Shown here in pieces: positions 1 through 64,000 of a stretch of 64,000 nt of DNA (the stretch's first letter is position 1; each line of letters opens with the position of its first letter). Origin of the DNA: Winogradskyella sp. (GTDB lineage: Bacteria > Bacteroidota > Bacteroidia > Flavobacteriales > Flavobacteriaceae); assembly GCA_002722255.1 (NCBI GenBank), contig PBLD01000001.1:397401-461400 (forward strand), read 5' to 3'. Position numbers and translations under genes: made by a program. Under the pieces are notes generated by a model. It had not been told where the DNA came from and ran no database searches. It saw nothing but the letters and a program-made list of their open reading frames with translations.

Positions 1-253
1 TTCCATGTACCAATATGATTGATGCTCTTGTAGAATCTGCTAAAGATGTCACACGATAACCCGTTAAATTAATACCATCAAAAGATTTTAAATTAACTAC
101 TTCGTAAGGTATGTTATTAGAGTCTAAGTGATTTTCGCTATTTACTCTTTGAGGTTGTAAAATAGCATAGGGTAGGACATGTTGTGTTATGACATAAATA
201 GATATGCCTATAAAAAATATGAGCCCAATTAGTATTTTGTTACGTCTTTTCAA
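1..253 (-). CDS. Alpha/beta hydrolase, N-terminal part only
   Basis: This reading frame runs off the left edge of the window. The 84 visible residues start with a positively charged stretch and one hydrophobic segment (about residues 6-24), an uncleaved anchor or signal. They end in IILVHG, the strand plus His-Gly oxyanion-hole motif of alpha/beta hydrolases. I see no ATG in frame; TTG at 253-251 is the likely start, two codons after the scoB stop and in the same frame as scoB. The catalytic Ser, Asp and His lie outside the window, so the substrate is unknown. It probably belongs to the scoAB transcript. Confidence 0.65.
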   Translation of the reverse strand, partial: MKRRNKILIGLIFFIGISIYVITQHVLPYAILQPQRVNSENHLDSNNIPYEVVNLKSFDGINLTGYRVTSLADSTRASIILVHG

Positions 254-256
254 ACG

Positions 257-910
257 TTAAATAGCCATCTCAGGAATATCTCCTTCTATAATTAAATGTC
301 CTTCTGTTGCTTTTTGGATCTCTTCTACAGAAACACCTGGTGCACGCTCTAACAATTTAAAACCTTCAGTTGTTACCTCTATTACAGCCAGATTGGTTAC
401 TATTTTCTTTACACAACCAACACCTGTTAAAGGTAAAGTACAGGATTTTAAAAGTTTGGATGCTCCTGCTCTATTGGTATGCATCATAGCTACAATAATA
501 TTTTCTGCACTTGCTACCAAATCCATAGCGCCTCCCATGCCTTTTACCATTTTACCTGGTATTTTCCAGTTGGCAATATCTCCATTTTCAGCAACTTCCA
601 TTGCGCCAAGAATTGTTAAATCTACATGCTGGCCTCTAATCATAGAGAAACTCATTGCCGAATCAAAAAAGGAGGCTCCTGGCAATGTTGTTATGGTTTG
701 TTTTCCTGCATTAATGACATCTGCATCTTCTTCACCTTCAAATGGAAATGGTCCCATACCAAGGACTCCATTTTCACTTTGAAACTCTACTTCTATATCA
801 TCTCTTACAAAGTTAGCCACCAAAGTTGGTATGCCTATACCAAGGTTTACATAGTAACCATCCTTTACTTCTTTTGCAATACGTTTTGCTATTCCGTTTT
901 TATCTAACAT
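257..910 (-). CDS. scoB: 3-oxoacid CoA-transferase subunit B
   Basis: Beta subunit of a succinyl-CoA:3-ketoacid (acetoacetate) CoA-transferase, which moves CoA between succinyl-CoA and acetoacetate in the cytoplasm. The 217-residue length is normal for the split bacterial enzyme. The family hallmark SENGVLGMGP near residue 45 carries the catalytic glutamate that forms the acyl-CoA anhydride and thioester. The glycine-rich GIGIPTLV stretch lies just before it. The gene follows scoA with a 2-bp gap, so the subunits are translated together. The likely role is ketone-body or short-chain acid use. Recognition is confident; whether the preferred acid is acetoacetate is inferred. Confidence 0.9.
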   Translation of the reverse strand: MLDKNGIAKRIAKEVKDGYYVNLGIGIPTLVANFVRDDIEVEFQSENGVLGMGPFPFEGEEDADVINAGKQTITTLPGASFFDSAMSFSMIRGQHVDLTILGAMEVAENGDIANWKIPGKMVKGMGGAMDLVASAENIIVAMMHTNRAGASKLLKSCTLPLTGVGCVKKIVTNLAVIEVTTEGFKLLERAPGVSVEEIQKATEGHLIIEGDIPEMAI

Positions 911-912
911 AA

Positions 913-1614
913 CTAACTTCTTTGTCTTACAGTTCTTTGCTCTATTCTCTTTTCATAATGCGCTCCCTCAAATATTCTTTGTACAAATATGCCAGGAATA
1001 TGAATCTGATTTGGATCTAACTCTCCAACAGGAACCAGCTCTTCTACCTCAGCAACTGTAATGTTGGCGGCACCACACATATTAGGATTAAAATTACGAG
1101 CTGTACCTTTAAAAATAAGATTACCTGCAGCATCACCTTTCCACGCTTTAATAAATCCAAAATCAGCTTTAAAAGCATGCTCTAACACATACATTTTACC
1201 ATTAAATTCTCTCGTTTCTTTGCCTTCTGCAACTTCAGTACCATAACCTGCAGGAGTATAAAACGCAGGAAAACCAGCCTGAGCAGCTCTTGCTCGTTCT
1301 GCCAATGTTCCTTGAGGTATTAATTCTACCTCGAGCTCACCAGAGAGCATTTGGCGTTCAAACTCGTCGTTTTCGCCCACATATGACGATATCATTTTTT
1401 TGATTTGTTTTTGCTGAAGTAATAAGCCTAAACCAAAATCATCTACACCTGCATTATTAGAAATACATGTTAAACCTTTTACATTTAATTTTACGAGCTC
1501 TGCTATTGCATTTTCTGGTATACCTGATAAGCCGAAACCTCCAAACATAAAGGTCATGTTATCCTTTACGCCTTGTAAAGCTTCAGTAACATTAGCTACT
1601 TTTTTATTAATCAT
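913..1614 (-). CDS. scoA: 3-oxoacid CoA-transferase subunit A
   Basis: Alpha subunit partner of scoB. The N-terminus contains the family motif [13 protein letters not shown] (about residues 25-37), followed by the [12 protein letters not shown] region, both part of the CoA-binding fold of family I CoA-transferases. The length of 233 residues is normal. The ATG at 1614 gives a clean family N-terminus. It is the first gene of a probable scoA-scoB-hydrolase operon. The 91-bp gap to the PBP1A gene upstream holds only AT-rich sequence with a weak hairpin. Confidence 0.9.
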
Positions 1615-1705
1615 GATTGTTTATTTTTCCTTTTGGAAAAATACAAAACAATGCTATAAATTAATAGTTTCTTATAAAATAAATAAGGGTGTGACTATGT
1701 TGTAT

Positions 1706-4069
1706 TTAATCGAAATCTATTTCAATTTCATCGTCTTCGCTACTCTGAGATTCATCATCTAAATCTCCTTCATCTTTTGCTGTACAATCGATATTGATTG
1801 ATAATTCTGAAGGTTTTTCGAACTCGCCTTTAGATACATTAAGTGTTTTATCTGCATAACAAGCTTTCATATACAATCCCCAAATCGGTAATGCCATAGA
1901 AGCTCCTTGACCATAAGAAATACTTTTAAAATGTGCTGCTCTATCTTCTGCACCAACCCAAACACCTGTTACCAAATTTGGCACCATTCCCATAAACCAA
2001 CCATCACTCTGATTTTGAGTTGTACCTGTTTTTCCTGCTATTGGATTTGTTAATTCATAAGGGTAGCCTGTGATAATTTCTTTATAAACAGCATTCCATT
2101 TGTCAAACCCTTTATGTCTTAATCTACGACCAGAACCAGCTTGTGTTACACCTTCCATTAAATTCACAGTAACATATGCCACCTCTTCACTTAACACATC
2201 TTTACTTTCTGGTGCTACTTGATAAAGTACTGTGCCGTTTTTATCTTCAATACGTGTAACCATTACTGGTGTATTGTAAACACCTTTATTAGCAAAGGTT
2301 GAATACGCTGCGACCATTTCATATACACTAATATCTGGTGTACCTAGAGCTATTGCTGGTACTGGTAAGATATCTTGCTCTACTCCTAATTTTTTAGCCA
2401 TTTCAACTACAGGTTGCGGACCAATCTCGTTCATTAAACGAGCTGTAATGGTATTTGTAGAACTTGCTAATGCATCCTTTAGGGTTTGCTTACCCGAGTA
2501 ATTTCCATCCGAATTCTTAGTCGTCCATGGTTCTGGATTTCCAAATTTATTAGCCTCTATAGTAATAGGTGTTCTTGGGAAAGAATCGCATGGTGATACT
2601 TGCAACTGATCTATGGCTGTAGCATACACAAACGGCTTAAAGGTAGAACCAACTTGTCGTTTTCCCTGCTTAACCATGTCATATTTAAAATGCTTATAAT
2701 TCATACCTCCAACCCATGCTTTTACATGACCGTTTGATGGATCCATAGACATCATACCTGGACGTAAAAAGGATTTGTAGTATCGCATAGAATCTATTGG
2801 CTTCATTACGGTATCTACCTCACTTGGTTTACCGTCTATCCATTTAAACACTGTCATTTCAACAGGTTTATGAAATGATGCCTCTATTTCTTTATCAGAT
2901 TTACCTTGTTCCTTTAGAATTCTCCAACGCTCACCTCTTCGCATTCCTGCTTTAAGTAGATTATTAACTTCAGATTTTGACAACTCTAAAAATGGAGCTG
3001 TAGGATTTCTATCTGGTGTATTTTGGTGATCAAATTCTGCTTGTAACCTAGGCATATGCAGTGCAATAGCTTCTTCGGCATATTTTTGCATACGCGAATC
3101 AATGGTAACAAACACCTTTAACCCGTCACTATACAAGTCGTATTTAGAACCATCTGGTTTTCTATTAGCTTCTTCATTTGCCCAATCTTTCATGAAAGCT
3201 CTTAGGTATTCTCTAAAATAAGTTGCAATTCCTTCTCGATGTGATTCTGGAGTATAATTAAGATCTAATTCTGTGGCTTGTAAAGAGTCTTTTACCTCTT
3301 CTGTAATATAGCCGTACTTATGCATTTGAGCTAAGACAACATTACGTCTATTTTTAGTTCCAACAGGATTTTTATGAGGTCTAGGATTGTATAATGAAGA
3401 ATTTTTGAACATCCCAACTAACATAGCTGACTCCTTAATGTCTAAATCTCTTGGTTCCTTTCCAAAATAAATTCTAGATGCCGAACGAATACCATCTGCA
3501 TGATTATTAAAGTCGTAAATATTGAAATACTGAGTTATTATTTCCTCCTTGGTGTATTGACGTTCTAGACGGATAGCAATAATCCACTCTCTTACTTTTT
3601 GAAGTGCTCGTTCAAATTTATTTTGAGACACCTGATCCGTGAATAACTGCTTTGCTAATTGCTGAGATATTGTACTCGCTCCACCTCCGCTTCCTAATTT
3701 AAATATTGCTCGAAGTGTTCCTCTTCCATCAATTCCTGAATGGTCATAAAAGCGAATATCTTCAGTAGCAACTAAAGCATCAACTAAGTGCTTGGGTAAA
3801 TCGTCATACCCTACAGGTGTTCTATTATCATCAAAATAAAACTTACCTAGTGTAACACCATCTGAAGAAATGATTTCTGTTGCTAAGTTCGTTTCAGGAT
3901 TTTCTAATCTGGTATGATCTGGCATCTCTCCTAACAGTCCCCAAGACGCAAAAAGAAATAACAATACTACAGCAAGAACACCTCCTGCAAATAGCATCCA
4001 AAACCATCTTACATATTTTGAAAAATCTATTGTTTCTGCTTTAGATTTTGTTGTCTTCTTTTTTGCCAT
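1706..4069 (-). CDS. mrcA: Penicillin-binding protein 1A (transglycosylase/transpeptidase)
   Basis: Bifunctional class A penicillin-binding protein that polymerises lipid II into glycan strands and cross-links the peptides in the periplasm. A short Lys-rich cytoplasmic tail precedes one membrane anchor (about residues 22-44). The GT51 domain carries the catalytic Glu103 in TEDIRFYDH and the STISQQLAK motif near 132. The transpeptidase domain has all three motifs: STFK at 475-478, STN at 537-539 and KTG at 680-682. The acidic C-terminal tail, rich in Asp, Glu and Ser, is a common flavobacterial feature. The gene ends a PSP1-gldH-mrcA operon, five bases after gldH. Confidence 0.93.
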   Translation of the reverse strand: MAKKKTTKSKAETIDFSKYVRWFWMLFAGGVLAVVLLFLFASWGLLGEMPDHTRLENPETNLATEIISSDGVTLGKFYFDDNRTPVGYDDLPKHLVDALVATEDIRFYDHSGIDGRGTLRAIFKLGSGGGASTISQQLAKQLFTDQVSQNKFERALQKVREWIIAIRLERQYTKEEIITQYFNIYDFNNHADGIRSASRIYFGKEPRDLDIKESAMLVGMFKNSSLYNPRPHKNPVGTKNRRNVVLAQMHKYGYITEEVKDSLQATELDLNYTPESHREGIATYFREYLRAFMKDWANEEANRKPDGSKYDLYSDGLKVFVTIDSRMQKYAEEAIALHMPRLQAEFDHQNTPDRNPTAPFLELSKSEVNNLLKAGMRRGERWRILKEQGKSDKEIEASFHKPVEMTVFKWIDGKPSEVDTVMKPIDSMRYYKSFLRPGMMSMDPSNGHVKAWVGGMNYKHFKYDMVKQGKRQVGSTFKPFVYATAIDQLQVSPCDSFPRTPITIEANKFGNPEPWTTKNSDGNYSGKQTLKDALASSTNTITARLMNEIGPQPVVEMAKKLGVEQDILPVPAIALGTPDISVYEMVAAYSTFANKGVYNTPVMVTRIEDKNGTVLYQVAPESKDVLSEEVAYVTVNLMEGVTQAGSGRRLRHKGFDKWNAVYKEIITGYPYELTNPIAGKTGTTQNQSDGWFMGMVPNLVTGVWVGAEDRAAHFKSISYGQGASMALPIWGLYMKACYADKTLNVSKGEFEKPSELSINIDCTAKDEGDLDDESQSSEDDEIEIDFD

Positions 4070-4074
4070 AACAC

Positions 4075-4578
4075 CTAATTTTGAGCTGATTCTACCCTAA
4101 AACCTATATCTGTAATTCCTTCTAAATTTTCAACACCATTGACCTCTCCGTTTTTTCGCATAGCATGTTGAATATTTACGCTATAATCTCCGTTTTCTGT
4201 AAATTTAAATGGAGATTTATAACCTCTATACCAAAGTTTATTTTCTTTTATATCTGTAAATCCCGAACCCAAAAGTTCACCGTTTTTTGCAGCCATTTTA
4301 TATTCTAATGTATCTGTAATGGCTTTACCATTAGGATAATTTAATTCTACAATGAGAAACAAATTACTATACGCATAGTCATTATTGTTTCTTAGATTAA
4401 CGTAAAGATTATAATTATTTGTGGTATCTGGTGCTTTAAAATAAAACGTTGCTATAGAATCTTTATGCCACTGATTTGGAACAGATTTATACTCATCAAA
4501 AACGGCTTTAGAATCGCAGCTTGTACCCAAAAACAAACTTACAAGGGCTAGCAATAACCAATTAGTTCTTCTTTGCAT
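4075..4578 (-). CDS. gldH: Gliding motility lipoprotein GldH
   Basis: Lipoprotein needed for gliding motility and linked to the type IX secretion machinery in Flavobacterium johnsoniae. The hydrophobic stretch WLLLALVSLFLG is followed by TSC, a lipobox with Cys as the new N-terminus. The rest is a soluble beta-rich domain typical of the GldH family. A longer frame extends to 4662, but the ATG at 4578 puts the signal peptide directly at the N-terminus, so I chose it. The start overlaps the end of the PSP1-domain gene by 17 bp. PSP1-gldH is a common pair in Flavobacteriaceae. Confidence 0.85.
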   Translation of the reverse strand: MQRRTNWLLLALVSLFLGTSCDSKAVFDEYKSVPNQWHKDSIATFYFKAPDTTNNYNLYVNLRNNNDYAYSNLFLIVELNYPNGKAITDTLEYKMAAKNGELLGSGFTDIKENKLWYRGYKSPFKFTENGDYSVNIQHAMRKNGEVNGVENLEGITDIGFRVESAQN

Positions 4579-5746
4579 TTTGTTTTTGATTGCGATTTTT
4601 GTTACGGTTTTTATTTCTGTTCCTATTCTTATTACGTTTCTTTTTAGGTTTTGGATTATCAAAGCGTGTTAAACTGTCTTGACCTACAACGTTTTCAAAC
4701 TCTGTTTTAGTGTCTTGTATGTGCTCTGCAGCATATTCTTCAAGACTTGCGACTTTTTCTCTTTTCTTGTTTTTTGAAATAATCTCATTGGCTTGCGCTG
4801 CAGTAATTACATGCCAATTCATCCATTCTCCCTCATATGCATACCACATAAGACCTTTAAAGATATCTGTCTTTTGGCAAACTGCTGTTCCCTTTTCTGT
4901 ATATAGTTTTGTATCGTTTTTTGGGAAAGCTTTTAAGGCATCTAAATAAGCATCTAGTTCGTAATTAAGACAACACTTAAGCTTACCGCACTGTCCTGCT
5001 AACTTTAATGGATTTAATGACAATTGCTGGTACCTTGCTGCTGAAGTACTCACCGATCTAAAATCGGTTAACCAAGTAGAACAGCATAATTCTCTTCCAC
5101 AAGAACCAATACCTCCAAGTCTTGCTGCCTCTTGCCTAAAACCAACCTGACGCATTTCAATTCTTGTTTTAAATTCTCTTGCAAAGACTTTAATTAGTTC
5201 TCTAAAATCTACACGTTCTTCTGCAGTGTAATAAAACGTAGCCTTACTCCCATCTCCTTGATATTCGATATCAGAGATTTTCATTTTTAGGTTAAGGTCT
5301 ATAGCAAACTGCCTTGCTTTAACCTTCATTGGTTCTTCCTTATCTCTAGAACTAGACCAAATATCTATATCCTTTTGAGATGCTTTACGGTATATTTTTA
5401 AAACATTTTCTGAATCTTCAATATCAATTTTTTTGCGTTTCATTTGTACACGCACCAATTCACCCGTTAAGGTTACCATACCAATATCATGACCAGATTT
5501 TGCTTGAGTGGCAACAATGTCGCCAATACTTAATGTGAGATTTTCTGTATTTTTATAATATTGTTTTCTTCCATTTTTAAAACGTACTTCTACACCTATA
5601 AAAGGTTCTTGTCCGTTTGGAAGTGACATATTAGCCAACCAGTCAAAAACAGTAAGTTTATTGCAGCTATCTGTACCACAAGTCCCATTGTTTTTACATC
5701 CTTTTGGCTGACCGTCTTTACCAGTTGCGCAACTGTTACAAGCCAT
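4562..5746 (-). CDS. PSP1-domain protein, RicT-like
   Basis: A 394-residue protein with a PSP1 domain (roughly residues 55-330). It resembles RicT (YaaT) of Bacillus, part of a Y-complex that binds iron-sulfur clusters and affects RNA maturation. The N-terminal 30 residues hold eight cysteines in CxxC-like spacings, and further cysteines (RELCCSTW, GQCGKLKCCLNYE) suggest metal or Fe-S binding. The tail after about residue 365 is a basic Lys/Arg/Asn repeat, likely disordered and possibly RNA-binding. It leads the operon with gldH and mrcA. The family is clear; the function in Bacteroidota is not established, so no symbol is given. Confidence 0.8.
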   Translation of the reverse strand: MACNSCATGKDGQPKGCKNNGTCGTDSCNKLTVFDWLANMSLPNGQEPFIGVEVRFKNGRKQYYKNTENLTLSIGDIVATQAKSGHDIGMVTLTGELVRVQMKRKKIDIEDSENVLKIYRKASQKDIDIWSSSRDKEEPMKVKARQFAIDLNLKMKISDIEYQGDGSKATFYYTAEERVDFRELIKVFAREFKTRIEMRQVGFRQEAARLGGIGSCGRELCCSTWLTDFRSVSTSAARYQQLSLNPLKLAGQCGKLKCCLNYELDAYLDALKAFPKNDTKLYTEKGTAVCQKTDIFKGLMWYAYEGEWMNWHVITAAQANEIISKNKKREKVASLEEYAAEHIQDTKTEFENVVGQDSLTRFDNPKPKKKRNKNRNRNKNRNKNRNQKQNAKKN

Positions 5747-5873
5747 ATAGAATTATATATATTGAATCTAGACTACTTAAAGCCTAAATAAAGGATTCAT
5801 AAAATTATTAAAGAGTAAAGATATGATTTTTTAGTGTTTTATATAGATATCCTTAAAAGATGTATTTTAGAAT

Positions 5874-6104
5874 CTAAACTTGCTTTACGCTAATAATATT
5901 AACAGGACATGCTTTTGAAGCATTCTGACTTGGCTCTAAAATTTCATAATCCTTAGATTTTAGTGTGTAAAATCCTTTCTTTTCTTCCGCATGTAGCAAC
6001 ACAGATTTTCCATCTCTCTTAGACATCTGAAATTGTTGTGGCGCCAATTCTACACAGTAATTACAACCAATACACTTGTTGCGTTGTAATGTAATAATAA
6101 CCAT
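5874..6104 (-). CDS. Small 4Fe-4S ferredoxin
   Basis: A 76-residue ferredoxin-like protein. Cysteines in CIGCNYC (C11, C14, C17) and a later Cys-Pro (ASKACPVN) provide ligands for one iron-sulfur cluster. It overlaps the preceding U32 gene by one base (TAATG), so the two are translationally coupled. U32 hydroxylation enzymes need Fe-S biogenesis and, in Escherichia coli, a ferredoxin has been implicated in the related rRNA hydroxylation by RlhA. I infer this protein supplies electrons or a cluster to the U32 protein. It is the last gene of the four-gene operon starting at 9444. Confidence 0.75.
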   Translation of the reverse strand: MVIITLQRNKCIGCNYCVELAPQQFQMSKRDGKSVLLHAEEKKGFYTLKSKDYEILEPSQNASKACPVNIISVKQV

Positions 6105-7348
6105 TAGGCTTCAACTTTATTTTCTACAATTTTGTAGAGTTTGTCTGATGGTCTTACCCTAAAATCTAATGGAATGGTTATTGCATCTCCTTTGGTACCT
6201 TTTTTTTGTGACTTATCATTGACCAGCATTTCTTTTAATTCGAATTCTTTAGCTCCAGTTGTAGGTCCTGTAATTAAAATTGTATCACCAAGAGAAATGT
6301 CGTAAGCCTCAATCTTAAACTCTCCGATTTTAGCCTTTGGAAAATAATGCACACCTTTACCTATATAAACTTTCTTTTGGGTAGCGTGACTGCCTGAGCC
6401 TTTGCTCCACTCTCCTAGCTTCTGCCCTAAGTAATAGCCACTCCAAAATCCTCTATTATAAACTTTTTCTAGGTCTTGCATCCAAGAGATAACTTGCTCT
6501 TTAGAATACGTTCCATTTTCTAAACTATCAATGGCTTCTCTGTAGCATTTAATTACTTTAGCTACATATTCTGGTGCTCTACCTCTTCCTTCAATTTTTA
6601 AAACCTTAATGCCTGCATCTACCACTTGATCTAAAAAGTCAATGGTACACAAATCTTTTGGTGACATTATATACTCATTATCAAGCTCCATTTCTATACC
6701 CGTTTCCTGATCTACAACCGTATACTTTTTTCTACAGTTTTGCTTACAAGCACCTCTATTAGCAGAAGAATTATACGCATGTAAACTCATATAACATTTA
6801 CCAGAAACTGCCATGCAAAGTGCTCCATGACCAAAAATTTCTATCTCTACCAATCTACCTGAAGGCCCTTTGATTTGTTCTTTCTCTATTTGCTCAGTTA
6901 TGTGTTTTACCTGGCGCAAACTTAACTCTCTACTCAAAACCATAGTATCTGCAAACATGGCATAGAACTTTACAGTTTCAAGATTGGTGATGTTTATTTG
7001 AGTTGAGATATGCACTTCCATATCAAACTCCCTCGCTATGGCAATAACCGCCTGGTCCATAGCTATAACTGCTGTGATATCTGACTCTTTTGCCTTTTTA
7101 ACCAAGGTTTTTACGATAGATAAATCATGATCATAAATAATGGTATTTAGCGTTAAATAAGTTCTTACATTTTTGGCCTTACAACGTTGAGCTATTTCTT
7201 CTAAATCGTCTAGTGTGAAATTTATCGATGCTCTGGCACGCATATTTAGCTGCTCTACTCCAAAATATATAGAGTCCGCTCCATTATCTAACGCTGCCTG
7301 AAGGGATTCAAAATTTCCTGCAGGCGCCATAAGTTCAATCTTTTGCAT
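6104..7348 (-). CDS. trhP: U32 family protein, TrhP-like tRNA uridine hydroxylase
   Basis: A member of the old 'peptidase U32' family, now known to include TrhP, RlhA and UbiU/UbiV. These use an Fe-S cluster for hydroxylation; TrhP makes 5-hydroxyuridine at tRNA position 34 with prephenate as donor. The U32 signature is visible as EIFGHGALCMAVSGKC (about residues 169-184), followed by RGACKQNC, giving the four cysteines expected to bind the cluster. The 414-residue length is close to Bacillus TrhP2 and E. coli TrhP. The neighbouring trhO performs the same modification by an oxygen route, which supports this assignment over RlhA. The actual substrate is not shown by sequence alone. Confidence 0.78.
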   Translation of the reverse strand: MQKIELMAPAGNFESLQAALDNGADSIYFGVEQLNMRARASINFTLDDLEEIAQRCKAKNVRTYLTLNTIIYDHDLSIVKTLVKKAKESDITAVIAMDQAVIAIAREFDMEVHISTQINITNLETVKFYAMFADTMVLSRELSLRQVKHITEQIEKEQIKGPSGRLVEIEIFGHGALCMAVSGKCYMSLHAYNSSANRGACKQNCRKKYTVVDQETGIEMELDNEYIMSPKDLCTIDFLDQVVDAGIKVLKIEGRGRAPEYVAKVIKCYREAIDSLENGTYSKEQVISWMQDLEKVYNRGFWSGYYLGQKLGEWSKGSGSHATQKKVYIGKGVHYFPKAKIGEFKIEAYDISLGDTILITGPTTGAKEFELKEMLVNDKSQKKGTKGDAITIPLDFRVRPSDKLYKIVENKVEA

Positions 7349-7365
7349 CTCTTTGTACTTTACTC

Positions 7366-8370
7366 TTAATTAAATTCTATCTCGTAGTTGAGTTTATTGG
7401 ATAGTGATCTAAGCTTGGATTTAGTTTTGAAAACATTAGATAACAATAATTTACTCCATCCTATCTTCTTGGAGAACTCATTAAAGGACTCTTCACGCCA
7501 ATTAAAACCTTCTTTCCAAAATTTATTTGGTGAGATATAACAAAAGGTGTAATCGAAAACAAAACTAGCGTCATTTTCTCCTTTTAATATAGATAAACTG
7601 TCTGGTGCCATTAACGTAATGTGATGGCTAGAACACTGCTGCCTAACATTTTTTATTAGGTCTAAATAATCGTCCTCTAAAGAAGAAACATCAAAGTCAT
7701 TATATTCTGTATTTCCTATCTTTTGAATTGGTCTTAATTGAAGAATATCAAAACTTTCTCCATTAAAATGCTTAAAGAAATCCTTGAGTTCGTAAAAGTT
7801 GTCTTTATTAAAGGTGTAGTTTATTCTTACTTTAAAATCGTAAGTCTTTTTAAGTTCAACAAAGGCATTTAAAGCATTCTGAAATTTTTCGTAACTCGCC
7901 TTTTTCATAAAACTTTCATAACTCTCTTTGGTTACTCCATGAAGCGAAATTGTAAACTCATTAAGTCCTGCTTTTAAAAGCGGTTCAATGTTTTCTTTAG
8001 TTAGTAAGTTTGCGTTTGTAGTTATAGAAATATACGGTACTTTATATTGTTTACCCAATTCTACAATTCTTACTAAATTTTTATACAACGTTGGCTCGGT
8101 ACCACAGCCAATTTGCAATTTTAAAGCACGATTAAAAATCGTTTTTGCAACCTTCTCTAAATCGTCTTCCTTAAACTGTCCTTTAAGTGTTTTTACATAG
8201 TCTGCATCTGTGAAATAACACATTTTGCAGCGTAAGTTGCAAGCTAATACAGGGTCTAAATTCACCGCTAAATAGCGCTTGTTGAATTTATGTAGCAGAT
8301 AAAGCCCTAAAAACTTAATTCTATGGCTTTTTATTTTTCTGTTGAGCTGTAATAGCTTATAAATATTCAT
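7366..8370 (-). CDS. Radical SAM protein of unknown substrate
   Basis: A 334-residue radical SAM enzyme. The cluster motif is CNLRCKMC (C44, C48, C51), and a GTEP variant of the GGEP SAM-binding motif follows near residue 110. I see no SPASM-type cysteine cluster at the C-terminus; only isolated cysteines remain. The start codon at 8370 directly abuts the trhO stop, and 17 bp separate it from the U32 gene, so it is in one operon with two tRNA-hydroxylation genes and a ferredoxin. I infer a role in RNA or tRNA modification, but sequence does not show the substrate. Confidence 0.75.
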   Translation of the reverse strand: MNIYKLLQLNRKIKSHRIKFLGLYLLHKFNKRYLAVNLDPVLACNLRCKMCYFTDADYVKTLKGQFKEDDLEKVAKTIFNRALKLQIGCGTEPTLYKNLVRIVELGKQYKVPYISITTNANLLTKENIEPLLKAGLNEFTISLHGVTKESYESFMKKASYEKFQNALNAFVELKKTYDFKVRINYTFNKDNFYELKDFFKHFNGESFDILQLRPIQKIGNTEYNDFDVSSLEDDYLDLIKNVRQQCSSHHITLMAPDSLSILKGENDASFVFDYTFCYISPNKFWKEGFNWREESFNEFSKKIGWSKLLLSNVFKTKSKLRSLSNKLNYEIEFN

Positions 8371-9444
8371 TTATTTAGCGGTATTACTTTGTGCTTCAAA
8401 AATGTTTCTCAAATCCTTTTTGTATGGTAAGTGATCGGCTCTACCCTTTTTAAATATATCATTACTATTACCCTGTCCTTTACGTAATGCTTTTTGTTCT
8501 TCGTAAGGGAGTTTTATGATTTCCTGGCAATGTGAAGAACAACAGTTGTCCATTTTTTCCTTACACTCATCACATTGAATAAATAATAAATGACAAGCTT
8601 CATTTAAACAATTAGTATGTGTGTCTGCTGGTTTTCCACATTGGTGGCAGTTAGCAATAACATCATCACTAATACGTTCTGAACGTCTTTGATCGAAAAC
8701 AAAGTTTTTGCCTATAAACTTATTTTCTAAACCCTCAGACTCTACCTGACGCGTATAATTTATAATACCGCCTTCTAGCTGAAACACATTTTTAAATCCC
8801 TTGTGTTTGTAATAAGCACTGGCTTTTTCGCAACGAATTCCACCTGTACAATACATCACTAATTTTTTGTCCTCCTTGTGCTCTCTAAGATCTTCTTCAA
8901 TTAAATCTAAAGATTCTCTAAAGGTGTCTACATCTGGTGTAATGGCATTTTTAAAATGCCCTATCTCGCTCTCATAATGATTTCGCATATCTACTAAAAC
9001 CGTATCTGGATCTTCAATAAGCGCATTAAATTGCTCTGCATCTACATGAACACCTTTGTTGGTTACATCAAACGTGTCGTCATTAAGACCATCAGCTACA
9101 ATTTTGTGACGCACTTTTACTTTTAATTTCAAAAAGGCAAAATTATCATGCTCTATGGCGATGTTTAATCTTACATTTTCTAAAAACGTAATAGTGTCTA
9201 AATGATTTTTGAAAGCCTCAAAATTTTCTGCTGGAACAGATAGTTGGGCATTAATACCTTCGTGGGCTACATAGATTCTACCCAAGACGTCCAAAGCGTC
9301 CCATGCCAAAAACATGTGATTTCTAAATATCTGTGTGTTGCCAATTTTGGCGTACTTATAGAAAGAGATCGTTAAGCGCTCTTTTCCCGCTTTTTCGATA
9401 AGTTCTGCTCTTTCTTTAGCACTTAAGTTATTGTACAGTTGCAT
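8371..9444 (-). CDS. trhO: Oxygen-dependent tRNA uridine(34) hydroxylase, rhodanese type
   Basis: TrhO (YceA family) makes 5-hydroxyuridine at tRNA wobble position 34 using molecular oxygen. The N-terminal acylphosphatase-like UPF0176 domain spans about residues 1-110. The rhodanese domain carries the active loop YCTGGIRC, with C199 as the catalytic cysteine, followed by EKASAYY. The C-terminal region is cysteine-rich (CHQCGKP, CDECKEK, CCSSHC) as in the family. The length of 357 residues is close to the E. coli protein. It is first in an operon with the radical SAM gene, the trhP-like gene and the ferredoxin, so both known routes to ho5U appear together. Confidence 0.85.
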   Translation of the reverse strand: MQLYNNLSAKERAELIEKAGKERLTISFYKYAKIGNTQIFRNHMFLAWDALDVLGRIYVAHEGINAQLSVPAENFEAFKNHLDTITFLENVRLNIAIEHDNFAFLKLKVKVRHKIVADGLNDDTFDVTNKGVHVDAEQFNALIEDPDTVLVDMRNHYESEIGHFKNAITPDVDTFRESLDLIEEDLREHKEDKKLVMYCTGGIRCEKASAYYKHKGFKNVFQLEGGIINYTRQVESEGLENKFIGKNFVFDQRRSERISDDVIANCHQCGKPADTHTNCLNEACHLLFIQCDECKEKMDNCCSSHCQEIIKLPYEEQKALRKGQGNSNDIFKKGRADHLPYKKDLRNIFEAQSNTAK

Positions 9445-9478
9445 GCTATACTAATTTTTAAGGTTAAAGAATTTTGTG

Positions 9479-9486
9479 CAAAGGTA
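9479..9486 (-). promoter_or_regulatory. Predicted -7 element of the trhO operon promoter
   Basis: On the minus strand this reads TACCTTTG, a full match to the Bacteroidota -7 consensus TAnnTTTG. It lies 35 bp before the trhO ATG and downstream of the hairpin terminator at 9515-9537, so trhO would start afresh after it. I see no clear -33 TTG at 19 bp; the T-run of the terminator occupies that place. Confidence 0.5.
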
Positions 9487-9507
9487 TTATTTTTAGCTAA
9501 GTAGCAT

Positions 9508-9538
9508 AAAAAAAGCACTTTGAATTTATCAAAGTGCC
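9508..9538 (-). terminator. Rho-independent terminator, minus strand
   Basis: Perfect 9-bp stem (GCACTTTGA at 9515-9523 with TCAAAGTGC at 9529-9537), a 5-nt loop, then seven T on the minus strand (A-run at 9508-9514). It lies between recA and trhO. No annotated minus-strand gene ends here, so it probably ends the candidate small RNA to its right. Confidence 0.75.
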
Positions 9539-9613
9539 TTCCAACTAAAATATTATTATGAAAAAATATTTCTACTTTAGTACCAGGCTGCTAACCCTAT
9601 TAACAGCCTAGTA
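9508..9613 (-). ncRNA. Candidate small structured RNA upstream of trhO
   Basis: The 379-bp gap between trhO and recA (9445-9823) holds a minus-strand terminator with no gene feeding it. Just upstream of it is a second hairpin: TACCAGGCTG at 9581-9590 pairs with CAGCCTAGTA at 9604-9613, with one mismatch and a 13-nt loop. The two hairpins with a T-run look like a small RNA whose 5' end lies somewhere between 9614 and about 9720. On the plus strand the same DNA could encode a 17-residue peptide (9558-9611), which I consider less likely. I cannot assign a known RNA family. Confidence 0.4.
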
Positions 9614-9763
9614 ACTAAATACCTTAAGATTCAATTGTAAACTAATTGAAAAATAGTTAGAGAAATTTTCGGCCAAACTCTAACTTTTCAATAAGATATT
9701 CATAGCAATTTTTTCCATTTCCATAAAGTAGATGTGAAAAGTGTAAAATGGTTGCGTCATAAA

Positions 9764-9794
9764 ATTGAAAAAATTAAAATAAGTGGTATTTTTG
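9764..9794 (+). promoter_or_regulatory. Predicted recA promoter
   Basis: A -7 element TATTTTTG (9787-9794) matches the Bacteroidota consensus TAnnTTTG, with a -33 TTG at 9765-9767 exactly 19 bp upstream. Transcription would start about 25 bp before the ATG at 9824. This supports the shorter RecA start rather than the open frame reaching back to 9734. I saw no clear LexA-type operator. Confidence 0.6.
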
Positions 9795-9823
9795 ATATCA
9801 ATTTAAATAAGAAACAAGAAGAA

Positions 9824-10828
9824 ATGAGTAGTGAAAAAGATGCCAAACTAAAAGCGCTAAAATTAACGCTAGACAAGTTAGATAAAGCCTACGGAAAAGG
9901 AACCGTAATGAAAATGAGTGACCAAGCGATTGAAGATGTAGATGCTATATCATCTGGTTCTTTAGGCTTAGACATTGCTTTAGGTGTTGGTGGTTATCCA
10001 AGAGGGAGAGTAATAGAAATATATGGTCCTGAATCTTCAGGTAAAACAACGTTGACCTTGCATGCCATTGCAGAAGCTCAAAAAGCTGGTGGTATTGCAG
10101 CTTTTATTGATGCAGAGCATGCTTTTGATCGTTTTTATGCAGAAAAGCTTGGTGTAGATTTAGAGAACCTAATCATTTCTCAACCAGATAATGGTGAGCA
10201 AGCATTAGAAATTGCAGATAATCTTGTACGTTCTGGTGCTATAGACATTGTAGTTGTAGATTCTGTTGCCGCTTTAACACCAAAAAGTGAAATTGAAGGC
10301 GAAATGGGAGACTCTAAAATGGGTTTACATGCACGTTTAATGTCTCAAGCCTTAAGAAAGCTTACAGCATCAATTAGTAAGACTAATTGTACCATGATAT
10401 TTATTAACCAATTACGTGAAAAAATTGGTGTAATGTTTGGAAACCCAGAAACTACTACAGGTGGTAATGCTCTTAAATTCTATGCATCTGTTCGTTTAGA
10501 CATAAGACGTTCTACTCAGATTAAAGATAGTAACGGAGATGTAATGGGTAACAAAACCAGAGTTAAGGTTGTAAAAAACAAAGTTGCACCTCCTTTTAGA
10601 ACTGCAGAATTTGATATTATGTATGGAGAAGGTGTTTCTAAAGTTGGTGAAGTTTTAGATTTAGCTGTTGAAAAAGATATTGTAAAAAAGAGCGGTTCAT
10701 GGTTTAGTTATGGTGACACTAAACTAGGTCAAGGACGAGATGCTGTTAAGTCATTAATTAAAGACAATCCTGATTTAATGGACGAATTAGAAGAAAAAGT
10801 TCGGTCGTTAATCAATGAAAATCAATAA
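9824..10828 (+). CDS. recA: Recombinase RecA
   Basis: RecA forms ATP-dependent filaments on single-stranded DNA for homologous recombination and DNA repair. The 334-residue product has Walker [10 protein letters not shown] (about 66-74), Walker [13 protein letters not shown] and loop 2 around [22 protein letters not shown]. The frame is open back to a GTG at 9734, but the ATG at 9824 gives the usual [13 protein letters not shown]-terminus and lies downstream of a good promoter. A strong terminator follows 6 bp after the stop, so recA is a single-gene transcript. Confidence 0.97.
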
Positions 10829-10833
10829 ATTAT

Positions 10834-10866
10834 AAAAAAATCCTGCTAAAAACAGGATTTTTTTAT
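10834..10866 (+). terminator. Rho-independent terminator of recA
   Basis: Stem AATCCTG (10839-10845) pairs with CAGGATT (10853-10859), extended by A-T pairs to a T-rich tail. It lies just after the recA stop. Confidence 0.85.
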
Positions 10867-10873
10867 TTTTTGG

Positions 10874-10904
10874 ACGCAACCCTTTTGCAATTTCTGCATC
10901 TAAT
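10874..10904 (+). promoter_or_regulatory. Possible ECF-type promoter of the sigma factor operon
   Basis: ACGCAACCC (10874-10882) and GCATCTAAT (10896-10904) have the layout of an ECF sigma promoter: an AAC-centred -35 element, a short spacer of about 13-16 bp, then a -10-like box. The region between the recA terminator and the lipoprotein gene shows no TAnnTTTG element. The operon encodes an ECF sigma factor, so autoregulation is plausible. The assignment rests on layout only. Confidence 0.3.
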
Positions 10905-10928
10905 GGGTGGAATTAATTTTATAGAGTG

Positions 10929-11366
10929 ATGAAAAAGTATGCCTTTTTGCTCCTTATGTTTGTTGGATTATCAACGTCGTGTAGCGTAGAGAATGATGAC
11001 CCTGTGATTCACACAGAGTTTATGCCTATCACAAATGTTGAATTACCAGAGTATTTTATTCAAGGTCAAACTTATGAGATTAACATGTCTTACATAAAAC
11101 CTAGCTCTTGCTATGTTTTTAATAATATCATTTTTGATATTGAAGGACATGAGAGAACCGTAGCCATTCTGAATACAGTTTACGAAAACACCAACTGTAT
11201 TCCTGAAGGAGAATCAACTACAGTTAGTTTTGATCTAACGATTTCTGGAAATGAAGTATACTTGTTTAAATTTTTCCAAGGCACTCAAGACGGTGTAGAT
11301 CAATATCATTTAGTAGAAGTACCTGTTGTTGACGGCAGAGACTCTATAGTGGTAGAAGAAGACTAA
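10929..11366 (+). CDS. Putative lipoprotein of unknown function
   Basis: A 145-residue protein starting with a Lys-containing signal peptide and a lipobox ending in TSC (about residue 19), so it is probably lipid-anchored in the envelope. The rest is a small beta-rich domain with two further cysteines (SSCYVF and NTNCIPEG) that could form a disulfide; it ends in an acidic tail. A GTG three bases upstream (10926) could also serve as start. It precedes the ECF sigma factor gene by 24 bp and is probably co-transcribed with it. I do not recognise a named function. Confidence 0.7.
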   Translation: MKKYAFLLLMFVGLSTSCSVENDDPVIHTEFMPITNVELPEYFIQGQTYEINMSYIKPSSCYVFNNIIFDIEGHERTVAILNTVYENTNCIPEGESTTVSFDLTISGNEVYLFKFFQGTQDGVDQYHLVEVPVVDGRDSIVVEED

Positions 11367-11390
11367 TTATTAATTAATTCCAACAATAAT

Positions 11391-11936
11391 GTGAGTTTAG
11401 AACAACTCATAAAAAAATGTATAAACCAAGATGCTAAAGCTCAGAGCCAATTATACAAGCAATATGCAAGTAAATTATTTTCGCTCTGTCTTAAGTACTC
11501 TAAAAACTATGCCGAGGCAGAAGATAATCTGCACGACGCATTTATAACTGTATTTAGTAAAATAGATCAGTATAAAAACAAAGGTTCTTTTGAAGGTTGG
11601 TTAAAACGTATAGCAATTAATACATCATTGCAACGCTACAGAGAAAACGTTGGAGTGTTTGATATTGTTAACGAAGGTAATATTGAAGATGTTACGGTAG
11701 ATATTAATGATGAAGATGTTAATATAGATTTTTTGCTTCAAATTATACAAGAGTTACCAGATAGATATCGATTGGTATTTAACCTATATGTTCTAGACGG
11801 ATACTCTCATGTAGAAATAAGTAAATTAATTAACATTTCTACAGGAACCTCAAAATCTAACCTAGCAAGAGCTAGAATGATTTTAAAAGAAAAAATAGAA
11901 GATTACAAAGCGAGTTTAAATTCGCAGTCGTTATAA
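11391..11936 (+). CDS. RNA polymerase ECF-type sigma factor
   Basis: A 181-residue sigma-70 family protein of the ECF type with region 2 (about residues 10-80, with DNLHDAFITVF and GWLKRIAIN) and region 4 (about 120-172, ending in the helix-turn-helix YSHVEISKLINISTGTSKS). The start is GTG at 11391; the overlapping ATG at 11389 meets a stop at once. The following gene starts one base after the stop and encodes a membrane protein with a periplasmic barrel, the usual place of an anti-sigma or sensor partner in Bacteroidota. The target genes are unknown. Confidence 0.9.
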   Translation: MSLEQLIKKCINQDAKAQSQLYKQYASKLFSLCLKYSKNYAEAEDNLHDAFITVFSKIDQYKNKGSFEGWLKRIAINTSLQRYRENVGVFDIVNEGNIEDVTVDINDEDVNIDFLLQIIQELPDRYRLVFNLYVLDGYSHVEISKLINISTGTSKSNLARARMILKEKIEDYKASLNSQSL

Positions 11937-11937
11937 A

Positions 11938-13497
11938 ATGAACGAAGAAAAAAATATAGACAGACTTTTTCAGGAGAAGTTTAAAAACTTTGAAGTAGCT
12001 CCTAACGATGCTGTTTGGGATCGCATAAGCGAGAGTCTTCCTAAGAAAAAGAAAAAACGCAGAGTTATTGCGCTATGGTGGCAAGTCGGTGGTGTCGCTG
12101 CAGTCATTGCTTTACTCTTAACTGTTGGTACCTCTTTATTCAATTCATCTGACGATAATGAGGTTGTACCTACAATTGTGGATACCGAAAAAACAGAAGG
12201 CAACTCTAAAAAAGATACTGAATTAAAAAGCTCTAACGGAGACAACAACAGTTTAAACAATAATAAACAAGACATAAATGTTGCAGATTCTAACGAGAAG
12301 GAATTATCTAATCCTAACGGAAATGAAAAATCTTCAACAGAACAAGACAATAGAAAAAAATTAACTTCTTCTAAAACAAATAAGTCGAATGCCGTTGCTG
12401 ATTCAAATGAAAATAAAACTAAAGCAACTTCTAATTCGCATAAGAGCTTAACAGAGTTAAATAACGAAGACAACAACAGCACTGTCGCTTCAAACAAGGA
12501 GAATACTGAAAACAAACTAGAAGATGAAATCATTAATGGTTCTGAAATGAAATCTGTTATAGAGAATACTGTTGGCAACAAGAACTCTGCAGTAACAGAT
12601 AACACATCATCTAATGGTACTGAAAATGCTTCTAATACTGAAAAAAACAAAGAAGAGTTAGAAAAAAACACTTCGATAAAAGAAGACAACGAAAAAGAAT
12701 CTATTCTAGATGCAATTGCCGATAACAGCAATAGCAAGGAAAATATTGATGAAAAAGAAAAAGAAGATGAACAAAACAGGTGGAGCATTGCACCAAATGT
12801 TGCGCCTGTTTATTACAGTTCTCTTGGTCAAGGCTCATCAATAGATCAACAGTTTAACAACAACTCTAAGAGTGGTAATGTTAATATGAGTTATGGTATT
12901 ACGGGTTCATACGCTGTTACCAGTAAATTAAAAGTTAGAGCTGGTATTAATAGAGTTAATCTTAGTCAAAGCACTTCTAATGTTTTTGCACTAAGTGGTA
13001 GTGAATTTGCCTCGAGAAATGCAGAAGTATCCATAATGGGTAATATTAACCCAAGAGACGGTTTTGAAAACATCTCATTAATGAGCACAAATATGTTTGA
13101 CAGAAGTACAACTCCTGAAGTTTTCAACTCAAGATCTTCTGGAAATATTGATCAACGTTTTGGATTTATTGAAGTACCTCTTGAATTAGAATATCGTCTT
13201 CTAGACAAAAAATTTGGGATTAATGTCATTGGTGGTTTTAGTACATTTTTCTTAAATCAGAATGAAGTCTATGCAGATATCGATGGAGCTTCTACATTAA
13301 TTGGAGAAGCTAATAATATGAACTCAACAAGTTTTAGTGCCAATTTTGGTTTAGGGCTTGATTATAGTTTATCAAAACAATGGAATTTTAATCTTGAACC
13401 TCAGTTCAAGTATCAAATAAACACATTTAGTAACACGTCTGGTAATTATAGACCTTTCTTTATTGGTTTGTATACCGGATTAAGTTACAAGTTTTAG
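11938..13497 (+). CDS. Anti-sigma-like membrane protein with C-terminal beta-barrel domain
   Basis: A 519-residue protein with three parts. Residues 1-45 form a cytoplasmic N-terminus (LFQEKFKNFEVAPNDAVWDRI) of the kind found beside ECF sigma factors. A transmembrane helix follows at about 48-66. Residues 75-275 are a low-complexity Asn/Ser/Lys/Glu linker, then a beta-rich domain resembling outer-membrane porin-type (PorT-like) proteins ends in a terminal aromatic residue (SYKF). I infer a sigma regulator reaching through the periplasm. It starts one base after the sigma gene. No annotated family gives its exact role. Confidence 0.75.
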   Translation: MNEEKNIDRLFQEKFKNFEVAPNDAVWDRISESLPKKKKKRRVIALWWQVGGVAAVIALLLTVGTSLFNSSDDNEVVPTIVDTEKTEGNSKKDTELKSSNGDNNSLNNNKQDINVADSNEKELSNPNGNEKSSTEQDNRKKLTSSKTNKSNAVADSNENKTKATSNSHKSLTELNNEDNNSTVASNKENTENKLEDEIINGSEMKSVIENTVGNKNSAVTDNTSSNGTENASNTEKNKEELEKNTSIKEDNEKESILDAIADNSNSKENIDEKEKEDEQNRWSIAPNVAPVYYSSLGQGSSIDQQFNNNSKSGNVNMSYGITGSYAVTSKLKVRAGINRVNLSQSTSNVFALSGSEFASRNAEVSIMGNINPRDGFENISLMSTNMFDRSTTPEVFNSRSSGNIDQRFGFIEVPLELEYRLLDKKFGINVIGGFSTFFLNQNEVYADIDGASTLIGEANNMNSTSFSANFGLGLDYSLSKQWNFNLEPQFKYQINTFSNTSGNYRPFFIGLYTGLSYKF

Positions 13498-13563
13498 GTT
13501 TAAGTTAGTTAGTTTAGGTTATTGCAAACAAACATAAAAGCAATGATGAATGCAATGATGACA

Positions 13564-13600
13564 AAAGCTGCTCTTGGTTAGAGTGGCTTTTATTTTTTTA
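13564..13600 (+). terminator. Rho-independent terminator of the sigma operon
   Basis: An 11-bp stem with two G-T wobbles (AAAGCTGCTCT at 13564-13574 with AGAGTGGCTTT at 13580-13590), a 5-nt loop and a T-rich tail. It overlaps the end of the convergent plsC gene. Confidence 0.8.
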
Positions 13601-14344
13601 TCTATTCTCTGGTAAATTCTTACTAAGCTCAGTTAAGATAATTGCTCTTGCTTTTTGATTTAAAGCCTTAGTATCTGCAACCTTTAAATTTTCTGTTTTA
13701 AGAAATTGATGAATTTTCGTCCTCATTGCACCAGGACCACCACTAAAAAAAGTATAAGAAAATCGCTTTTTATTATCGTAAAACGTTAGAGGAACAATAG
13801 GAATTTGATGATTTATAGCTAATCGGAATGCTCCATCCTTAAACTCATCTAATACGATATGCTCTTCTGGCACTCCACCTTCGGGAAATATACAGATACT
13901 CAACCCTTGCTTTAATCTCCTTTGCGCTCTTAGAAAAACCGCTTGCCTGCTCTTAGCACTACTTCTATCTACCAAAATACATGTACGCTTATAAAAGAAC
14001 CCAAACAATGGAATTTTTGCCAATTCTTTTTTTCCTACAAATACAAAAGGATTTTTTACAGCCACCAACATTAACATAATGTCTGTCATAGATGTATGAT
14101 TGGCAATAAACATATAGCTCTTCTTCGGGTTAGGAACCTCTTCCTTTATAATCTTATAATTAAAGCCCATTCCTATAAGAATAAACTTTGCCCAAATACG
14201 AGCTAACTTAAAAAAGAATGGATACCACTTTTCTCTAGATATTGAAATCAAAAGAATAGGAAACATTACAATAATTGGTAAGGCTACCAATATGTAGAAC
14301 CAAATGCGATACAAAACCCAAAACGGATACTTAATTATTGCCAT
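13598..14344 (-). CDS. plsC: 1-acyl-sn-glycerol-3-phosphate acyltransferase
   Basis: PlsC-type enzyme that acylates lysophosphatidic acid at sn-2 to make phosphatidic acid at the inner membrane. The product of 248 residues has one N-terminal hydrophobic segment (about 10-32). The HX4D catalytic motif is NHTSMTD (about 82-88), and the glycerol-phosphate binding motif is FPEGG near 153. It is a single gene divergent from trpS. Related acyltransferases act on other lipids such as ornithine lipids, so the exact acceptor is inferred. Confidence 0.85.
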   Translation of the reverse strand: MAIIKYPFWVLYRIWFYILVALPIIVMFPILLISISREKWYPFFFKLARIWAKFILIGMGFNYKIIKEEVPNPKKSYMFIANHTSMTDIMLMLVAVKNPFVFVGKKELAKIPLFGFFYKRTCILVDRSSAKSRQAVFLRAQRRLKQGLSICIFPEGGVPEEHIVLDEFKDGAFRLAINHQIPIVPLTFYDNKKRFSYTFFSGGPGAMRTKIHQFLKTENLKVADTKALNQKARAIILTELSKNLPENR

Positions 14345-14399
14345 GGTACCAAAACTAAGTATTTAATTCAAATCGCTTCTTATAGTTCTTTCAAAAAAT

Positions 14400-14407
14400 T
14401 ATCTTTG
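14400..14407 (+). promoter_or_regulatory. Predicted -7 element for trpS
   Basis: TATCTTTG matches the Bacteroidota -7 consensus TAnnTTTG in the divergent plsC-trpS region. It would give a leader of roughly 125 nt before the trpS ATG. No good -33 element is seen at 19 bp. Confidence 0.4.
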
Positions 14408-14514
14408 TTTTCTATTTAGATTTAAGTTTAATTTCAAAGAGATTACTGCTTATTACTTATTAATAAGACTATGTTTATTAAAATCTTATAGTGAATAGAG
14501 CAGAATTAAAAAGA

Positions 14515-14532
14515 TACCTGCCTTCGCAGGTA
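14515..14532 (+). repeat. Family A palindrome, copy 1 (in the trpS leader)
   Basis: TACCTGC (14515-14521), loop CTTC, GCAGGTA (14526-14532): a perfect 7-bp stem with a 4-nt loop. It ends five bases before the trpS ATG. Confidence 0.9.
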
Positions 14533-14537
14533 ATATT

Positions 14538-15506
14538 ATGGCAAGAATATTAACAGGCATACAAAGTACAGGAACACCTCATTTAGGGAATATTTTAGGT
14601 GCAATTTTACCAGCAATAGAGCTATCTGAAAAGAGCGACAATGAATCTTATTTATTTATTGCAAATCTGCATACGCTAACACAAATTAAAAACGCAGAAG
14701 AATTAAGACATAATACTTATTCTGTAGCAGCCACATGGTTGGCATTAGGCTTAAATGTAGAAAAATCTGTGTTTTACAGACAAAGCGACATTCCGCAAGT
14801 AACTGAATTAGCTTGGTATCTCAATTGTTTTTTCCCTTATCAACGTATGAAACTCGCTCATGGCTTTAAGGATAAAGCAGATCGATTAGACGACGTTAAC
14901 TCTGGTCTGTTTATGTATCCAATGCTTATGGCTGCAGATATTTTGTTGTATGATGCAGAGATTATTCCTGTTGGAAAAGACCAAGTTCAGCACATAGAAT
15001 TCACTAGAGATGTTGCTTCTCGTTTTCATACAAAAATGGGTGAAGCTTTTGTCTTACCAGAAGAAAAATTACAAGAAAGCACAATGCTTATTCCTGGTAC
15101 AGATGGTGAAAAAATGAGTAAAAGTAGAGACAACTTTATCAATATCTTTTTACCAGAAAAACAGCTTCGCAAAAAAGTAATGTCTATACAAACCGATAGC
15201 ACACCTCTAGAAGAACCTAAAGACTGGAAAACCTGTAATTGTTTTGCAATCTACAGTTTACTGGCTTCAGATGAACAAATTGCAGAAATGAAAGCTAATT
15301 ACGAAGGTGGAAATTATGGTTATGGCCATGCTAAGCAAGCACTATACGAGCTTATTTTAGAACGTTTTGCAGAGCCAAGAGAGCGATACAATTATTACAT
15401 GAGCAATCTTAACGAGCTCGATGCAATCCTAGCTAAAGGTGCTGCTAAAGCCAAATTAGTAGCTGATGATGTACTGCAACGTGTAAGAGAAAAGGTTGGG
15501 TATTAA
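14538..15506 (+). CDS. trpS: Tryptophan--tRNA ligase
   Basis: Class I aminoacyl-tRNA synthetase that charges tRNA-Trp. The HIGH-like motif is TPHLGN (residues 13-18) and the KMSKS loop is GEKMSKSRDN (about 191-200). The 322-residue length is normal. The start is set by the family N-terminus (ARILTGIQSTG). The family A palindrome directly precedes the start codon. The last four bases overlap the convergent dprA gene. Confidence 0.95.
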   Translation: MARILTGIQSTGTPHLGNILGAILPAIELSEKSDNESYLFIANLHTLTQIKNAEELRHNTYSVAATWLALGLNVEKSVFYRQSDIPQVTELAWYLNCFFPYQRMKLAHGFKDKADRLDDVNSGLFMYPMLMAADILLYDAEIIPVGKDQVQHIEFTRDVASRFHTKMGEAFVLPEEKLQESTMLIPGTDGEKMSKSRDNFINIFLPEKQLRKKVMSIQTDSTPLEEPKDWKTCNCFAIYSLLASDEQIAEMKANYEGGNYGYGHAKQALYELILERFAEPRERYNYYMSNLNELDAILAKGAAKAKLVADDVLQRVREKVGY

Positions 15507-16606
15507 ATAACCTCAAACAATTTTCCAGGCAAAGGACGTATGACGCCTTTTAATTCCATATTAAGTAATATTCCTGCTAATTTATAAGTAGGAATATTAC
15601 ACTCTAAGGCAATAACATCCAATATCTCTTTGCCTTTGTCTTTCAAATAATTATATATAACTTTTTCGTCTTCATTTAACTCAACAAAAAGTTGCTTTTG
15701 CACAGCAGGTTTCTTCTCATCCTCTAATTGCCAATTTAAAATATAAGGAATATCCAGAGGGTTAGATAACAGATGTGCTTTCTGAAATTTAATTAGATTA
15801 TTACAGCCAACACTCTGGCTATCTGTTATCCTTCCAGGTACAGCAAAAACCTCTCTATCGTAAGAGTTAGCTATATCAGCTGTAACGAGACTTCCTCCTT
15901 TTTCTGCAGATTCAATGACTATAGTAGCTTCACTAAGTCCAGCTATAATGCGGTTTCGTTTCAGAAAATTTTTTCTATCAAATACGTCTGTACTCCAAAA
16001 ATCGGTATAAAAACCACCATGATTTTCTACTTCAACAACATACTTTTTATGAACTTTAGGATATATTTGATTTAAGCCATGCGCCAGGCAACCAATAGTT
16101 TGCAAATTGTGTTTTATGGCTGCCTTATGTGCTGTAATATCTGCTCCATAAGCAAAACCAGAAACAATCACAGGATTATAATGCGATATTTCCTCTACCA
16201 ATTTTTCGCAAAAAGCAATACCATTAGTTGTAATTTTACGAGCACCAACAATACTTATTATTGGTCTGTTATTCAAGTTTATATTTCCTGACTGAAATAA
16301 CACTATTGGTCCATCAATACAATGTTTTAATCTTTCAGGATAAGTGTCTTCGATAAAATAATGTGGCTCTATGTTATTGTCTCTAATAAAGCGCAACTCA
16401 TTGGTGGCTTCTTCAATGTGAATGGCATCGAAAAGTCCTTCAATTGTAACTGTACCTATACCATCAATTTTAAGAAGACTCGACTTTTTCTCTTTTAGTA
16501 CAGCTTCAGCAGAACCACAATGATTAATTAATTTTTTAGCTGTTGTTGCACCTATTTTTGGTACATGTTGAAGCGCTAAAGCATAAATTAAATCTTGTTC
16601 TGTCAT
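15503..16606 (-). CDS. dprA: DNA processing protein DprA
   Basis: DprA (Smf) loads RecA on incoming single-stranded DNA during natural transformation. The N-terminal region (about 1-60) has helix-hairpin-helix repeats (IGATTAKKLI, IDGIGTVTIEGL). The Rossmann-like core includes VSGFAYGADITAHKAA and KGGSLVTADIA, and the C-terminal winged-helix DML1-like domain follows. The length of 367 residues is normal. A TAnnTTTG match on the minus strand (16623-16630) lies 17 bp before the start. Confidence 0.92.
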   Translation of the reverse strand: MTEQDLIYALALQHVPKIGATTAKKLINHCGSAEAVLKEKKSSLLKIDGIGTVTIEGLFDAIHIEEATNELRFIRDNNIEPHYFIEDTYPERLKHCIDGPIVLFQSGNINLNNRPIISIVGARKITTNGIAFCEKLVEEISHYNPVIVSGFAYGADITAHKAAIKHNLQTIGCLAHGLNQIYPKVHKKYVVEVENHGGFYTDFWSTDVFDRKNFLKRNRIIAGLSEATIVIESAEKGGSLVTADIANSYDREVFAVPGRITDSQSVGCNNLIKFQKAHLLSNPLDIPYILNWQLEDEKKPAVQKQLFVELNEDEKVIYNYLKDKGKEILDVIALECNIPTYKLAGILLNMELKGVIRPLPGKLFEVI

Positions 16607-16676
16607 TTAAACTATTGATTTTCAAAACTACAAGAAACTAAATTTTTATGATGTTAATAAATAAACTAGAGCAAAC

Positions 16677-16706
16677 TTTTATCGAAAACAAAAATTTTTA
16701 ACTTTG
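16677..16706 (+). promoter_or_regulatory. Predicted promoter of the SPOR-domain gene
   Basis: The -7 element TAACTTTG (16699-16706) matches the consensus fully, and a T-rich -33 (TTTT at 16677-16680) lies 18 bp upstream. The ATG at 16714 is only 7 bp downstream, so the transcript would be leaderless or nearly so. Confidence 0.55.
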
Positions 16707-16713
16707 TTTCTGT

Positions 16714-17652
16714 ATGCAATTAGAAACTTACATTAGCGACCTTTTATACCGATACGATTGTATAACTGTACCTCAACTGGGTGCTTTTTTAACAAACCGT
16801 GTATCGGCAAGAGTACATGATACTACTCATACTTTTTATCCACCAAAAAAAGTATTGTCTTTTAACGAGCAATTACAACACAATGATGGGTTATTAGCAA
16901 ATTATATTGCTGAAGTAGAAAAAGTACCGTACGCTACTGCTAACGATAAGATTTCTAAGCAAGTAAAAGCCATAAAATCTTACCTTATTGAAGGGGAAAC
17001 TATTCAATTTGAAAACATTGGTGAACTTGTTCTAAATACTGAAGGAAAAATTGTTTTTAATCCTTCTAGTCATATCAACTACCTAACAGATTCTTTTGGT
17101 TTATCGCACTTTACATCGGCAGATATTAAGCGTGAGGTTTACAAAGAAGAAGTAGAAACGATTGAAGAAACAGCTCCAATAGCATTTACACCAGAAAAAC
17201 GTTCTAACAATAATTGGTTAAAATATGCTGCAGCTGCTGTAATAGTTTTAGGTCTTAGTGGATTTGGTGCTGCTAATTATTATAACAACAGCGTTGAAAA
17301 TCATAATCAATTAGCACAAGAAGAAGCTAATGCTCAACTCGATGCCAAAGTACAAGAGGCAACCTTTGTTATTAGTAATCCATTACCTGCGGCTACCTTA
17401 TCTCTAGAAAAACAAACAGGTAATTATCATATTGTAGCTGGTGCTTTTAGGGTTGAAGCGAACTCTAATAAAAAGGTAGAGCAACTTAGAAGTATGGGCT
17501 ATAAAGCCAGAAAAATTGGTAAAAATCGCTATGGATTGCATGAAGTAGTCTATGAAAGTTTTGAAACTAGACTTGATGCTCAAAGAGCACTCACCAAAAT
17601 TCGCAGTGAACACAATAAAGATGCTTGGTTATTAATTAAGAAATTAGATTAA
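16714..17652 (+). CDS. HU-like domain and SPOR domain membrane protein
   Basis: A 312-residue protein. Residues 1-135 match the CCDC81-like prokaryotic HU domains found in Bacteroidota (VPQLGAFLTN, ENIGELVLN). One transmembrane helix lies at about 169-187. Residues 236-312 form a SPOR domain (NYHIVAGAFR to the end), which binds denuded glycan strands of peptidoglycan, usually at the division site. The HU-like part would be cytoplasmic and the SPOR part periplasmic, so it may link DNA or the cell interior to the wall. The linking role is inference. Confidence 0.85.
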   Translation: MQLETYISDLLYRYDCITVPQLGAFLTNRVSARVHDTTHTFYPPKKVLSFNEQLQHNDGLLANYIAEVEKVPYATANDKISKQVKAIKSYLIEGETIQFENIGELVLNTEGKIVFNPSSHINYLTDSFGLSHFTSADIKREVYKEEVETIEETAPIAFTPEKRSNNNWLKYAAAAVIVLGLSGFGAANYYNNSVENHNQLAQEEANAQLDAKVQEATFVISNPLPAATLSLEKQTGNYHIVAGAFRVEANSNKKVEQLRSMGYKARKIGKNRYGLHEVVYESFETRLDAQRALTKIRSEHNKDAWLLIKKLD

Positions 17653-17686
17653 CCTTTTCTTATCCTTCTTTTTACTTAAATCGACA

Positions 17687-17694
17687 TATCTTTG
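17687..17694 (+). promoter_or_regulatory. Predicted -7 element of the thioesterase gene
   Basis: TATCTTTG matches TAnnTTTG and lies 18 bp before the ATG at 17713. The -33 region is not convincing. Confidence 0.45.
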
Positions 17695-17712
17695 CACAAA
17701 TTTTAAAAATTT

Positions 17713-18222
17713 ATGCAATCAAGAACCGCATTTCAGTCTAAAACTGTTGTAACAGACCTTGTTCTTCCAAGTGAAACTAACCCATTAAACAATCTTTTTG
17801 GTGGTGAACTACTGGCTCGTATGGATAGAGCAGCCAGTATTGCTGCAAGACGACACTCGAGACGTATTGTTGTAACGGCTTCGGTAAATCACGTAGCATT
17901 CAACAGATCAGTACCTTTAGGAAGTGTTGTTACTATAGAAGCTAAAGTGTCTCGTGCTTTTACATCTTCTATGGAAGTCTACATGGATGTTTGGATAGAG
18001 GACAGAGAATCTGGCGAGAGCATAAAAGCCAATGAAGCCATCTATACCTTTGTTGCTGTAGATGAAACTGGACGACCAGTAAAGATTCCTGAATTAGTAC
18101 CAGAAACAGATCTTGAAAAACAACGTTTTGATGCTGCATTAAGACGTAAACAATTAAGTCTTGTTTTAGCTGGTAAAATGAAGCCTGCGGATGCTACTGA
18201 ATTAAAGGCGCTTTTTGAGTAG
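17713..18222 (+). CDS. Acyl-CoA thioesterase, hotdog fold
   Basis: A 169-residue single hotdog-domain thioesterase of the YciA/BACH type, which hydrolyses fatty acyl-CoA to free acid and CoA in the cytoplasm. The N-terminal segment LPSETNPLNNLFGGELLARMD carries the conserved N/G/G residues and the catalytic Asp of this family. SVNHVAFNRSVPLG and MEVYMDVWIED form the central sheet. The C-terminal helix region after residue 125 is longer than in YciA. The gene is preceded by its own predicted promoter. Acyl chain preference is unknown. Confidence 0.85.
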   Translation: MQSRTAFQSKTVVTDLVLPSETNPLNNLFGGELLARMDRAASIAARRHSRRIVVTASVNHVAFNRSVPLGSVVTIEAKVSRAFTSSMEVYMDVWIEDRESGESIKANEAIYTFVAVDETGRPVKIPELVPETDLEKQRFDAALRRKQLSLVLAGKMKPADATELKALFE

Positions 18223-18224
18223 TA

Positions 18225-18299
18225 GATTCTGAATCAAGTTCAGAATGACAAAATTGATTTAAAATGTATAATTGCTATGCTGAATTCATTTCAGCATCT
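18225..18299. repeat. Family B palindrome pair
   Basis: First hairpin: ATTCTGAA (18226-18233), loop TCAAG, TTCAGAAT (18239-18246), followed by GACA. Second hairpin: ATGCTGAA (18277-18284), loop TTCAT, TTCAGCAT (18290-18297), in opposite orientation. It occupies the gap between the thioesterase and the small lipoprotein. Confidence 0.8.
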
Positions 18300-18361
18300 T
18301 AGTTTCCATCCTATTAAACCTTTTCTAAAACAAATAGTCTTATCATCAACCAAATGTATTA

Positions 18362-18580
18362 ATGATGAGATATTTAGTTTACACCTTAGTTTTAGTATTT
18401 GCTTTAAATTTTAACTCGTGCGCAAGACGTGTTGTTGTAGCACAACCAGCATCAGTAACAGTAGTTAAGAAACTACCTAGACAATATAAAGTGGTTAGAG
18501 TAAAAGGAAAGCGCTATTACTTCTTTAATGGAAGACATTATAGAAAAACAAGAAATGGCTATGTCGTTGTAAAATTTTAA
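18362..18580 (+). CDS. Small basic putative lipoprotein
   Basis: A 72-residue protein with a signal peptide and a lipobox ending in NSC (about residue 20). The mature part is short, basic and tyrosine-rich (KRYYFFNGRHYRKTRNGYVV), resembling the short repeats of DUF6515-like surface proteins. Two adjacent ATGs (18362 and 18365) could both serve. Its 3' end overlaps the convergent EnvC-like gene by 4 bp. Function unknown. Confidence 0.6.
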   Translation: MMRYLVYTLVLVFALNFNSCARRVVVAQPASVTVVKKLPRQYKVVRVKGKRYYFFNGRHYRKTRNGYVVVKF

Positions 18581-19797
18581 TTCTTAGCTAACCAATATTC
18601 AGGATTAAGCTTTTGGTTGTTTTTAAACAGCCTAAAATCCAGTAGACTCTCTCCTGTTACTTTACTGGTAAACACCTTGCCTATTACCTGTCCTGTAGAA
18701 ATTTTATCTCCTGGTTTTACATAAACTTTTGAAAGGTTGTAATAGATGGTAACATAATTACCATGACGCACCATAATACCTGGATTAGCATTCTTTACTA
18801 TTATAATTTTTGAAACCTCACCATTAAACACTGCCTTTACATCAGCATCAGTTGTGGTAGCTATTTTAACACCAGAATTATTTACCTCAACGGTATTATC
18901 GGTTAGAGATCTTGTTTTGCCAAATTTACCTTTAATTATACCTCTTTCAACAGGCCAACCTAACCTACCTTTATTGGCTTCAAAATTAGATGCTAACTTC
19001 TTGGCTTCAGGTGTTAAAACAAACTTTCCTGTAGATGTTTTTTTACCGGCTTTTTCATTAGATGCAGCAATAGCTTCACGAATCAATCTATTAATTTCTT
19101 CATCTAATCGGTCTGCTTCTTGTCTCTTTTTCTTAATCTGAGCCGTATACTTACTCAGGTCAGCTTTAATAGAAGCCATTAACTCTTCCCGCTCTTTAAG
19201 TTCGTTTTCGAGCTCTCGTTTAGCAATTCTGTTTTCTTTAATTAACTTATCCTTATCTGCCTTTTGTCTAGACAACTGAAGGTTCAATTCTTGGAGTTCT
19301 TTTGTCTTCTTTTTTATGTTTTCCCCTTGTTCTTTTTGGTAATTAGCATATTGCCTAATGTATTGTAATCGCTTGTAGGCTTGCTTAAAATTACTAGAAG
19401 ACAGCAAAAACATCACCTTACTTTGCTCCGATTTACTTTTATAAGACTTTACGATCATAGCTGCATAATCGTCTTTTAGTTCTTTTAATTGAGCTCTTAA
19501 ACTTGTTATTTCTTGTTGATTTACACTAATTTCTCTAGTAAGCAAGTTAGCCTGTTCATTAGTTATCCTAATTAGGTTTTGTCTGCGTTGCACCTTGTAA
19601 TTAAGGTCTTCTATAAGTGTAATTTCAGATTTTTCCTCTTTCTTTTTGCCTAAAACAAAAGCTTGAAATTGCTTTATTTCTTTAAGTATTTGCTGACGTT
19701 GTGCTTCAAGCTTTTTCTGTTTATCGCTTTGTGCAATTAAAGACATTGAGGATAATAAACATCCTAAAAAGAATACTATGTAAAAACGTTTATTCAT
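18577..19797 (-). CDS. EnvC-like murein hydrolase activator (degenerate M23)
   Basis: A 406-residue periplasmic protein with an N-terminal signal peptide (about 1-22), a long coiled coil (about 25-235) and a C-terminal LytM/M23 domain (about 285-406). This is the EnvC layout, in which the coiled coil docks to FtsEX and the LytM domain activates amidases. The zinc ligands of active M23 enzymes appear lost: the first HxxxD site reads NNSGVKI and the final HxH site reads LDFRL. It is therefore probably an activator rather than an enzyme. It ends the operon after the DUF4292 gene (5-bp gap). Confidence 0.85.
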   Translation of the reverse strand: MNKRFYIVFFLGCLLSSMSLIAQSDKQKKLEAQRQQILKEIKQFQAFVLGKKKEEKSEITLIEDLNYKVQRRQNLIRITNEQANLLTREISVNQQEITSLRAQLKELKDDYAAMIVKSYKSKSEQSKVMFLLSSSNFKQAYKRLQYIRQYANYQKEQGENIKKKTKELQELNLQLSRQKADKDKLIKENRIAKRELENELKEREELMASIKADLSKYTAQIKKKRQEADRLDEEINRLIREAIAASNEKAGKKTSTGKFVLTPEAKKLASNFEANKGRLGWPVERGIIKGKFGKTRSLTDNTVEVNNSGVKIATTTDADVKAVFNGEVSKIIIVKNANPGIMVRHGNYVTIYYNLSKVYVKPGDKISTGQVIGKVFTSKVTGESLLDFRLFKNNQKLNPEYWLAKN

Positions 19798-19802
19798 TTA
19801 TT

Positions 19803-20600
19803 CTACTTAATAACTATTTCTTTATATCCTGTAGGTATGTTAAAAGGAAATCTAACGTCTTCATTTAGTTTCAGAGATTTAAATTCCATGGTAATTTTAA
19901 CCTCGTCATAATCTTCTACCGCAATTATTCTTATATCTTTTGGGAGCACTTCTTTATTCACTTCTTGATACGATTTATAATCTACCTGAAGAACACGCTT
20001 TTTTAATTGCTGAAACAATTGCAAACTATCCATTTTAAAATGTGATGGATTGATTAAATAAAACAACTCTAACAATGCATTTTGGTCTTTAGGTTGTAGC
20101 ACATAAGAGTTCTCGTTTACAGAAACCTTGTGTGGTTCCTCCTTTAAATCAAAAATAGCTTGACCTAACAATATATTCTGTACTTTGTTGAAATCTAAAT
20201 CTACACCCACAAAATCACTCAACAATTTATAATCTCCATCAAAGTACTCATTATCGAGTTTGTTGTAAAAGCGCACTTTTTCTGGAGTAATCATCATACG
20301 AGCTAAGCCAAGCTTAGCACTTAACCAAATCACTTTATCTTTTTCTATTCTAAGGTTAAACGTTGAGCCTTGTTCTTTTTGGTTTTGTGTAATATCAATT
20401 TTAACCTTCCCTTGAAGCGTCTTAAAATCTGCATCGCTTTTTTGATGTTGTTTTATTACTTGCTTAGCCGAAAGCTTATCACTTGCTTCACCTGAAGCCA
20501 CAATGCTTTTGGTAGACTTACAGTTTGTAACAAAAAAAAGCATTGCTAAAGCAAGTACGATTTTGAATGTATATCGATTAATATAATTTGTTCTTTCCAT
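19803..20600 (-). CDS. DUF4292 putative outer-membrane lipoprotein
   Basis: A 265-residue protein with a signal peptide and a lipobox at TNCKS (Cys about residue 27), followed by a DUF4292 domain whose beta-sheet layout recalls LolA/LolB lipoprotein carriers (FKTLQGKVKID, KVIWLSAKLGLARMMITPEKV). I infer an envelope role, perhaps in lipoprotein or lipid trafficking, but this is not established. It sits between the TPR gene and the EnvC-like gene, a conserved flavobacterial order. A family A palindrome lies 11 bp before its start. Confidence 0.8.
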   Translation of the reverse strand: MERTNYINRYTFKIVLALAMLFFVTNCKSTKSIVASGEASDKLSAKQVIKQHQKSDADFKTLQGKVKIDITQNQKEQGSTFNLRIEKDKVIWLSAKLGLARMMITPEKVRFYNKLDNEYFDGDYKLLSDFVGVDLDFNKVQNILLGQAIFDLKEEPHKVSVNENSYVLQPKDQNALLELFYLINPSHFKMDSLQLFQQLKKRVLQVDYKSYQEVNKEVLPKDIRIIAVEDYDEVKITMEFKSLKLNEDVRFPFNIPTGYKEIVIK

Positions 20601-20611
20601 TTTTCAATTAG

Positions 20612-20631
20612 ATTCCTGCTTTCGCAGGAAT
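20612..20631. repeat. Family A palindrome, copy 2
   Basis: ATTCCTGC (20612-20619), loop TTTC, GCAGGAAT (20624-20631): a perfect 8-bp stem. It lies between the TPR and DUF4292 genes, one base from the TPR stop codon. Confidence 0.9.
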
Positions 20632-20632
20632 G

Positions 20633-21994
20633 TTATTGTTGCGTTTTTAAGTCTCTTGCTTTTTTAGCAAACGCTTCAGACTTACTTATATTATTAAGGC
20701 CTTTGTGAGCTATGCTTAATTCTGTATAAAAATCAGATTCCATTTTTGGGTTTTCTATTAAGAAATCTAATCCCATTTCTAAGTTATCAATCGCGTCTTT
20801 AAAATTGCCTTGTTTATTGTTTGCTACTGCATTTACTAGATATAAAATAGGTTGTGCAGGATACAACTCCAATGCTTCTTTACTACCCTTAATCACTGCG
20901 TTATAATCTTGAAGATCTATTTGTAACAACAACACATCTTTTATGAGTTTAAAATCATTTGGGTCTTGCTTAAGCGCTTCTTTAAAGTTTTCTAATGCTT
21001 TTACCTTATCGCCTGATTTTAAATAGTACTGTCCTAAGTCGTTATGAGTTTGCGCATCTTTATTATCATCTATCAACGCTGTGATCTCAACTAAATCTGC
21101 TTCGTACTCTGGATTTTTACCAACAAACCCAACAAAATCTTTTAATACTTTAGCCTTAGCATCTGCATTAATTTCTGGACTTGTTAGAGCTATTTTTACA
21201 GAGTTGATGGCATCTTCTACTTTACCGTCTTGTAAATAGAATTTGTACAATGCCAAATGCACAAACTTTGAGTCTGGCTTAATCTTTAAGAGATTCTGTG
21301 CGGCCTTGTAGGCCTTCTTTCTATCACCAGATTGGCTGTATCTGTAGATGAGTTTAAGATGATTTTCTTCGTTGTTTGGATTACTAGCCACACGTTCTTC
21401 TAAATTTTCAATTCGGTCGTCTGCATTACCTGTAATATTGTAAATTTCATTACGCATGGCATCTCTGGCTTCGCTAACACCCAATTCCTCATCTAACTCA
21501 TCTAAAAGGTTCAACGCTTGTCTGTAACGCTTCTCTCTAATGTATAGACTTGCTAAATCTTCTTTATAATCTGGGTGATATTTCACCAACTGTTTTATGG
21601 TCTTAATCGCATTATCTATGTCATCTTGCTGAAAATACACATCGTACAACTCATCTAAAAACCACTCGTTATCTGGTTGCATACTAATGGCTTTTTTAAG
21701 GTTGTCCTCAGCAGCACCAAAGTTTTTGAGTTTGTTGTAGTTTTTACCAAGCTCAAAATAAATGACAGGCTTTTTAGAATCTAGATTAAGGCATTTATGA
21801 AGCGCTTCAACAGCTCTTTCATAATTTTCGATGCCCTTTTGTTTTAAGGCTTCAAAAAAGTGTTCTTGAAATTCGTCTTCAACATTGCCTAAATCATCAT
21901 CTGGTCGTTTGTTGAAATCGACTTGGGCCATAGCAAAGCTTGGTACTAAAAATAGTACCAGTAGAAGTTTTGTTATGTGTTGTTTTAATTTCAT
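20633..21994 (-). CDS. TPR-repeat protein
   Basis: A 453-residue exported protein with an N-terminal signal peptide (about 1-23, cleavage after SFAMA) and about nine or ten tetratricopeptide repeats filling the rest. Typical repeat pieces are PVIYFELGKNYNKLKNFGAAE and THNDLGQYYLKSGDKVKALE. TPR arrays serve as protein docking scaffolds. It is upstream of the DUF4292 and EnvC-like genes in a probable envelope operon. The partner is unknown. Confidence 0.85.
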   Translation of the reverse strand: MKLKQHITKLLLVLFLVPSFAMAQVDFNKRPDDDLGNVEDEFQEHFFEALKQKGIENYERAVEALHKCLNLDSKKPVIYFELGKNYNKLKNFGAAEDNLKKAISMQPDNEWFLDELYDVYFQQDDIDNAIKTIKQLVKYHPDYKEDLASLYIREKRYRQALNLLDELDEELGVSEARDAMRNEIYNITGNADDRIENLEERVASNPNNEENHLKLIYRYSQSGDRKKAYKAAQNLLKIKPDSKFVHLALYKFYLQDGKVEDAINSVKIALTSPEINADAKAKVLKDFVGFVGKNPEYEADLVEITALIDDNKDAQTHNDLGQYYLKSGDKVKALENFKEALKQDPNDFKLIKDVLLLQIDLQDYNAVIKGSKEALELYPAQPILYLVNAVANNKQGNFKDAIDNLEMGLDFLIENPKMESDFYTELSIAHKGLNNISKSEAFAKKARDLKTQQ

Positions 21995-21999
21995 ATTTA

Positions 22000-22027
22000 G
22001 ATTCTTCGCTAACGCTCAGGATGATAG
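22000..22027. repeat. Degenerate family B repeat
   Basis: GATTCTTCGC, a short spacer and GCTCAGGATGATA: the ends match family B (GATTC at the left, AGGATGAxA at the right), but the arms no longer pair fully. It lies six bases upstream of the TPR gene start. Confidence 0.45.
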
Positions 22028-22157
22028 ATTATTTTCAAAAGTTGTTCCAAACTTGTGTTTGGTTATGATTTTTCACTGTAACCGAAAGATAGCAAATTGC
22101 AATTAATTTTGATTAAGGATTTTAATCGCAATGAGTTATACAGACTGTTGCACATTG

Positions 22158-22775
22158 TCATTTTCTTTTCCATTTAACTCCACTCCAAACAATTCCTAAT
22201 GAAACTAAAATTAACGCAAGGTTTCCAACATTAATTTTTTCATCTGATAATGATTTATAAATAGTTCCAACCACAAATAGAGTTGATATAATTACCGCAA
22301 AGTAATATCCTTGTTTAGATTCGAAAAACGATTTTTTTCTTTCTATTTGTCCGTTATTATATTTCAAGAGTTTTGAATCAATATCCTGGCATAAATTCAC
22401 AAATTGCTCAGAATTGCAAAAATTATCATTTGAGCTTATTTGTAAAGTTTTTCCATTTTTAAACTTAAATTTTATTCCAGCTCCTTTCATCCAATGGATT
22501 TTATAATATTCTATATCTTTAAAATCAATATTTTTATTATCCCATTTCAATTGATTTGATTTTAACTCAAAGTCTGAAACTTTTACTATCAACTTCTTTT
22601 TTAAGATATAGAAATAAATTCCAGCAAGAACAAAAGCCAAAGTTCCTTTAAGTAAACCAAAACTCACTATTCTATTTAACACAAATACTATTGCAGAAAA
22701 GACAGCTACTGTTGAAACAAATAAGAAAAATAATTCAAATGGACTTGTATATTCAACATCTTCGTATTTCTTCAT
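22158..22775 (-). CDS. Hypothetical membrane protein
   Basis: A 205-residue protein of no recognised family. Two hydrophobic segments lie at about 14-35 and 40-58, a soluble beta-rich middle (about 60-145) resembles the PH-like domains seen between paired helices, and two more segments lie at about 150-168 and 178-198. It interrupts an otherwise conserved envelope operon and is flanked by a family A palindrome on its upstream side and by a 163-bp gap with short hairpins on its downstream side. Its codons are AT-rich. I suspect an acquired single-gene insert. Confidence 0.65.
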   Translation of the reverse strand: MKKYEDVEYTSPFELFFLFVSTVAVFSAIVFVLNRIVSFGLLKGTLAFVLAGIYFYILKKKLIVKVSDFELKSNQLKWDNKNIDFKDIEYYKIHWMKGAGIKFKFKNGKTLQISSNDNFCNSEQFVNLCQDIDSKLLKYNNGQIERKKSFFESKQGYYFAVIISTLFVVGTIYKSLSDEKINVGNLALILVSLGIVWSGVKWKRK

Positions 22776-22812
22776 TATTTTGTTTAATAATTGCCAGCTT
22801 TTAGAGATGAGA

Positions 22813-22830
22813 TTCCTGCTTTCGCAGGAA
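22813..22830. repeat. Family A palindrome, copy 3
   Basis: TTCCTGC (22813-22819), loop TTTC, GCAGGAA (22824-22830). It ends two bases from the stop codon of the nucleotidyltransferase gene. Confidence 0.9.
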
Positions 22831-22832
22831 CA

Positions 22833-23852
22833 CTACTCCATTACCGTATAATCTCCAATACTAATCTTAGTAAAATCGCCATTATATTTAACGTGGTTAC
22901 CAATCATAGCTTCGTCTAAATTAGCATTTTTAATAGTGGTCTGATTCTGTATTAAGCTATTTTTAACGGTTGAATTTTCAATAACGCAATCTTTACCTAT
23001 AGAAACATTAGGACCAACCGTAGCGTTCTTTAAAACCGTTCCTTTGGCGATGAAACAAGGCTCAATTACTTCTGAATTCTCTAAAACGACAGAATCGTCA
23101 ACTAATTGCTCTTCGCCATCTGCTTTTAAGAAGCCTAGCATCTTGGTATTGGTTTCTAGCGTTACGTTTTTATTTCCGCAATCCATCCACTCATCAACTG
23201 TACCTGTTTTGAAGACTTTACCATCTGCCATCATTCGCTTTATACCGTCGTTGATTTGGTATTCACCACCATTCATTACGTTTTCATCTAAAACCTCTTG
23301 AAGCTTCGCTTTTAAAACTGCAACATCTTTAAAGTAATAGATTCCGATTACGGCTTGGTCGCTCACAAAAGTTTCTGGTTTTTCTACAAGTTCAACGATT
23401 TCTTGATTGTCATTGAGTTTTACCACACCATAAGCCTCAGGATTATCTACTTGCTTAGTCCAAATCACACTGTCTGCGCTTGGGTCTAAATCGAACTCTG
23501 CTCTAATCAAGGTATCTGCATAAGCAATTACCGCAGGACCAGAAAGTGATGGTTTGGCACTCATAATAGCGTGACCAGTTCCTAACGGTTGATCTTGTCT
23601 GTAGATTGATGCTTTTGCCCCTAAATCTTCAGCCAACTCCGTTAAACTCTCAACAACATCATCTCCAAAAAATGCTGGGTCTCCGAGTACAAAAGCAACT
23701 TCTTCAATAGGTTGCTTCAACACTTTTGCAATATCTTTTACCAAACGATGTACGATGGGTTGACCTGCTACCGGAATTAATGGTTTTGGAACTGTTAAAC
23801 TATGTGGTCTAAGACGTGAGCCTCGACCTGCCATTGGTACTATTATTTTCAT
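22833..23852 (-). CDS. Sugar-phosphate nucleotidyltransferase
   Basis: A 339-residue nucleotidyltransferase that joins a sugar-1-phosphate to an NTP to form an NDP-sugar. The N-terminal signature MAGRGSRLRP, with VPKPLIPV just after it, is the nucleotide-binding loop. The C-terminal third has hexapeptide-like repeats (VLKNATVGPNVSIGKDCVIENSTV in shortened form), a left-handed beta-helix. RmlA-, GalU- and ManC-like substrates cannot be told apart by eye. It is part of the flippase-dut-nucleotidyltransferase-TPR series. Confidence 0.82.
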   Translation of the reverse strand: MKIIVPMAGRGSRLRPHSLTVPKPLIPVAGQPIVHRLVKDIAKVLKQPIEEVAFVLGDPAFFGDDVVESLTELAEDLGAKASIYRQDQPLGTGHAIMSAKPSLSGPAVIAYADTLIRAEFDLDPSADSVIWTKQVDNPEAYGVVKLNDNQEIVELVEKPETFVSDQAVIGIYYFKDVAVLKAKLQEVLDENVMNGGEYQINDGIKRMMADGKVFKTGTVDEWMDCGNKNVTLETNTKMLGFLKADGEEQLVDDSVVLENSEVIEPCFIAKGTVLKNATVGPNVSIGKDCVIENSTVKNSLIQNQTTIKNANLDEAMIGNHVKYNGDFTKISIGDYTVME

Positions 23853-23857
23853 ATTAC

Positions 23858-23875
23858 TGCCTGCGAAAGCAGGTA
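23858..23875. repeat. Family A palindrome, copy 4
   Basis: CCTGC (23860-23864), loop GAAA, GCAGG (23869-23873), extended by one G-T and one T-A pair. It lies six bases upstream of the nucleotidyltransferase ATG. Confidence 0.8.
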
Positions 23876-23895
23876 TCTTTTTTATATTAAACTTA

Positions 23896-23915
23896 ATTCC
23901 TACGAAAATAGGAAT
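23896..23915. repeat. Family A palindrome, copy 5 (mutated)
   Basis: ATTCCTA (23896-23902), then CGAAAA, then TAGGAAT (23909-23915). Compared with the other copies, one G-C pair has become A-T on both sides, so the stem is kept. It lies three bases past the GIY-YIG stop codon. Confidence 0.75.
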
Positions 23916-23918
23916 CTC

Positions 23919-24233
23919 TTATTCTCTTAGTTGATTGAAATTTAGATTCCAATTGGTACTCATATCTATCCAATTAGGATTCATTTCTTCTATCAATTCA
24001 ATTTTCCAATTTCTTTTCCATTTCTTGAATTGTCTTTCTCTCTTTTCGGCATCTATTCCGCTTTCAAACTCTTCAAAATAAACAAGCATAGTACAATTAT
24101 ACTTGGCTGTAAAAGATTTTGGATAAACTTTTAATTTATGCTCTTTTACTCTTTCTTCAATATTATCAGTAACTCCAATGTACAAAACTCCATTAGCTCT
24201 ATTGCTCATTATATACACATACCACAGTTTCAT
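23919..24233 (-). CDS. GIY-YIG nuclease family protein
   Basis: A 104-residue single-domain GIY-YIG (URI-type) protein. The two core strands are WYVYIMSN and GVLYIGVTDN, followed by the conserved Arg helix (IEERVKEHK) and a C-terminal basic helix rich in Lys, Arg and Trp. I chose ATG at 24233 rather than the TTG at 24239. The gene is bracketed by family A palindromes 3 bp beyond its stop and 7 bp before its start, and it interrupts the dut-nucleotidyltransferase order. The nuclease activity and target are not known; a link to palindrome movement is only inferred. Confidence 0.85.
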   Translation of the reverse strand: MKLWYVYIMSNRANGVLYIGVTDNIEERVKEHKLKVYPKSFTAKYNCTMLVYFEEFESGIDAEKRERQFKKWKRNWKIELIEEMNPNWIDMSTNWNLNFNQLRE

Positions 24234-24240
24234 ACTCAAG

Positions 24241-24258
24241 TACCTGCGAACGCAGGTA
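24241..24258. repeat. Family A palindrome, copy 6
   Basis: TACCTGC (24241-24247), loop GAAC, GCAGGTA (24252-24258). It lies immediately upstream of the GIY-YIG gene. Confidence 0.9.
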
Positions 24259-24362
24259 TCTCTTCTTTAAATTATACTTCCTTTCCTCATTTAATAAAAT
24301 CCATCTAGATTTGTTTATTATGATATAGGCACCTTCAATGTCCAATGCTTATTTATTATGAG

Positions 24363-24382
24363 ATTCCTGCGTTCGCAGGAAT
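24363..24382. repeat. Family A palindrome, copy 7
   Basis: ATTCCTGC (24363-24370), loop GTTC, GCAGGAAT (24375-24382). It directly abuts the dut stop codon. Confidence 0.9.
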
Positions 24383-24817
24383 TTATTTGGTGCCTGTACT
24401 TCCAAAACCACCTTCTCCTCTGTCAGTTTCAGAAAGTTCTTCGACTTCTATCCACTCTGCACGCTCATGCTTAGCAATTACCAATTGTGCTATTCGTTCT
24501 CCGTTTTGAATGGTAAATTCTTCGTTAGAAAGATTTACTAAAATCACTCCTATCTCACCTCTGTAATCTGCATCTACTGTTCCTGGTGCGTTGAGTACAG
24601 TGATTCCTTTTTTTGCTGCCAAGCCACTTCTTGGTCTTACTTGTGCTTCATAACCGATTGGTAATTCTATAAATAGGCCTGTGCCTACTATTGTTCTTTC
24701 TAATGGTTTAAGAACTCTATCTTCTGTAAGGTTGGCTCTTAAGTCCATACCTGCAGAAGCTATGGTTTCGTAATGTGGTAAATCGTGAATGGATTTATTT
24801 ATGATTTTAATTGTCAT
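24383..24817 (-). CDS. dut: dUTP diphosphatase
   Basis: Trimeric dUTPase that hydrolyses dUTP to dUMP and pyrophosphate, keeping uracil out of DNA and feeding dTMP synthesis. All five family motifs are visible: [39 protein letters not shown] and the C-terminal GEGGFGSTG. The 144-residue length is normal. Its start overlaps the stop of the upstream flippase gene by 4 bp (ATGA), so the two are coupled. Confidence 0.95.
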
Positions 24818-26244
24818 CTTCTTCTTAATAATTGTTTGAGTTCTTTTCTTTCTAATAAAGCAATACCTGCAATAAAAATAAGCATTAAAGCAACGTTGAA
24901 AAAATAGTTGCCTCTTAGATGTTTAAAAGATATGTAACATAGCGCTACTGCAAATCCAATATAGCCTAAAATCCTTGACACTTGATAAGGTACTTTATAG
25001 TGTTTTTGCCCTAATACATAAGACATCATCATCATTATGGAATATGCTACTAATGTAGTCCATGCTGCTGCTGTAAAGCCATATTTTGGTAACAAGATTA
25101 CATTAAGCGCAATCGTAATAACAGCTCCTACAATTGAAAAATACATTCCAAACCGTGTTTTGTCTGTGAGCTTATACCAAATTGCCAGATTAAAATAGAT
25201 GCCTAAAAACAAATTAGCAAGCAACACAATTGGTACAATTTCTAAAGCAACCCAATATGCTTCGTCTCGCACAATTAAAGCTTTAAAAACATCTATAAAT
25301 CCAATGATGAATAACAACATTAATGTGCCACAAATAACGAAGTATTTCATAATTAATGCATAGGTGTTTTTGGCGTTTTTTTCTTTAGCGTGATTAAAGA
25401 AAAAGGGCTCTGCTCCTAGCCTAAAAGCTTGAATAAAAATAGTCATAAACACGGCTAGCTTATAACAGCCAGCATAGGCTCCATTAATGTCTTTTCCTAG
25501 TACATCTGGAATTAACCATTTGTCAAAATTCTCGTTAATGACATAGGCAAGACCTGCAATCATAATTGGTAAGCCATAATTCAGCATTTGTTTGAATATC
25601 GCTTTGTCAAAAACCCATTTCGTTTTTAAAAAATACGGCAACAACAACAGTATTGTAATTGCACTTGCAGCAAGGTTTGCAATGAAAATATACTTTACTA
25701 AATCGGTTTTGTCGTATCCTGAAAACTCAATATTGAACTTTGGAATTGCCCAAAGAAAAAAGAAATTAAGAACCACATACGTAAGTATGTTACTTAGTTT
25801 AATAAATGTGAATTTAATAGGCTTTCCTGTTGCTCTTAAATAAGCAAATGGCGCTACTACTAAGGTATCTAAAACCAACACTCCTATTAGATAATTAAAA
25901 TAGTCTAATCGGAGATTTACAAATTCTGCTAAAGGTTGATTAAAAATCATCACAACAGCAAAAACAAATAATGTAGAAACCAAAAGACTTATTAAGGTTG
26001 TAGAATAGACTTTGCTTTGTTCTTTTTGCTTGCTGAAAAACCTGAAGAATGCCGTTTCCATACCATAGGTAAGCAATACATTAAAAAATGCAGCATACAC
26101 ATAGAAATATGTATTGTCTGAATAGCTGGCAGTATCTAATGTGTCTGTGTGTAGCGGCACAAGTACAAAATTCATGAGTCTAGGCAACACCGTTGCTAAA
26201 CCATAAATTATGGTGTCTTTAAAAAAGGTTTTGAGTACGCTCAA
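24814..26244 (-). CDS. Polysaccharide flippase (MATE/Wzx-like)
   Basis: A 476-residue integral membrane protein with about 14 hydrophobic helices, of the oligosaccharide flippase superfamily that moves lipid-linked glycans across the inner membrane. The N-terminal [20 protein letters not shown] segment and a polar stretch near [11 protein letters not shown] are typical. It heads the operon that contains dut, the nucleotidyltransferase and the envelope genes. The glycan carried is unknown. It is a second flippase in the window beside the one at 56560-57840. Confidence 0.85.
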
Positions 26245-26266
26245 TTGCTTAATAATGAAATCGCTT

Positions 26267-26274
26267 CAAAAATA
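26267..26274 (-). promoter_or_regulatory. Predicted -7 element of the flippase-dut operon
   Basis: On the minus strand this reads TATTTTTG, a full TAnnTTTG match, 22 bp before the flippase ATG. A CTG near the expected -33 position (26294-26296) is one base off TTG. Confidence 0.45.
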
Positions 26275-26303
26275 TTAAATATAAATGGGTCTACAGTTAG
26301 ATA

Positions 26304-26333
26304 AACAAAAAAGCCTCACTAAAAAGTAAGGCT
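26304..26333 (-). terminator. Rho-independent terminator of the 26355-26888 gene
   Basis: On the minus strand a 9-bp stem with one mismatch (plus-strand arms AGCCTCACT at 26312-26320 and AGTAAGGCT at 26325-26333), a 4-nt loop and a T-run. Confidence 0.75.
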
Positions 26334-26354
26334 CTGGTATTGATTATGATAATT

Positions 26355-26888
26355 CTAATTATCGTCTATTTCTTCATCTAGAGTTGCCATGCTACTTGAA
26401 GTACTTCTTTCATAAATTGATGGTGGTCCATTTTCGTAGTACGTACCTGCAACTTCGTTTAGAGAAACTATTTTATGATACTTGATTTGACCATTTTCTG
26501 AATAGCTTATTACACATTCATCATCTTTAAGGTCAAAAGGGTAATCAATAGGTTTTTCTGCTTTTTGAAATGTATAGTTTCGTGATGGGTGTTTAAGTAC
26601 AGCTGTGTACTTATTTCCGCTTTTAACAAGCTTTCCTTTTAAGTTTCTAAAATAAACCTCGTTAAAGGCTATATTATCATTAACATGAGAAACCGGAACA
26701 AAAACATTAATTCCTGTACCTCCAACTTTTATTCCTGCATACCATTCCTGAAATACTACAGATTTCACTGTAAAAGGTGTTTGTTGTTCAAAATTGGTTG
26801 TAGCTACCTTAGGACTAGCACACTGAAATAAAGAAGACAATGTACAAGTAAAAATAATGGCATATACTGCCTTTTTTAGATTCTTCAT
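26355..26888 (-). CDS. Putative lipoprotein of unknown function
   Basis: A 177-residue protein with a signal peptide and a lipobox ending in FQCAS (Cys about residue 23). The mature domain is predicted to be beta-rich with no motif I recognise; the C-terminus is rich in Ser, Thr, Asp and Glu. It is monocistronic, with its own terminator on the 3' side. The 171-bp gap upstream is AT-rich, with no clear promoter or other feature. Confidence 0.65.
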   Translation of the reverse strand: MKNLKKAVYAIIFTCTLSSLFQCASPKVATTNFEQQTPFTVKSVVFQEWYAGIKVGGTGINVFVPVSHVNDNIAFNEVYFRNLKGKLVKSGNKYTAVLKHPSRNYTFQKAEKPIDYPFDLKDDECVISYSENGQIKYHKIVSLNEVAGTYYENGPPSIYERSTSSSMATLDEEIDDN

Positions 26889-27059
26889 TATAAGTAGGTT
26901 AAGATTTGGAAAGACAATATATATGAAAATAATTTATTTTATCGTTTATTTTTATATATAATCGATTAAAGGAAATTTTATGTAAGATATTATTTCAAAA
27001 AATAAAATGTTTTAAAGTCGTATAAATATTCTATTTTAACGGAAATAATTTTTTAATAC

Positions 27060-27383
27060 ATGATAGGTCCAGCAAAACGATTAATTACAGAAGAAAAAGT
27101 AAAGAACTCCTCTTGCTCTCAGTGCGGAGAGCAAAACACTTTATTGGCTAAAGTATTTTCTAAAATGTTTATTTTGAAAATATTGCCTTTTGTTTATGGG
27201 AAATCAACAGAATTGTCTTGTTCTCACTGCGCGAAGATTTACGATAAAAATGACGTTGTAGATCCTATTACACAACGAAGAGTAGATATTATAAAAGACG
27301 ATGCAAAACACGTCTGGTACTTATACTTAGGATACGTTTTTATTGCTGTTGCTTTTATTGTTACCCTTTTTAGAGATAAATAA
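27060..27383 (+). CDS. Zinc-ribbon membrane protein of unknown function
   Basis: A 107-residue protein with two CxxC pairs (CSQCGE at about 19-24 and CSHCAK at about 54-59), which probably form a zinc ribbon, and one C-terminal transmembrane helix (about 85-103). The basic start (GPAKRLITEEKVKN) suggests a cytoplasmic N-terminus. It is a lone gene closed by a strong bidirectional terminator shared with atpG. I do not recognise a named function. Confidence 0.65.
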   Translation: MIGPAKRLITEEKVKNSSCSQCGEQNTLLAKVFSKMFILKILPFVYGKSTELSCSHCAKIYDKNDVVDPITQRRVDIIKDDAKHVWYLYLGYVFIAVAFIVTLFRDK

Positions 27384-27384
27384 A

Positions 27385-27418
27385 GCAAAAAACCCAACTC
27401 TTTGAGTTGGGTTTTATT
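27385..27418. terminator. Bidirectional terminator between the zinc-ribbon gene and atpG
   Basis: A 10-bp perfect stem (AACCCAACTC at 27391-27400 with GAGTTGGGTT at 27404-27413), a 3-nt loop, an A-run on one side and a T-run on the other. It can end the plus-strand gene and the minus-strand atp operon. Confidence 0.9.
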
Positions 27419-27454
27419 TTATATCACTGTGAATGCTTACAATCACAGAAATTA

Positions 27455-28315
27455 TTAGTTGTTCAAGGCCTCTGCTCCACCAACAATCTCGAGTATTTCG
27501 TTAGTGATGGCTGCTTGTCTCGCTTTGTTATATGTTAATTTTAACTGATCTCTAAGCTCTGTTGCATTATCCGTTGCCTTGTGCATCGCAGTCATACGAG
27601 CTCCGTGTTCTGAGGCAAAAGAATCTCTAATTCCCTTATATAATTGAGTTTTAAGAGACTTAGGTATTAAGGTTTCAACTATTTCTTGCTTACTTGGCTC
27701 AAAAATGTAGTCTAAGTTAACGTTAGCATCACTTTCAACAGGAACTATTGGTAAAAACTGTTCTGTCATTACAACTTGAGTTGCGGCATTTTTAAAGTGG
27801 TTGTATACCAAGTCTACCTTATCATACTCTCCGTCTACAAACTTATCCATTATCATTTGAGCTATAGCTGCTACATTATCGAAGGTTAAATCGTCAAAAA
27901 CTTCACTTTTGTTAGCAATAACGTTACCTTGTTTAACAAAAGCATCATTAACTTTTTTACCTATTGTAAGAATAGAAACGTCTTTACCAGCATATGTTTC
28001 TGACAACAGCACATTAACTTGCTTTATGATATTAGAGTTAAACGCACCAGCTAAACCTCTGTTTGAAGATATAGCAACAATAAGCACCTTTTTTACTTCT
28101 CTTTGCTCAGCAAACTTACTTCCGCTATCAGCATCTAATGTAGCGCTTAAGCTTTGAAGTAATTCTGTTAACTTATTAGAATAAGGACGCATTGCAGTAA
28201 TAGCATCTTGAGCTTTCTTCAATTTAGCAGCAGATACCATTTTCATAGCACTAGTAATCTGCATCGTTGAAGATACCGAAGATATTCTATTACGTATTTC
28301 TTTTAAGTTTGCCAT
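27455..28315 (-). CDS. atpG: ATP synthase subunit gamma
   Basis: Central rotor stalk of F1. The N-terminus NLKEIRNRISSVSSTMQITSAMKMVSAAKL and the C-terminal helix (ARQAAITNEILEIVGGAEAL) form the coiled coil that turns inside the alpha/beta ring; the 286-residue length is normal. It is the last gene of the atp operon. atpD and atpC are not adjacent and must lie elsewhere, as in many Bacteroidota. A family B repeat pair fills the 90 bp between it and atpA. Confidence 0.97.
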   Translation of the reverse strand: MANLKEIRNRISSVSSTMQITSAMKMVSAAKLKKAQDAITAMRPYSNKLTELLQSLSATLDADSGSKFAEQREVKKVLIVAISSNRGLAGAFNSNIIKQVNVLLSETYAGKDVSILTIGKKVNDAFVKQGNVIANKSEVFDDLTFDNVAAIAQMIMDKFVDGEYDKVDLVYNHFKNAATQVVMTEQFLPIVPVESDANVNLDYIFEPSKQEIVETLIPKSLKTQLYKGIRDSFASEHGARMTAMHKATDNATELRDQLKLTYNKARQAAITNEILEIVGGAEALNN

Positions 28316-28326
28316 TTTCTCTTTTT

Positions 28327-28395
28327 TGTCATTCTGAATTTAGTTCAGAATCTTTATAAACCTAAATTAGATCCTGAAACAAGCTCAGGATGACA
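28327..28395. repeat. Family B palindrome pair between atpG and atpA
   Basis: First copy: TGTCATTCTGAA, short loop, TTCAGAATC (28327-28352). Second copy: ATCCTGAA, loop ACAAG, CTCAGGAT with GACA after it (28371-28395), in opposite orientation. Together they form a divergent pair with TGTCA and TGACA outermost. Confidence 0.85.
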
Positions 28396-28405
28396 ATTAA
28401 TATGA

Positions 28406-29986
28406 TTAAGCTTTAAACTTCGCAGAAAGGTCTTTTGCTACTTTTGTTAAAGTATCAATAACCTCATCTGTTAATTTACCAGCCTTTAATGTATCTAAAG
28501 TATCTCTATGCTTAGCATTTAAGTACTCTATATAATCTCTTTCAAATTCTTTCACCTTCTCTACAGGAACATCTCTTAATAAGTTCTTAGAACCAGCATA
28601 AATGATTGCTACCTGATCTTCTACAGTAAATGGATCGTTTTGAGCTTGCTTTAAAATCTCTACGTTACGCTTACCTTTTTCAATTACGTTTAATGTCGCA
28701 GCATCAAGATCAGAACCAAACTTAGCAAACGCTTCTAATTCACGGAATTGTGCTTGGTCTAATTTTAATGTACCTGCTACCTTCTTCATTGATTTAATCT
28801 GAGCAGAACCACCAACACGAGATACAGAAATACCTACGTTAATTGCAGGACGCACACCAGAGTTAAATAAATCTGACTCTAAGAATATCTGACCATCTGT
28901 AATAGAAATTACATTTGTTGGAATATAAGCAGAAACGTCACCTGCTTGTGTTTCGATAATTGGTAATGCAGTTAAAGAACCACCACCTTTTACGATTGGC
29001 TTTAATGACTCTGGTAAGTCATTCATATTTTTAGCGATTTCGTCATCAGCAATCACTTTTGCAGCACGCTCTAATAATCTAGAGTGTAAGTAGAAAACGT
29101 CACCTGGATACGCCTCACGTCCTGGTGGACGACGTAATAATAAAGATACCTCACGATACGCAACGGCTTGCTTAGATAAATCATCATAAACAATTAAAGC
29201 AGGACGACCAGTATCTCTAAAATACTCACCAATTGCAGCACCTGCGAAAGGAGCATATACTTGCATTGGTGCAGGATCTGAAGCATTTGCCGCTACAATA
29301 ACTGTATAAGCTAAAGCACCTTTATCTTCTAATGTTTTTGCAATGTTTGCTACTGTCGACGCTTTTTGACCTACAGCAACATATACACAGAATACAGGCT
29401 CACCTGCATCATAAAATTCTTTTTGATTTAAGATGGTATCGATACAAACCGTAGTCTTACCTGTCTGACGGTCACCAATTACCAACTCACGCTGACCTCT
29501 ACCTACAGGAATCATAGCATCAATAGATTTGATACCTGTTTGCATTGGCTCATCTACTGGCTGACGGAAAATTACACCAGGTGCTTTACGCTCTAATGGC
29601 ATTTCGTATAAATCACCACCTATTGGTCCTTTACCGTCTATTGGGTTACCTAGTGTATCAACAACTCTACCAACCATTTCTTCACCTACTTTAATAGATG
29701 CAATACGATTAGTACGTTTTACTGTTGCACCTTCTTTAATCTCTTTTGAAGGGCCTAATAATACGATACCAACGTTATCTTCTTCAAGGTTAAGTACGAT
29801 ACCTTCTAAGCCACCTTCGAATTCTACTAATTCTCCGTATTGTGCATTAGAAAGTCCATAAGCACGTACAATACCATCACCAACAGTTAATACTGTTCCT
29901 ACTTCGTTTAATGAAGCACCTGCTTCAAAACCTGAAAGTTGTTGTTTTAAGATTGCTGATATTTCAGCTGGTTTTACTTCTGCCAT
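28406..29986 (-). CDS. atpA: ATP synthase subunit alpha
   Basis: Non-catalytic nucleotide-binding subunit of F1. The Walker A motif is GDRQTGKTT (about 170-178), the alpha signature [17 protein letters not shown] is near 375, and the length of 526 residues is normal. It lies 51 bp after atpH in the operon order atpB-E-F-H-A-G. Confidence 0.97.
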
Positions 29987-30037
29987 TTTATTTATTATTT
30001 AATGCTCACTTCGAATACGCTTGGTGACCACATAAAT

Positions 30038-30574
30038 TTAGTTTAATGTAAATTCTCTTTTTAAATTATTTAGTTTGTTAGCGATGCTTGCATCATATTG
30101 CAAATCACCAACTCTTAGGATAAAACCTCCTAAAATCGATTCATCAACCGTGTTTTCTATTTCGGTAGTTTTTCCTGTAAGCTCTTTTACTTTAGCTAAC
30201 ACTTTTTCTTCTAATTCCTTAGTTAATGGTGTTGCTGAAGTTACCTTAGCTATTTGTGTATCCCTTAACTGATCGAATAATTGTGTGTATTTATTAGCAA
30301 CATCACCTAATAATGCCACACGCTTATTTGTAATTAAAGTATCTATTAAGTTTGTTGTAGCAGCATTAGCATTTTTAAACACTGAAGTTAATACTGCTTT
30401 TTTGTCTGCAGATCTAACAATAGGATTTACCAAAACTGCATTTAACTCACTGCTTTCTGCAATAGCATTTGCAATTTGCTTCATATCAGTATTAACAGCT
30501 TCAGCCACCTTATTGTCGGTAGCTAAACTTAGTACTGCTTTTGCATAACGTATTGCTGCTCTAGACTCTGCCAT
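30038..30574 (-). CDS. atpH: ATP synthase subunit delta
   Basis: Peripheral-stalk subunit that ties the b subunits to the top of the alpha/beta ring. The 178-residue length and the C-terminal ILGGFILRVGDLQYDASIANKL stretch fit the OSCP/delta family. It starts six bases after the atpF stop, so the two stalk genes are tightly linked. Confidence 0.93.
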   Translation of the reverse strand: MAESRAAIRYAKAVLSLATDNKVAEAVNTDMKQIANAIAESSELNAVLVNPIVRSADKKAVLTSVFKNANAATTNLIDTLITNKRVALLGDVANKYTQLFDQLRDTQIAKVTSATPLTKELEEKVLAKVKELTGKTTEIENTVDESILGGFILRVGDLQYDASIANKLNNLKREFTLN

Positions 30575-30580
30575 CTCTAA

Positions 30581-31081
30581 TTAGTTTAAAGTGGTTTCAC
30601 CTAACATATCTTCAACAAGTTTTAATTGCTTGTCTTTGTTAGATAACTCTTCGCGTACAACTTTTTCTGCAATCTCTATAGATAAACCAGCTACATGACT
30701 TTTTAATTCTGCCATAGCAGCTTTCTTTTCAGTCTCAATAGCAGCCTGAGCTTGCTCTATCATTTTGCCTGCTTTTTCTTGCGCTTCGTTAGTAGCATCA
30801 GAAATGATTTTATCTTTCATCTCTCTTGCTTCCTTTAAAAGTGCTTCTCTTTCAATACGCGCTTCTTTTAATAAACGCTCGTTATCTGCGTTTAGGTTTT
30901 CCATTTCTTTTTTAGCATTCTCAGCTGCATCTAATGCACTTTTAATACCTTCTTCTCTATCATTTAAAGAGTTAAGAATTGGCTTCCACGCAAACTTCAC
31001 CATTAAAAAGATTAATAGTAAAAACAGTATTGTTTGTACTATAAATAATCCTGGTGAAAAATCGTTTAATAATTGCTCCAT
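30581..31081 (-). CDS. atpF: ATP synthase subunit b
   Basis: Peripheral-stalk subunit with one N-terminal membrane helix (about 10-30) followed by a long charged amphipathic helix rich in Glu, Lys and Ala that dimerises. The length of 166 residues is normal. It lies 95 bp after atpE, a gap that holds a large hairpin (31115-31155). Confidence 0.95.
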   Translation of the reverse strand: MEQLLNDFSPGLFIVQTILFLLLIFLMVKFAWKPILNSLNDREEGIKSALDAAENAKKEMENLNADNERLLKEARIEREALLKEAREMKDKIISDATNEAQEKAGKMIEQAQAAIETEKKAAMAELKSHVAGLSIEIAEKVVREELSNKDKQLKLVEDMLGETTLN

Positions 31082-31114
31082 TATATATTTACTTTGATTT
31101 TTTTAATTTTTGTA

Positions 31115-31155
31115 AAACACGCTCCTGCAACCAACCGTTGCAGGAATTCGTGTTT
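31115..31155 (-). promoter_or_regulatory. Large mRNA hairpin between atpE and atpF
   Basis: AAACACG (31115-31121) pairs with CGTGTTT (31149-31155), and TCCTGCAAC (31123-31131) pairs with GTTGCAGGA (31137-31145) around a 5-nt loop; a 1/3-nt internal loop separates the stems. With 16 pairs it is the strongest hairpin inside the atp operon. No T-run follows, so it is not a simple terminator. The inner arm resembles family A. Confidence 0.7.
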
Positions 31156-31176
31156 ATTAGTTTACATTTTCGATTC

Positions 31177-31401
<225 letters not shown>

Positions 31402-31404
31402 CTA

Positions 31405-32523
31405 TTAGTGATGATCGTGCTCTTCTACAGCCATACCTATAAACAATGCTGAAAGCATAGTAAAGATATAAGCCTGTAAGAACGCAACCAGAACTTCTAT
31501 TAACGTGATAAAGAATGACAATACAAGCGACAAACCTGTTGCTCCTACTGTACCTAATTCATTCTTTAATGTGAACATAATCGCAATTAAACTCATCACT
31601 ACAATGTGACCTGCCGAAATGTTTGCAAACAAACGCACAAGTAACGAGAATGGTTTAATTAAGAAATGTCCAGCTAATTCTATTACTGCCAATACTGGTT
31701 TTACAAAAATTGGCACTCCTGGCATCCATAATACGTGTTGCCAGTAATCTTTTTTAGCACTAAATGTGTATATGATCAAGGTTAATACCGCTAAAGCTGC
31801 TGTAACAGCCAATTGACCTGTTACGTTAAAACCGAATGGCATTAAACCTACTAAGTTCATTATCCAGATGAAGAAAAATACTGTTAATAGGTAACCCGTA
31901 AATCTTCTGTAATGTTTGTCTCCAATATTTGGTCTTGCGATTTCGTCGCGCACATAAACCACAAGTGGCTCTAATACTCTACCAAAACCTGTTGGGATAC
32001 TTTTATTTTTATATTGCTTTGCTAATCTAGAGAACCACAATAACATTAATAGACCAATAATCAAAATACCAAACACACTCTTTGTAATAGAAAAATCTAA
32101 TACCTTGTGAGCGTTTGTTGGGTGATGGTGGTCGTCAAAATTAACTGTAGTTGCACCTTCTTCTAATTCGTAAATTTTACTGTGAATTTTAACAAATCTA
32201 GAGTCATTTTTCTCTACGATAACATGGCCAGCATCATCATGGTGAAACGCAGAAGACATAAATGTTGTTAATCCATTTTCTCCCCAAACAATTACAGGAA
32301 GCGGAAAACCAACATGCTTTCTTTCACCATCGCTAGTGTATGAAAACAAATGAAAGTCGTGAGAATCTTTTAAGTGATGAAGGATGTAATCTTTAACCTC
32401 TTGCTCAGTATCTACAATTCCTCCGTCTTGCGATTTTACAGGATCACTAGCATAACCAAAAAATGTTGTTAACGCTAATACAATCAGTAAGTAAGATTTG
32501 ATAGGTTTGTTTGCTATCTTCAT
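31405..32523 (-). CDS. atpB: ATP synthase subunit a, with N-terminal extension
   Basis: Stator channel subunit of F0. The C-terminal 230 residues have the usual helices and the essential Arg in LLVRLFANISAGH. The first 140 residues are an extension: a signal-like hydrophobic stretch (about 9-25), then a soluble His- and Asp-rich domain (HDFHLFS, AFHHDDAGH, DDHHHPTNAH) that would face the periplasm. Extensions of this type occur in Bacteroidota. At 372 residues it is about 100 longer than the E. coli subunit. Confidence 0.94.
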   Translation of the reverse strand: MKIANKPIKSYLLIVLALTTFFGYASDPVKSQDGGIVDTEQEVKDYILHHLKDSHDFHLFSYTSDGERKHVGFPLPVIVWGENGLTTFMSSAFHHDDAGHVIVEKNDSRFVKIHSKIYELEEGATTVNFDDHHHPTNAHKVLDFSITKSVFGILIIGLLMLLWFSRLAKQYKNKSIPTGFGRVLEPLVVYVRDEIARPNIGDKHYRRFTGYLLTVFFFIWIMNLVGLMPFGFNVTGQLAVTAALAVLTLIIYTFSAKKDYWQHVLWMPGVPIFVKPVLAVIELAGHFLIKPFSLLVRLFANISAGHIVVMSLIAIMFTLKNELGTVGATGLSLVLSFFITLIEVLVAFLQAYIFTMLSALFIGMAVEEHDHH

Positions 32524-32611
32524 TTTTTTCTTTTGAAAAATATTACTCTAGATAAATTCGGCGCAAAAGTACATAATTTATTAACAATTAAACCAATTTT
32601 ATTGAGATAAA

Positions 32612-33001
32612 TTAGAAAGAAGTTTTGTTTAAGATTTTTGCCACAAAAAACACTTCGATAAATAAGAAGATTGCCATAGGTATAATTAGTGCAATTCGTT
32701 GAGCATTAGAAAGGTCTACTTCAAAAACAGACTTATAAAAAATGACCGCAAAAACCGTGATTTTAAAAATTATAGTGCCTAAGTAAATAAAGCCTAATTG
32801 TTCTTTAATTTTGTTAATAACACTTCCTATTTTGAATAAAGAACATATAACCAAGGAAAAAAACACGAAGAACAAGTATACTTTTTTTAATGAAAATGGA
32901 AGAGAAATGTTTTTTTCTTCAATAAAATTATTGTGAAGTAAATAGGACAATACTCCTACAGAAGCAAAAACCAAAATGTAAGTAATAAGATTTTTAGCCA
33001 T
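32612..33001 (-). CDS. Hypothetical membrane protein of the atp operon
   Basis: A 129-residue protein with four predicted membrane helices (about 5-22, 40-58, 70-88 and 102-122). It lies between atpZ and atpB and shares its first base with the atpZ stop (one-base overlap), so it is part of the operon. Its place and size match AtpI-like assembly factors, which help c-ring assembly, but the sequence lacks a motif I would rely on. Confidence 0.7.
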   Translation of the reverse strand: MAKNLITYILVFASVGVLSYLLHNNFIEEKNISLPFSLKKVYLFFVFFSLVICSLFKIGSVINKIKEQLGFIYLGTIIFKITVFAVIFYKSVFEVDLSNAQRIALIIPMAIFLFIEVFFVAKILNKTSF

Positions 33002-33249
33002 TACTCTTTAGATACTTTTATAACCTGAGCAATAACCATATACATTGAGGCAAAAACAGCCAATAAGGTGATGCTTGGTTCAAATTTATCGGAGTTGTAT
33101 TTAGAGTCTAACCACATACCTAAGAAATTGCCTGCATAAATGGTGAGTCCCATTTGCAATGCAACACCTGTAAATCTTAAAAACTTATTGTATTTACCCT
33201 TGTTGTCTTTGGGTGGTTTGTTCTGGTTGTTTAAGTTTTGCCGGTTCAT
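33001..33249 (-). CDS. atpZ: AtpZ/AtpI-like ATP synthase accessory protein
   Basis: An 82-residue protein with a hydrophilic N-terminus and two membrane helices (about 27-47 and 58-77), with the AtpZ-type stretch ALQMGLTIYAGNFLGMWLDSKY. The family accompanies F-type synthases and is proposed to take part in c-ring assembly or Mg/Ca handling. Its start lies 56 bp inside the bactofilin gene in another frame, so translation is likely coupled. Confidence 0.8.
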   Translation of the reverse strand: MNRQNLNNQNKPPKDNKGKYNKFLRFTGVALQMGLTIYAGNFLGMWLDSKYNSDKFEPSITLLAVFASMYMVIAQVIKVSKE

Positions 33250-33634
33250 TAGGTAATGCTTTTACAGTGCCTTTCATACTACAAGTGGCATTAAAGGTTG
33301 CTCCTGGTTCTACTGCCAATTTACTTGTGTGCACCTCTCCTTCAATATGAGCAGTAGACTTTAAAGATAATGTACCAGATAAGATTAATTTTCCAGAGAA
33401 CTTGCCTTCAAAATCAGCATTCTCTCCTTGTAATGTCCCTTTAATAAAACCTGATTTACCAATAACCACCTTACCCGAAGTTTTTACATTACCTTCAACA
33501 GTACCATCAATTCTAAATGGCCCTTCACTAGCAATGTCACCAACTATCTTGGTGCCTTGTGCTATTATGTTTTGTTGTGTACTTGTTTCCATACTTAATG
33601 CGTATTTAGATTTTTTATTGTCTGAGGAAAACAT
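33194..33634 (-). CDS. Bactofilin
   Basis: A polymer-forming cytoskeletal protein of 146 residues. The core is a right-handed beta-helix of short repeats (KIVGDIASEGPFRIDGTVEGN, KVVIGKSGFIKGTL, then GKLILSGTLSLKSTAHIEGEV), each ending in Gly-Thr or Gly-Glu turns, flanked by short disordered tails. Bactofilins scaffold wall and shape enzymes at the membrane. The 3' end overlaps atpZ by 56 bp, and it follows sprE closely. The start could be the first Met or the one at METSTQQN. Confidence 0.88.
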   Translation of the reverse strand: MFSSDNKKSKYALSMETSTQQNIIAQGTKIVGDIASEGPFRIDGTVEGNVKTSGKVVIGKSGFIKGTLQGENADFEGKFSGKLILSGTLSLKSTAHIEGEVHTSKLAVEPGATFNATCSMKGTVKALPNEPAKLKQPEQTTQRQQG

Positions 33635-33652
33635 TGTTGATTTGGTATTAAT

Positions 33653-36268
33653 TTATTCTAATTTGAGGTATGCGTTTAAGTTTTTATGACGTTGAATAAT
33701 AGCATAGTTAGGAGATGAAATAGCAAAGTACTCTTTTGTAATCTTAGGTTTTACTGGTCTGCCTCTACTATCTTTTTCGTCTGATTGCAACAATTGAGCA
33801 AAGCCACTTGCTCCTTGTATACTTGTAAGACCATGTACTACAACAAATGTTGTGTTTTCATCATATACATCAATTGATGTTGTTAGGTCGAAATATTTAA
33901 TCTTTTTCTCAATCTCTTCGTTGAGTGTTTTTACAAAAGCATCGATATCCTCTCCTGAACCATTTTCAAATTGATATACTACGTTGAAGTGAGTAGCCTT
34001 ATCATCTTCTGTAAATTCTTTTTTTGCTAAAACAGGAATGGCGTTTTGAAGCAACTCTTGCGCTTTTTTCCCCTCCTCTGTATTTGGATACGTCAATGCT
34101 ATGTAATCTATTCCCGTTTTATACTCTTCAAATCCGTATAGACGTCCTTTGGCAGAGGCTTTTAAAATTTCGAACTTAGGCAAGAAATCATCTCCTTCTA
34201 AGCGTTTTATTTGTATGTTAGATTCAGTAATAACCTCAGCATATTCTTCATTCTCAAATTTCTTGTACAGATTTGTATATATAACCTCTGGACTGTTTTC
34301 ATCTTTTGATAATTCGGACTGAGGATTTAGTATTATTTCGGCATAACGTGAATCGGGATAGTTAGAAACAATATCGTTCTTAATTGCTTCTACCTTGTTT
34401 GACATACCTAACTCTGTATATATTTTATACAAATTGTATTTAGATGGCAATATAAGTCGCTCCTCTGGGTCGTTTTGCAATAAATCCTCAAACCTTGATT
34501 TAGAAAGTAGAAGTTCTTTGAACTTCTCTCTATAAATAATGCCCAGTTGGTAATACGCAAAGTTTCTTTCTTTAGAAATACTATCTAAAACTTTTTGATC
34601 TGTAGGCAATGAAGCGATATAAACCTCTGGATTGTATTGATCTTCTTTCCCTGTAATTGATGATATACTTTCTGTTTTTTCTGAATTCGTTATTCCTGCT
34701 TTTTCATTAGATAACCTCCAATTATCTTGAAGTTTTCGATCTCCCCAAAGTTTTATAAACTCATTTTTTCCATAAGCGACAGTGGTAGAGTTATAAAAGT
34801 AAAAACTGCTACTATTATCATTTCCTTTTGAAGCAAAACCACCTGGCAACCCTCTTGGATTTAAGTTTGCTCTAGAATTTTTATTATTTGACGCATTAAG
34901 CGCTAAATTTTGTCTAGACGCTTGCTTCTCCACCTCTTCCTCTTTACGCTTTTCCTCTTCTAAAGCTTTTTCTTTTAGTTCTTCTGCATACTTGGTGTAA
35001 ATGGCCAACTGCTCTTCTTTTGGCAAACTAACCATGTAAAGAATACTGTCATTTACTTGTGCTACTCCTTCGTAATAAATTACATCATCTAAATTTTCAC
35101 GCTTGCGCTTTAGAATTCTATAAGGTTTGGTGTTTGGAGTCATTGCTGTAAGCGTACTATCGTAATAGGCTCCTGCTGTTTTATACACGTTCTTATCAAA
35201 ATACATATTACCAATAGTCTCGTAATTGAGTGCTCTGAGGTATTTGTCTGATGTAATTTTTCGTAACGATTTATTGTAGTATGCCTCTGCCAAACTATCT
35301 GAAGCTCTATTACGATGAAATTCCGCTATTCGGTAATAAATCTTATCTAAGAAAGGTCTGTTTTCTCGGTTTTCTTCTAGATCTGTTAAGTACTCTAAAA
35401 ACTCAACTTCATTACCTTTATCAGCATCAAAATTATAAGACTTTTCAAGATGAGCATTAATGTAAAACGCTCTAGGAATTTGTCTATGCATATCAATAAT
35501 GGCATCAAATTCCATATTGGCACTGTCCTTTTCCTTAAACTCATTGTAGAGTTGTCCTCTTATATAATGAAAGCGTGCCTTTTCGCTTTTCACTTTAGTA
35601 TTTTCAGCTGCAATACCTAATAAAGTAATTGCACTATCTTTAGCTTTTATATTAATATACGCCTGAGCTAAAGTGGCTGTAGCATCTGCTAAATCTTGGT
35701 CCTCCAACTCTTCTTCTTCAAGTAAACGTTTTAATTTTTTAATGGCGCCTTCATTATTATCTAATCGCATATTAGATTTTTCGCGCCAAATCTTTACTTG
35801 ATTAATCTTATCGCTTGTAGGATACTTATTTAAAATATTATTGAAAGCCGCTAAAGCAGGCACAAAACGCTGATCGTAATATCTTGCTTTTCCTAATAAC
35901 AAATAAGCTTCATCTATTTGCGGATTTTTTTCTTTTCCGTTAATATTCATACCGTGCTTTTGAATGGCTTTAATGGCCTTTTCCTCTGCACGTTCAAAAT
36001 CAGCATTTTTAGATTGTCCTGGTAAGAAAACATCTTCACTTACTTGCATACGCTCTACTGGCAATAACTCCCAGAAGTTTTCAGTGTAAGCATCATTTAC
36101 AGCGAGCTTACCTCTGTCTAAAGCAATGTTACCATTATATAGAATATTGTACTTTGTACCTAAAGCATGAAAGTTTCTATTGATAAAAGTGTCCTTTTTT
36201 CGTGAGCAACTTTGAGCAATAGTCACTACCAAAAAAAGATATAATATGTGCTTAATTTTGAATTTCAA
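33653..36268 (-). CDS. sprE: SprE, type IX secretion and gliding TPR lipoprotein
   Basis: SprE (PorW in Porphyromonas) is a large outer-membrane lipoprotein required for type IX secretion and gliding. The 871-residue product has a signal peptide with lipobox AQSC (Cys about 21), then many TPR-like repeats (about 100-430), a charged linker (EKALEEEKRKEEEVEKQ), an Asn-rich stretch and further TPR repeats. The length matches the family. It precedes the bactofilin and ATP synthase genes by 18 bp; a functional link is not implied. A 7-bp palindrome lies 36 bp upstream of its start. Confidence 0.9.
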   Translation of the reverse strand: MKFKIKHILYLFLVVTIAQSCSRKKDTFINRNFHALGTKYNILYNGNIALDRGKLAVNDAYTENFWELLPVERMQVSEDVFLPGQSKNADFERAEEKAIKAIQKHGMNINGKEKNPQIDEAYLLLGKARYYDQRFVPALAAFNNILNKYPTSDKINQVKIWREKSNMRLDNNEGAIKKLKRLLEEEELEDQDLADATATLAQAYINIKAKDSAITLLGIAAENTKVKSEKARFHYIRGQLYNEFKEKDSANMEFDAIIDMHRQIPRAFYINAHLEKSYNFDADKGNEVEFLEYLTDLEENRENRPFLDKIYYRIAEFHRNRASDSLAEAYYNKSLRKITSDKYLRALNYETIGNMYFDKNVYKTAGAYYDSTLTAMTPNTKPYRILKRKRENLDDVIYYEGVAQVNDSILYMVSLPKEEQLAIYTKYAEELKEKALEEEKRKEEEVEKQASRQNLALNASNNKNSRANLNPRGLPGGFASKGNDNSSSFYFYNSTTVAYGKNEFIKLWGDRKLQDNWRLSNEKAGITNSEKTESISSITGKEDQYNPEVYIASLPTDQKVLDSISKERNFAYYQLGIIYREKFKELLLSKSRFEDLLQNDPEERLILPSKYNLYKIYTELGMSNKVEAIKNDIVSNYPDSRYAEIILNPQSELSKDENSPEVIYTNLYKKFENEEYAEVITESNIQIKRLEGDDFLPKFEILKASAKGRLYGFEEYKTGIDYIALTYPNTEEGKKAQELLQNAIPVLAKKEFTEDDKATHFNVVYQFENGSGEDIDAFVKTLNEEIEKKIKYFDLTTSIDVYDENTTFVVVHGLTSIQGASGFAQLLQSDEKDSRGRPVKPKITKEYFAISSPNYAIIQRHKNLNAYLKLE

Positions 36269-36303
36269 CGTTGTTTCTATTTAATGAATAGATAACTAAA
36301 TTA

Positions 36304-36322
36304 TAGCACATTTAGTGTGCTA
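36304..36322. repeat. Palindrome upstream of sprE
   Basis: TAGCACA (36304-36310), loop TTTAG, TGTGCTA (36316-36322), a perfect 7-bp inverted repeat 36 bp before the sprE start. It could be an operator or an mRNA hairpin. Its 5-nt loop recalls family B, but the flank GACA is absent. Confidence 0.5.
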
Positions 36323-36400
36323 AGTGGTAAAAATACGCATCTTTTTGAATTTATGATGTTATTACGCTGTTTTTCGAGAATAGGCAAAGTCTAACCAAAC

Positions 36401-36436
36401 AAAAAAGCCTGTGAATTTTTAAATCTTCACAAGCTT
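36401..36436 (-). terminator. Rho-independent terminator of the ABC transporter operon
   Basis: On the minus strand, AAGCTTGTGAA pairs with TTCACAGGCTT with one mismatch, followed by a T-run. It lies 25 bp past the stop of the ATPase gene. Confidence 0.8.
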
Positions 36437-36460
36437 CTTAAAACTGATTGATTGGGTAAT

Positions 36461-37180
36461 TTATTCTTCTTCTTGAGCAGCCATACTGCCAGAAAAATGA
36501 GCTTCAAGTTCTTTTAAAGTTGTTGGATTGGTTTCCAAATCTTTTACAATATTTCCTTTTTCTAGCACGACAATACGTTCGCAAACATCTGTAACGTGCA
36601 TTAAATCATGACTAGACACCAAAATAGTAACACCTTGTTTTTTTGCTAAGTCTTTGAGAATTTGCTTTAAACGTATTTGCGTCGTTGGGTCTAAATTGGC
36701 AAATGGTTCATCTAAAATAATAACCTCAGGGTTACCAATAAGCGCAGCTACAATGCCTGCTTTCTTTTGGTTACCCTTACTTAAATCGCGCAAGTATTTT
36801 TTCTTCCCAAGGATTTCTCCGTTAAAGAAATCTTCAAACTGAGACGTTAAAGCATCGACATCTGCTCTGTTTTGACCTCTTAAATCACCAATAAAATAAA
36901 AGTATTCTTCTGGTGTTAAATAGCCTATTAAAAAGGTTTCGTCTATAAATGCAGAAGTAAAAGGTTTCCAGTCTTCACTTTTATCTACAACAACATCATT
37001 ACTTGTAATGCTTCCTGTCGTTGGCTTTATTAAATCTAGCAGCAAACTAAAGTAGGTAGTTTTTCCTGCTCCGTTATTACCTACTAAACCAAAACTTTGG
37101 CCTTTAGGAATATTTAACTCTTCGATATTTAAAACGGTTGTTCCGTTATATGTTTTTGAAAGGTCTTTTGTATGTATCAT
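36461..37180 (-). CDS. ABC transporter ATP-binding protein
   Basis: A 239-residue ABC ATPase. Walker A is GNNGAGKTT (about 34-42), the signature is LSKGNQKK near 138, Walker B is VIILDEP near 160 and the H-loop is SSHDLMH near 196. It follows the permease gene by 15 bp and works with it. The pair resembles the exporter type typical of Bacteroidota DUF5687 systems, whose cargo is unknown. Confidence 0.92.
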   Translation of the reverse strand: MIHTKDLSKTYNGTTVLNIEELNIPKGQSFGLVGNNGAGKTTYFSLLLDLIKPTTGSITSNDVVVDKSEDWKPFTSAFIDETFLIGYLTPEEYFYFIGDLRGQNRADVDALTSQFEDFFNGEILGKKKYLRDLSKGNQKKAGIVAALIGNPEVIILDEPFANLDPTTQIRLKQILKDLAKKQGVTILVSSHDLMHVTDVCERIVVLEKGNIVKDLETNPTTLKELEAHFSGSMAAQEEE

Positions 37181-37195
37181 GGTTGTGTTGTGTAA

Positions 37196-38674
37196 TTAGT
37201 TATCTTGACTAAAGGCGTCAATCATTTTGTATTTTGAATCTAAGTAACGTTGCGTAATGGATTTCATGAGTTTTTTATGAAATACTATGCCTGCAACACC
37301 CAATAAAATGAGTAATGCTATACCGGCTTCAAAACCGACTAACCAGTTCATAAGCGCAAAAATACCCATTGGTAAAATCATTAATGGTAAACCAATAATC
37401 CACTGTACTGCTCCTGTACCTTGATAGTTAAATGCTGCACGCTGATTGAGGTCTATTTTCTTTCTGTTGAAAGATCCACCATATAGCATTATATGAGAAT
37501 TAACTCCAATATTATATATGGCTGCTGCAAAATGTGCAATCAGAATTTTCCAACCAAAATATACATATGGAATACTCAAAACAAACATAATCACTACACT
37601 AAGTATCATTAATACAAATTTAGATCTCAAGTATTGTTCATACTTAATGTTCTGACTCATTAGCATTTTGTAATAACCGCTATCCCAAGCAGGAATGAAT
37701 TGTCCAAAGTTTATTAAGAAAATTCCTGTAACGAATATACCGATGAAAGGAAACAACCAAACCATATCTCTATATATTGGTTGCGGATAGAAAAATAAAC
37801 CATAAACGAGTCCTATGACCATTATAAATACTGATGACTTTGTGCGTTTATTTCTCCAAATTAACTTTAAATCTAACTGCATAAATGGCGCAATATCTCC
37901 AAAACGATTGGTCCAAGATAAATCTGCTGCCTTAACCTCTGTAACCTTAGATTTTAATCCACTATCTAAAAATAGTTTTTCTCTTAAAATTTTAAAATTG
38001 AAAGCGTAAGCTATCGCTAATAATGCTATTGGAATTAAGATTAAAGCTGGATTGTTAGAAATACCCATAAAAGCATTACCGACCAAAGACGTCATTGATA
38101 CAATATTGAAATACTCTAAACCATATAGAACACCAACAGTTGCTAATAATGGTAAAAATGGTAAATCGGTTTTTGAGGATAGCGCTTCAATAATAAAGTT
38201 TAGGAAATTAATAATGAGTACCACAATTATTAATGCAAACATCCAAGGCAGTATCTGAGAAGCTTCGTAACCCTCCTTAATAAGCATTATGCTAAATGGA
38301 ATAATCGCAAAAAGTGGCAAAAAGTTAAAAAACGACAGTGCAGATTTACCCAACACAAAATGTACAATGGTAGAGCGTTTTATTGGTAACGTTAGTAATG
38401 GTTTTACACTCATTACCGGTAGCTTTTGCAAAAAGAAACGCATCATGAGGTCTACCATAAGCCAGTAGAATAAAAGTCCGTTAGCTATTACAAATGGGTC
38501 TTGATCTGGATATGTTTTCTTCAAAACAAAAAGCAATCCAAATCCTAAACTTAAAAACATAACAATAAACCATAATGCAAAAAAGACTAATAGAACATTT
38601 AACCCTAAACTCTTTTGCCAGTACGACGAACGGAAATACTGTTTCCATTCTAAATTAAGAAAGTGCTTTATCAT
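37196..38674 (-). CDS. ABC transporter permease, DUF5687 family
   Basis: A 492-residue membrane protein with about 12 helices in clusters separated by a central cytoplasmic stretch (about 240-265). The N-terminus MIKHFLNLEWKQYFRSSYWQK and the LPIKRSTIVHFVLGKSALSFFN segment are typical of DUF5687. It is the membrane partner of the ATPase downstream. The substrate is not evident from sequence. Confidence 0.85.
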   Translation of the reverse strand: MIKHFLNLEWKQYFRSSYWQKSLGLNVLLVFFALWFIVMFLSLGFGLLFVLKKTYPDQDPFVIANGLLFYWLMVDLMMRFFLQKLPVMSVKPLLTLPIKRSTIVHFVLGKSALSFFNFLPLFAIIPFSIMLIKEGYEASQILPWMFALIIVVLIINFLNFIIEALSSKTDLPFLPLLATVGVLYGLEYFNIVSMTSLVGNAFMGISNNPALILIPIALLAIAYAFNFKILREKLFLDSGLKSKVTEVKAADLSWTNRFGDIAPFMQLDLKLIWRNKRTKSSVFIMVIGLVYGLFFYPQPIYRDMVWLFPFIGIFVTGIFLINFGQFIPAWDSGYYKMLMSQNIKYEQYLRSKFVLMILSVVIMFVLSIPYVYFGWKILIAHFAAAIYNIGVNSHIMLYGGSFNRKKIDLNQRAAFNYQGTGAVQWIIGLPLMILPMGIFALMNWLVGFEAGIALLILLGVAGIVFHKKLMKSITQRYLDSKYKMIDAFSQDN

Positions 38675-38754
38675 ATTTGTGGTTAGTTTTTTCTATTAGT
38701 AAACTTAAACGTTAATTTGTTACAAACAAATTTAACTATACAATCATCCTTCCT

Positions 38755-38762
38755 TATTTTTG
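38755..38762 (+). promoter_or_regulatory. Predicted -7 element of the reductase gene
   Basis: TATTTTTG matches TAnnTTTG and lies 15 bp before the ATG at 38778. A TTTA lies at about the -33 position (38731-38734). It argues against the TTG at 38760, which overlaps this element, as a start. Confidence 0.5.
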
Positions 38763-38777
38763 CAGAAAATAATAGTA

Positions 38778-39836
38778 ATGGCACAATTTCATACCCTAAA
38801 AATAAAGTCAGTAGAAAAAGTTACCGAACATGCTGTAGCGATCTCTTTTGAAATTCCTGATTCCTTAAAGGCTAATTTTGCTTTCAACGCAGGACAATAC
38901 ATCACACTAAAAACCACAATTAATGGTGAAGACATACGTCGTGACTACTCTATTTGCGCATCAAAAAACAGTGGTGATTTAACCGTTGCTGTAAAATCGG
39001 TTGATGGTGGTACATTTTCCGTTTATGCTAATACAGAGCTAAAGGTAGGAGATACTATTGAGGTTGCTGAGCCTAACGGTCGCTTTGTCTTTGAACCAAA
39101 CGAAGCTAAAACAAGAACAGTTGCTGCCTTTGCTGCTGGTAGTGGTATTACACCTATTTTAGGCATTGCTAAAACACTACTTGAAGAAGAACCGTTTAGC
39201 AATTTTATTTTGGTTTATGGTAATAAATCTTCAAAAGACACGATGTTTTTTACCGATTTGGTAGAAATGCAAGCCAAGTATGGTAATCGTTTTCATGTAC
39301 ATTTTATATATAGTCAATCTCGTGAAGAAGGTGCTTTGTTAGGACGAATAGAAAAAAGTACTGTTAATCTTATGGTCAAAAATAAGTACCAAGGTGTAAA
39401 CATTGAATCTTTTTACTTGTGCGGACCAGAAGCCATGATTCATACTGTAAAAGACACATTAGTTGAAAACGGCATTAAAGAAAAGGCTATTTTCTTCGAG
39501 TTATTTACAGCACCTGTTGTCGCAGAAAACGAAAATTCGGTTGAAGATTTATCTGGTAACACCAAAATAAAAGTATTAGTAGATGATGAAGAGTTTGAGT
39601 TTGAAATGTCTAAAGAGCAATCTATTCTTGAAGCGACTCTGAAACAAGATATTGATGCTCCGTATTCTTGCCAAGGTGGTATTTGCAGTAGCTGTATTGC
39701 ACGCTTAACTGAAGGTGAGGCTAAAATGAGACAAAACAATATTCTTACAGATAACGAAGTGGCTGAAGGCTTGGTATTAACTTGCCAGGCGCACCCTACA
39801 TCTGCAACTATTGTTGTGGATTATGATGATGTATAA
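38778..39836 (+). CDS. Ferredoxin-type NAD(P)H oxidoreductase (PaaE-like)
   Basis: A 352-residue flavin and iron-sulfur reductase. Residues 1-100 form the FAD domain (RRDYSICAS is the FAD-binding RxYS motif); about 105-230 form the NAD(P)H domain (AAGSGITPILG, YLCGPEAMI). The C-terminal 85 residues are a plant-type [2Fe-2S] ferredoxin with CQGGICSSC and a later Cys in LTCQAHP. Such proteins pass electrons to oxygenases, as PaaE does for phenylacetyl-CoA epoxidase, or to desaturases. No oxygenase lies nearby, so the partner is unknown. ATG at 38778 was chosen over TTG at 38760. Confidence 0.87.
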   Translation: MAQFHTLKIKSVEKVTEHAVAISFEIPDSLKANFAFNAGQYITLKTTINGEDIRRDYSICASKNSGDLTVAVKSVDGGTFSVYANTELKVGDTIEVAEPNGRFVFEPNEAKTRTVAAFAAGSGITPILGIAKTLLEEEPFSNFILVYGNKSSKDTMFFTDLVEMQAKYGNRFHVHFIYSQSREEGALLGRIEKSTVNLMVKNKYQGVNIESFYLCGPEAMIHTVKDTLVENGIKEKAIFFELFTAPVVAENENSVEDLSGNTKIKVLVDDEEFEFEMSKEQSILEATLKQDIDAPYSCQGGICSSCIARLTEGEAKMRQNNILTDNEVAEGLVLTCQAHPTSATIVVDYDDV

Positions 39837-39838
39837 TC

Positions 39839-39879
39839 TAGATACTTAGATTTTTAGACCTATTAGACTATTAGATTCC
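39839..39879. repeat. Tandem TAGA repeat
   Basis: Five short units start with TAGA: TAGATACT, TAGATTTT, TAGACCTAT, TAGACTAT, TAGATTCC, with spacings of 8, 8, 9 and 8 bp. They begin 2 bp after the reductase stop and run into family A copy 8. Confidence 0.6.
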
Positions 39880-40905
39880 TGCCTTCGCAGGAATTACAGA
39901 CTTTATTTTTGACACAATAGCCTCAAAAGCAACACTTCCTGCTGCGTTTTCGTAGCCTTCAGGATATTTATTGCCGTAAATCGATGTTGGAATTTTTGGA
40001 TATTGGTCGCGATCCGCTGTAAGTTGAAAATCTTCAGGTTGATTAAAGGGTACAAAACCAGCGAAAGGGTGGGTAACTCCCCAAATCGTAATCACTTTTA
40101 CACCAAACATTGCAGCTAAATGGCCATTCCCAGAATCCATGGCAAGCATCAATTCTAAATTTGAAATTAGTGCCAATTCATCTTTAAAATCAAGTTTTCC
40201 TGCAACAGAAACCACATTATCATATTTCGCTTCAAAGGTATTAAGCGCTTCTATTTCTCTATCTCCACCTCCAAATAAGATAACCTTATAATCTTTGGAC
40301 AATTCCGAAATAACCGCTTCCATGTTCTCTAGTGGATACATTTTACTTTCGTAAGCTGCAAATGGAGCAATACCAACTAAAGTTTCATTAGTACTAATTC
40401 CTAAGTCTAAAACGGCTTTGGATAAAGGCTTTGCTTTTGGATATTTTGGCTGAGACAAATCAATCGGAAAATCCAAAGTCTTAAAAACATCAGCATAGCG
40501 TTGGTGTGTGGTTTTTAGTTGTTTTACTACTTCACCAGAAACTAAAACCTTCTTCTCTGCTCTTCCCTTATCTATCTGAATTACTTTTTTTCCGAAGAAA
40601 AACAATTTCAAAATTTTACTTCGTAAAACGTTGTGTAAATCTGCAACAACATCAAAGCCTAACGTTCTAAGTTCTTTTGATAGTTTATAAAGCCCTAAAA
40701 CGCCTTTGTGTTTGCCTTTAAGATCCGCGACATATACCTCAACATTTGGAATGTCTTCAAAAAAAGGTTTAAAAAACGCTCTGGTAACAACCGTTACTTT
40801 TACTTGCGGATGTTGTAAGGTTAATGCACGCAACACAGGCACTGTCATAGCAACGTCTCCCATTGCCGAAAACCTTATGACGAGTATGTGAGTGGCTGCT
40901 GACAT
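39871..40905 (-). CDS. Glycosyltransferase family 9 protein
   Basis: A 344-residue heptosyltransferase-like GT9 enzyme. The N-terminus ILVIRFSAMGDVAMTVPVLRAL and the AMDSGNGHLAAMFGVKVITIWG nucleotide-sugar site are typical. GT9 enzymes add heptose or similar sugars to lipid A core on the cytoplasmic side. The C-terminal end (VIPAKAGI) is encoded by family A palindrome copy 8, so the repeat has supplied its last codons and stop. It is followed on the same strand by nothing in the near region, and preceded by DUF4254. Confidence 0.87.
   Translation of the reverse strand: MSAATHILVIRFSAMGDVAMTVPVLRALTLQHPQVKVTVVTRAFFKPFFEDIPNVEVYVADLKGKHKGVLGLYKLSKELRTLGFDVVADLHNVLRSKILKLFFFGKKVIQIDKGRAEKKVLVSGEVVKQLKTTHQRYADVFKTLDFPIDLSQPKYPKAKPLSKAVLDLGISTNETLVGIAPFAAYESKMYPLENMEAVISELSKDYKVILFGGGDREIEALNTFEAKYDNVVSVAGKLDFKDELALISNLELMLAMDSGNGHLAAMFGVKVITIWGVTHPFAGFVPFNQPEDFQLTADRDQYPKIPTSIYGNKYPEGYENAAGSVAFEAIVSKIKSVIPAKAGI
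39875..39894. repeat. Family A palindrome, copy 8 (inside the GT9 gene end)
   Basis: ATTCCTGC (39875-39882), loop CTTC, GCAGGAAT (39887-39894), a perfect 8-bp stem. It is translated as part of PAKAGI at the GT9 C-terminus. Confidence 0.9.
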
Positions 40906-40920
40906 TTATTTCAGAATAGA

Positions 40921-40946
40921 GATCCTGAAACAAGTTCAGGATGACA
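40921..40946. repeat. Family B palindrome between GT9 and DUF4254
   Basis: ATCCTGAA (40922-40929), loop ACAAG, TTCAGGAT (40935-40942), followed by GACA. A perfect 8-bp stem, 2 bp from the DUF4254 stop codon. Confidence 0.85.
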
Positions 40947-40948
40947 AC

Positions 40949-41557
40949 TTATTTTTGCCCTCTTAAAACAGGATTCAACTCATCGTCGTTGTACATTTTC
41001 ATTTGTTTGTAAACTTTCATGTACTTATCTCCGTTAGCTATATCTGTCAATAAATCGTCAATCGCTGTGCTAAGGTCTTTACGTTGTTCTAGTAAAACGT
41101 CTAATTTCTTTTGGCAAGCTGCTTTATGATCTTCTGTAGCGTCCTCTCTCACAGTTTCTAGATGCATATGGTAGATTTTTAATGCCAAAATAGAAAGTCT
41201 GTCTATAGCCCAAGCAGGACTTTCAGAATTGATTTTTGCATCTGGCTTTACCTCAACATCTTTGTATTTGTCTAAGAAATAGCTATCAATATATTCAACC
41301 GTATCGGTTCTGTCTTGGTTAGAAGCATCAATCATACGTTTTAGTTTTAATGCTGCAACAGGATCGATATTTGGGTCTCTAATGATGTCTTCGTAAGCCC
41401 ATTGTACAGTATCTATCCAACATTTTCTGTATAATAAATGAGCGATTAGATCTTCATTTTTATCATACTTATTTGTAAAAGGTTGTTCTACCGTATTTAA
41501 AACTTTATAGGTTTTAATAACATCTTGAAATATACTGTTTGCTTTATCTGAAAACAT
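40949..41557 (-). CDS. DUF4254 protein
   Basis: A 202-residue helical protein of the DUF4254 family, commonly next to glycosyltransferases in Bacteroidota. Sequence is mostly helix, with the conserved stretches LIAHLLYRKCWIDTVQWAYEDIIRDP and SPAWAIDRLSILALKIYHM. It is upstream of the GT9 gene in the same operon, so I suspect a role in LPS or surface-glycan making, but no catalytic motif is visible. Confidence 0.8.
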   Translation of the reverse strand: MFSDKANSIFQDVIKTYKVLNTVEQPFTNKYDKNEDLIAHLLYRKCWIDTVQWAYEDIIRDPNIDPVAALKLKRMIDASNQDRTDTVEYIDSYFLDKYKDVEVKPDAKINSESPAWAIDRLSILALKIYHMHLETVREDATEDHKAACQKKLDVLLEQRKDLSTAIDDLLTDIANGDKYMKVYKQMKMYNDDELNPVLRGQK

Positions 41558-41581
41558 ATCGAATTATTTAGTTTGAATATG

Positions 41582-41589
41582 CAAATATA
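41582..41589 (-). promoter_or_regulatory. Predicted -7 element of the DUF4254-GT9 operon
   Basis: On the minus strand this reads TATATTTG, a full TAnnTTTG match, 25 bp before the DUF4254 ATG. No -33 TTG at 19 bp is visible. Confidence 0.45.
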
Positions 41590-41631
41590 CTTTGAATTAT
41601 TAACTTAGCCATTCAAGAAAAACACTTCATT

Positions 41632-42291
41632 ATGCAAATTCATAACCTTTCTGAAAGCCCTTCAATTTTAAATACTTTTATGTCTGAAATTAGAGATGTG
41701 AACATTCAAAATGACCGAATGCGTTTTAGACGAAATATTGAACGTATTGGTGAGGTTTTGTGTTACGAATTAAGCAAGTCACTTCATTTTGAAACTCACA
41801 CCACTAAAACACCTTTAGGAAATCATGATACAACATTGTATAAAAACGATATTGTATTATGCTCAATCTTAAGAGCTGGAGTTCCTCTACATAGTGGCTT
41901 ATTGAATTATTTTGATTCAGCCGAAAACGCATTTATTTCGGCTTACAGACATCATAAACACAATCCTGAAAGTTTTGAAATCATTGTTGAATATTTAGCC
42001 TGCCCGAGTCTAGAAGGTAAAACTCTAATTCTTGCAGACCCGATGTTAGCCACAGGACAATCCATGGTAGCAACTTACGAAGCACTTAAACCTTTTGGCA
42101 CACCAAAAGATATACATTTGGTTAGTGTTATTGGCGCACAGGAAGGTGTGGATTTTGTTGCTAAGCATTTTGATACAAATGCACACCTGTGGATTGCAGA
42201 TATTGATGATACACTAAACGAAAAAGGTTACATTGTACCTGGTTTGGGTGATGCAGGTGACTTGGCGTTTGGTAATAAACTACAACAATAA
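41632..42291 (+). CDS. upp: Uracil phosphoribosyltransferase
   Basis: Pyrimidine salvage enzyme that makes UMP from uracil and PRPP. The PRPP-binding loop is seen as LADPMLATGQSM (about 138-149), with SILRAGVPLHSGLL near 80 and a C-terminal GDAGDLAFG uracil-binding motif. The 219-residue length is normal. It converges with the DUF6427 gene with a 12-bp overlap. Confidence 0.94.
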   Translation: MQIHNLSESPSILNTFMSEIRDVNIQNDRMRFRRNIERIGEVLCYELSKSLHFETHTTKTPLGNHDTTLYKNDIVLCSILRAGVPLHSGLLNYFDSAENAFISAYRHHKHNPESFEIIVEYLACPSLEGKTLILADPMLATGQSMVATYEALKPFGTPKDIHLVSVIGAQEGVDFVAKHFDTNAHLWIADIDDTLNEKGYIVPGLGDAGDLAFGNKLQQ

Positions 42292-43197
42292 ACTAATAAT
42301 AGGTACTATTATTAGTAATGAAATAAAGACTTCTTTAAACCATTTTTCTGAAACCACTTCTATATAATTTGCCATAATTATAGAAAATGGCGCAAACAGA
42401 AAAATGAACTCACTTCCATTTTTTACTGGTGCAATTATGGCTATTAAAATGGCTATAACCGATGACCAAGCTATGAGAAAAAAAGAAGGTTTTAATTTTT
42501 TGTTTTTGTCTTGAATATTTTTGAAAAAGTAAATCAGCGTCCAAACAAGCGAAGTAAATAAAACAGTCAGCTCTAAAATAAATTCACTACTGTTATAAAC
42601 AGAATAATCTACACTTGCATAACGACTAAAATTAGTAGGCTTTATGTAAGTATCATGAACAATGATATTGTAAGCGACAAGTAATAAGATTACAGTGGCA
42701 ACACCAACAAAAGGGATAATAACATTCTTTAAGTTGTTTTTTGAATGGTAGATTAATGCTACAATTACAACGGCAAAGAACAAAACAGACCAAAAGTGAA
42801 ATAACGTAGCCATCATAACCCAAAAACCAGCATCGAAAAACTTTTTCTTAGTATGGAGGTTTGTTTGCAAACTAATAAGGCGTCTCAATGCAAAAAGCAC
42901 AAATAAATTAGCAAAGAGCAGATCTGAATATCTTAAAGCTTCTGGAAACAATCCAAACAGTAATCCAAACGTCATTATTGCATAACCATTTTTTTTAGTA
43001 AGGTTATTTTTTGAAATGATAAAGTCTAAAAGAAAAACAAAAAAGACTGCTACTATTAGCCTTACAGAAGTTTTTAAAGCCGTACTTACATCTGCAAATA
43101 GTTGATTAAAATTAGAAGTTACAAAAAGGACAATAACAAAACCAGCAACCATTATAAAGTTTATAGGCTTAGATTTACTAAAAATGCTTGTAATCAT
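42280..43197 (-). CDS. DUF6427 membrane protein
   Basis: A 305-residue protein with about nine to ten hydrophobic helices and few charged loops. The position next to upp and purD is common in Flavobacteriaceae, where this family is named DUF6427. The layout resembles polysaccharide or lipid-handling membrane proteins, but no motif gives a function. Confidence 0.75.
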   Translation of the reverse strand: MITSIFSKSKPINFIMVAGFVIVLFVTSNFNQLFADVSTALKTSVRLIVAVFFVFLLDFIISKNNLTKKNGYAIMTFGLLFGLFPEALRYSDLLFANLFVLFALRRLISLQTNLHTKKKFFDAGFWVMMATLFHFWSVLFFAVVIVALIYHSKNNLKNVIIPFVGVATVILLLVAYNIIVHDTYIKPTNFSRYASVDYSVYNSSEFILELTVLFTSLVWTLIYFFKNIQDKNKKLKPSFFLIAWSSVIAILIAIIAPVKNGSEFIFLFAPFSIIMANYIEVVSEKWFKEVFISLLIIVPIISLLL

Positions 43198-43209
43198 TTA
43201 CTGTTTTTG

Positions 43210-43217
43210 TATTTTTG
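43210..43217 (+). promoter_or_regulatory. Predicted -7 element for the DUF6341 gene
   Basis: TATTTTTG matches TAnnTTTG. Transcription would start near 43221-43224, exactly at the foot of the leader hairpin at 43220-43262. Confidence 0.45.
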
Positions 43218-43219
43218 CT

Positions 43220-43298
43220 ATCCAATTGAGCCTTTCGTCTAATTAGTGAAGCTAAATTGGATGTGAGTATAAATATAATTTAAATCTCGCTAGCCGAG
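43220..43298 (+). promoter_or_regulatory. Structured leader of the DUF6341 gene
   Basis: A long hairpin at 43220-43262: ATCCAATTGAGC pairs with GCTAAATTGGAT around a 19-nt loop, with one mismatch. A short GC-rich stem follows at 43286-43298 (CTCG, loop CTAGC, CGAG), ending 15 nt before the ATG. The arrangement suggests a regulatory leader or processing site; no known riboswitch was recognised. Confidence 0.4.
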
Positions 43299-43313
43299 TA
43301 AATTTATAAAGTT

Positions 43314-43541
43314 ATGAAGGATTTCTTTTACGCAATACAAGATTTATTTGTCAACGTATTATTTGCACCATTAGATTATTTAAGAGAGCTAGAGCTTTCT
43401 TCTTGGTTTGCTGCAAACACTATGTCATGGATTTTTATGGCTATTGGCTTTGTTGCATTTGTTTATTGGATGAAGCAATTAGCTAAATTCAACGCTAACA
43501 ACGAAGAAGATAAGAGTATTTCTTCGCACTCTTATCTATAG
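43314..43541 (+). CDS. DUF6341 small membrane protein
   Basis: A 75-residue protein with an amphipathic N-terminus (MKDFFYAIQDLFVNVLFAPLDYLRELE) and one membrane helix (about 33-52), then a charged tail. It belongs to the DUF6341 family found beside purD and DUF6427 in flavobacteria. Function unknown. It converges with purD with a 6-bp overlap. Confidence 0.75.
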   Translation: MKDFFYAIQDLFVNVLFAPLDYLRELELSSWFAANTMSWIFMAIGFVAFVYWMKQLAKFNANNEEDKSISSHSYL

Positions 43542-44807
43542 ATCAAAACCAATATCTTTACGATAATACATCTTATCAAAATGTAGATTTTCTATATTTT
43601 GATAAGATTTTTTTATGGCTTCTTGGTACGTATCGCCATAAGACGTTACAGCCATAACACGACCACCAGAAGTTACCACCTTACCATCTTTATCTTTTGC
43701 TCCTGCATGAAATACGATAGAATCTTCAATCTTTTCTAGTCCTGTAATTTCTTTACCTTTTTCGTAAGCTTCTGGATAACCTCCAGACACCAACATTATT
43801 GTTGTTGCAGCACGCTCATCTATATCTATAGCAACGTCTGCTAAGGTACCATTTGCCATAGCCTTAAAAATAGTTACCAATTCGGTTTTTAATCTTGGTA
43901 AAACGACTTCCGTTTCAGGATCTCCCATACGAACGTTATACTCAATAACTTTTGGATCGTCTCCAACTTTAATCAATCCTATGAAAATGAAACCTACATA
44001 TGGTAAGTTGTCTTTTTGCAATCCTTCTACAGTAGGTTTTACAATCTGATTTTCCATTTTACTTAAAAATTCATCTGTTGCAAATGGTACTGGAGACACA
44101 GCTCCCATTCCACCCGTATTTAAGCCTGTATCACCTTCTCCAATTCTTTTATAATCTTTAGCTGTTGGAAGTATTTTGTAATCCTTTCCATCTGTAAGCA
44201 CAAAACAACTTAACTCAATACCGTCTAAAAACTCTTCAATAACAACTTTAGCACTTGCATTACCAAACTTTGCATTTACAAGCATATTGCTTAATTCTTC
44301 CTTTGCTTCGTCTAAGTCGTTAAGAATTAAAACCCCTTTTCCGGCTGCTAATCCGTCTGCTTTTAAAACATATGGTGCGTTTAGAGTTTCTAGAAATTTA
44401 TAGCCTTCTTCTACGTTATCTTTAGTAAAACTTTGATAAGCTGCTGTAGGAATATTGTGGCGCATCATAAATTCTTTTGCAAACTCTTTAGAGCCTTCTA
44501 GTTCAGCAGCAGCCTTTTGAGGGCCAATTACTGCAACATTTTTGAGGTCTTGGTCTTCCAGAAAAAAGTCGTGTACACCTTGCACTAACGGATCTTCTGG
44601 ACCAACAACAACCAATTCTATATCATTAGCTATTACAGCATCTTTAATGGCTTTAAAATCGGTAACCGAAAGGTCTAGGTTAGTTGCTATTGCACTTGTA
44701 CCTGAGTTTCCTGGTGCAACATAAAGGTTAGTGCATTGGTTGCTTTGCGCAATTTTCCATGCAAATGTATGTTCTCTTCCGCCAGATCCTAAGACTAAAA
44801 TATTCAT
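43536..44807 (-). CDS. purD: Phosphoribosylamine--glycine ligase
   Basis: Second step of purine synthesis: joins glycine to phosphoribosylamine with ATP to give GAR. The N-terminus NILVLGSGGREHTFAWKI carries the family motif; the ATP-grasp domain spans about 105-310 with LKADGLAAGKGV and YNVRMGDPETEVVLP, and the C-terminal domain follows. The ATG at 44807 was chosen over 44828 because it fits the family start. A TAnnTTTG element lies 18 bp upstream. Confidence 0.95.
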   Translation of the reverse strand: MNILVLGSGGREHTFAWKIAQSNQCTNLYVAPGNSGTSAIATNLDLSVTDFKAIKDAVIANDIELVVVGPEDPLVQGVHDFFLEDQDLKNVAVIGPQKAAAELEGSKEFAKEFMMRHNIPTAAYQSFTKDNVEEGYKFLETLNAPYVLKADGLAAGKGVLILNDLDEAKEELSNMLVNAKFGNASAKVVIEEFLDGIELSCFVLTDGKDYKILPTAKDYKRIGEGDTGLNTGGMGAVSPVPFATDEFLSKMENQIVKPTVEGLQKDNLPYVGFIFIGLIKVGDDPKVIEYNVRMGDPETEVVLPRLKTELVTIFKAMANGTLADVAIDIDERAATTIMLVSGGYPEAYEKGKEITGLEKIEDSIVFHAGAKDKDGKVVTSGGRVMAVTSYGDTYQEAIKKSYQNIENLHFDKMYYRKDIGFDL

Positions 44808-44825
44808 GATTGTGTTTTGTTTGCG

Positions 44826-44833
44826 CAAAAATA
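44826..44833 (-). promoter_or_regulatory. Predicted -7 element of purD
   Basis: On the minus strand this reads TATTTTTG, a full TAnnTTTG match, 18 bp before the purD ATG. A TTG lies 21 bp further upstream, close to the -33 position. Confidence 0.5.
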
Positions 44834-44891
44834 ATTGGTTTTACGATGAAAAAACAATTAATTTACAGAAACCTTTTGGCCTTTATTCATC

Positions 44892-46202
44892 TTGCAATTA
44901 TTCGATTTTTCATTAAAATTCAATGGCTTTGATATTAACAAGGCGAAACTAGCTTTGGGAAAAATTCAGACATTAACTGATGATGAGTTTGAGGACTATT
45001 TGAATAACAAAAGAAAAGAAGTTGTTGCCTTTCATATACAAAACAATCCCTTCTATAAATCGCTTGGCAAAAACATTGACCTTAACAATTGGAAATCAGT
45101 TCCGGTGATGACCAAACGTCATTTACAGCAACCGCTTGAAAAGCGTCTTTCTGATGGGTATACAACCAAAAATGTATATGTAAACAAAACCTCTGGTAGT
45201 TCTGGAGACCCTTTTATTTTTGCAAAAGACAAATGGTGCCATGCACTAACTTGGGCTGAAATAATGAATCGTTTTGGGTGGTTTGGCATTGATTTTAACA
45301 CCTCTAAACAAGCTCGATTTTATGGAATTCCTCTGGACAAAAAAGGCTATTATAAAGAACGATTAAAGGATTGGTTTAGTAATCGTTTTCGGTTTTCGGT
45401 TTTTGATTTAAGTGATAATGCTTTTGAAAGTGTATTAGCGAAGTTTCAATCTACGCCTTTTGACTATATCAATGGTTATACAAGTCCAATAGTGCAATTC
45501 GCCAAATTTCTTAAAAGAAAAAAGATTGTTTTAAAATCTGTTTGCCCAACTTTAAAAGTCTGCATCGTTACCTCTGAAATGCTTTTTGATAATGACAAAA
45601 CACTATTAGAAATGCAATTTGGAGTGCCGATTGTAAATGAGTATGGAGCATCTGAATTAGACCTCATCGCTTTTCAGAATACAGAAGATTTATGGCAAGT
45701 TAATAGCGAAACGCTGTATGTTGAAATTTTAGATGACAAAGACAATATACTGCCTTATGGTCAAGAAGGACGAATTGTAATTACCTCACTTTACAACAAA
45801 GCACATCCTTTTATTCGATATGATATTGGAGATATTGGGGTTTTATGTGAAGAAAGCACCTTACAAAAGCCTATTTTAAAAAAATTAATAGGTCGTACTA
45901 ACGATATTGCTCGCTTACCAAGCGGGAAAACAGCTGCAGGACTAACCTTCTATTACATTACAAAAAGTGTTATTGAAAATGATGGCAATGTGTCTGAATT
46001 TGTAATAGAACAATTAAAGTTGGATGCTTTTAAAATAAAATATGTGAGCAAAAATGCGCTTTCTTATGAAGAAAAAGAAACGATTAGTAAGGCTATGATT
46101 CAATATTTAGAGCCGGAAATTTCTATTACTTTTGATCGTGTTGCAAAACTAGATCGTTCAAAATCCGGGAAACTAAAACAGTTTACATCTTTCATAAATT
46201 AG
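44892..46202 (+). CDS. PaaK-like adenylate-forming enzyme (CapK-type)
   Basis: A 436-residue member of the phenylacetate-CoA ligase (PaaK) superfamily. The AMP-binding loop is TSGSSGDPF (about 97-105), with NEYGASELD near 250 and the YDIGDIG motif near 310. In polysaccharide loci such proteins are called CapK and are thought to activate an acid for attachment to glycan. The start is uncertain: the only standard-type start in frame is TTG at 44892. It precedes a GT4 gene by 4 bp, so both belong to the surface polysaccharide locus. Confidence 0.78.
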   Translation: MQLFDFSLKFNGFDINKAKLALGKIQTLTDDEFEDYLNNKRKEVVAFHIQNNPFYKSLGKNIDLNNWKSVPVMTKRHLQQPLEKRLSDGYTTKNVYVNKTSGSSGDPFIFAKDKWCHALTWAEIMNRFGWFGIDFNTSKQARFYGIPLDKKGYYKERLKDWFSNRFRFSVFDLSDNAFESVLAKFQSTPFDYINGYTSPIVQFAKFLKRKKIVLKSVCPTLKVCIVTSEMLFDNDKTLLEMQFGVPIVNEYGASELDLIAFQNTEDLWQVNSETLYVEILDDKDNILPYGQEGRIVITSLYNKAHPFIRYDIGDIGVLCEESTLQKPILKKLIGRTNDIARLPSGKTAAGLTFYYITKSVIENDGNVSEFVIEQLKLDAFKIKYVSKNALSYEEKETISKAMIQYLEPEISITFDRVAKLDRSKSGKLKQFTSFIN

Positions 46203-46206
46203 GCCC

Positions 46207-47367
46207 ATGAAGAATATAATGATAATAACGAGTTATTTTCCACCAGAAATTGGTGCGGCTTCTAACCGTATTTTTCATTTAGCTCAAGGCTTACAATCTG
46301 ATTATAATGTTACTGTTGTTACTCCTTTACCAAATTATCCTACTGGTAAAATTTTTGATGCTTACAAGGGTAAATTCAAAGTAAAGTCTCAGGAAAACAA
46401 TATCAATATTGTTAGGCTTTGGCTATATGCAAGTAAATCTAAAAACAAATTTGTTAGGTTATTTGCTATGCTATCTTACAGTATGAGTTTGGTTTGGTTT
46501 TTTATGTGGAATAAAATTCCTGATAAGGTAATTGTTCAGTCTCCACCACTTTTGGTTGCTTTTACTTGCATGCTTTTTTTAAGGTCTAAAAAACGAAAAC
46601 TCATCTTAAATGTTAGTGACCTTTGGCCTAGTGCTGGTTTTGAACTCGGCGCATTAAAGCAAGGTTTTAGTTATAAATTGTTGCAAAAGCTAGAACGTTT
46701 TAATTACAAATCTGCTGATTTAATCTTAGGACAGAGTAATGAGATCTTAACTCATGTTGGTAAAATTACCTCAAAACCGCAATTGTTTCTTTATAGAAAC
46801 TATCCTAACATCAACCGACAAGACATTACTGAAACTTCCTTAAATAATGATACTTTGAAGATTGTATATGCTGGTCTTTTGGGTGTTGCACAGGGTATTT
46901 TAAAACTCTGTCGAGAGCTTGACTATAGAGCTATAGAACTACACATCTACGGTTCTGGCGCTGAAGAAAACGATATAAAAGCATTTATTGAAAACAATAA
47001 AGACCTACCGATACACTTTTATGGAAGAGTTGATAGAGATGAGCTTCATAACGAGCTTAAAAAGTACGATATCGTGATTATTCCGCTATTAAACAGAATC
47101 TATGGCTCTGTACCTTCAAAAATATTTGAATACGCTAAATTAGGCTTACCTATGCTTTATTTTGGAGGAGGTGAGGGTGAAGGTGTAATTAATGAGAATA
47201 ACTTAGGATGGGTTGCTAAAGCGGGTGATTATTCTCATCTTAATTCAACAATAAAATTTATAGAAAAAGAAAAATTGAATGTTGCTCTAAAACAAAAGAT
47301 TCAACAAACAGCTTATAAAAATTTTGATTTTAACACTCAGCTAGAATTACTAAAAAGAGAACTCTAA
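46207..47367 (+). CDS. Glycosyltransferase family 4 (WbuB-like)
   Basis: A 386-residue GT-B glycosyltransferase. The N-terminal domain starts with MIITSYFPPEIGAASNRIF, typical of WbuB-type GT4; the C-terminal domain has the donor site IYGSGAEENDIKAFI and KIFEYAKLGLPML. It would add a sugar to a lipid-linked repeat unit in the cytoplasm. It is co-transcribed with the PaaK-like gene and converges with the sugar-phosphate transferase gene with a 4-bp overlap. Donor and acceptor are unknown. Confidence 0.87.
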   Translation: MKNIMIITSYFPPEIGAASNRIFHLAQGLQSDYNVTVVTPLPNYPTGKIFDAYKGKFKVKSQENNINIVRLWLYASKSKNKFVRLFAMLSYSMSLVWFFMWNKIPDKVIVQSPPLLVAFTCMLFLRSKKRKLILNVSDLWPSAGFELGALKQGFSYKLLQKLERFNYKSADLILGQSNEILTHVGKITSKPQLFLYRNYPNINRQDITETSLNNDTLKIVYAGLLGVAQGILKLCRELDYRAIELHIYGSGAEENDIKAFIENNKDLPIHFYGRVDRDELHNELKKYDIVIIPLLNRIYGSVPSKIFEYAKLGLPMLYFGGGEGEGVINENNLGWVAKAGDYSHLNSTIKFIEKEKLNVALKQKIQQTAYKNFDFNTQLELLKREL

Positions 47368-48719
47368 TATGCTTTTTCTTCTCCTTTTATAGCATTAACA
47401 AACGTTTGTGTGATAATTTTTATATCGAGTAGTAGTGACCAGTTTTCAATATAAAAGATATCATATTTTACACGCCCTATAATATCTTTGTCTGTTTCTA
47501 CCTCTCCTCTAAAACCACTTACTTGAGCTAGACCTGTGATGCCTGGCTTTACAAAGTGTCTTACCATAAATTTATCAATTTTTTTGGCATACATATTTGT
47601 GTGACTCACCATATGTGGTCTAGGTCCAACAACCGACATATCGCCGAACAATACATTGAAAAACTGAGGAAGTTCGTCTATACTGGTTTTCCTAATAAAT
47701 TTACCAACTTTGGTAACGCGTTGATCTCCTCTTGTAGCTTGATGCAAATTAGCTCCCTTATTAGGAGTCATAGACCTAAATTTATAACAATCGAACTCCT
47801 TGTAATTGAAGCCATTCCTAGATTGTTTAAAAAATACTGGGCCTCTTGATTCTAGTTTTATCAGTATAGCAATGATTGGTGTAAGCCATGATAAAATAAA
47901 TACAATTACAATACTAGAAAATAAAATATCAAACGTACGTTTTATAATCATATTTACTGAATCCTCTAATGGAATATTGCGTAAAGTGAGTATGGGAATA
48001 TAATCGTAGTACTCATATCTCAATTTTTTAGAATAAATCTCCTTGCTATCTGGAATAAACTTTAAAATTTTAAGATTATTATCCGAAAAATCTACTATGT
48101 CTGCTATCTGAGCATTGGTAAGCTCTGATATTGAACAATATATTTCATCGATTCCCTCCTTTAATATATAATCAAAGCATTCAGTTAAAGAATCTGCTTT
48201 TTTTCTGAAGTTAAATGTTCTTTTGTGTAGGTAACCATATTCCGGATTCTTGTTAAAAAAATTCTCAAGCGCTAAGGTTTTTTTATTGTATCCAAAAATC
48301 ACTGTAGACCTATAATTTCCTCCAAAAGAAACTCGATACTTTTGAAGGAGATAGTATACGGTAAATTTTAATATTCCAATTATAAAAAAACAAAGCAATG
48401 TATATTTTACAATCGGTCTTGGATAGATATTTAACTCATGGTATAACCCAGAAAAAGCAAATACAAATAGGCAGAAAAGTATCAGTTGCCTTAATATAAG
48501 TGATAAAATATTAACAGGTCTTGTATATCTATATACCTCATAAAACTTTGAGTAAACAGATAATAATATCCACCCTATAGAAATATATAGTGAAAAAATA
48601 AGGAGGTTTTGTTTAGGTAATAAATATAAAAAACCTATCCCGTTTATAATACTCAAATCTATTAAGTAAGATATTGGTCTTAAGTAGCCTGAATATCTTC
48701 CGTGTTTAAATAAGCTCAA
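47364..48719 (-). CDS. Undecaprenyl-phosphate sugar-1-phosphate transferase
   Basis: Initiating enzyme of repeat-unit synthesis: puts a sugar-1-phosphate on undecaprenyl phosphate. The 451-residue product has four or five N-terminal helices, a soluble Rossmann-like middle (about 130-245), one more helix (about 270-290) and the catalytic bacterial sugar transferase domain with KLESRGPVFFKQ, CYKFRSM, DELPQFFNVL and GDMSVVGPRP. This is the WcaJ/WbaP layout. It is the distal gene of the long minus-strand polysaccharide series and has its own -7 element, 33 bp before the ATG. Confidence 0.92.
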   Translation of the reverse strand: MSLFKHGRYSGYLRPISYLIDLSIINGIGFLYLLPKQNLLIFSLYISIGWILLSVYSKFYEVYRYTRPVNILSLILRQLILFCLFVFAFSGLYHELNIYPRPIVKYTLLCFFIIGILKFTVYYLLQKYRVSFGGNYRSTVIFGYNKKTLALENFFNKNPEYGYLHKRTFNFRKKADSLTECFDYILKEGIDEIYCSISELTNAQIADIVDFSDNNLKILKFIPDSKEIYSKKLRYEYYDYIPILTLRNIPLEDSVNMIIKRTFDILFSSIVIVFILSWLTPIIAILIKLESRGPVFFKQSRNGFNYKEFDCYKFRSMTPNKGANLHQATRGDQRVTKVGKFIRKTSIDELPQFFNVLFGDMSVVGPRPHMVSHTNMYAKKIDKFMVRHFVKPGITGLAQVSGFRGEVETDKDIIGRVKYDIFYIENWSLLLDIKIITQTFVNAIKGEEKAY

Positions 48720-48751
48720 TCTTTAAAATTGATTTTATAAAATTAGTAGTG

Positions 48752-48759
48752 CAAAAATA
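48752..48759 (-). promoter_or_regulatory. Predicted -7 element of the sugar transferase gene
   Basis: On the minus strand this reads TATTTTTG, a full TAnnTTTG match, in the 172-bp gap between the ligase-like gene and the sugar transferase gene. It suggests that the initiating transferase is transcribed separately from the upstream series. Confidence 0.4.
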
Positions 48760-48891
48760 ACTGCCTTTTTTGAATATAATCTAAAAAAATGTAGTTATAA
48801 ATAATAATTATAACAAAAACTAATTCAATCTTATACAAAAAAGGTCAGTAGGCCATAAATATACTAATGAATAGTAATTTTTTTTAAAACT

Positions 48892-50097
48892 TTAATCATC
48901 TTCTATGTTCTTAAAAGAATAGTAATTGATTAAAAAGGAAAATAAAATAACCCCATTCTGCCTTTCTAAAACATTTTCAAACAGAAAATTTGTAGTATAG
49001 AAGATTAAAATACTTAAAAAAATAATGTTTTTAGAATTTAATGCAGCTCTATAATTATATAATAAAAACAAAAAGAAAGAAAGCAAACCCAGTGTGCCAA
49101 ATCTTAATAAAATCCCTAGGTATTGATTATGGGTATTAAATTTATTCTCATAGAGGTAATAAAGATTTTCTTTATAGCAGTCGTAAAGTTCTTTTCTATC
49201 CCTTCCTATGCCGTAACCCAAAATTGGCTTTTGTTTTATTAATTCTACAGCACATTTATATATCTGAATTCTATTGTTTGTTGAATTTGTTTCATTTTTT
49301 TCGACATAAGTTTTTGGATTTAAGACCTCAAAAACTCTTTTTTTTATGGGTTTAACTAATAAAATAATTGTAATAGCCGAAACAATCGCTCCAATGCCTA
49401 ATTTCATAAACAAACTCTTTCTATTAGAACTTTTGTATAGTTTATATAAAACAGGTATTAATGCTAAACATAATGCAAAAACAGGTCCTCTTCTAGATAA
49501 AAAAAGAATTGTAGCGAAAACAATAAATACAGCAATTAATAATACTATTTTTTCATAATACTTGCTTATATTAAGATAAATATTATATGAAAACAGAATA
49601 GCAATACTCAACGCTATTGATATGTATATTGGGTGATCTGCCAACAACGGAAGTTTATTTGTTAGTTTAGACAAACAGTAGCCATATGTTTTGACCCCTG
49701 TAAAATAGCCTAAATTCATAAAATAAATCAGTATTATTAATGAGAATAATACTGCTGAAAACACAAACACCTTCTGCATCAAAATCTCAACTTTTTTATT
49801 GAATATTTCTTTATTGATTATCGCAAAAATTAGAGGTAACACTATAATTGACAATCCTGTTTCTAACTTCTTTGGTGTTTGTTCTGGATCAAAGTAAAGT
49901 AAAAGACTTAAGAGATAAATAATGAACGGAAGTGCATTTATTAGAAATAATTTTAATGTTTTTATTTTTGGATATTGAGGCGAAGTTATTACAGCTATTA
50001 AGGCAAACAGAATAACAAGAATCCCTCTCTTTTCTGAAGGAATCAGAATAAAAAGAGAAAACAGAATTAAACTAACTTTTAGAAGCTTTTTTTTCAT
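48892..50097 (-). CDS. O-antigen ligase family protein
   Basis: A 401-residue membrane protein with about 11 helices and a large periplasmic loop before KPILGYGIGRDRKELYDCY and HNQYLGILLRFG, the Wzy_C / WaaL motif region with His and Arg. Such enzymes attach O-antigen or similar glycan to a lipid or protein acceptor, or polymerise repeat units. A second, unlike membrane polymerase is encoded at 52937-54211, so this one may be the ligase. It overlaps the upstream GT4 gene by 4 bp. Confidence 0.82.
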   Translation of the reverse strand: MKKKLLKVSLILFSLFILIPSEKRGILVILFALIAVITSPQYPKIKTLKLFLINALPFIIYLLSLLLYFDPEQTPKKLETGLSIIVLPLIFAIINKEIFNKKVEILMQKVFVFSAVLFSLIILIYFMNLGYFTGVKTYGYCLSKLTNKLPLLADHPIYISIALSIAILFSYNIYLNISKYYEKIVLLIAVFIVFATILFLSRRGPVFALCLALIPVLYKLYKSSNRKSLFMKLGIGAIVSAITIILLVKPIKKRVFEVLNPKTYVEKNETNSTNNRIQIYKCAVELIKQKPILGYGIGRDRKELYDCYKENLYYLYENKFNTHNQYLGILLRFGTLGLLSFFLFLLYNYRAALNSKNIIFLSILIFYTTNFLFENVLERQNGVILFSFLINYYSFKNIEDD

Positions 50098-51311
50098 TTA
50101 AGCAAACTATTTATCTCTTTTATAAAATTATCTAAAACAACGTGTTTTGAATAATTATCTATTACAAAGTTCTTGGCAGATTCACCCAACTGTTTTTGAA
50201 GACTTTTGTTCTCTTTTAACTCTAAAACAGTCTTTTCCATTTCATCAATTTGATTATTACTAAAATAAAAACCAGCTGACGATTTATCAAATATTTGTTT
50301 TACTTCAGATTCCATATTACCAGTAACTAATGATGGTTTACCACTACCCATCATACCCAAGATTTTTGATGGCATTACTGTATCTATGACATCGTCTTTT
50401 TGAAACAATACATGTAAGTCTGCACTTTTTAACATTTTAGGAAGATCTTCAAATGGTACAGGCTGATAATAGCTTGCAAAATCATAATCATTCAGCTTAG
50501 ATTGTACTTGTTTTCTGTTTGCTCCCTCACCAACAACCACAACTTCTACATCATCATGCCCTTTTAACTTGTCTAAGAAACTGAAAAAAACCTCCCAATC
50601 TTGCTTTGCTCCTATATTCCCTGAATACAATATTTTAAATTTACCTGCATCGTTAAGAAATGGATGAGCCTCTTCAAACTCCATTTGGAATTTACTTGTA
50701 TCTAACCAATTTGTTAGGTAATAACCTTCTCTAGAGACTTTGCTTTTTAGCTTACTTAACATACCATTGCTAATAGTGCTTATAACATCTGCCTTTTTTA
50801 GTAAAAACCTTTCTATATTAAATAATAGCTTAAATATTTGCGCCTTATTTTTGCTAATCAAACCAGATTCAAAAGCTGCATCAAATTCAAAATCTTGTAT
50901 ATGTACCCATAATCTGGATTTGTGTTTTCTCTTTAACAACCATCCCAATAGTATACCAGATGTAAAAGGAACAATAGAAATTACAAGATCTGGTTTCTCT
51001 ACTTTTTTTAAGTTAAAATAACTTCCTTTAGTAAAGCTAATAATATGCTTTATTCTTTTAATAAAGGTTGGGTTCTCTGGCACATATTGTTTGTAACGGT
51101 AAACTTTTACACCATTAATCTCTTCAAATAAGAACTTATTTTTATCTATATAGTCCTTATTTATTTTCCAATGAGGGTAATATGGAAAGCCTGTTATTAC
51201 AGAAACATTAAACCCTTTACTGCTTAGGTATTCAGCCTTTTGGGTAGAATATAGTCCTATAGCACTATCTTCAGGGTAATAGTTTACACCGATAATAGTT
51301 ATATTCTTCAT
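50094..51311 (-). CDS. Glycosyltransferase family 4 (WbuB-like)
   Basis: A 405-residue GT-B enzyme. The N-terminus NITIIGVNYYPEDSAIGLYS is the WbuB/WcaI type; the C-terminal domain has ILYSGNIGAKQDWEVF and MPSKILGMMGSGKPSLV. I chose the ATG at 51311, which overlaps the stop of the acetyltransferase gene as ATGA, rather than the frame opening at 51332. It is part of the minus-strand polysaccharide series; the sugar is unknown. Confidence 0.88.
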   Translation of the reverse strand: MKNITIIGVNYYPEDSAIGLYSTQKAEYLSSKGFNVSVITGFPYYPHWKINKDYIDKNKFLFEEINGVKVYRYKQYVPENPTFIKRIKHIISFTKGSYFNLKKVEKPDLVISIVPFTSGILLGWLLKRKHKSRLWVHIQDFEFDAAFESGLISKNKAQIFKLLFNIERFLLKKADVISTISNGMLSKLKSKVSREGYYLTNWLDTSKFQMEFEEAHPFLNDAGKFKILYSGNIGAKQDWEVFFSFLDKLKGHDDVEVVVVGEGANRKQVQSKLNDYDFASYYQPVPFEDLPKMLKSADLHVLFQKDDVIDTVMPSKILGMMGSGKPSLVTGNMESEVKQIFDKSSAGFYFSNNQIDEMEKTVLELKENKSLQKQLGESAKNFVIDNYSKHVVLDNFIKEINSLLK

Positions 51312-51847
51312 CTTCTTTTTATCATTTTGCAAGGAGAACCTACATTCACTGTTCCTTCTTCAACATCTTTTAATACAGTGCTACGAGAACCTACGACAGC
51401 TTTGTTTCCTATTGTAAGTCCTGGTGCTACAAATACGTCTGTAGCTAACCAACACTCATCGCCAATTGTTATTTTTTTTTGATAAATAGGAAAACTAATA
51501 TCTGTATAATCATGAGATCCTGTACATATGTATGATCTTTGGGAAATAACCGTATTAGAGCCAATTTCTATTTCTCCTAAAGAGTACAATACTACTTCAT
51601 CTCCTATCCAAGAATTATCTCCTATTTTCACTTTCCAGGGATAAGTTATCTGAACGGAAGGTCTGAGTAAAACGTTTTTACCAATTTGTGCTCCAAAACT
51701 TTTTAGAAGAAATCTTCTCCAGCCATAAAGAAATTGTGGTGAAGGTTTAAATAAAATTGAATGTACCAGCCACCACAACTGTACTACAACAGCAGAACGC
51801 CCTCTAAACCCTTTGGGGTTTTTGTATTTACTTAAATCTTGTTTCAT
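51308..51847 (-). CDS. WcaF-like acetyltransferase
   Basis: A 179-residue acetyltransferase of the left-handed beta-helix (hexapeptide) family. The N-terminus QDLSKYKNPKGFRGRSAV is the WcaF type (colanic acid acetyltransferase), and hexapeptide repeats run from about residue 55 (IGKNVLLRPSVQIT, VKIGDNSWIGDEVV) to VVGSRSTVLKDV. It would O-acetylate a sugar of the glycan with acetyl-CoA. ATG at 51847 was preferred over TTG at 51865. It lies between two GT4 genes. Confidence 0.85.
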   Translation of the reverse strand: MKQDLSKYKNPKGFRGRSAVVVQLWWLVHSILFKPSPQFLYGWRRFLLKSFGAQIGKNVLLRPSVQITYPWKVKIGDNSWIGDEVVLYSLGEIEIGSNTVISQRSYICTGSHDYTDISFPIYQKKITIGDECWLATDVFVAPGLTIGNKAVVGSRSTVLKDVEEGTVNVGSPCKMIKRR

Positions 51848-51854
51848 TGTCTTA

Positions 51855-52940
51855 CTAACTTTCAAGTATGTCTATAAAGTTATCAATAAAATGATGTACT
51901 TTATATTTGCTCTTTGCAATCTCTAAGTTATTCGTCCTTATTCTTTTCGATAATTCTGGGTTCTCTAATACTTGTATTAGTGTGTTAGCAATACTCTGAG
52001 GGTTTCGTTTTTCAACATAAAAGCCATTTTCGCTTTCTGTAAAAATATCTGGAATTCCTGCGTGTTTAGTGGTGACTATTAAATTACCCGAAGCCATTCC
52101 TTCTAAAATAGAAATAGGCTGACCTTCCATAATGTAATACGTTGGCAGTATAAATACATTTCCCCATTCTAACAAGTCTTTTTTGTTTTTTCCATAGACA
52201 ACACCGAGATACTTTGTATTAGACAATTCATTAAAGTATTTATCTACCCTTTCTTTATGTTTAGCATCTATATTGCCAGCTATTTTAGCCTCATAGTTTA
52301 TATTGTTTTTTTCTAAAATTAATAACGCTTCTAGTAGATCGAAGATACCTTTCTCTTCCATTAGATTACTTAGAAAAATTATTTTTAATTCATTATCTAA
52401 TAGTTTTTTAGAGAACGCATGTTTATTAATAAAGTTATTGTCTTGAACAAAATTATAGAGTACATAAATGTTTTCTTCATTTGTAAAAGGCAACATATTG
52501 CTTCTTAATGATTCTGATAATACAACACCCTTAGAAACTGTACTTACCAATGCTTTAAAAATCTTCTTTTTTGCGCCTTTTAATAAATGGTATTCTTTTC
52601 CTAAGTAATTGCCATGCACGTGTATAATTATCTCCTTACTCAATAGCTTAGCAAGTAATATAAAAAGTGCATATTTAAGGACTCCAAAAAAAGTTTGTCC
52701 TGGTGTTATGTAAACTACATCAAACCTAAATATTTTATAACTAAAAAAGTTTAACTTTAAAAAAAACCATGCTTTGGATATTGAAAATGCCCCTAAGTCT
52801 TCTTCAAATTTGTTGTAAGATGTATTAATAGCATCTATTCTATAGTTTTTCCTTTTTTTCAAACCATCATAAACAACTTTATTAGCTAATGACACTCCTG
52901 TTGTTGGGTTTGGTAATGGGCCTATTAGTAAAATTTTCAT
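51855..52940 (-). CDS. Glycosyltransferase family 4
   Basis: A 361-residue GT-B glycosyltransferase. The N-terminus ILLIGPLPNPTTGVSLANKVVYDGL and the C-terminal FLSNLMEEKGIFDLLEAL and LPTYYIMEGQPISILEGMASG (E-x7-E region) are typical GT4. It overlaps the Wzy-like gene by 4 bp (ATGA). It probably adds one sugar of the repeat unit; specificity cannot be seen. Confidence 0.88.
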   Translation of the reverse strand: MKILLIGPLPNPTTGVSLANKVVYDGLKKRKNYRIDAINTSYNKFEEDLGAFSISKAWFFLKLNFFSYKIFRFDVVYITPGQTFFGVLKYALFILLAKLLSKEIIIHVHGNYLGKEYHLLKGAKKKIFKALVSTVSKGVVLSESLRSNMLPFTNEENIYVLYNFVQDNNFINKHAFSKKLLDNELKIIFLSNLMEEKGIFDLLEALLILEKNNINYEAKIAGNIDAKHKERVDKYFNELSNTKYLGVVYGKNKKDLLEWGNVFILPTYYIMEGQPISILEGMASGNLIVTTKHAGIPDIFTESENGFYVEKRNPQSIANTLIQVLENPELSKRIRTNNLEIAKSKYKVHHFIDNFIDILES

Positions 52941-54211
52941 TGCGTTTTCTTTTTAGGGATGTACCTCCATAAAGACTGAAAAAAATAAACACTTAATAAA
53001 ACAAAATACGCATAATAAATATATCTAAAAGCAGATCTAAGATGATACTCAAAACTATAAAAAATAAATAGTGATAAAATTAAAGTAAAAAGAACAGCTG
53101 TTCTTTTTTTGTCATTAATTAAAAACTTTCTAATTTTTTTTTCAAAAAAAGAAAAGAGCGAACCAATCAAGAGAAAAAAGAAAACTAAAAAACTGTATCC
53201 CATCTTAAAAACCTGACCGTGCAGAGTAAAGGGCATAAACTTAGTTAGTTTAAGGTTTTCCGCTACTTCTGGCCAACCAACCATACTACCTGGCAATGGA
53301 TTAAGGCTTACGTACATGTAGTACCAATTAGGATCTGCTTCTCTTATAGTTCTAGCAGTAGCAAAAACACCGAAAATAAATGAATAGTAAATATTAAAAG
53401 CTACAGACTCTATTATATCAGAATCTTCCGAAAACAATGTTGCTATGTATGGAACTACACCATGTTCTTTGAGTTGCCTCAGTGAAATTAAATAAGATAA
53501 AAACACAAACGAGATTACTATCTGAAATAGAAATCTTAATTTGTTCTTTTTAGTATTTCCAGACATTTGGAAAATAGTCAAAAAATAAAGCATCAAAATT
53601 AAAAATGTAATTCTGGAGCCGGTTGCAAATGTAAATGCGGTAATTACTACAATAAGAAACCAGCTGGAATATTTATTTTTATTATGAACTAAGCCCAATA
53701 TAATTGATCCAATAAGGGAAATAACTTTTGCGATTGTAATTAAGAATTTGTTTTCAAACTCTGGAATATAATCCTCTCTGACAAGAAGTAATTTTCCATA
53801 TGTAAATAAGTAACAAACAACAACCAATAGTGTTAATGTGTAAGCTATCTTAATGAAATATTCTGGGATTATATACTTTGTAAATAATTTATGGTTTAAA
53901 TCACTTTTATATAAGTTTCGTATTTTGGGCGTGGAGACTTGATGATATAACAGAAACCCAAAGATAAATGCGATATTAGCAATCAAATACATATTTAAAA
54001 CACTCCAAAAGTCTTTTGCCATAATCCAATCTACCTCGGCAATTGAAAATTTATTGTCGTAAAAATAAAAATACGGCACCGTAAGTATAACAACAACTAC
54101 ATTGAAGATAAGATAAATGTATGTAGGGCTAATGATAAGATATCTTAAAACTTTAAATAAAAAGAATATTAATCCTAGAAAAATTACGAAAAGAACAGCA
54201 CCTAATAGCAC
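52937..54211 (-). CDS. O-antigen/oligosaccharide polymerase (Wzy-like)
   Basis: A 424-residue integral membrane protein with about 12 helices and the SRITFLILMLYFLTIFQM segment typical of the oligosaccharide repeat-unit polymerase families. Wzy proteins join lipid-linked repeat units in the periplasm. The only start in frame is GTG at 54211. It sits between the lipoprotein gene and the first GT4 gene. Family-level call only. Confidence 0.78.
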   Translation of the reverse strand: MLLGAVLFVIFLGLIFFLFKVLRYLIISPTYIYLIFNVVVVILTVPYFYFYDNKFSIAEVDWIMAKDFWSVLNMYLIANIAFIFGFLLYHQVSTPKIRNLYKSDLNHKLFTKYIIPEYFIKIAYTLTLLVVVCYLFTYGKLLLVREDYIPEFENKFLITIAKVISLIGSIILGLVHNKNKYSSWFLIVVITAFTFATGSRITFLILMLYFLTIFQMSGNTKKNKLRFLFQIVISFVFLSYLISLRQLKEHGVVPYIATLFSEDSDIIESVAFNIYYSFIFGVFATARTIREADPNWYYMYVSLNPLPGSMVGWPEVAENLKLTKFMPFTLHGQVFKMGYSFLVFFFLLIGSLFSFFEKKIRKFLINDKKRTAVLFTLILSLFIFYSFEYHLRSAFRYIYYAYFVLLSVYFFQSLWRYIPKKKTQ

Positions 54212-54223
54212 GAAAAAAGAAAT

Positions 54224-54802
54224 TTATGGATTTATTTTAGAATATCTATTTTCAATCCTGCTGTTTAAATTATCTTTTGACACCAACTCTGCCTTTTGAT
54301 TTGCTGAAATTTTTTCTAGTATTAACTTTTTCCCTTCAAACTCATGTTTTAAATTTTTAAGTTCAAAGTAAACTAGCAGAGCAGAGTCTCTAATTATTAT
54401 CCTATCATTTTTACGGTTTAAAACGATTTTATCAAACTTTATCTTATTACTTTCGTTGTTATTTAAACTCAACCTAAAGGAATAAGGAATAGATTCCTCC
54501 GGAAAACTAAAAGAAATTCTTTGCCAACGACTATCAGAACCTTTAATTTTTTTAGAAAGATGGTTCTCCCCTTCAATATCTTTAAAAGCAAGTTGTATCT
54601 CATCGTCATTCTGAATTGTGCCGTCAAAAAATAATTTCAAATTATTTTCATCATTTATCTTTTTATTTTCTTTGGTTTTTTTTTCTGAAGGAGTATTGTC
54701 CGTAGCCTTATTATCTTCTTTCTTTTCATTCTTACATGCTGAAATAAAGAATGTTAAAAGAAGTGTAAATATAATAGTACTTTTTAGGGTGCTTGTTTTC
54801 AT
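54224..54802 (-). CDS. Putative lipoprotein of the polysaccharide locus
   Basis: A 192-residue protein with a signal peptide and a lipobox at ISAC (Cys about 23), then a Lys/Glu/Asn-rich linker (about 24-52) and a beta-sandwich-like domain (LKLFFDGTIQNDDEIQLAF, RWQRISFSFPEESIPYSFRLSLN). Its fold may be carbohydrate-binding, but no family is recognised. The place between the sulfotransferase and Wzy genes suggests a role in polymer export or surface attachment. Confidence 0.6.
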   Translation of the reverse strand: MKTSTLKSTIIFTLLLTFFISACKNEKKEDNKATDNTPSEKKTKENKKINDENNLKLFFDGTIQNDDEIQLAFKDIEGENHLSKKIKGSDSRWQRISFSFPEESIPYSFRLSLNNNESNKIKFDKIVLNRKNDRIIIRDSALLVYFELKNLKHEFEGKKLILEKISANQKAELVSKDNLNSRIENRYSKINP

Positions 54803-54837
54803 TTTTATTGGCTTTGTTTAATTAATATACAGGTATT

Positions 54838-55755
54838 TTACCAAGGTAACTTTTTTATTTCCAAAAGTTCTCTAAGATGTCCTAATTCTTCTTTGTAATC
54901 TTGCGATAACTGATTAACTGTTTCTAGGTCAAATCTATTGTCAACGACATCTTTCGTATTAAATTTTTGATATAACGGGCTTAAAGTGTTTTTTAAAAAA
55001 TTACCAAAACGAACACCTGCTTTACCTTTAAAGAGGTGTTGCATATAAAACGATCTAAGACTTGCATAAAACCAAGATATGGTCTTAAACCTTACTTTTA
55101 TAGTTTTATTGTATTGCTTAAAATCATAATCTTGATAAAATTCGTTATTTAATTTCAGTTTCTCTGAAAACTTTATCATAAAGCTCTTGGGGTCAGAGAT
55201 TAATTCTTCATAAAAAAATATATGAACCCTTTTCTTATCAAATGAGCGATAAAACTCTTTAATGTAATTACTATAAAACCCTGTTTCATATGCTAGTAGG
55301 GCTAAATTATCGTCTCCTTTGTATTCTTTTGCCTTTTTATAATAGCTAGGGAAATCAACTGAATCATCCAAAAGATTTTGCTGCTTACCATAATTAAACC
55401 AAGATTTAAATCTTGATACTGGTTCTCTTAGTATCATTACAACATCACCTTCATTACTTTCTAAAAACTTCTTTATTTTATTTATAGCACCTGTATAATT
55501 CATGTAATCAGGTGAGGCTTCAAGTCTATATTTTTCTGAGCCATTACATTTATAAAAATTTAAATAGGTCTTAGCGTCCTCATCATATCTTTCTATGGAT
55601 TTCAAGTCTAACCTTTCTTGATCGGAACTATCTAAAAAATAATTTGTCTGCTTAACATATGAAGGGCAAACTTCTGGGTGATCTGCAACATACTTAAACA
55701 AAGATGTAGTTGCAGCCTTACTAGTGCCTGATATTATAATATAATTAGGTTTCAT
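54838..55755 (-). CDS. Sulfotransferase, heparan-sulfate type
   Basis: A 305-residue sulfotransferase that would move a sulfuryl group from PAPS to a sugar hydroxyl or amine. The N-terminus YIIISGTSKAATTSLFKYV has the PAPS 5'-phosphosulfate loop (K-x-ATTSL), and MILREPVSRFKSWF near 105 is the 3'-phosphate motif with Arg and Ser. This layout matches Golgi heparan-type sulfotransferases rather than cytosolic ones. It neighbours a second, unlike sulfotransferase (11-bp gap). Substrate is inferred to be the locus glycan. Confidence 0.85.
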   Translation of the reverse strand: MKPNYIIISGTSKAATTSLFKYVADHPEVCPSYVKQTNYFLDSSDQERLDLKSIERYDEDAKTYLNFYKCNGSEKYRLEASPDYMNYTGAINKIKKFLESNEGDVVMILREPVSRFKSWFNYGKQQNLLDDSVDFPSYYKKAKEYKGDDNLALLAYETGFYSNYIKEFYRSFDKKRVHIFFYEELISDPKSFMIKFSEKLKLNNEFYQDYDFKQYNKTIKVRFKTISWFYASLRSFYMQHLFKGKAGVRFGNFLKNTLSPLYQKFNTKDVVDNRFDLETVNQLSQDYKEELGHLRELLEIKKLPW

Positions 55756-55766
55756 TAAAATGATTC

Positions 55767-56558
55767 TTAATTTAATTCATTGATCCAGTCGTTACTATCA
55801 ATATAACCAAGTTTTTTCATGGCCTCAGCATTATACTTATTAAAAATTAAGCCACTCTCTTTAGTAAAATAATTTTTCCAATCTCCAGAAATTCCCTTTC
55901 GTAAAAAACTCTTTTTGTTTTCCTCGCCTTGTTTTCTTTTGGCTTGATTTTTAAATGAGAACTTGTTTACAGCTGATGAAACTTTATCATCATCAATTGC
56001 GTCAATTCCAAGAAACACTAATGCTTTTTTCAATTCTTCTTCGCCGTTATGGAGCATATCTTCATATCTTACAATATGAACATCTTCTTTATCTAAATAT
56101 GTTTCAATAAAATCTGACCACCTGTGCCTATTAATTCGTTTGGTATATTTTTCGTTTAAAAAAGTTATAAACTCAGGTAAATTTTCTTTTACATTCTCAT
56201 AGTCTGTAAACCGTACTTTACTTCTATAATGGTTGATAATACTTTGCGGTGTACGGTCATTACCTAAAAGTAAATGGTGATAATAAGAAACCGCAACGTC
56301 TCTTCCATCTCTAATAACTAAAATCGTTTTATTAAAAGCTGGACTATATATATAATGACCATGAATTACAGCTTTTTTAAATTTTGGAATCACATTTCTG
56401 GGATAATACATGTCTAAATAATCTGCAAGAAGCTGTGTCATCCATGTTCCCCCAGATTTCGGGTATTCTACAACATGTATTAAGCCAAGTTTCTTTGCAA
56501 AAAAATGCCACATTAGATAACGCTTAAAACTACTATACTTCTGCTCTATAAAATTCAT
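55767..56558 (-). CDS. Sulfotransferase, cytosolic SULT type
   Basis: A 263-residue sulfotransferase of the Sulfotransfer_1 family. The PAPS 5'-binding loop is YPKSGGTWMTQL (about 38-49), the 3'-phosphate motif is VIRDGRDVAVSYYH (about 90) and the C-terminal RKGISGDWKNYFT is the signature of this family. It lies one base after the flippase gene stop, so it belongs to the same transcript. With the PAPS genes upstream it would sulfate the polysaccharide repeat. Confidence 0.88.
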   Translation of the reverse strand: MNFIEQKYSSFKRYLMWHFFAKKLGLIHVVEYPKSGGTWMTQLLADYLDMYYPRNVIPKFKKAVIHGHYIYSPAFNKTILVIRDGRDVAVSYYHHLLLGNDRTPQSIINHYRSKVRFTDYENVKENLPEFITFLNEKYTKRINRHRWSDFIETYLDKEDVHIVRYEDMLHNGEEELKKALVFLGIDAIDDDKVSSAVNKFSFKNQAKRKQGEENKKSFLRKGISGDWKNYFTKESGLIFNKYNAEAMKKLGYIDSNDWINELN

Positions 56559-56559
56559 T

Positions 56560-57840
56560 CTATTTTTTTAATAACTTTTTATGTGGTCTTATATCCAACT
56601 TCCTTTTTTGTACTCTAAGCGCAAAATAATTTACACAGGACAGATACAATAACATGTTTATTGCAATTATATAAATGTCAAAAAATTTAGCCAAAATAAA
56701 AGTTGAAAATACTAAATACGCCCCAAAGAGCATAGTGATTCTATTAAATATTTTCTCATTATTAGTTACTTGTAAAACAATACCCACGGGACCTGTCCAA
56801 TTGTTAACGAGTTGTCCAGCAACCAAAACAGCAAAAAGCAACCAATAGTCTTTAAGTGTTATATTAAAATAAAAAGAGTACACTATAAAAAATATACTAA
56901 CACCAATAGCTGCTAACGTACTCACTATAATCAACATCCTAGTTATATTATGAATATAAGATCTAAGCTCATTCATTTTATCGTTATTAAAATATTGAGC
57001 CGATAATGTCATTACTCTACCTGAGGCCGCAATTAATGGCAGAGAAACTATCATAGCAAATTTTAAAACGGTATCATAAACACCCAGCACCTCAGAGGAG
57101 TAATTTTCTTTGATTATTACATATAAAATACTGATTGACAAAATATTGGTTGAGTTAGTTAAAACAAAATGAAACCCCTTTTTATAAACAGAATAGAGAT
57201 TTAAAAAAGTTATTTTAATCGTTTCAATTACACTCTTGTTTATCTGAGATAAGATTTTAGGCAATTTAAAAGCCGCTAAAAATACAATAACTAAGAGGCT
57301 TAAAATATTGATTATAGTTTCAAAATTAAAACCATTGAAAATAAAATTACTACAAATAATACTCGTTAGTGCAATTAACTGAAATATTACAAATTCAAAA
57401 AAACCATAGAGAACCATACTGTCTTTTCCTCTGTAATAATGCCCTGTAAATCTCCATACAGACATAAAAATAGTCCAGTAGAAAATATTCATGTCTAAAT
57501 CAAATATTAGGTGACAGAAGGAAAACAGAAGGAAAAATAAAAAATTATTAACCAAAAAGGTTCCGAGTAAAGATTCTAGCCCTCTATTTTGCGTGTTAAT
57601 TGATGTTAACTCCTTTACCAATAAATAATCAAGCCCAAATACAACAAATACTTTTAGACCTCTTGCTAGTTCTAATACCACCGCATACTCACCGTTTCCT
57701 TTAAAATCATAGAAATGAAGTATTAGTAGAAGAATAAAATAATTTAATCCTAATCCTAAAAGTTTAAGAATAAATAAGGTGCCAGAGTTTTTAATACTGA
57801 ACTGAATGAATTCTTTTATTTTATTTTTCTTTTGAGACAA
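56560..57840 (-). CDS. Polysaccharide flippase (Wzx-like)
   Basis: A 426-residue membrane protein with about 12 helices of the Wzx/MATE superfamily. The N-terminal QFSIKNSGTLFILKLLGLGLNYFILLL and ARGLKVFVVFGLDYLLVKEL are typical. It would move the lipid-linked repeat unit across the inner membrane before polymerisation by the Wzy-like protein at 52937. It is followed at once by the SULT-type sulfotransferase gene. Confidence 0.85.
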   Translation of the reverse strand: MSQKKNKIKEFIQFSIKNSGTLFILKLLGLGLNYFILLLILHFYDFKGNGEYAVVLELARGLKVFVVFGLDYLLVKELTSINTQNRGLESLLGTFLVNNFLFFLLFSFCHLIFDLDMNIFYWTIFMSVWRFTGHYYRGKDSMVLYGFFEFVIFQLIALTSIICSNFIFNGFNFETIINILSLLVIVFLAAFKLPKILSQINKSVIETIKITFLNLYSVYKKGFHFVLTNSTNILSISILYVIIKENYSSEVLGVYDTVLKFAMIVSLPLIAASGRVMTLSAQYFNNDKMNELRSYIHNITRMLIIVSTLAAIGVSIFFIVYSFYFNITLKDYWLLFAVLVAGQLVNNWTGPVGIVLQVTNNEKIFNRITMLFGAYLVFSTFILAKFFDIYIIAINMLLYLSCVNYFALRVQKRKLDIRPHKKLLKK

Positions 57841-57880
57841 GGAAAATGATTAATTAAGTGTTTTATTTAGTAGAATATAA

Positions 57881-58915
57881 TTATGCTAATCTTCTAATCG
57901 TTTTGTTCAACGGTTTTTCGATAGCATAAAAAATTATAATCGAAATAATTACTAAACAAACTGAATAGATATAGAAACCATTATCTGTGGCAAAGAAATC
58001 TGGCGAGAATTTTTTTATTACTATATATAATGGCATATGAAAAACATAAACCCCATAACTTGCTTCACCTAATAATTTAAATACCTTATTACCCAAAAAT
58101 TCATTAATCTTATTTTTGGTAAAAGCTAAAGCTATAATAGGAACTGCAAATATTGGTGCAAGAAAACTAGAACCCAAAGGTATTTTATAACCAAGAATGT
58201 TCTTTAATGGATGCTGTAAAATCAAATAAATTAACAAGAAGGACGCTAAAACTAACCATGGCTTTTTATACTCAATTCTTTTGGAATTCTCTGTATATAT
58301 AAGTCCTACACTTATACCTAAAACAAAACTACACAGGTGGGATGGAGGGAAATAATTTACCAACTGTTTTATTACTAAACTATTTTCAGAATTAAAAAGA
58401 TTTATTAAAACTAATTGGGTAAAGAGCCAAAAAGTAATTGCTATTATAAAAAGCTTTTTAGGTGAAACTTTACTTTTCTTAATAACAAATAATAACATCG
58501 GAAAAGTGATATAAAAAAACATTTCAACCGCTAATGACCAAGAAGGAAAGTTAAATGCAGTTGAGTATGTAGGAAACCATGATTGTACTAAAGGTACGGA
58601 TAGTAGTAAACCTGTGAGATTATTTTTACTATTGATTCCATAGTTAAGCCATACAACTATTATTAATGCCAATATATGAATAGGATATATTCTACCTACT
58701 CTGGCAAAAAAATACTTCCTTGTTGAAAATTTTCTTGTTGACTGAGAAATCCATAACACAAAACCAGATAGCACAAAAAAAAAGGTAACCATTTCTGAGC
58801 CAGATGTAAGAAAGGGTTTTGATAAATTAGCTAGACCTGTTTTGCTTCCAAAGTGAAAAATAACAACAATATATGCTGCTATAAAACGTAAGAAAGTTAA
58901 TGATTCTAATCTCAA
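57881..58915 (-). CDS. Acyltransferase 3 family protein (OafA-like)
   Basis: A 344-residue membrane acyltransferase with about 10 helices. The N-terminus RLESLTFLRFIAAYIVVIFHFG carries the conserved Arg and His of Acyl_transf_3 proteins, which O-acetylate or otherwise acylate surface sugars. RVGRIYPIHILAL near 70 is a second family motif. It lies between cysN and the flippase gene. Acyl group and acceptor are unknown. Confidence 0.87.
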   Translation of the reverse strand: MRLESLTFLRFIAAYIVVIFHFGSKTGLANLSKPFLTSGSEMVTFFFVLSGFVLWISQSTRKFSTRKYFFARVGRIYPIHILALIIVVWLNYGINSKNNLTGLLLSVPLVQSWFPTYSTAFNFPSWSLAVEMFFYITFPMLLFVIKKSKVSPKKLFIIAITFWLFTQLVLINLFNSENSLVIKQLVNYFPPSHLCSFVLGISVGLIYTENSKRIEYKKPWLVLASFLLIYLILQHPLKNILGYKIPLGSSFLAPIFAVPIIALAFTKNKINEFLGNKVFKLLGEASYGVYVFHMPLYIVIKKFSPDFFATDNGFYIYSVCLVIISIIIFYAIEKPLNKTIRRLA

Positions 58916-58947
58916 ACTATTGATTCAAAAGATTTTAAATTATGATA

Positions 58948-60201
58948 TTAAACTATCATACCTGCCGCAACCGTCTCATTAGTGGCATCATCTACTAAAA
59001 TAATGCTACCTGTAGTTCGGTTTTCTCTATAAGGATCTACCATTAATGGCTTTGTGGTTCGAATTTTAACTTTAGCAATATCATTCATTGATAAATCAGT
59101 ATCGTCACTATTTCGCTCCAAGGTATTGATATCGTATTTGTAAACCACTTCTTTAATCATCGCTTTTTGGTCGTTAGAAGTATGCTTAATAGTATATTTT
59201 GCTCTAGGTTTAGCCGCACTATTATTTAACCAGCATAACATCACCTCAATGTCTTGAGAAGGCTCTGGTTTATTGTTTGAACGTACAATCATATCACCGC
59301 GACTAATGTCTATATCGTCTTCTAAAGTTATAGAAACTGACATTGGTGCATAAGCTTCTTCTAATTCTTTATCATGAAGATTAATACTCTTTATTTTTGA
59401 AGTAAAGCCTGAAGGCATTATAGTAACCTCGTCACCTTTTCTTAAAATGCCACTTGCTACACGACCTGCATAACCTCTATAATCTATAAAACCTTCACGT
59501 TGTGGTCTTATTACAGTTTGTACAGGAAAACGCGCATCTACTTTATTAATATCACTACTAATATGCATTGTTTCTAAAGTATGTAGCATAGGTGCTCCTT
59601 GATACCAAGGCATATTTTCTGATTTGTTTACAACATTATCTCCTAAAAGCGCAGACATTGGTATAAAACGAACGTCTTTAACAAGCATTTTTGAAGACAC
59701 TTCTTCAAATTCTGAAACAATATTATTAAATACTTCTTCAGAAAAATCAACCAAATCCATTTTGTTTACACAAACAATAATGTGTGGTATTTGCAATAAC
59801 GACGCTATAAATGCATGACGTTTAGTTTGCTCAATTACACCATGTCGTGCATCAATTAGAATGGTCGCCACGTTAGCTGTTGATGCTCCAGTAACCATAT
59901 TACGTGTATATTGAATATGTCCTGGTGTATCAGCAATAATAAATTTACGCTTTGGTGTTGTAAAATATCTGTAGGCAACATCAATAGTAATACCTTGCTC
60001 TCTTTCGTCTCTTAAACCGTCTGTAAATAGTGCTAAATCTACACCTTCATGACCTTTTTTCTTACTTGTGTTTTCTATAGCTTCAAGTTGGTCTTCAAAA
60101 ATGGATTTAGAATCGTATAGCAAACGCCCTATTAATGTACTTTTTCCATCATCTACACTTCCTGCAGTTGTAAAACGTAATAATTGATTGTTGTCTAACA
60201 T
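58948..60201 (-). CDS. cysN: Sulfate adenylyltransferase subunit 1 (GTPase)
   Basis: GTP-driven subunit of ATP sulfurylase, which makes APS from sulfate and ATP. The GTPase motifs are GSVDDGKSTLIGRLLYD, DTPGHIQYTRNM and NKMDL, as in elongation-factor-like CysN. The 417-residue length is somewhat short compared with E. coli CysN (475) but covers all GTPase and barrel domains. It follows cysD by 64 bp that hold a family B palindrome. In this locus the APS most likely feeds PAPS for sulfation. Confidence 0.94.
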   Translation of the reverse strand: MLDNNQLLRFTTAGSVDDGKSTLIGRLLYDSKSIFEDQLEAIENTSKKKGHEGVDLALFTDGLRDEREQGITIDVAYRYFTTPKRKFIIADTPGHIQYTRNMVTGASTANVATILIDARHGVIEQTKRHAFIASLLQIPHIIVCVNKMDLVDFSEEVFNNIVSEFEEVSSKMLVKDVRFIPMSALLGDNVVNKSENMPWYQGAPMLHTLETMHISSDINKVDARFPVQTVIRPQREGFIDYRGYAGRVASGILRKGDEVTIMPSGFTSKIKSINLHDKELEEAYAPMSVSITLEDDIDISRGDMIVRSNNKPEPSQDIEVMLCWLNNSAAKPRAKYTIKHTSNDQKAMIKEVVYKYDINTLERNSDDTDLSMNDIAKVKIRTTKPLMVDPYRENRTTGSIILVDDATNETVAAGMIV

Positions 60202-60216
60202 GTTATCTTTATATGA

Positions 60217-60242
60217 GATGCCAAATGTAATTTGGCATGACA
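60217..60242. repeat. Family B palindrome with a different stem, between cysD and cysN
   Basis: ATGCCAAA (60218-60225), loop TGTAA, TTTGGCAT (60231-60238), followed by GACA. The flank and geometry match family B, but the arms differ from CTGAA/TTCAG on both sides in a paired way. Confidence 0.7.
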
Positions 60243-60265
60243 GTTAATTTTTTATTTAATATTGA

Positions 60266-61171
60266 TTAAAAGTATCCTTGACGCTTACGGTCTTCCATAG
60301 CAGATTCTGATCGCTTATCGTCACTTCGGTTACCACGCTCGGTATTTCTCATACCAGCAACTTCAGCAGCAATTTTCTCTAATGTATCAGCATCAGATTC
60401 TACACCTCCTGTAATAGTAATATCACCTAGTGTTCTAAAACGTATCTTTTTAGTCACCACTTCTTCATGATCTTCTAATACTAAAAATTCAGAATTTGGA
60501 ATCCAAGAGTCTTGTCTCCAAACTACTTCGCGCTCGTGTGCAAAGTACAATGATGGAATTGCAATATTCTCGCGTTTTATGTAGTTCCAAACATCCATTT
60601 CTGTCCAGTTACTTATTGGAAATGCTCTAAAGTGCTCTCCTTCAAAATGTTTACCATTGAAGATATTCCACAGTTCTGGTCGTTGGTTTTTAGGATCCCA
60701 TTGTCCAAAATCATCTCTATGAGAGAAGAAACGCTCTTTTGCTCTTGCTTTTTCTTCATCACGACGTCCTCCACCAATTGCACAATCAATCTTATTTGCC
60801 TCAATAGCATCAAGAAGTGTTGTAATTTGAAGTGCATTACGCGTAGCGTTTTTCCCTTTTTCTTCAGCAACACGACCTTCGTCTATAGATTCTTGTACAG
60901 ACCCAACAATAAGCTGGGCGCCTAATTCTTTAATAATGTCATCTCTAAACTGAATGGTTTCTGGGAAATTGTGACCAGTGTCAACATGCATTAATGGAAA
61001 TGGTATTTTAGCAGGATAGAATGCTTTTTTTGCTAAATGCGTTACCAAGATAGAATCTTTTCCTCCTGAAAATAAAATTACTGGGTTTTCAAATTGTGCC
61101 CAAACTTCACGTAAAACAAAAATTGCTTCACTCTCTAATTCATCTAAATAATTTAAATAATACTTACTCAT
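60266..61171 (-). CDS. cysD: Sulfate adenylyltransferase subunit 2
   Basis: Catalytic subunit of ATP sulfurylase. The PP-loop is FSGGKDSILVTHLAKKAF (about 33-50), and IGGGRRDEEKARAKERFFSHRD near 133 and ISNWTEMDVWNYI near 195 are family motifs. The 301-residue length is normal. It overlaps cysC by 4 bp (coupled) and precedes cysN. No APS or PAPS reductase gene (cysH) follows, which favours a sulfation role over sulfur assimilation. Confidence 0.95.
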   Translation of the reverse strand: MSKYYLNYLDELESEAIFVLREVWAQFENPVILFSGGKDSILVTHLAKKAFYPAKIPFPLMHVDTGHNFPETIQFRDDIIKELGAQLIVGSVQESIDEGRVAEEKGKNATRNALQITTLLDAIEANKIDCAIGGGRRDEEKARAKERFFSHRDDFGQWDPKNQRPELWNIFNGKHFEGEHFRAFPISNWTEMDVWNYIKRENIAIPSLYFAHEREVVWRQDSWIPNSEFLVLEDHEEVVTKKIRFRTLGDITITGGVESDADTLEKIAAEVAGMRNTERGNRSDDKRSESAMEDRKRQGYF

Positions 61172-61767
61172 TGTTGCTTTGACAATTTTGGTGTAATATA
61201 ATCTACGATTCGTTGAGCTGCTGCTTCAACGGATTCGTTTTCTGTTTTTATTTCAATGTCAGGGTTTTCTGGCGCTTCATAAGGCGCTGAAATTCCTGTC
61301 ATGTTTTTTATTTCTCCAGCTCGTGCTTTTTTATAAAGCCCTTTTACATCGCGTCTTTCACATTCTTCAACGCTGGTATTAACAAATATTTCGACAAAGT
61401 TAACATCTTTAACGATACTTCTAATGTTCTCTCTATCTTTTTTGTAAGGTGATACAAAAGCTGCAAGTGTCACTAAACCAGCATCAACCATTAAATTGGC
61501 CACTTCTGCAATTCTACGGATATTTTCAGTTCTATCTTGCGGTGAGAAGGTTAAGTCTTTATTAATTCCTTTTCTAATGTTGTCACCATCTAGCGTAAAG
61601 GTCTTAATACTGTTTTGATGTAATTTCTGTTCAACCACATTGGCTATAGTAGACTTACCTGATCCTGATAAGCCTGTAAACCATAATAAAAAAGAATTGT
61701 GTCCATTTTGCTTTCGTCTATCTTCTATGGATATTTGATAATCGTGAGGTATTATATTGTCTCTCAT
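61168..61767 (-). CDS. cysC: Adenylyl-sulfate kinase
   Basis: APS kinase that makes PAPS, the universal sulfate donor, from APS and ATP. Walker A is GLSGSGKST (about 32-40), followed by LDGDNIRKGINKDLTFSPQDRTENIRRI and the APS-binding FVSPYKKDRENIR. The length of 199 residues is normal. It is between DUF2061 (8-bp gap) and cysD (4-bp overlap), in one transcript. Confidence 0.95.
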   Translation of the reverse strand: MRDNIIPHDYQISIEDRRKQNGHNSFLLWFTGLSGSGKSTIANVVEQKLHQNSIKTFTLDGDNIRKGINKDLTFSPQDRTENIRRIAEVANLMVDAGLVTLAAFVSPYKKDRENIRSIVKDVNFVEIFVNTSVEECERRDVKGLYKKARAGEIKNMTGISAPYEAPENPDIEIKTENESVEAAAQRIVDYITPKLSKQQ

Positions 61768-61775
61768 AAATAATT

Positions 61776-62201
61776 TTAATTTCTTTTAGACAAGCCAAAG
61801 TTAATTTTATACCAAGCTCTTTCATGTAAATAATATAAAACCATCTTAGTGATTACCTCAGCAAAACCTATTTGTAATGCTGCAAGTGGATTACCGGAAA
61901 TAATCCAGGCTAAGGTCATAGTATCTATTGTTCCTATAAAACGCCATGTAAAGGTTTTTGCTATGTGTCTTTTTCTACTTTCTAATAATACACCATCTTT
62001 CGATAGATTTATTTTATACCATACGCGCTCGTGTAAGTAATATAACACGGTCTTGGTTGTGACCTCTGCCAAACCTATTTTCAATCCAGCTAATGGATCT
62101 CCTGTGATAAGCCAAGACAAAAGTATTGTGTCTAAAGTGCCAACTAACCTCCAGGTAATTGTCTTTGCAATATGCCGCTTATATGAAACGTCTGTTGCCA
62201 T
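61776..62201 (-). CDS. Tandem DUF2061 membrane protein
   Basis: A 141-residue protein made of two near-copies of one DUF2061 domain (about 8-65 and 76-133). Both halves read RHIAKT, TWR, DT, a membrane helix, NPLA or DPLA, a second helix, then LYYLHER and WYKI. Four membrane helices result. The family recurs beside sulfate-activation genes in marine bacteria. It sits between cysQ (1-bp gap) and cysC, so a link to sulfate or PAPS handling is inferred; the activity is unknown. Confidence 0.85.
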   Translation of the reverse strand: MATDVSYKRHIAKTITWRLVGTLDTILLSWLITGDPLAGLKIGLAEVTTKTVLYYLHERVWYKINLSKDGVLLESRKRHIAKTFTWRFIGTIDTMTLAWIISGNPLAALQIGFAEVITKMVLYYLHERAWYKINFGLSKRN

Positions 62202-62202
62202 A

Positions 62203-63000
62203 TCACTTACTAACTAAAAAATAACTGTTTAATAGGTTTTCTTTGTTATATGCTAGTGGTTTGTTTGTTTCTTTTGAAATAACCTGTAATCCAACTGCGT
62301 TACAAATGGCTTGTCCTGCAGCTGTGTCCCATTCCATTGTTGGCGCATAGCGTGGATATACATCCGCATTTCCTTCGGCTACCAAACAAAACTTTAAAGA
62401 GCTTCCTTTTGACACTATTTCAACTTCTTTGCCAGCTGCTTTCAAGCTTTCTACATAATCTAGCGTATCTTGGTTCATGTGCGAACGACTGCCAACAACC
62501 TCTACTCTGTCTGAAATGTTATTCTTTGGTTTTAATGGTTTAGATTGTTTTAATATAGTTTCAACAGTAACATCATGAGACTCTAAATCTGCCTTAAACG
62601 CTTCATTGTTATCTACATTAGCAAAGTATATCGTTTTTACTGCAGGTACATAAATAACTCCTAAAACTGGTTTTCCGTTGGTTACTAACGCTATGTTTAC
62701 AGTAAATTCTCCGTTACGCTTTATAAACTCTTTAGTACCATCTACTGGATCTACAACCCAACAGGTTTCCCAAGTTTTTCTAATATCGTAATCCGTTTGC
62801 TTATTCTCTTCTGAAATTATTGGAATTTCTGTAGGAATCAAATACGAATTAATAACATCGTTAGCTTTTTTATCTGCCTCTGTCAAAGGTGATTTGTCAT
62901 CTTTTATTTCTACATCAAAAGCTGTATCATATACGTCCATGATAACTTTTCCCGCTTCGAGTGATGCTTTTAATGCTAATTCTAAATTTTTATTTAACAT
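62203..63000 (-). CDS. cysQ: 3'(2'),5'-bisphosphate nucleotidase CysQ
   Basis: Phosphatase of the inositol-monophosphatase fold that removes 3'-phosphate from PAP, the by-product of sulfotransferases, giving AMP. The metal-binding motifs SEENK (near 63) and VVDPVDGTKEF (about 83-93), and MEWDTAAGQAI near 225, are present. The 265-residue length is normal. It overlaps fcl by 11 bp. Its place at the head of the sulfation genes fits PAP clearance. Confidence 0.93.
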   Translation of the reverse strand: MLNKNLELALKASLEAGKVIMDVYDTAFDVEIKDDKSPLTEADKKANDVINSYLIPTEIPIISEENKQTDYDIRKTWETCWVVDPVDGTKEFIKRNGEFTVNIALVTNGKPVLGVIYVPAVKTIYFANVDNNEAFKADLESHDVTVETILKQSKPLKPKNNISDRVEVVGSRSHMNQDTLDYVESLKAAGKEVEIVSKGSSLKFCLVAEGNADVYPRYAPTMEWDTAAGQAICNAVGLQVISKETNKPLAYNKENLLNSYFLVSK

Positions 63001-64000
63001 ACCAATCGTATATTTTTTTTATACCTTCTTCTAATTCTATTTTATGCTTCCAACCTAAGCCTCGAAGTTTAGACACATCTGTTAACTTCTTTAAGGTTCC
63101 GTCGGGTTTGTTTTCGTTGAAAACAAAATTACCATTGAAACCGATAACCTCTTTTATTATTTGAGCTAAATTCTTAATTGAAATATCTTCTCCTGTACCG
63201 ATATTTATATGTGTGTTTCTAATTTCCTTTTGATTTTTTGAATATGTATCCTCAAAATCTCTATTCTCCATTATAAACACACAAGCATCAGCCATGTCTT
63301 CTGACCATAAAAACTCTCTCATTGGTTTACCTGATCCCCAAATTTCAACTGAGTCTTTATCCACTCCAAATTTTGAAAGATATTTTTTAGCTTCTTCAAT
63401 ATTAGAAACTTGTAAATCCGAAACTACTTCATCATACCTATTTTCTGATAATAGTTTCGCCAGATGTATTTTTCTTATTAATGCTGGAAGTACATGAGAT
63501 TTTTCTAAATCAAAATTATCATTGGGCCCATACAGATTTGTCGGCATAACAGATATGAAGTTAGTACCATATTGTAGGTTATAGCTCTCGCACATTTTTA
63601 TACCAGCTATTTTAGCTATAGCATAAGGTTCATTTGTGTATTCTAAAGTATCTGTTAGCAAATACTCCTCTTTCATGGGTTGTGGGCAGCTCTTTGGATA
63701 AATGCACGTACTACCCAAAAAAAGAAGTTTCTTTACACTATTGGCGTAACTATAATGAATAACATTATTCTGTATCATCAAATTCTGATGAATGAAATCT
63801 GCCCTATACACATTATTAGCAACTATTCCTCCTACTTTTGCTGCCGCCAAAAAAACATATTCTGGTTTTTCTGTTTCAAAAAAAACCTTGGTATTATTTT
63901 GATTGGTGAGATCTAATTCCTTGTGTGTGCGTGTAATTATATTGTTATAACCTTTTTCTTTGAGGCTATTTAAAATTGCACTACCAACAAGACCACGGTG
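62990..64000 (-). CDS. fcl: GDP-L-fucose synthase, N-terminus cut by window edge
   Basis: Epimerase/reductase that turns GDP-4-keto-6-deoxymannose into GDP-L-fucose with NADPH. About 336 residues are visible; the frame runs off the right edge and lacks only roughly the first 10 residues. The first visible residues HRGLVGSA are the NADP loop, LAAAKVGGI follows near 60, and the catalytic Ser/Tyr/Lys set is seen in GSTCIYP and EPYAIAKIAG. The partner gmd gene should lie just to the right. It provides a likely fucose donor for the polysaccharide locus. Confidence 0.93.
   Translation of the reverse strand, partial: HRGLVGSAILNSLKEKGYNNIITRTHKELDLTNQNNTKVFFETEKPEYVFLAAAKVGGIVANNVYRADFIHQNLMIQNNVIHYSYANSVKKLLFLGSTCIYPKSCPQPMKEEYLLTDTLEYTNEPYAIAKIAGIKMCESYNLQYGTNFISVMPTNLYGPNDNFDLEKSHVLPALIRKIHLAKLLSENRYDEVVSDLQVSNIEEAKKYLSKFGVDKDSVEIWGSGKPMREFLWSEDMADACVFIMENRDFEDTYSKNQKEIRNTHINIGTGEDISIKNLAQIIKEVIGFNGNFVFNENKPDGTLKKLTDVSKLRGLGWKHKIELEEGIKKIYDWYVK

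Follow-up and report, generated by a model that had tools for sequence, protein, structure and literature searches.

REPs have been sorted into GTAG and CGTC superfamilies by Di Nocera, De Gregorio, and Rocco (2013; PMC3733652). As described in the accessible portions of that paper, a CGTC REP has a CGTC or TGTC head, a stem of 8 to 9 bp with AT at the foot, a loop of 4 or 5 nucleotides, and a CCA tail; Caulobacter crescentus is among the carriers, Gramella forsetii is also listed, and the repeats "apparently lack a dedicated transposase" (PMC3733652). GTAG REPs together with RAYT/TnpAREP form REPtrons. TnpAREP uses both tag and hairpin, according to the accessible part of a second report (PMC8266576). 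Caulobacter crescentus also has three small COG2827 genes, for which the available text of a 2007 paper guesses a role in repair (PMC1839093). A term search of the available text of a 2025 REP survey returned no mention of GIY (PMC12306157), and a search of open PubMed Central text (titles, abstract starts, and term counts, with bioRxiv and most subscription papers outside its scope) returned no paper linking GIY-YIG proteins with REP or CGTC palindromes. Here we describe such a link: small GIY-YIG genes are firmly associated with inverted palindromes, and the association extends to the polarity and the class of the palindromes.

A GIY-YIG gene between inverted palindromes

The window, i.e., the whole 64-kb stretch analyzed, carries a single-domain GIY-YIG nuclease gene (23919..24233, minus strand, ATG at 24233, 104 aa) between dut, which encodes dUTPase (24383..24817, minus strand; PF00692, 8.1e-33), and a nucleotidyltransferase gene (22833..23852, minus strand; PF00483, 3.4e-25). 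In the profile search, its PF01541 match (2.6e-17) scores 63.3 bits against a cutoff of 22.6, and the three profile matches confirm the gene order proposed in a preliminary description of this DNA. The gene is bracketed by four palindromes of the TTCCTGCNNNNGCAGGAA type (here, A type), at 23857, 23896, 24240, and 24363, at most 1 base from the positions originally listed; the spacings originally given, 3 bp past the stop and 7 bp before the start, are correct. Scored as matches out of 16 against ATTCCTGCN4GCAGGAAT, the four reach 13, 13, 13, and 16, respectively.

When the TCTC side is taken as the tail, the true inverted pair around the gene consists of the palindrome 3 bp past the stop (23896..23915, plus strand; the 3' member) and the palindrome abutting the dut stop (24363..24382, minus strand; the 5' member), both with gene-side tails; the latter occupies the same place in L219, L221, and L223. 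The palindrome 7 bp before the start codon (24240..24259, plus strand) is an additional copy with its tail away from the gene; with 24363 it makes up a second pair whose tails point inward, and it is missing from L219, L221, and L223, relatives in which the gene is intact. The fourth (23857..23876, plus strand) lies just before the nucleotidyltransferase start codon and is kept in several relatives. The early picture of a gene boxed in by palindromes is confirmed, with one correction as to orientation: the inward-facing pair is 23896/24363, and 24240 points away. The GTC head is missing from all four gene-site copies in the window; other copies keep it, and a TGTC head is kept in L246, from the same genus.

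Four further A-type palindromes are dispersed on the minus strand of the window, at 14514..14533 (score 13), 20612..20631 (16), 22812..22831 (15), and 39875..39894 (16), for a total of eight sites scoring at least 13. The background, a first-order Markov simulation rather than a strict shuffle, gave four sites at 13, one at 14, and none higher in 20 64-kb sequences combined.

Palindrome anatomy and copies in the genome

In the assembly of the window's genome (3.21 Mb, 83.9% complete), there are 55 exact matches to the core CCTGCN4GCAGG and none to the reversed control pattern. Three core matches (G000:C1:606010, 614669, and 623328) are spaced exactly 8,659 bp apart, which suggests a long tandem duplication in the G000 assembly. 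Forty-two distinct copies from the window's genome, placed in one orientation, give the consensus ATTCCTGC-GAA(A/G)-GCAGGAATCT(C), so that each copy is polar. The stem, ATTCCTGC-N4-GCAGGAAT in the window and genome, has 8 to 9 bp with AT at the foot and a loop of 4 to 5 nucleotides, as in CGTC REPs. More generally, palindromes flanking GIY-YIG genes have a (C/T)GTC head pointing outward, a stem of 8 to 9 bp, a loop of 4 to 5 nucleotides, and a TCCA or TCTC tail pointing inward. TCCA is common among copies from all phyla and TCT among others, TCT(C) being the form in the window's genome, so that the tail, too, agrees with that of CGTC REPs. The same anatomy is seen in a Desulfobacteraceae bin (L198), where CGTCATTCCCGCGAAGGCGGGAATCCAG stands at both sides of a GIY-YIG gene.

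The likeness to CGTC REPs therefore covers the (C/T)GTC head, the 8- to 9-bp stem starting with AT, the loop of 4 or 5, the CCA tail, the dispersed copies, and the frequent pairs. The differences are that here a GIY-YIG gene lies between inverted copies, whereas PMC3733652, in its accessible portions, found no dedicated enzyme, and that several palindrome classes (the bulged GAGCGNAGTCGA, CTGAA...TTCAG, TATCGAGA, and GCAATGAC) go beyond the plain stems of the available text of that paper. In its naming, the pairs are mostly head-to-head dimers; in the pairs seen here, the heads point outward.

The window's genome has seven PF01541 genes. Two lie in long frames, of 603 and 471 codons, and are inferred from this length to be UvrC-like. 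A-type palindromes bracket three of the remaining five (L003, L004, and L005). The other two (L001 and L002) belong to another nuclease subfamily and are bracketed by the different, bulged palindrome GAGCGNAGTCGA. In L001, the GIY-YIG frame has no stop and reads through the downstream palindrome into the next gene (a 442-codon frame); at a guess, that gene encodes a GHMP-type kinase. Among the copies listed, neighboring A-type palindromes with starts 250 to 450 bp apart number three in G000, one in G044, and one in G002, and all five pairs have a GIY-YIG gene inside. At L120 (G019:C20), one GIY-YIG gene stands in three tandem copies, partly truncated and with A-type palindromes between them.

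Flanks of small GIY-YIG genes in other genomes

The preliminary description had likened the arrangement to that of REPs and their RAYT genes, with a different nuclease fold, and had proposed counting palindromes at both ends of GIY-YIG genes across the family. We scored flanks as the best ungapped inverted match between the 150 bp upstream and the 150 bp downstream, with a threshold of at least 13. The family set sampled 60 genera of the window's family, with one genome per genus. PF01541 genes are present in all 60; the matches listed yielded 105 small GIY-YIG frames in 91 loci, with frames of at least 200 codons (and hence L001) excluded and five small contig-end matches (G038:C40, G012:C10 twice, G018:C4, and G058:C117) left out. 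Four related proteins, used as queries against species genomes, gave at least 564 relatives, and the best 80 of these made up the all-phyla set; these seeds were found by using proteins whose flanks were already known. The third set comprised the small GIY-YIG genes listed from 24 whole genomes among those of the all-phyla set, except for one seed gene, from Microvirga, and six weak matches in frames of <200 codons. Full flanks were available for 102/105, 77/80, and 67/68 genes, respectively.

In the family set, 36/102 GIY-YIG genes (among the matches listed) reached 13, versus 1/134 other genes of the same loci; the sole control is a neighbor gene in L003. The all-phyla relatives, drawn from Bacteroidota, Alpha-, Gamma-, and Deltaproteobacteria, Chloroflexi, candidate phyla, and others (best 80 of at least 564), gave 49/77 versus 6/133 controls, and three of those six control matches are themselves A-type palindromes (L139 once and L156 twice). 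The 24 genomes gave 27/67 versus 1/80, a figure that splits into 18/23 for seed genes and only 9/44 for other genes. Allowing for about 18 double-counted genes, the flanked copies exceed 90 over the three sets (36, 49, and 27). Polarity follows the same trend: GTC-head hairpins with both heads outward flank 13/105 family, 44/80 all-phyla (best 80 of at least 564), and 23/67 24-genome entries, versus 3/263 and 0/80 controls, while the opposite polarity at both sides occurs at 1/105, 6/80, and 4/67 entries and at 2/263 and 1/80 controls. The unpaired CGTC/TGTC head that characterizes CGTC REPs is thus present outwardly on both sides in 44 of the 80 all-phyla entries. A stricter paired pattern (GTC-head hairpins 318 to 348 bp apart) matched 0/395 genomes of the class; we judged this pattern too strict, and the draw held only 13 same-family genomes besides G000.

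Hairpins are common in AT-rich intergenic DNA. Could the pattern be chance clustering or an artifact of composition? The same-locus controls, the mismatched flank pairs (only 9/298 reached 13 in the family set), and the shuffles and permutations described below all contradict this explanation, and we give it practically no weight.

GIY-YIG genes of the family that lack palindromes had been named beforehand as counterevidence. Such genes do exist: 66/102 (among the matches listed) fall below 13, beside the 36 that reach it, so that this objection holds in part. Some of the unflanked genes belong to outer clades, the tRNA-linked ones included, that seem to have no such palindromes, and others are degenerate on one side. 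We rejected the idea that all small GIY-YIG genes belong to a hairpin system, since several clades have hardly any palindrome labels. Small GIY-YIG genes stand in tandem in L060, L067, L088, L095, and L096 (from G011, G018, G027, and G042); upstream of several of these, by reading alone, the frames resemble translated tRNA sequence. This tandem, tRNA-linked group is apparently a separate repeat type without GTC hairpins.

Nuclease subfamilies and palindrome classes

Do different nucleases go with different palindromes? Palindrome classes were defined by eye from the flanks, and the tree was not used in defining them. The tree contains 99 of the 105 family-set frames (proteins of at least 70 residues) over 102 columns. 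The same class was found at both flanks of 41/99 tree proteins, versus 3/130 control genes. On this tree, in which many forks are unresolved, the 10 classes require 9 changes, which is the minimum, whereas 500 label shuffles all required at least 24 and 500 shuffles inside genomes all required at least 11; one of the 10 labels, carried by two tandem, tRNA-linked copies in L067, is possibly spurious. Of the 41 labels, 39 fall within two large clades, and the other two are on tandem copies in a tRNA-linked outer clade.

A class-free test repeats the comparison by asking whether the upstream flank of a gene has an 11-mer in common with the reversed downstream flank of a gene from a different genome; because upstream is compared with reversed downstream sequence, similarity from shared position is avoided. 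Sharing rises with protein identity, from 80/7,226 pairs below 0.4 to 55/1,520 at 0.4 to 0.5, 49/464 at 0.5 to 0.6, and 98/206 at 0.6 or above, and none of 1,000 permutations matched the difference between the highest and lowest bins. There is a one-to-one correspondence between nuclease subfamilies and palindrome classes, and this result is firm. With flanking, polarity, class match, and the motif-free test all in agreement, the relation likened to that of REPs and RAYTs holds in the sets tested.

The nucleases themselves are predicted to be active enzymes. Among 108 flanked entries, in which about 18 genes appear twice, 107, 108, 108, 106, and 108 have Y, Y, R, H, and E, respectively, at the GIY-YIG active-site positions, which we take to be the catalytic ones; since these residues are kept, the enzyme should cut. 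The solved structures closest by sequence are the UPF0213 proteins 1zg2 and 1ywl. A dN/dS of 0.08 for the window-type gene indicates purifying selection.

Orthologous sites with and without the element

The site between dut and the transferase was compared in 30 same-genus genomes. The gene is intact in 4 and decayed or truncated in 8; 1 genome (L233) has a hairpin pair without the gene, and 3 have downstream palindromes only. An intact position conserved in all relatives and without empty sites had been listed at the outset as evidence against the proposed relation; what we find is that 14/30 genomes have no A-type palindrome there, 9 of which have just 25 to 50 bp between the genes. The gene is also absent from the dut site in the four nearest relatives (96 to 99% identity in the transferase). 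We considered whether the dut-site copy is a recent insertion and rejected this, as L054, in another genus (G029), has the gene at the same place. Comparison of these sites, together with the dN/dS value, indicates that the window-site copy is old; selection has maintained it in certain lineages, and many others have lost it. In L233, the gene-bearing form seems to have undergone an internal deletion that left the pair behind.

Is it possible that the gene serves the host, for example in house-keeping, structure-specific trimming of hairpins, and that the flanking hairpins regulate or terminate the nuclease gene? Purifying selection and the shared position in two genera speak for such a role, as does the guess that small COG2827 proteins serve DNA repair (PMC1839093, in its available text). 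But loss and decay are frequent among the same-genus genomes, flanked copies are numerous (>90 in three sets), and a terminator does not need conserved head/tail polarity; we give this reading only a very slim chance of being right.

A second site, between RidA and an aldehyde dehydrogenase (ALDH) gene, was compared over the stretch from an anchor to ALDH, or over 400 bp where no anchor was found. Here, the GIY-YIG gene is present in 1 of 30 genomes, that of the window, which has two A-type palindromes; any A-type palindrome is found in 3/30, and five genomes have 38 to 40 bp and none. The insertion recoded the ends of both neighbors (L026:1-423 and L026:736-2202): palindrome sequence has turned coding, giving the RidA C terminus FLRRQESQNK and the aldehyde dehydrogenase start MKNNEIPAYAGIK. 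At the opposite end of this ALDH gene, toward SDR, B-type nuclease elements are present in 6/30 genomes and A-type hairpins are present in 6 others; L246 and L264 have two A-type copies each, L250 has a single B hairpin, and L262 has neither. This intergenic hot spot after ALDH also holds a different inverted repeat, AAGCCCATC(C)TTCC..., in L244, L253, L260, and L263. Orthologous sites thus occur in four states: empty, occupied, decayed, and with hairpins but no gene.

GIY-YIG is a classic homing-nuclease fold, and these proteins share catalytic domain and residues with GIY-YIG homing endonucleases and with COG2827/UPF0213 proteins; they differ in that no intron or intein was seen around the gene, whose bounds are class-specific hairpins. 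Could the nuclease gene be a parasite and the hairpin pair its target, such that pairs spread by other means and the gene recombined into them after cutting? The fold, the common occurrence of gene-less hairpin pairs, and the fit between flanking class and nuclease are all as such a history would have it. At RidA/ALDH, however, 27/30 genomes have no A-type palindrome (the one hairpin family counted there) in the stretch examined and the one gene carrier has two, so that hairpins and gene seem to have arrived together or in quick succession, and L233 looks like the reverse path, with the gene lost and the pair left. We consider this history improbable.

Between GTC heads, 52 of 59 bounded elements measure 351 to 474 bp. 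None of the 59 has a target-site duplication of 4 to 6 bp, and duplications of 2 and 3 bp are at the shuffled level; in this respect, the elements differ from typical MITEs and DDE-type insertion sequences. They resemble REPINs and MITEs in that gene-less inverted pairs lie in intergenic DNA, L233 being like an internal deletion. No newly moved copy was caught in the site comparisons.

Dispersed copies and other enzymes in the same genomes

Exact A palindromes number 28, 4, 13, 12, 30, and 2 in the genomes with an A-type nuclease and average 1.1 in the other 54 (17 nonzero; maximum of 22, in G006). For C type, the nuclease-bearing genomes have 8, 7, 0, 2, 21, 23, and 8 copies, and the others average 1.4, with a maximum of 17 in the window's own genome; for N type, the nuclease-bearing genomes have 7 and 1 copies, and the others average 0.26, with a maximum of 6. 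Copies of a genome's own class are higher where the nuclease is present (A, P = 1.6e-5; C, P = 2.7e-4). The fit has exceptions. G006 has its 22 A-type palindromes with only decayed relatives of the A-type nuclease, at no fewer than four places; dead nuclease copies as the explanation were dropped, as loci L345 and L357 show no A-type palindrome, and the exception stands. The C-type nuclease was not found in the window's 84% complete assembly despite the 17 C-type palindromes, G009 has the C-type nuclease and no exact C copy, and N type is poorly matched, with six copies in G029, where no N-type nuclease was found. As G006, the window's genome, and G029 show, an assembly can thus contain palindromes without yielding the enzyme.

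Could the hairpins instead be spread by a different enzyme, for instance a transposase of the HUH type (RAYT), with the nuclease gene as cargo? RAYTs are thought to spread GTAG REPs (PMC3733652 and PMC8266576, in their accessible parts), and Y1_Tnp genes are present in 6 of 12 element-bearing genomes, two loci having inverted flank matches of their own (L373, score 28; L370, score 15). In the other six genomes, including the 84% complete genome of the window, however, no Y1_Tnp gene was found; a GTC-head hairpin was found at 0/13 Y1_Tnp loci, with flanks taken at fixed offsets; and the available text of PMC3733652 reports no tyrosine transposase gene flanked by CGTC units. Apparently, no HUH enzyme need be present in the same genome, and we regard transport as cargo as highly improbable.

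A proposed mechanism

In total, we think there is a good chance, well above even, that a short mobile element of the CGTC-REP superfamily is present here in its nuclease-bearing form, made up of the gene and its flanking palindromes, and that this element resembles a REPtron with a GIY-YIG enzyme in place of an HUH enzyme. As in REPtrons, one nuclease gene lies between inverted tagged hairpins that are also dispersed without a gene, and enzyme types each have their own hairpin types. The differences from REPtrons are the GIY-YIG fold (PF01541) versus HUH, with no Y1_Tnp match in the window's assembly, the (C/T)GTC head, where present, versus the GTAG tag, and the lack of a known strand-joining step.

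The proposed unit would be (C/T)GTC-hairpin-TCCA, the GIY-YIG gene, and TGGA-hairpin-GAC(A/G), mostly 350 to 475 bp in length, and dispersed single hairpins and tail-inward hairpin pairs would be its gene-less forms. The nuclease likely acts on the hairpins and is probably their mobility enzyme; recognition, cleavage, and cleavage-driven movement are what we infer as the best explanation. Specifically, we posit that it would recognize its own hairpin class, probably in single-stranded or extruded form, and would nick the hairpin foot near the GTC head, as suggested by analogy with the use of tag and hairpin by TnpAREP in the accessible part of PMC8266576. Repair or replication would then copy or move the hairpin-bounded DNA into other intergenic sites. 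As far as we know, GIY-YIG enzymes are known for cutting and not for strand joining, and hence insertion is not accounted for by the nuclease by itself; candidates for the step from cut to insertion are gap repair, template switching, and single-strand events.

Does the proposal extend further? We would give even chances that CGTC REPs in all bacteria, those equated with dRS3 and RPE in the available text of PMC3733652 included, have a GIY-YIG nuclease as their dedicated mobility enzyme. The defining paper, in its accessible portions, left widespread CGTC palindromes without a known spreading enzyme (PMC3733652), and the class match names a candidate. Small GIY-YIG proteins, for their part, have until now been guessed to be UvrC-like repair nucleases. 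If the proposed mechanism is true, REP-like systems have at least two separate origins, with nucleases that are unrelated (HUH and GIY-YIG), which would show how dispersed hairpins and a single enzyme gene become mutually dependent. A nuclease acting in this way would represent a new class of transposition enzyme, based on the cutting of hairpin DNA, and the element, at about 360 to 400 bp, would be among the smallest self-mobilizing DNAs.
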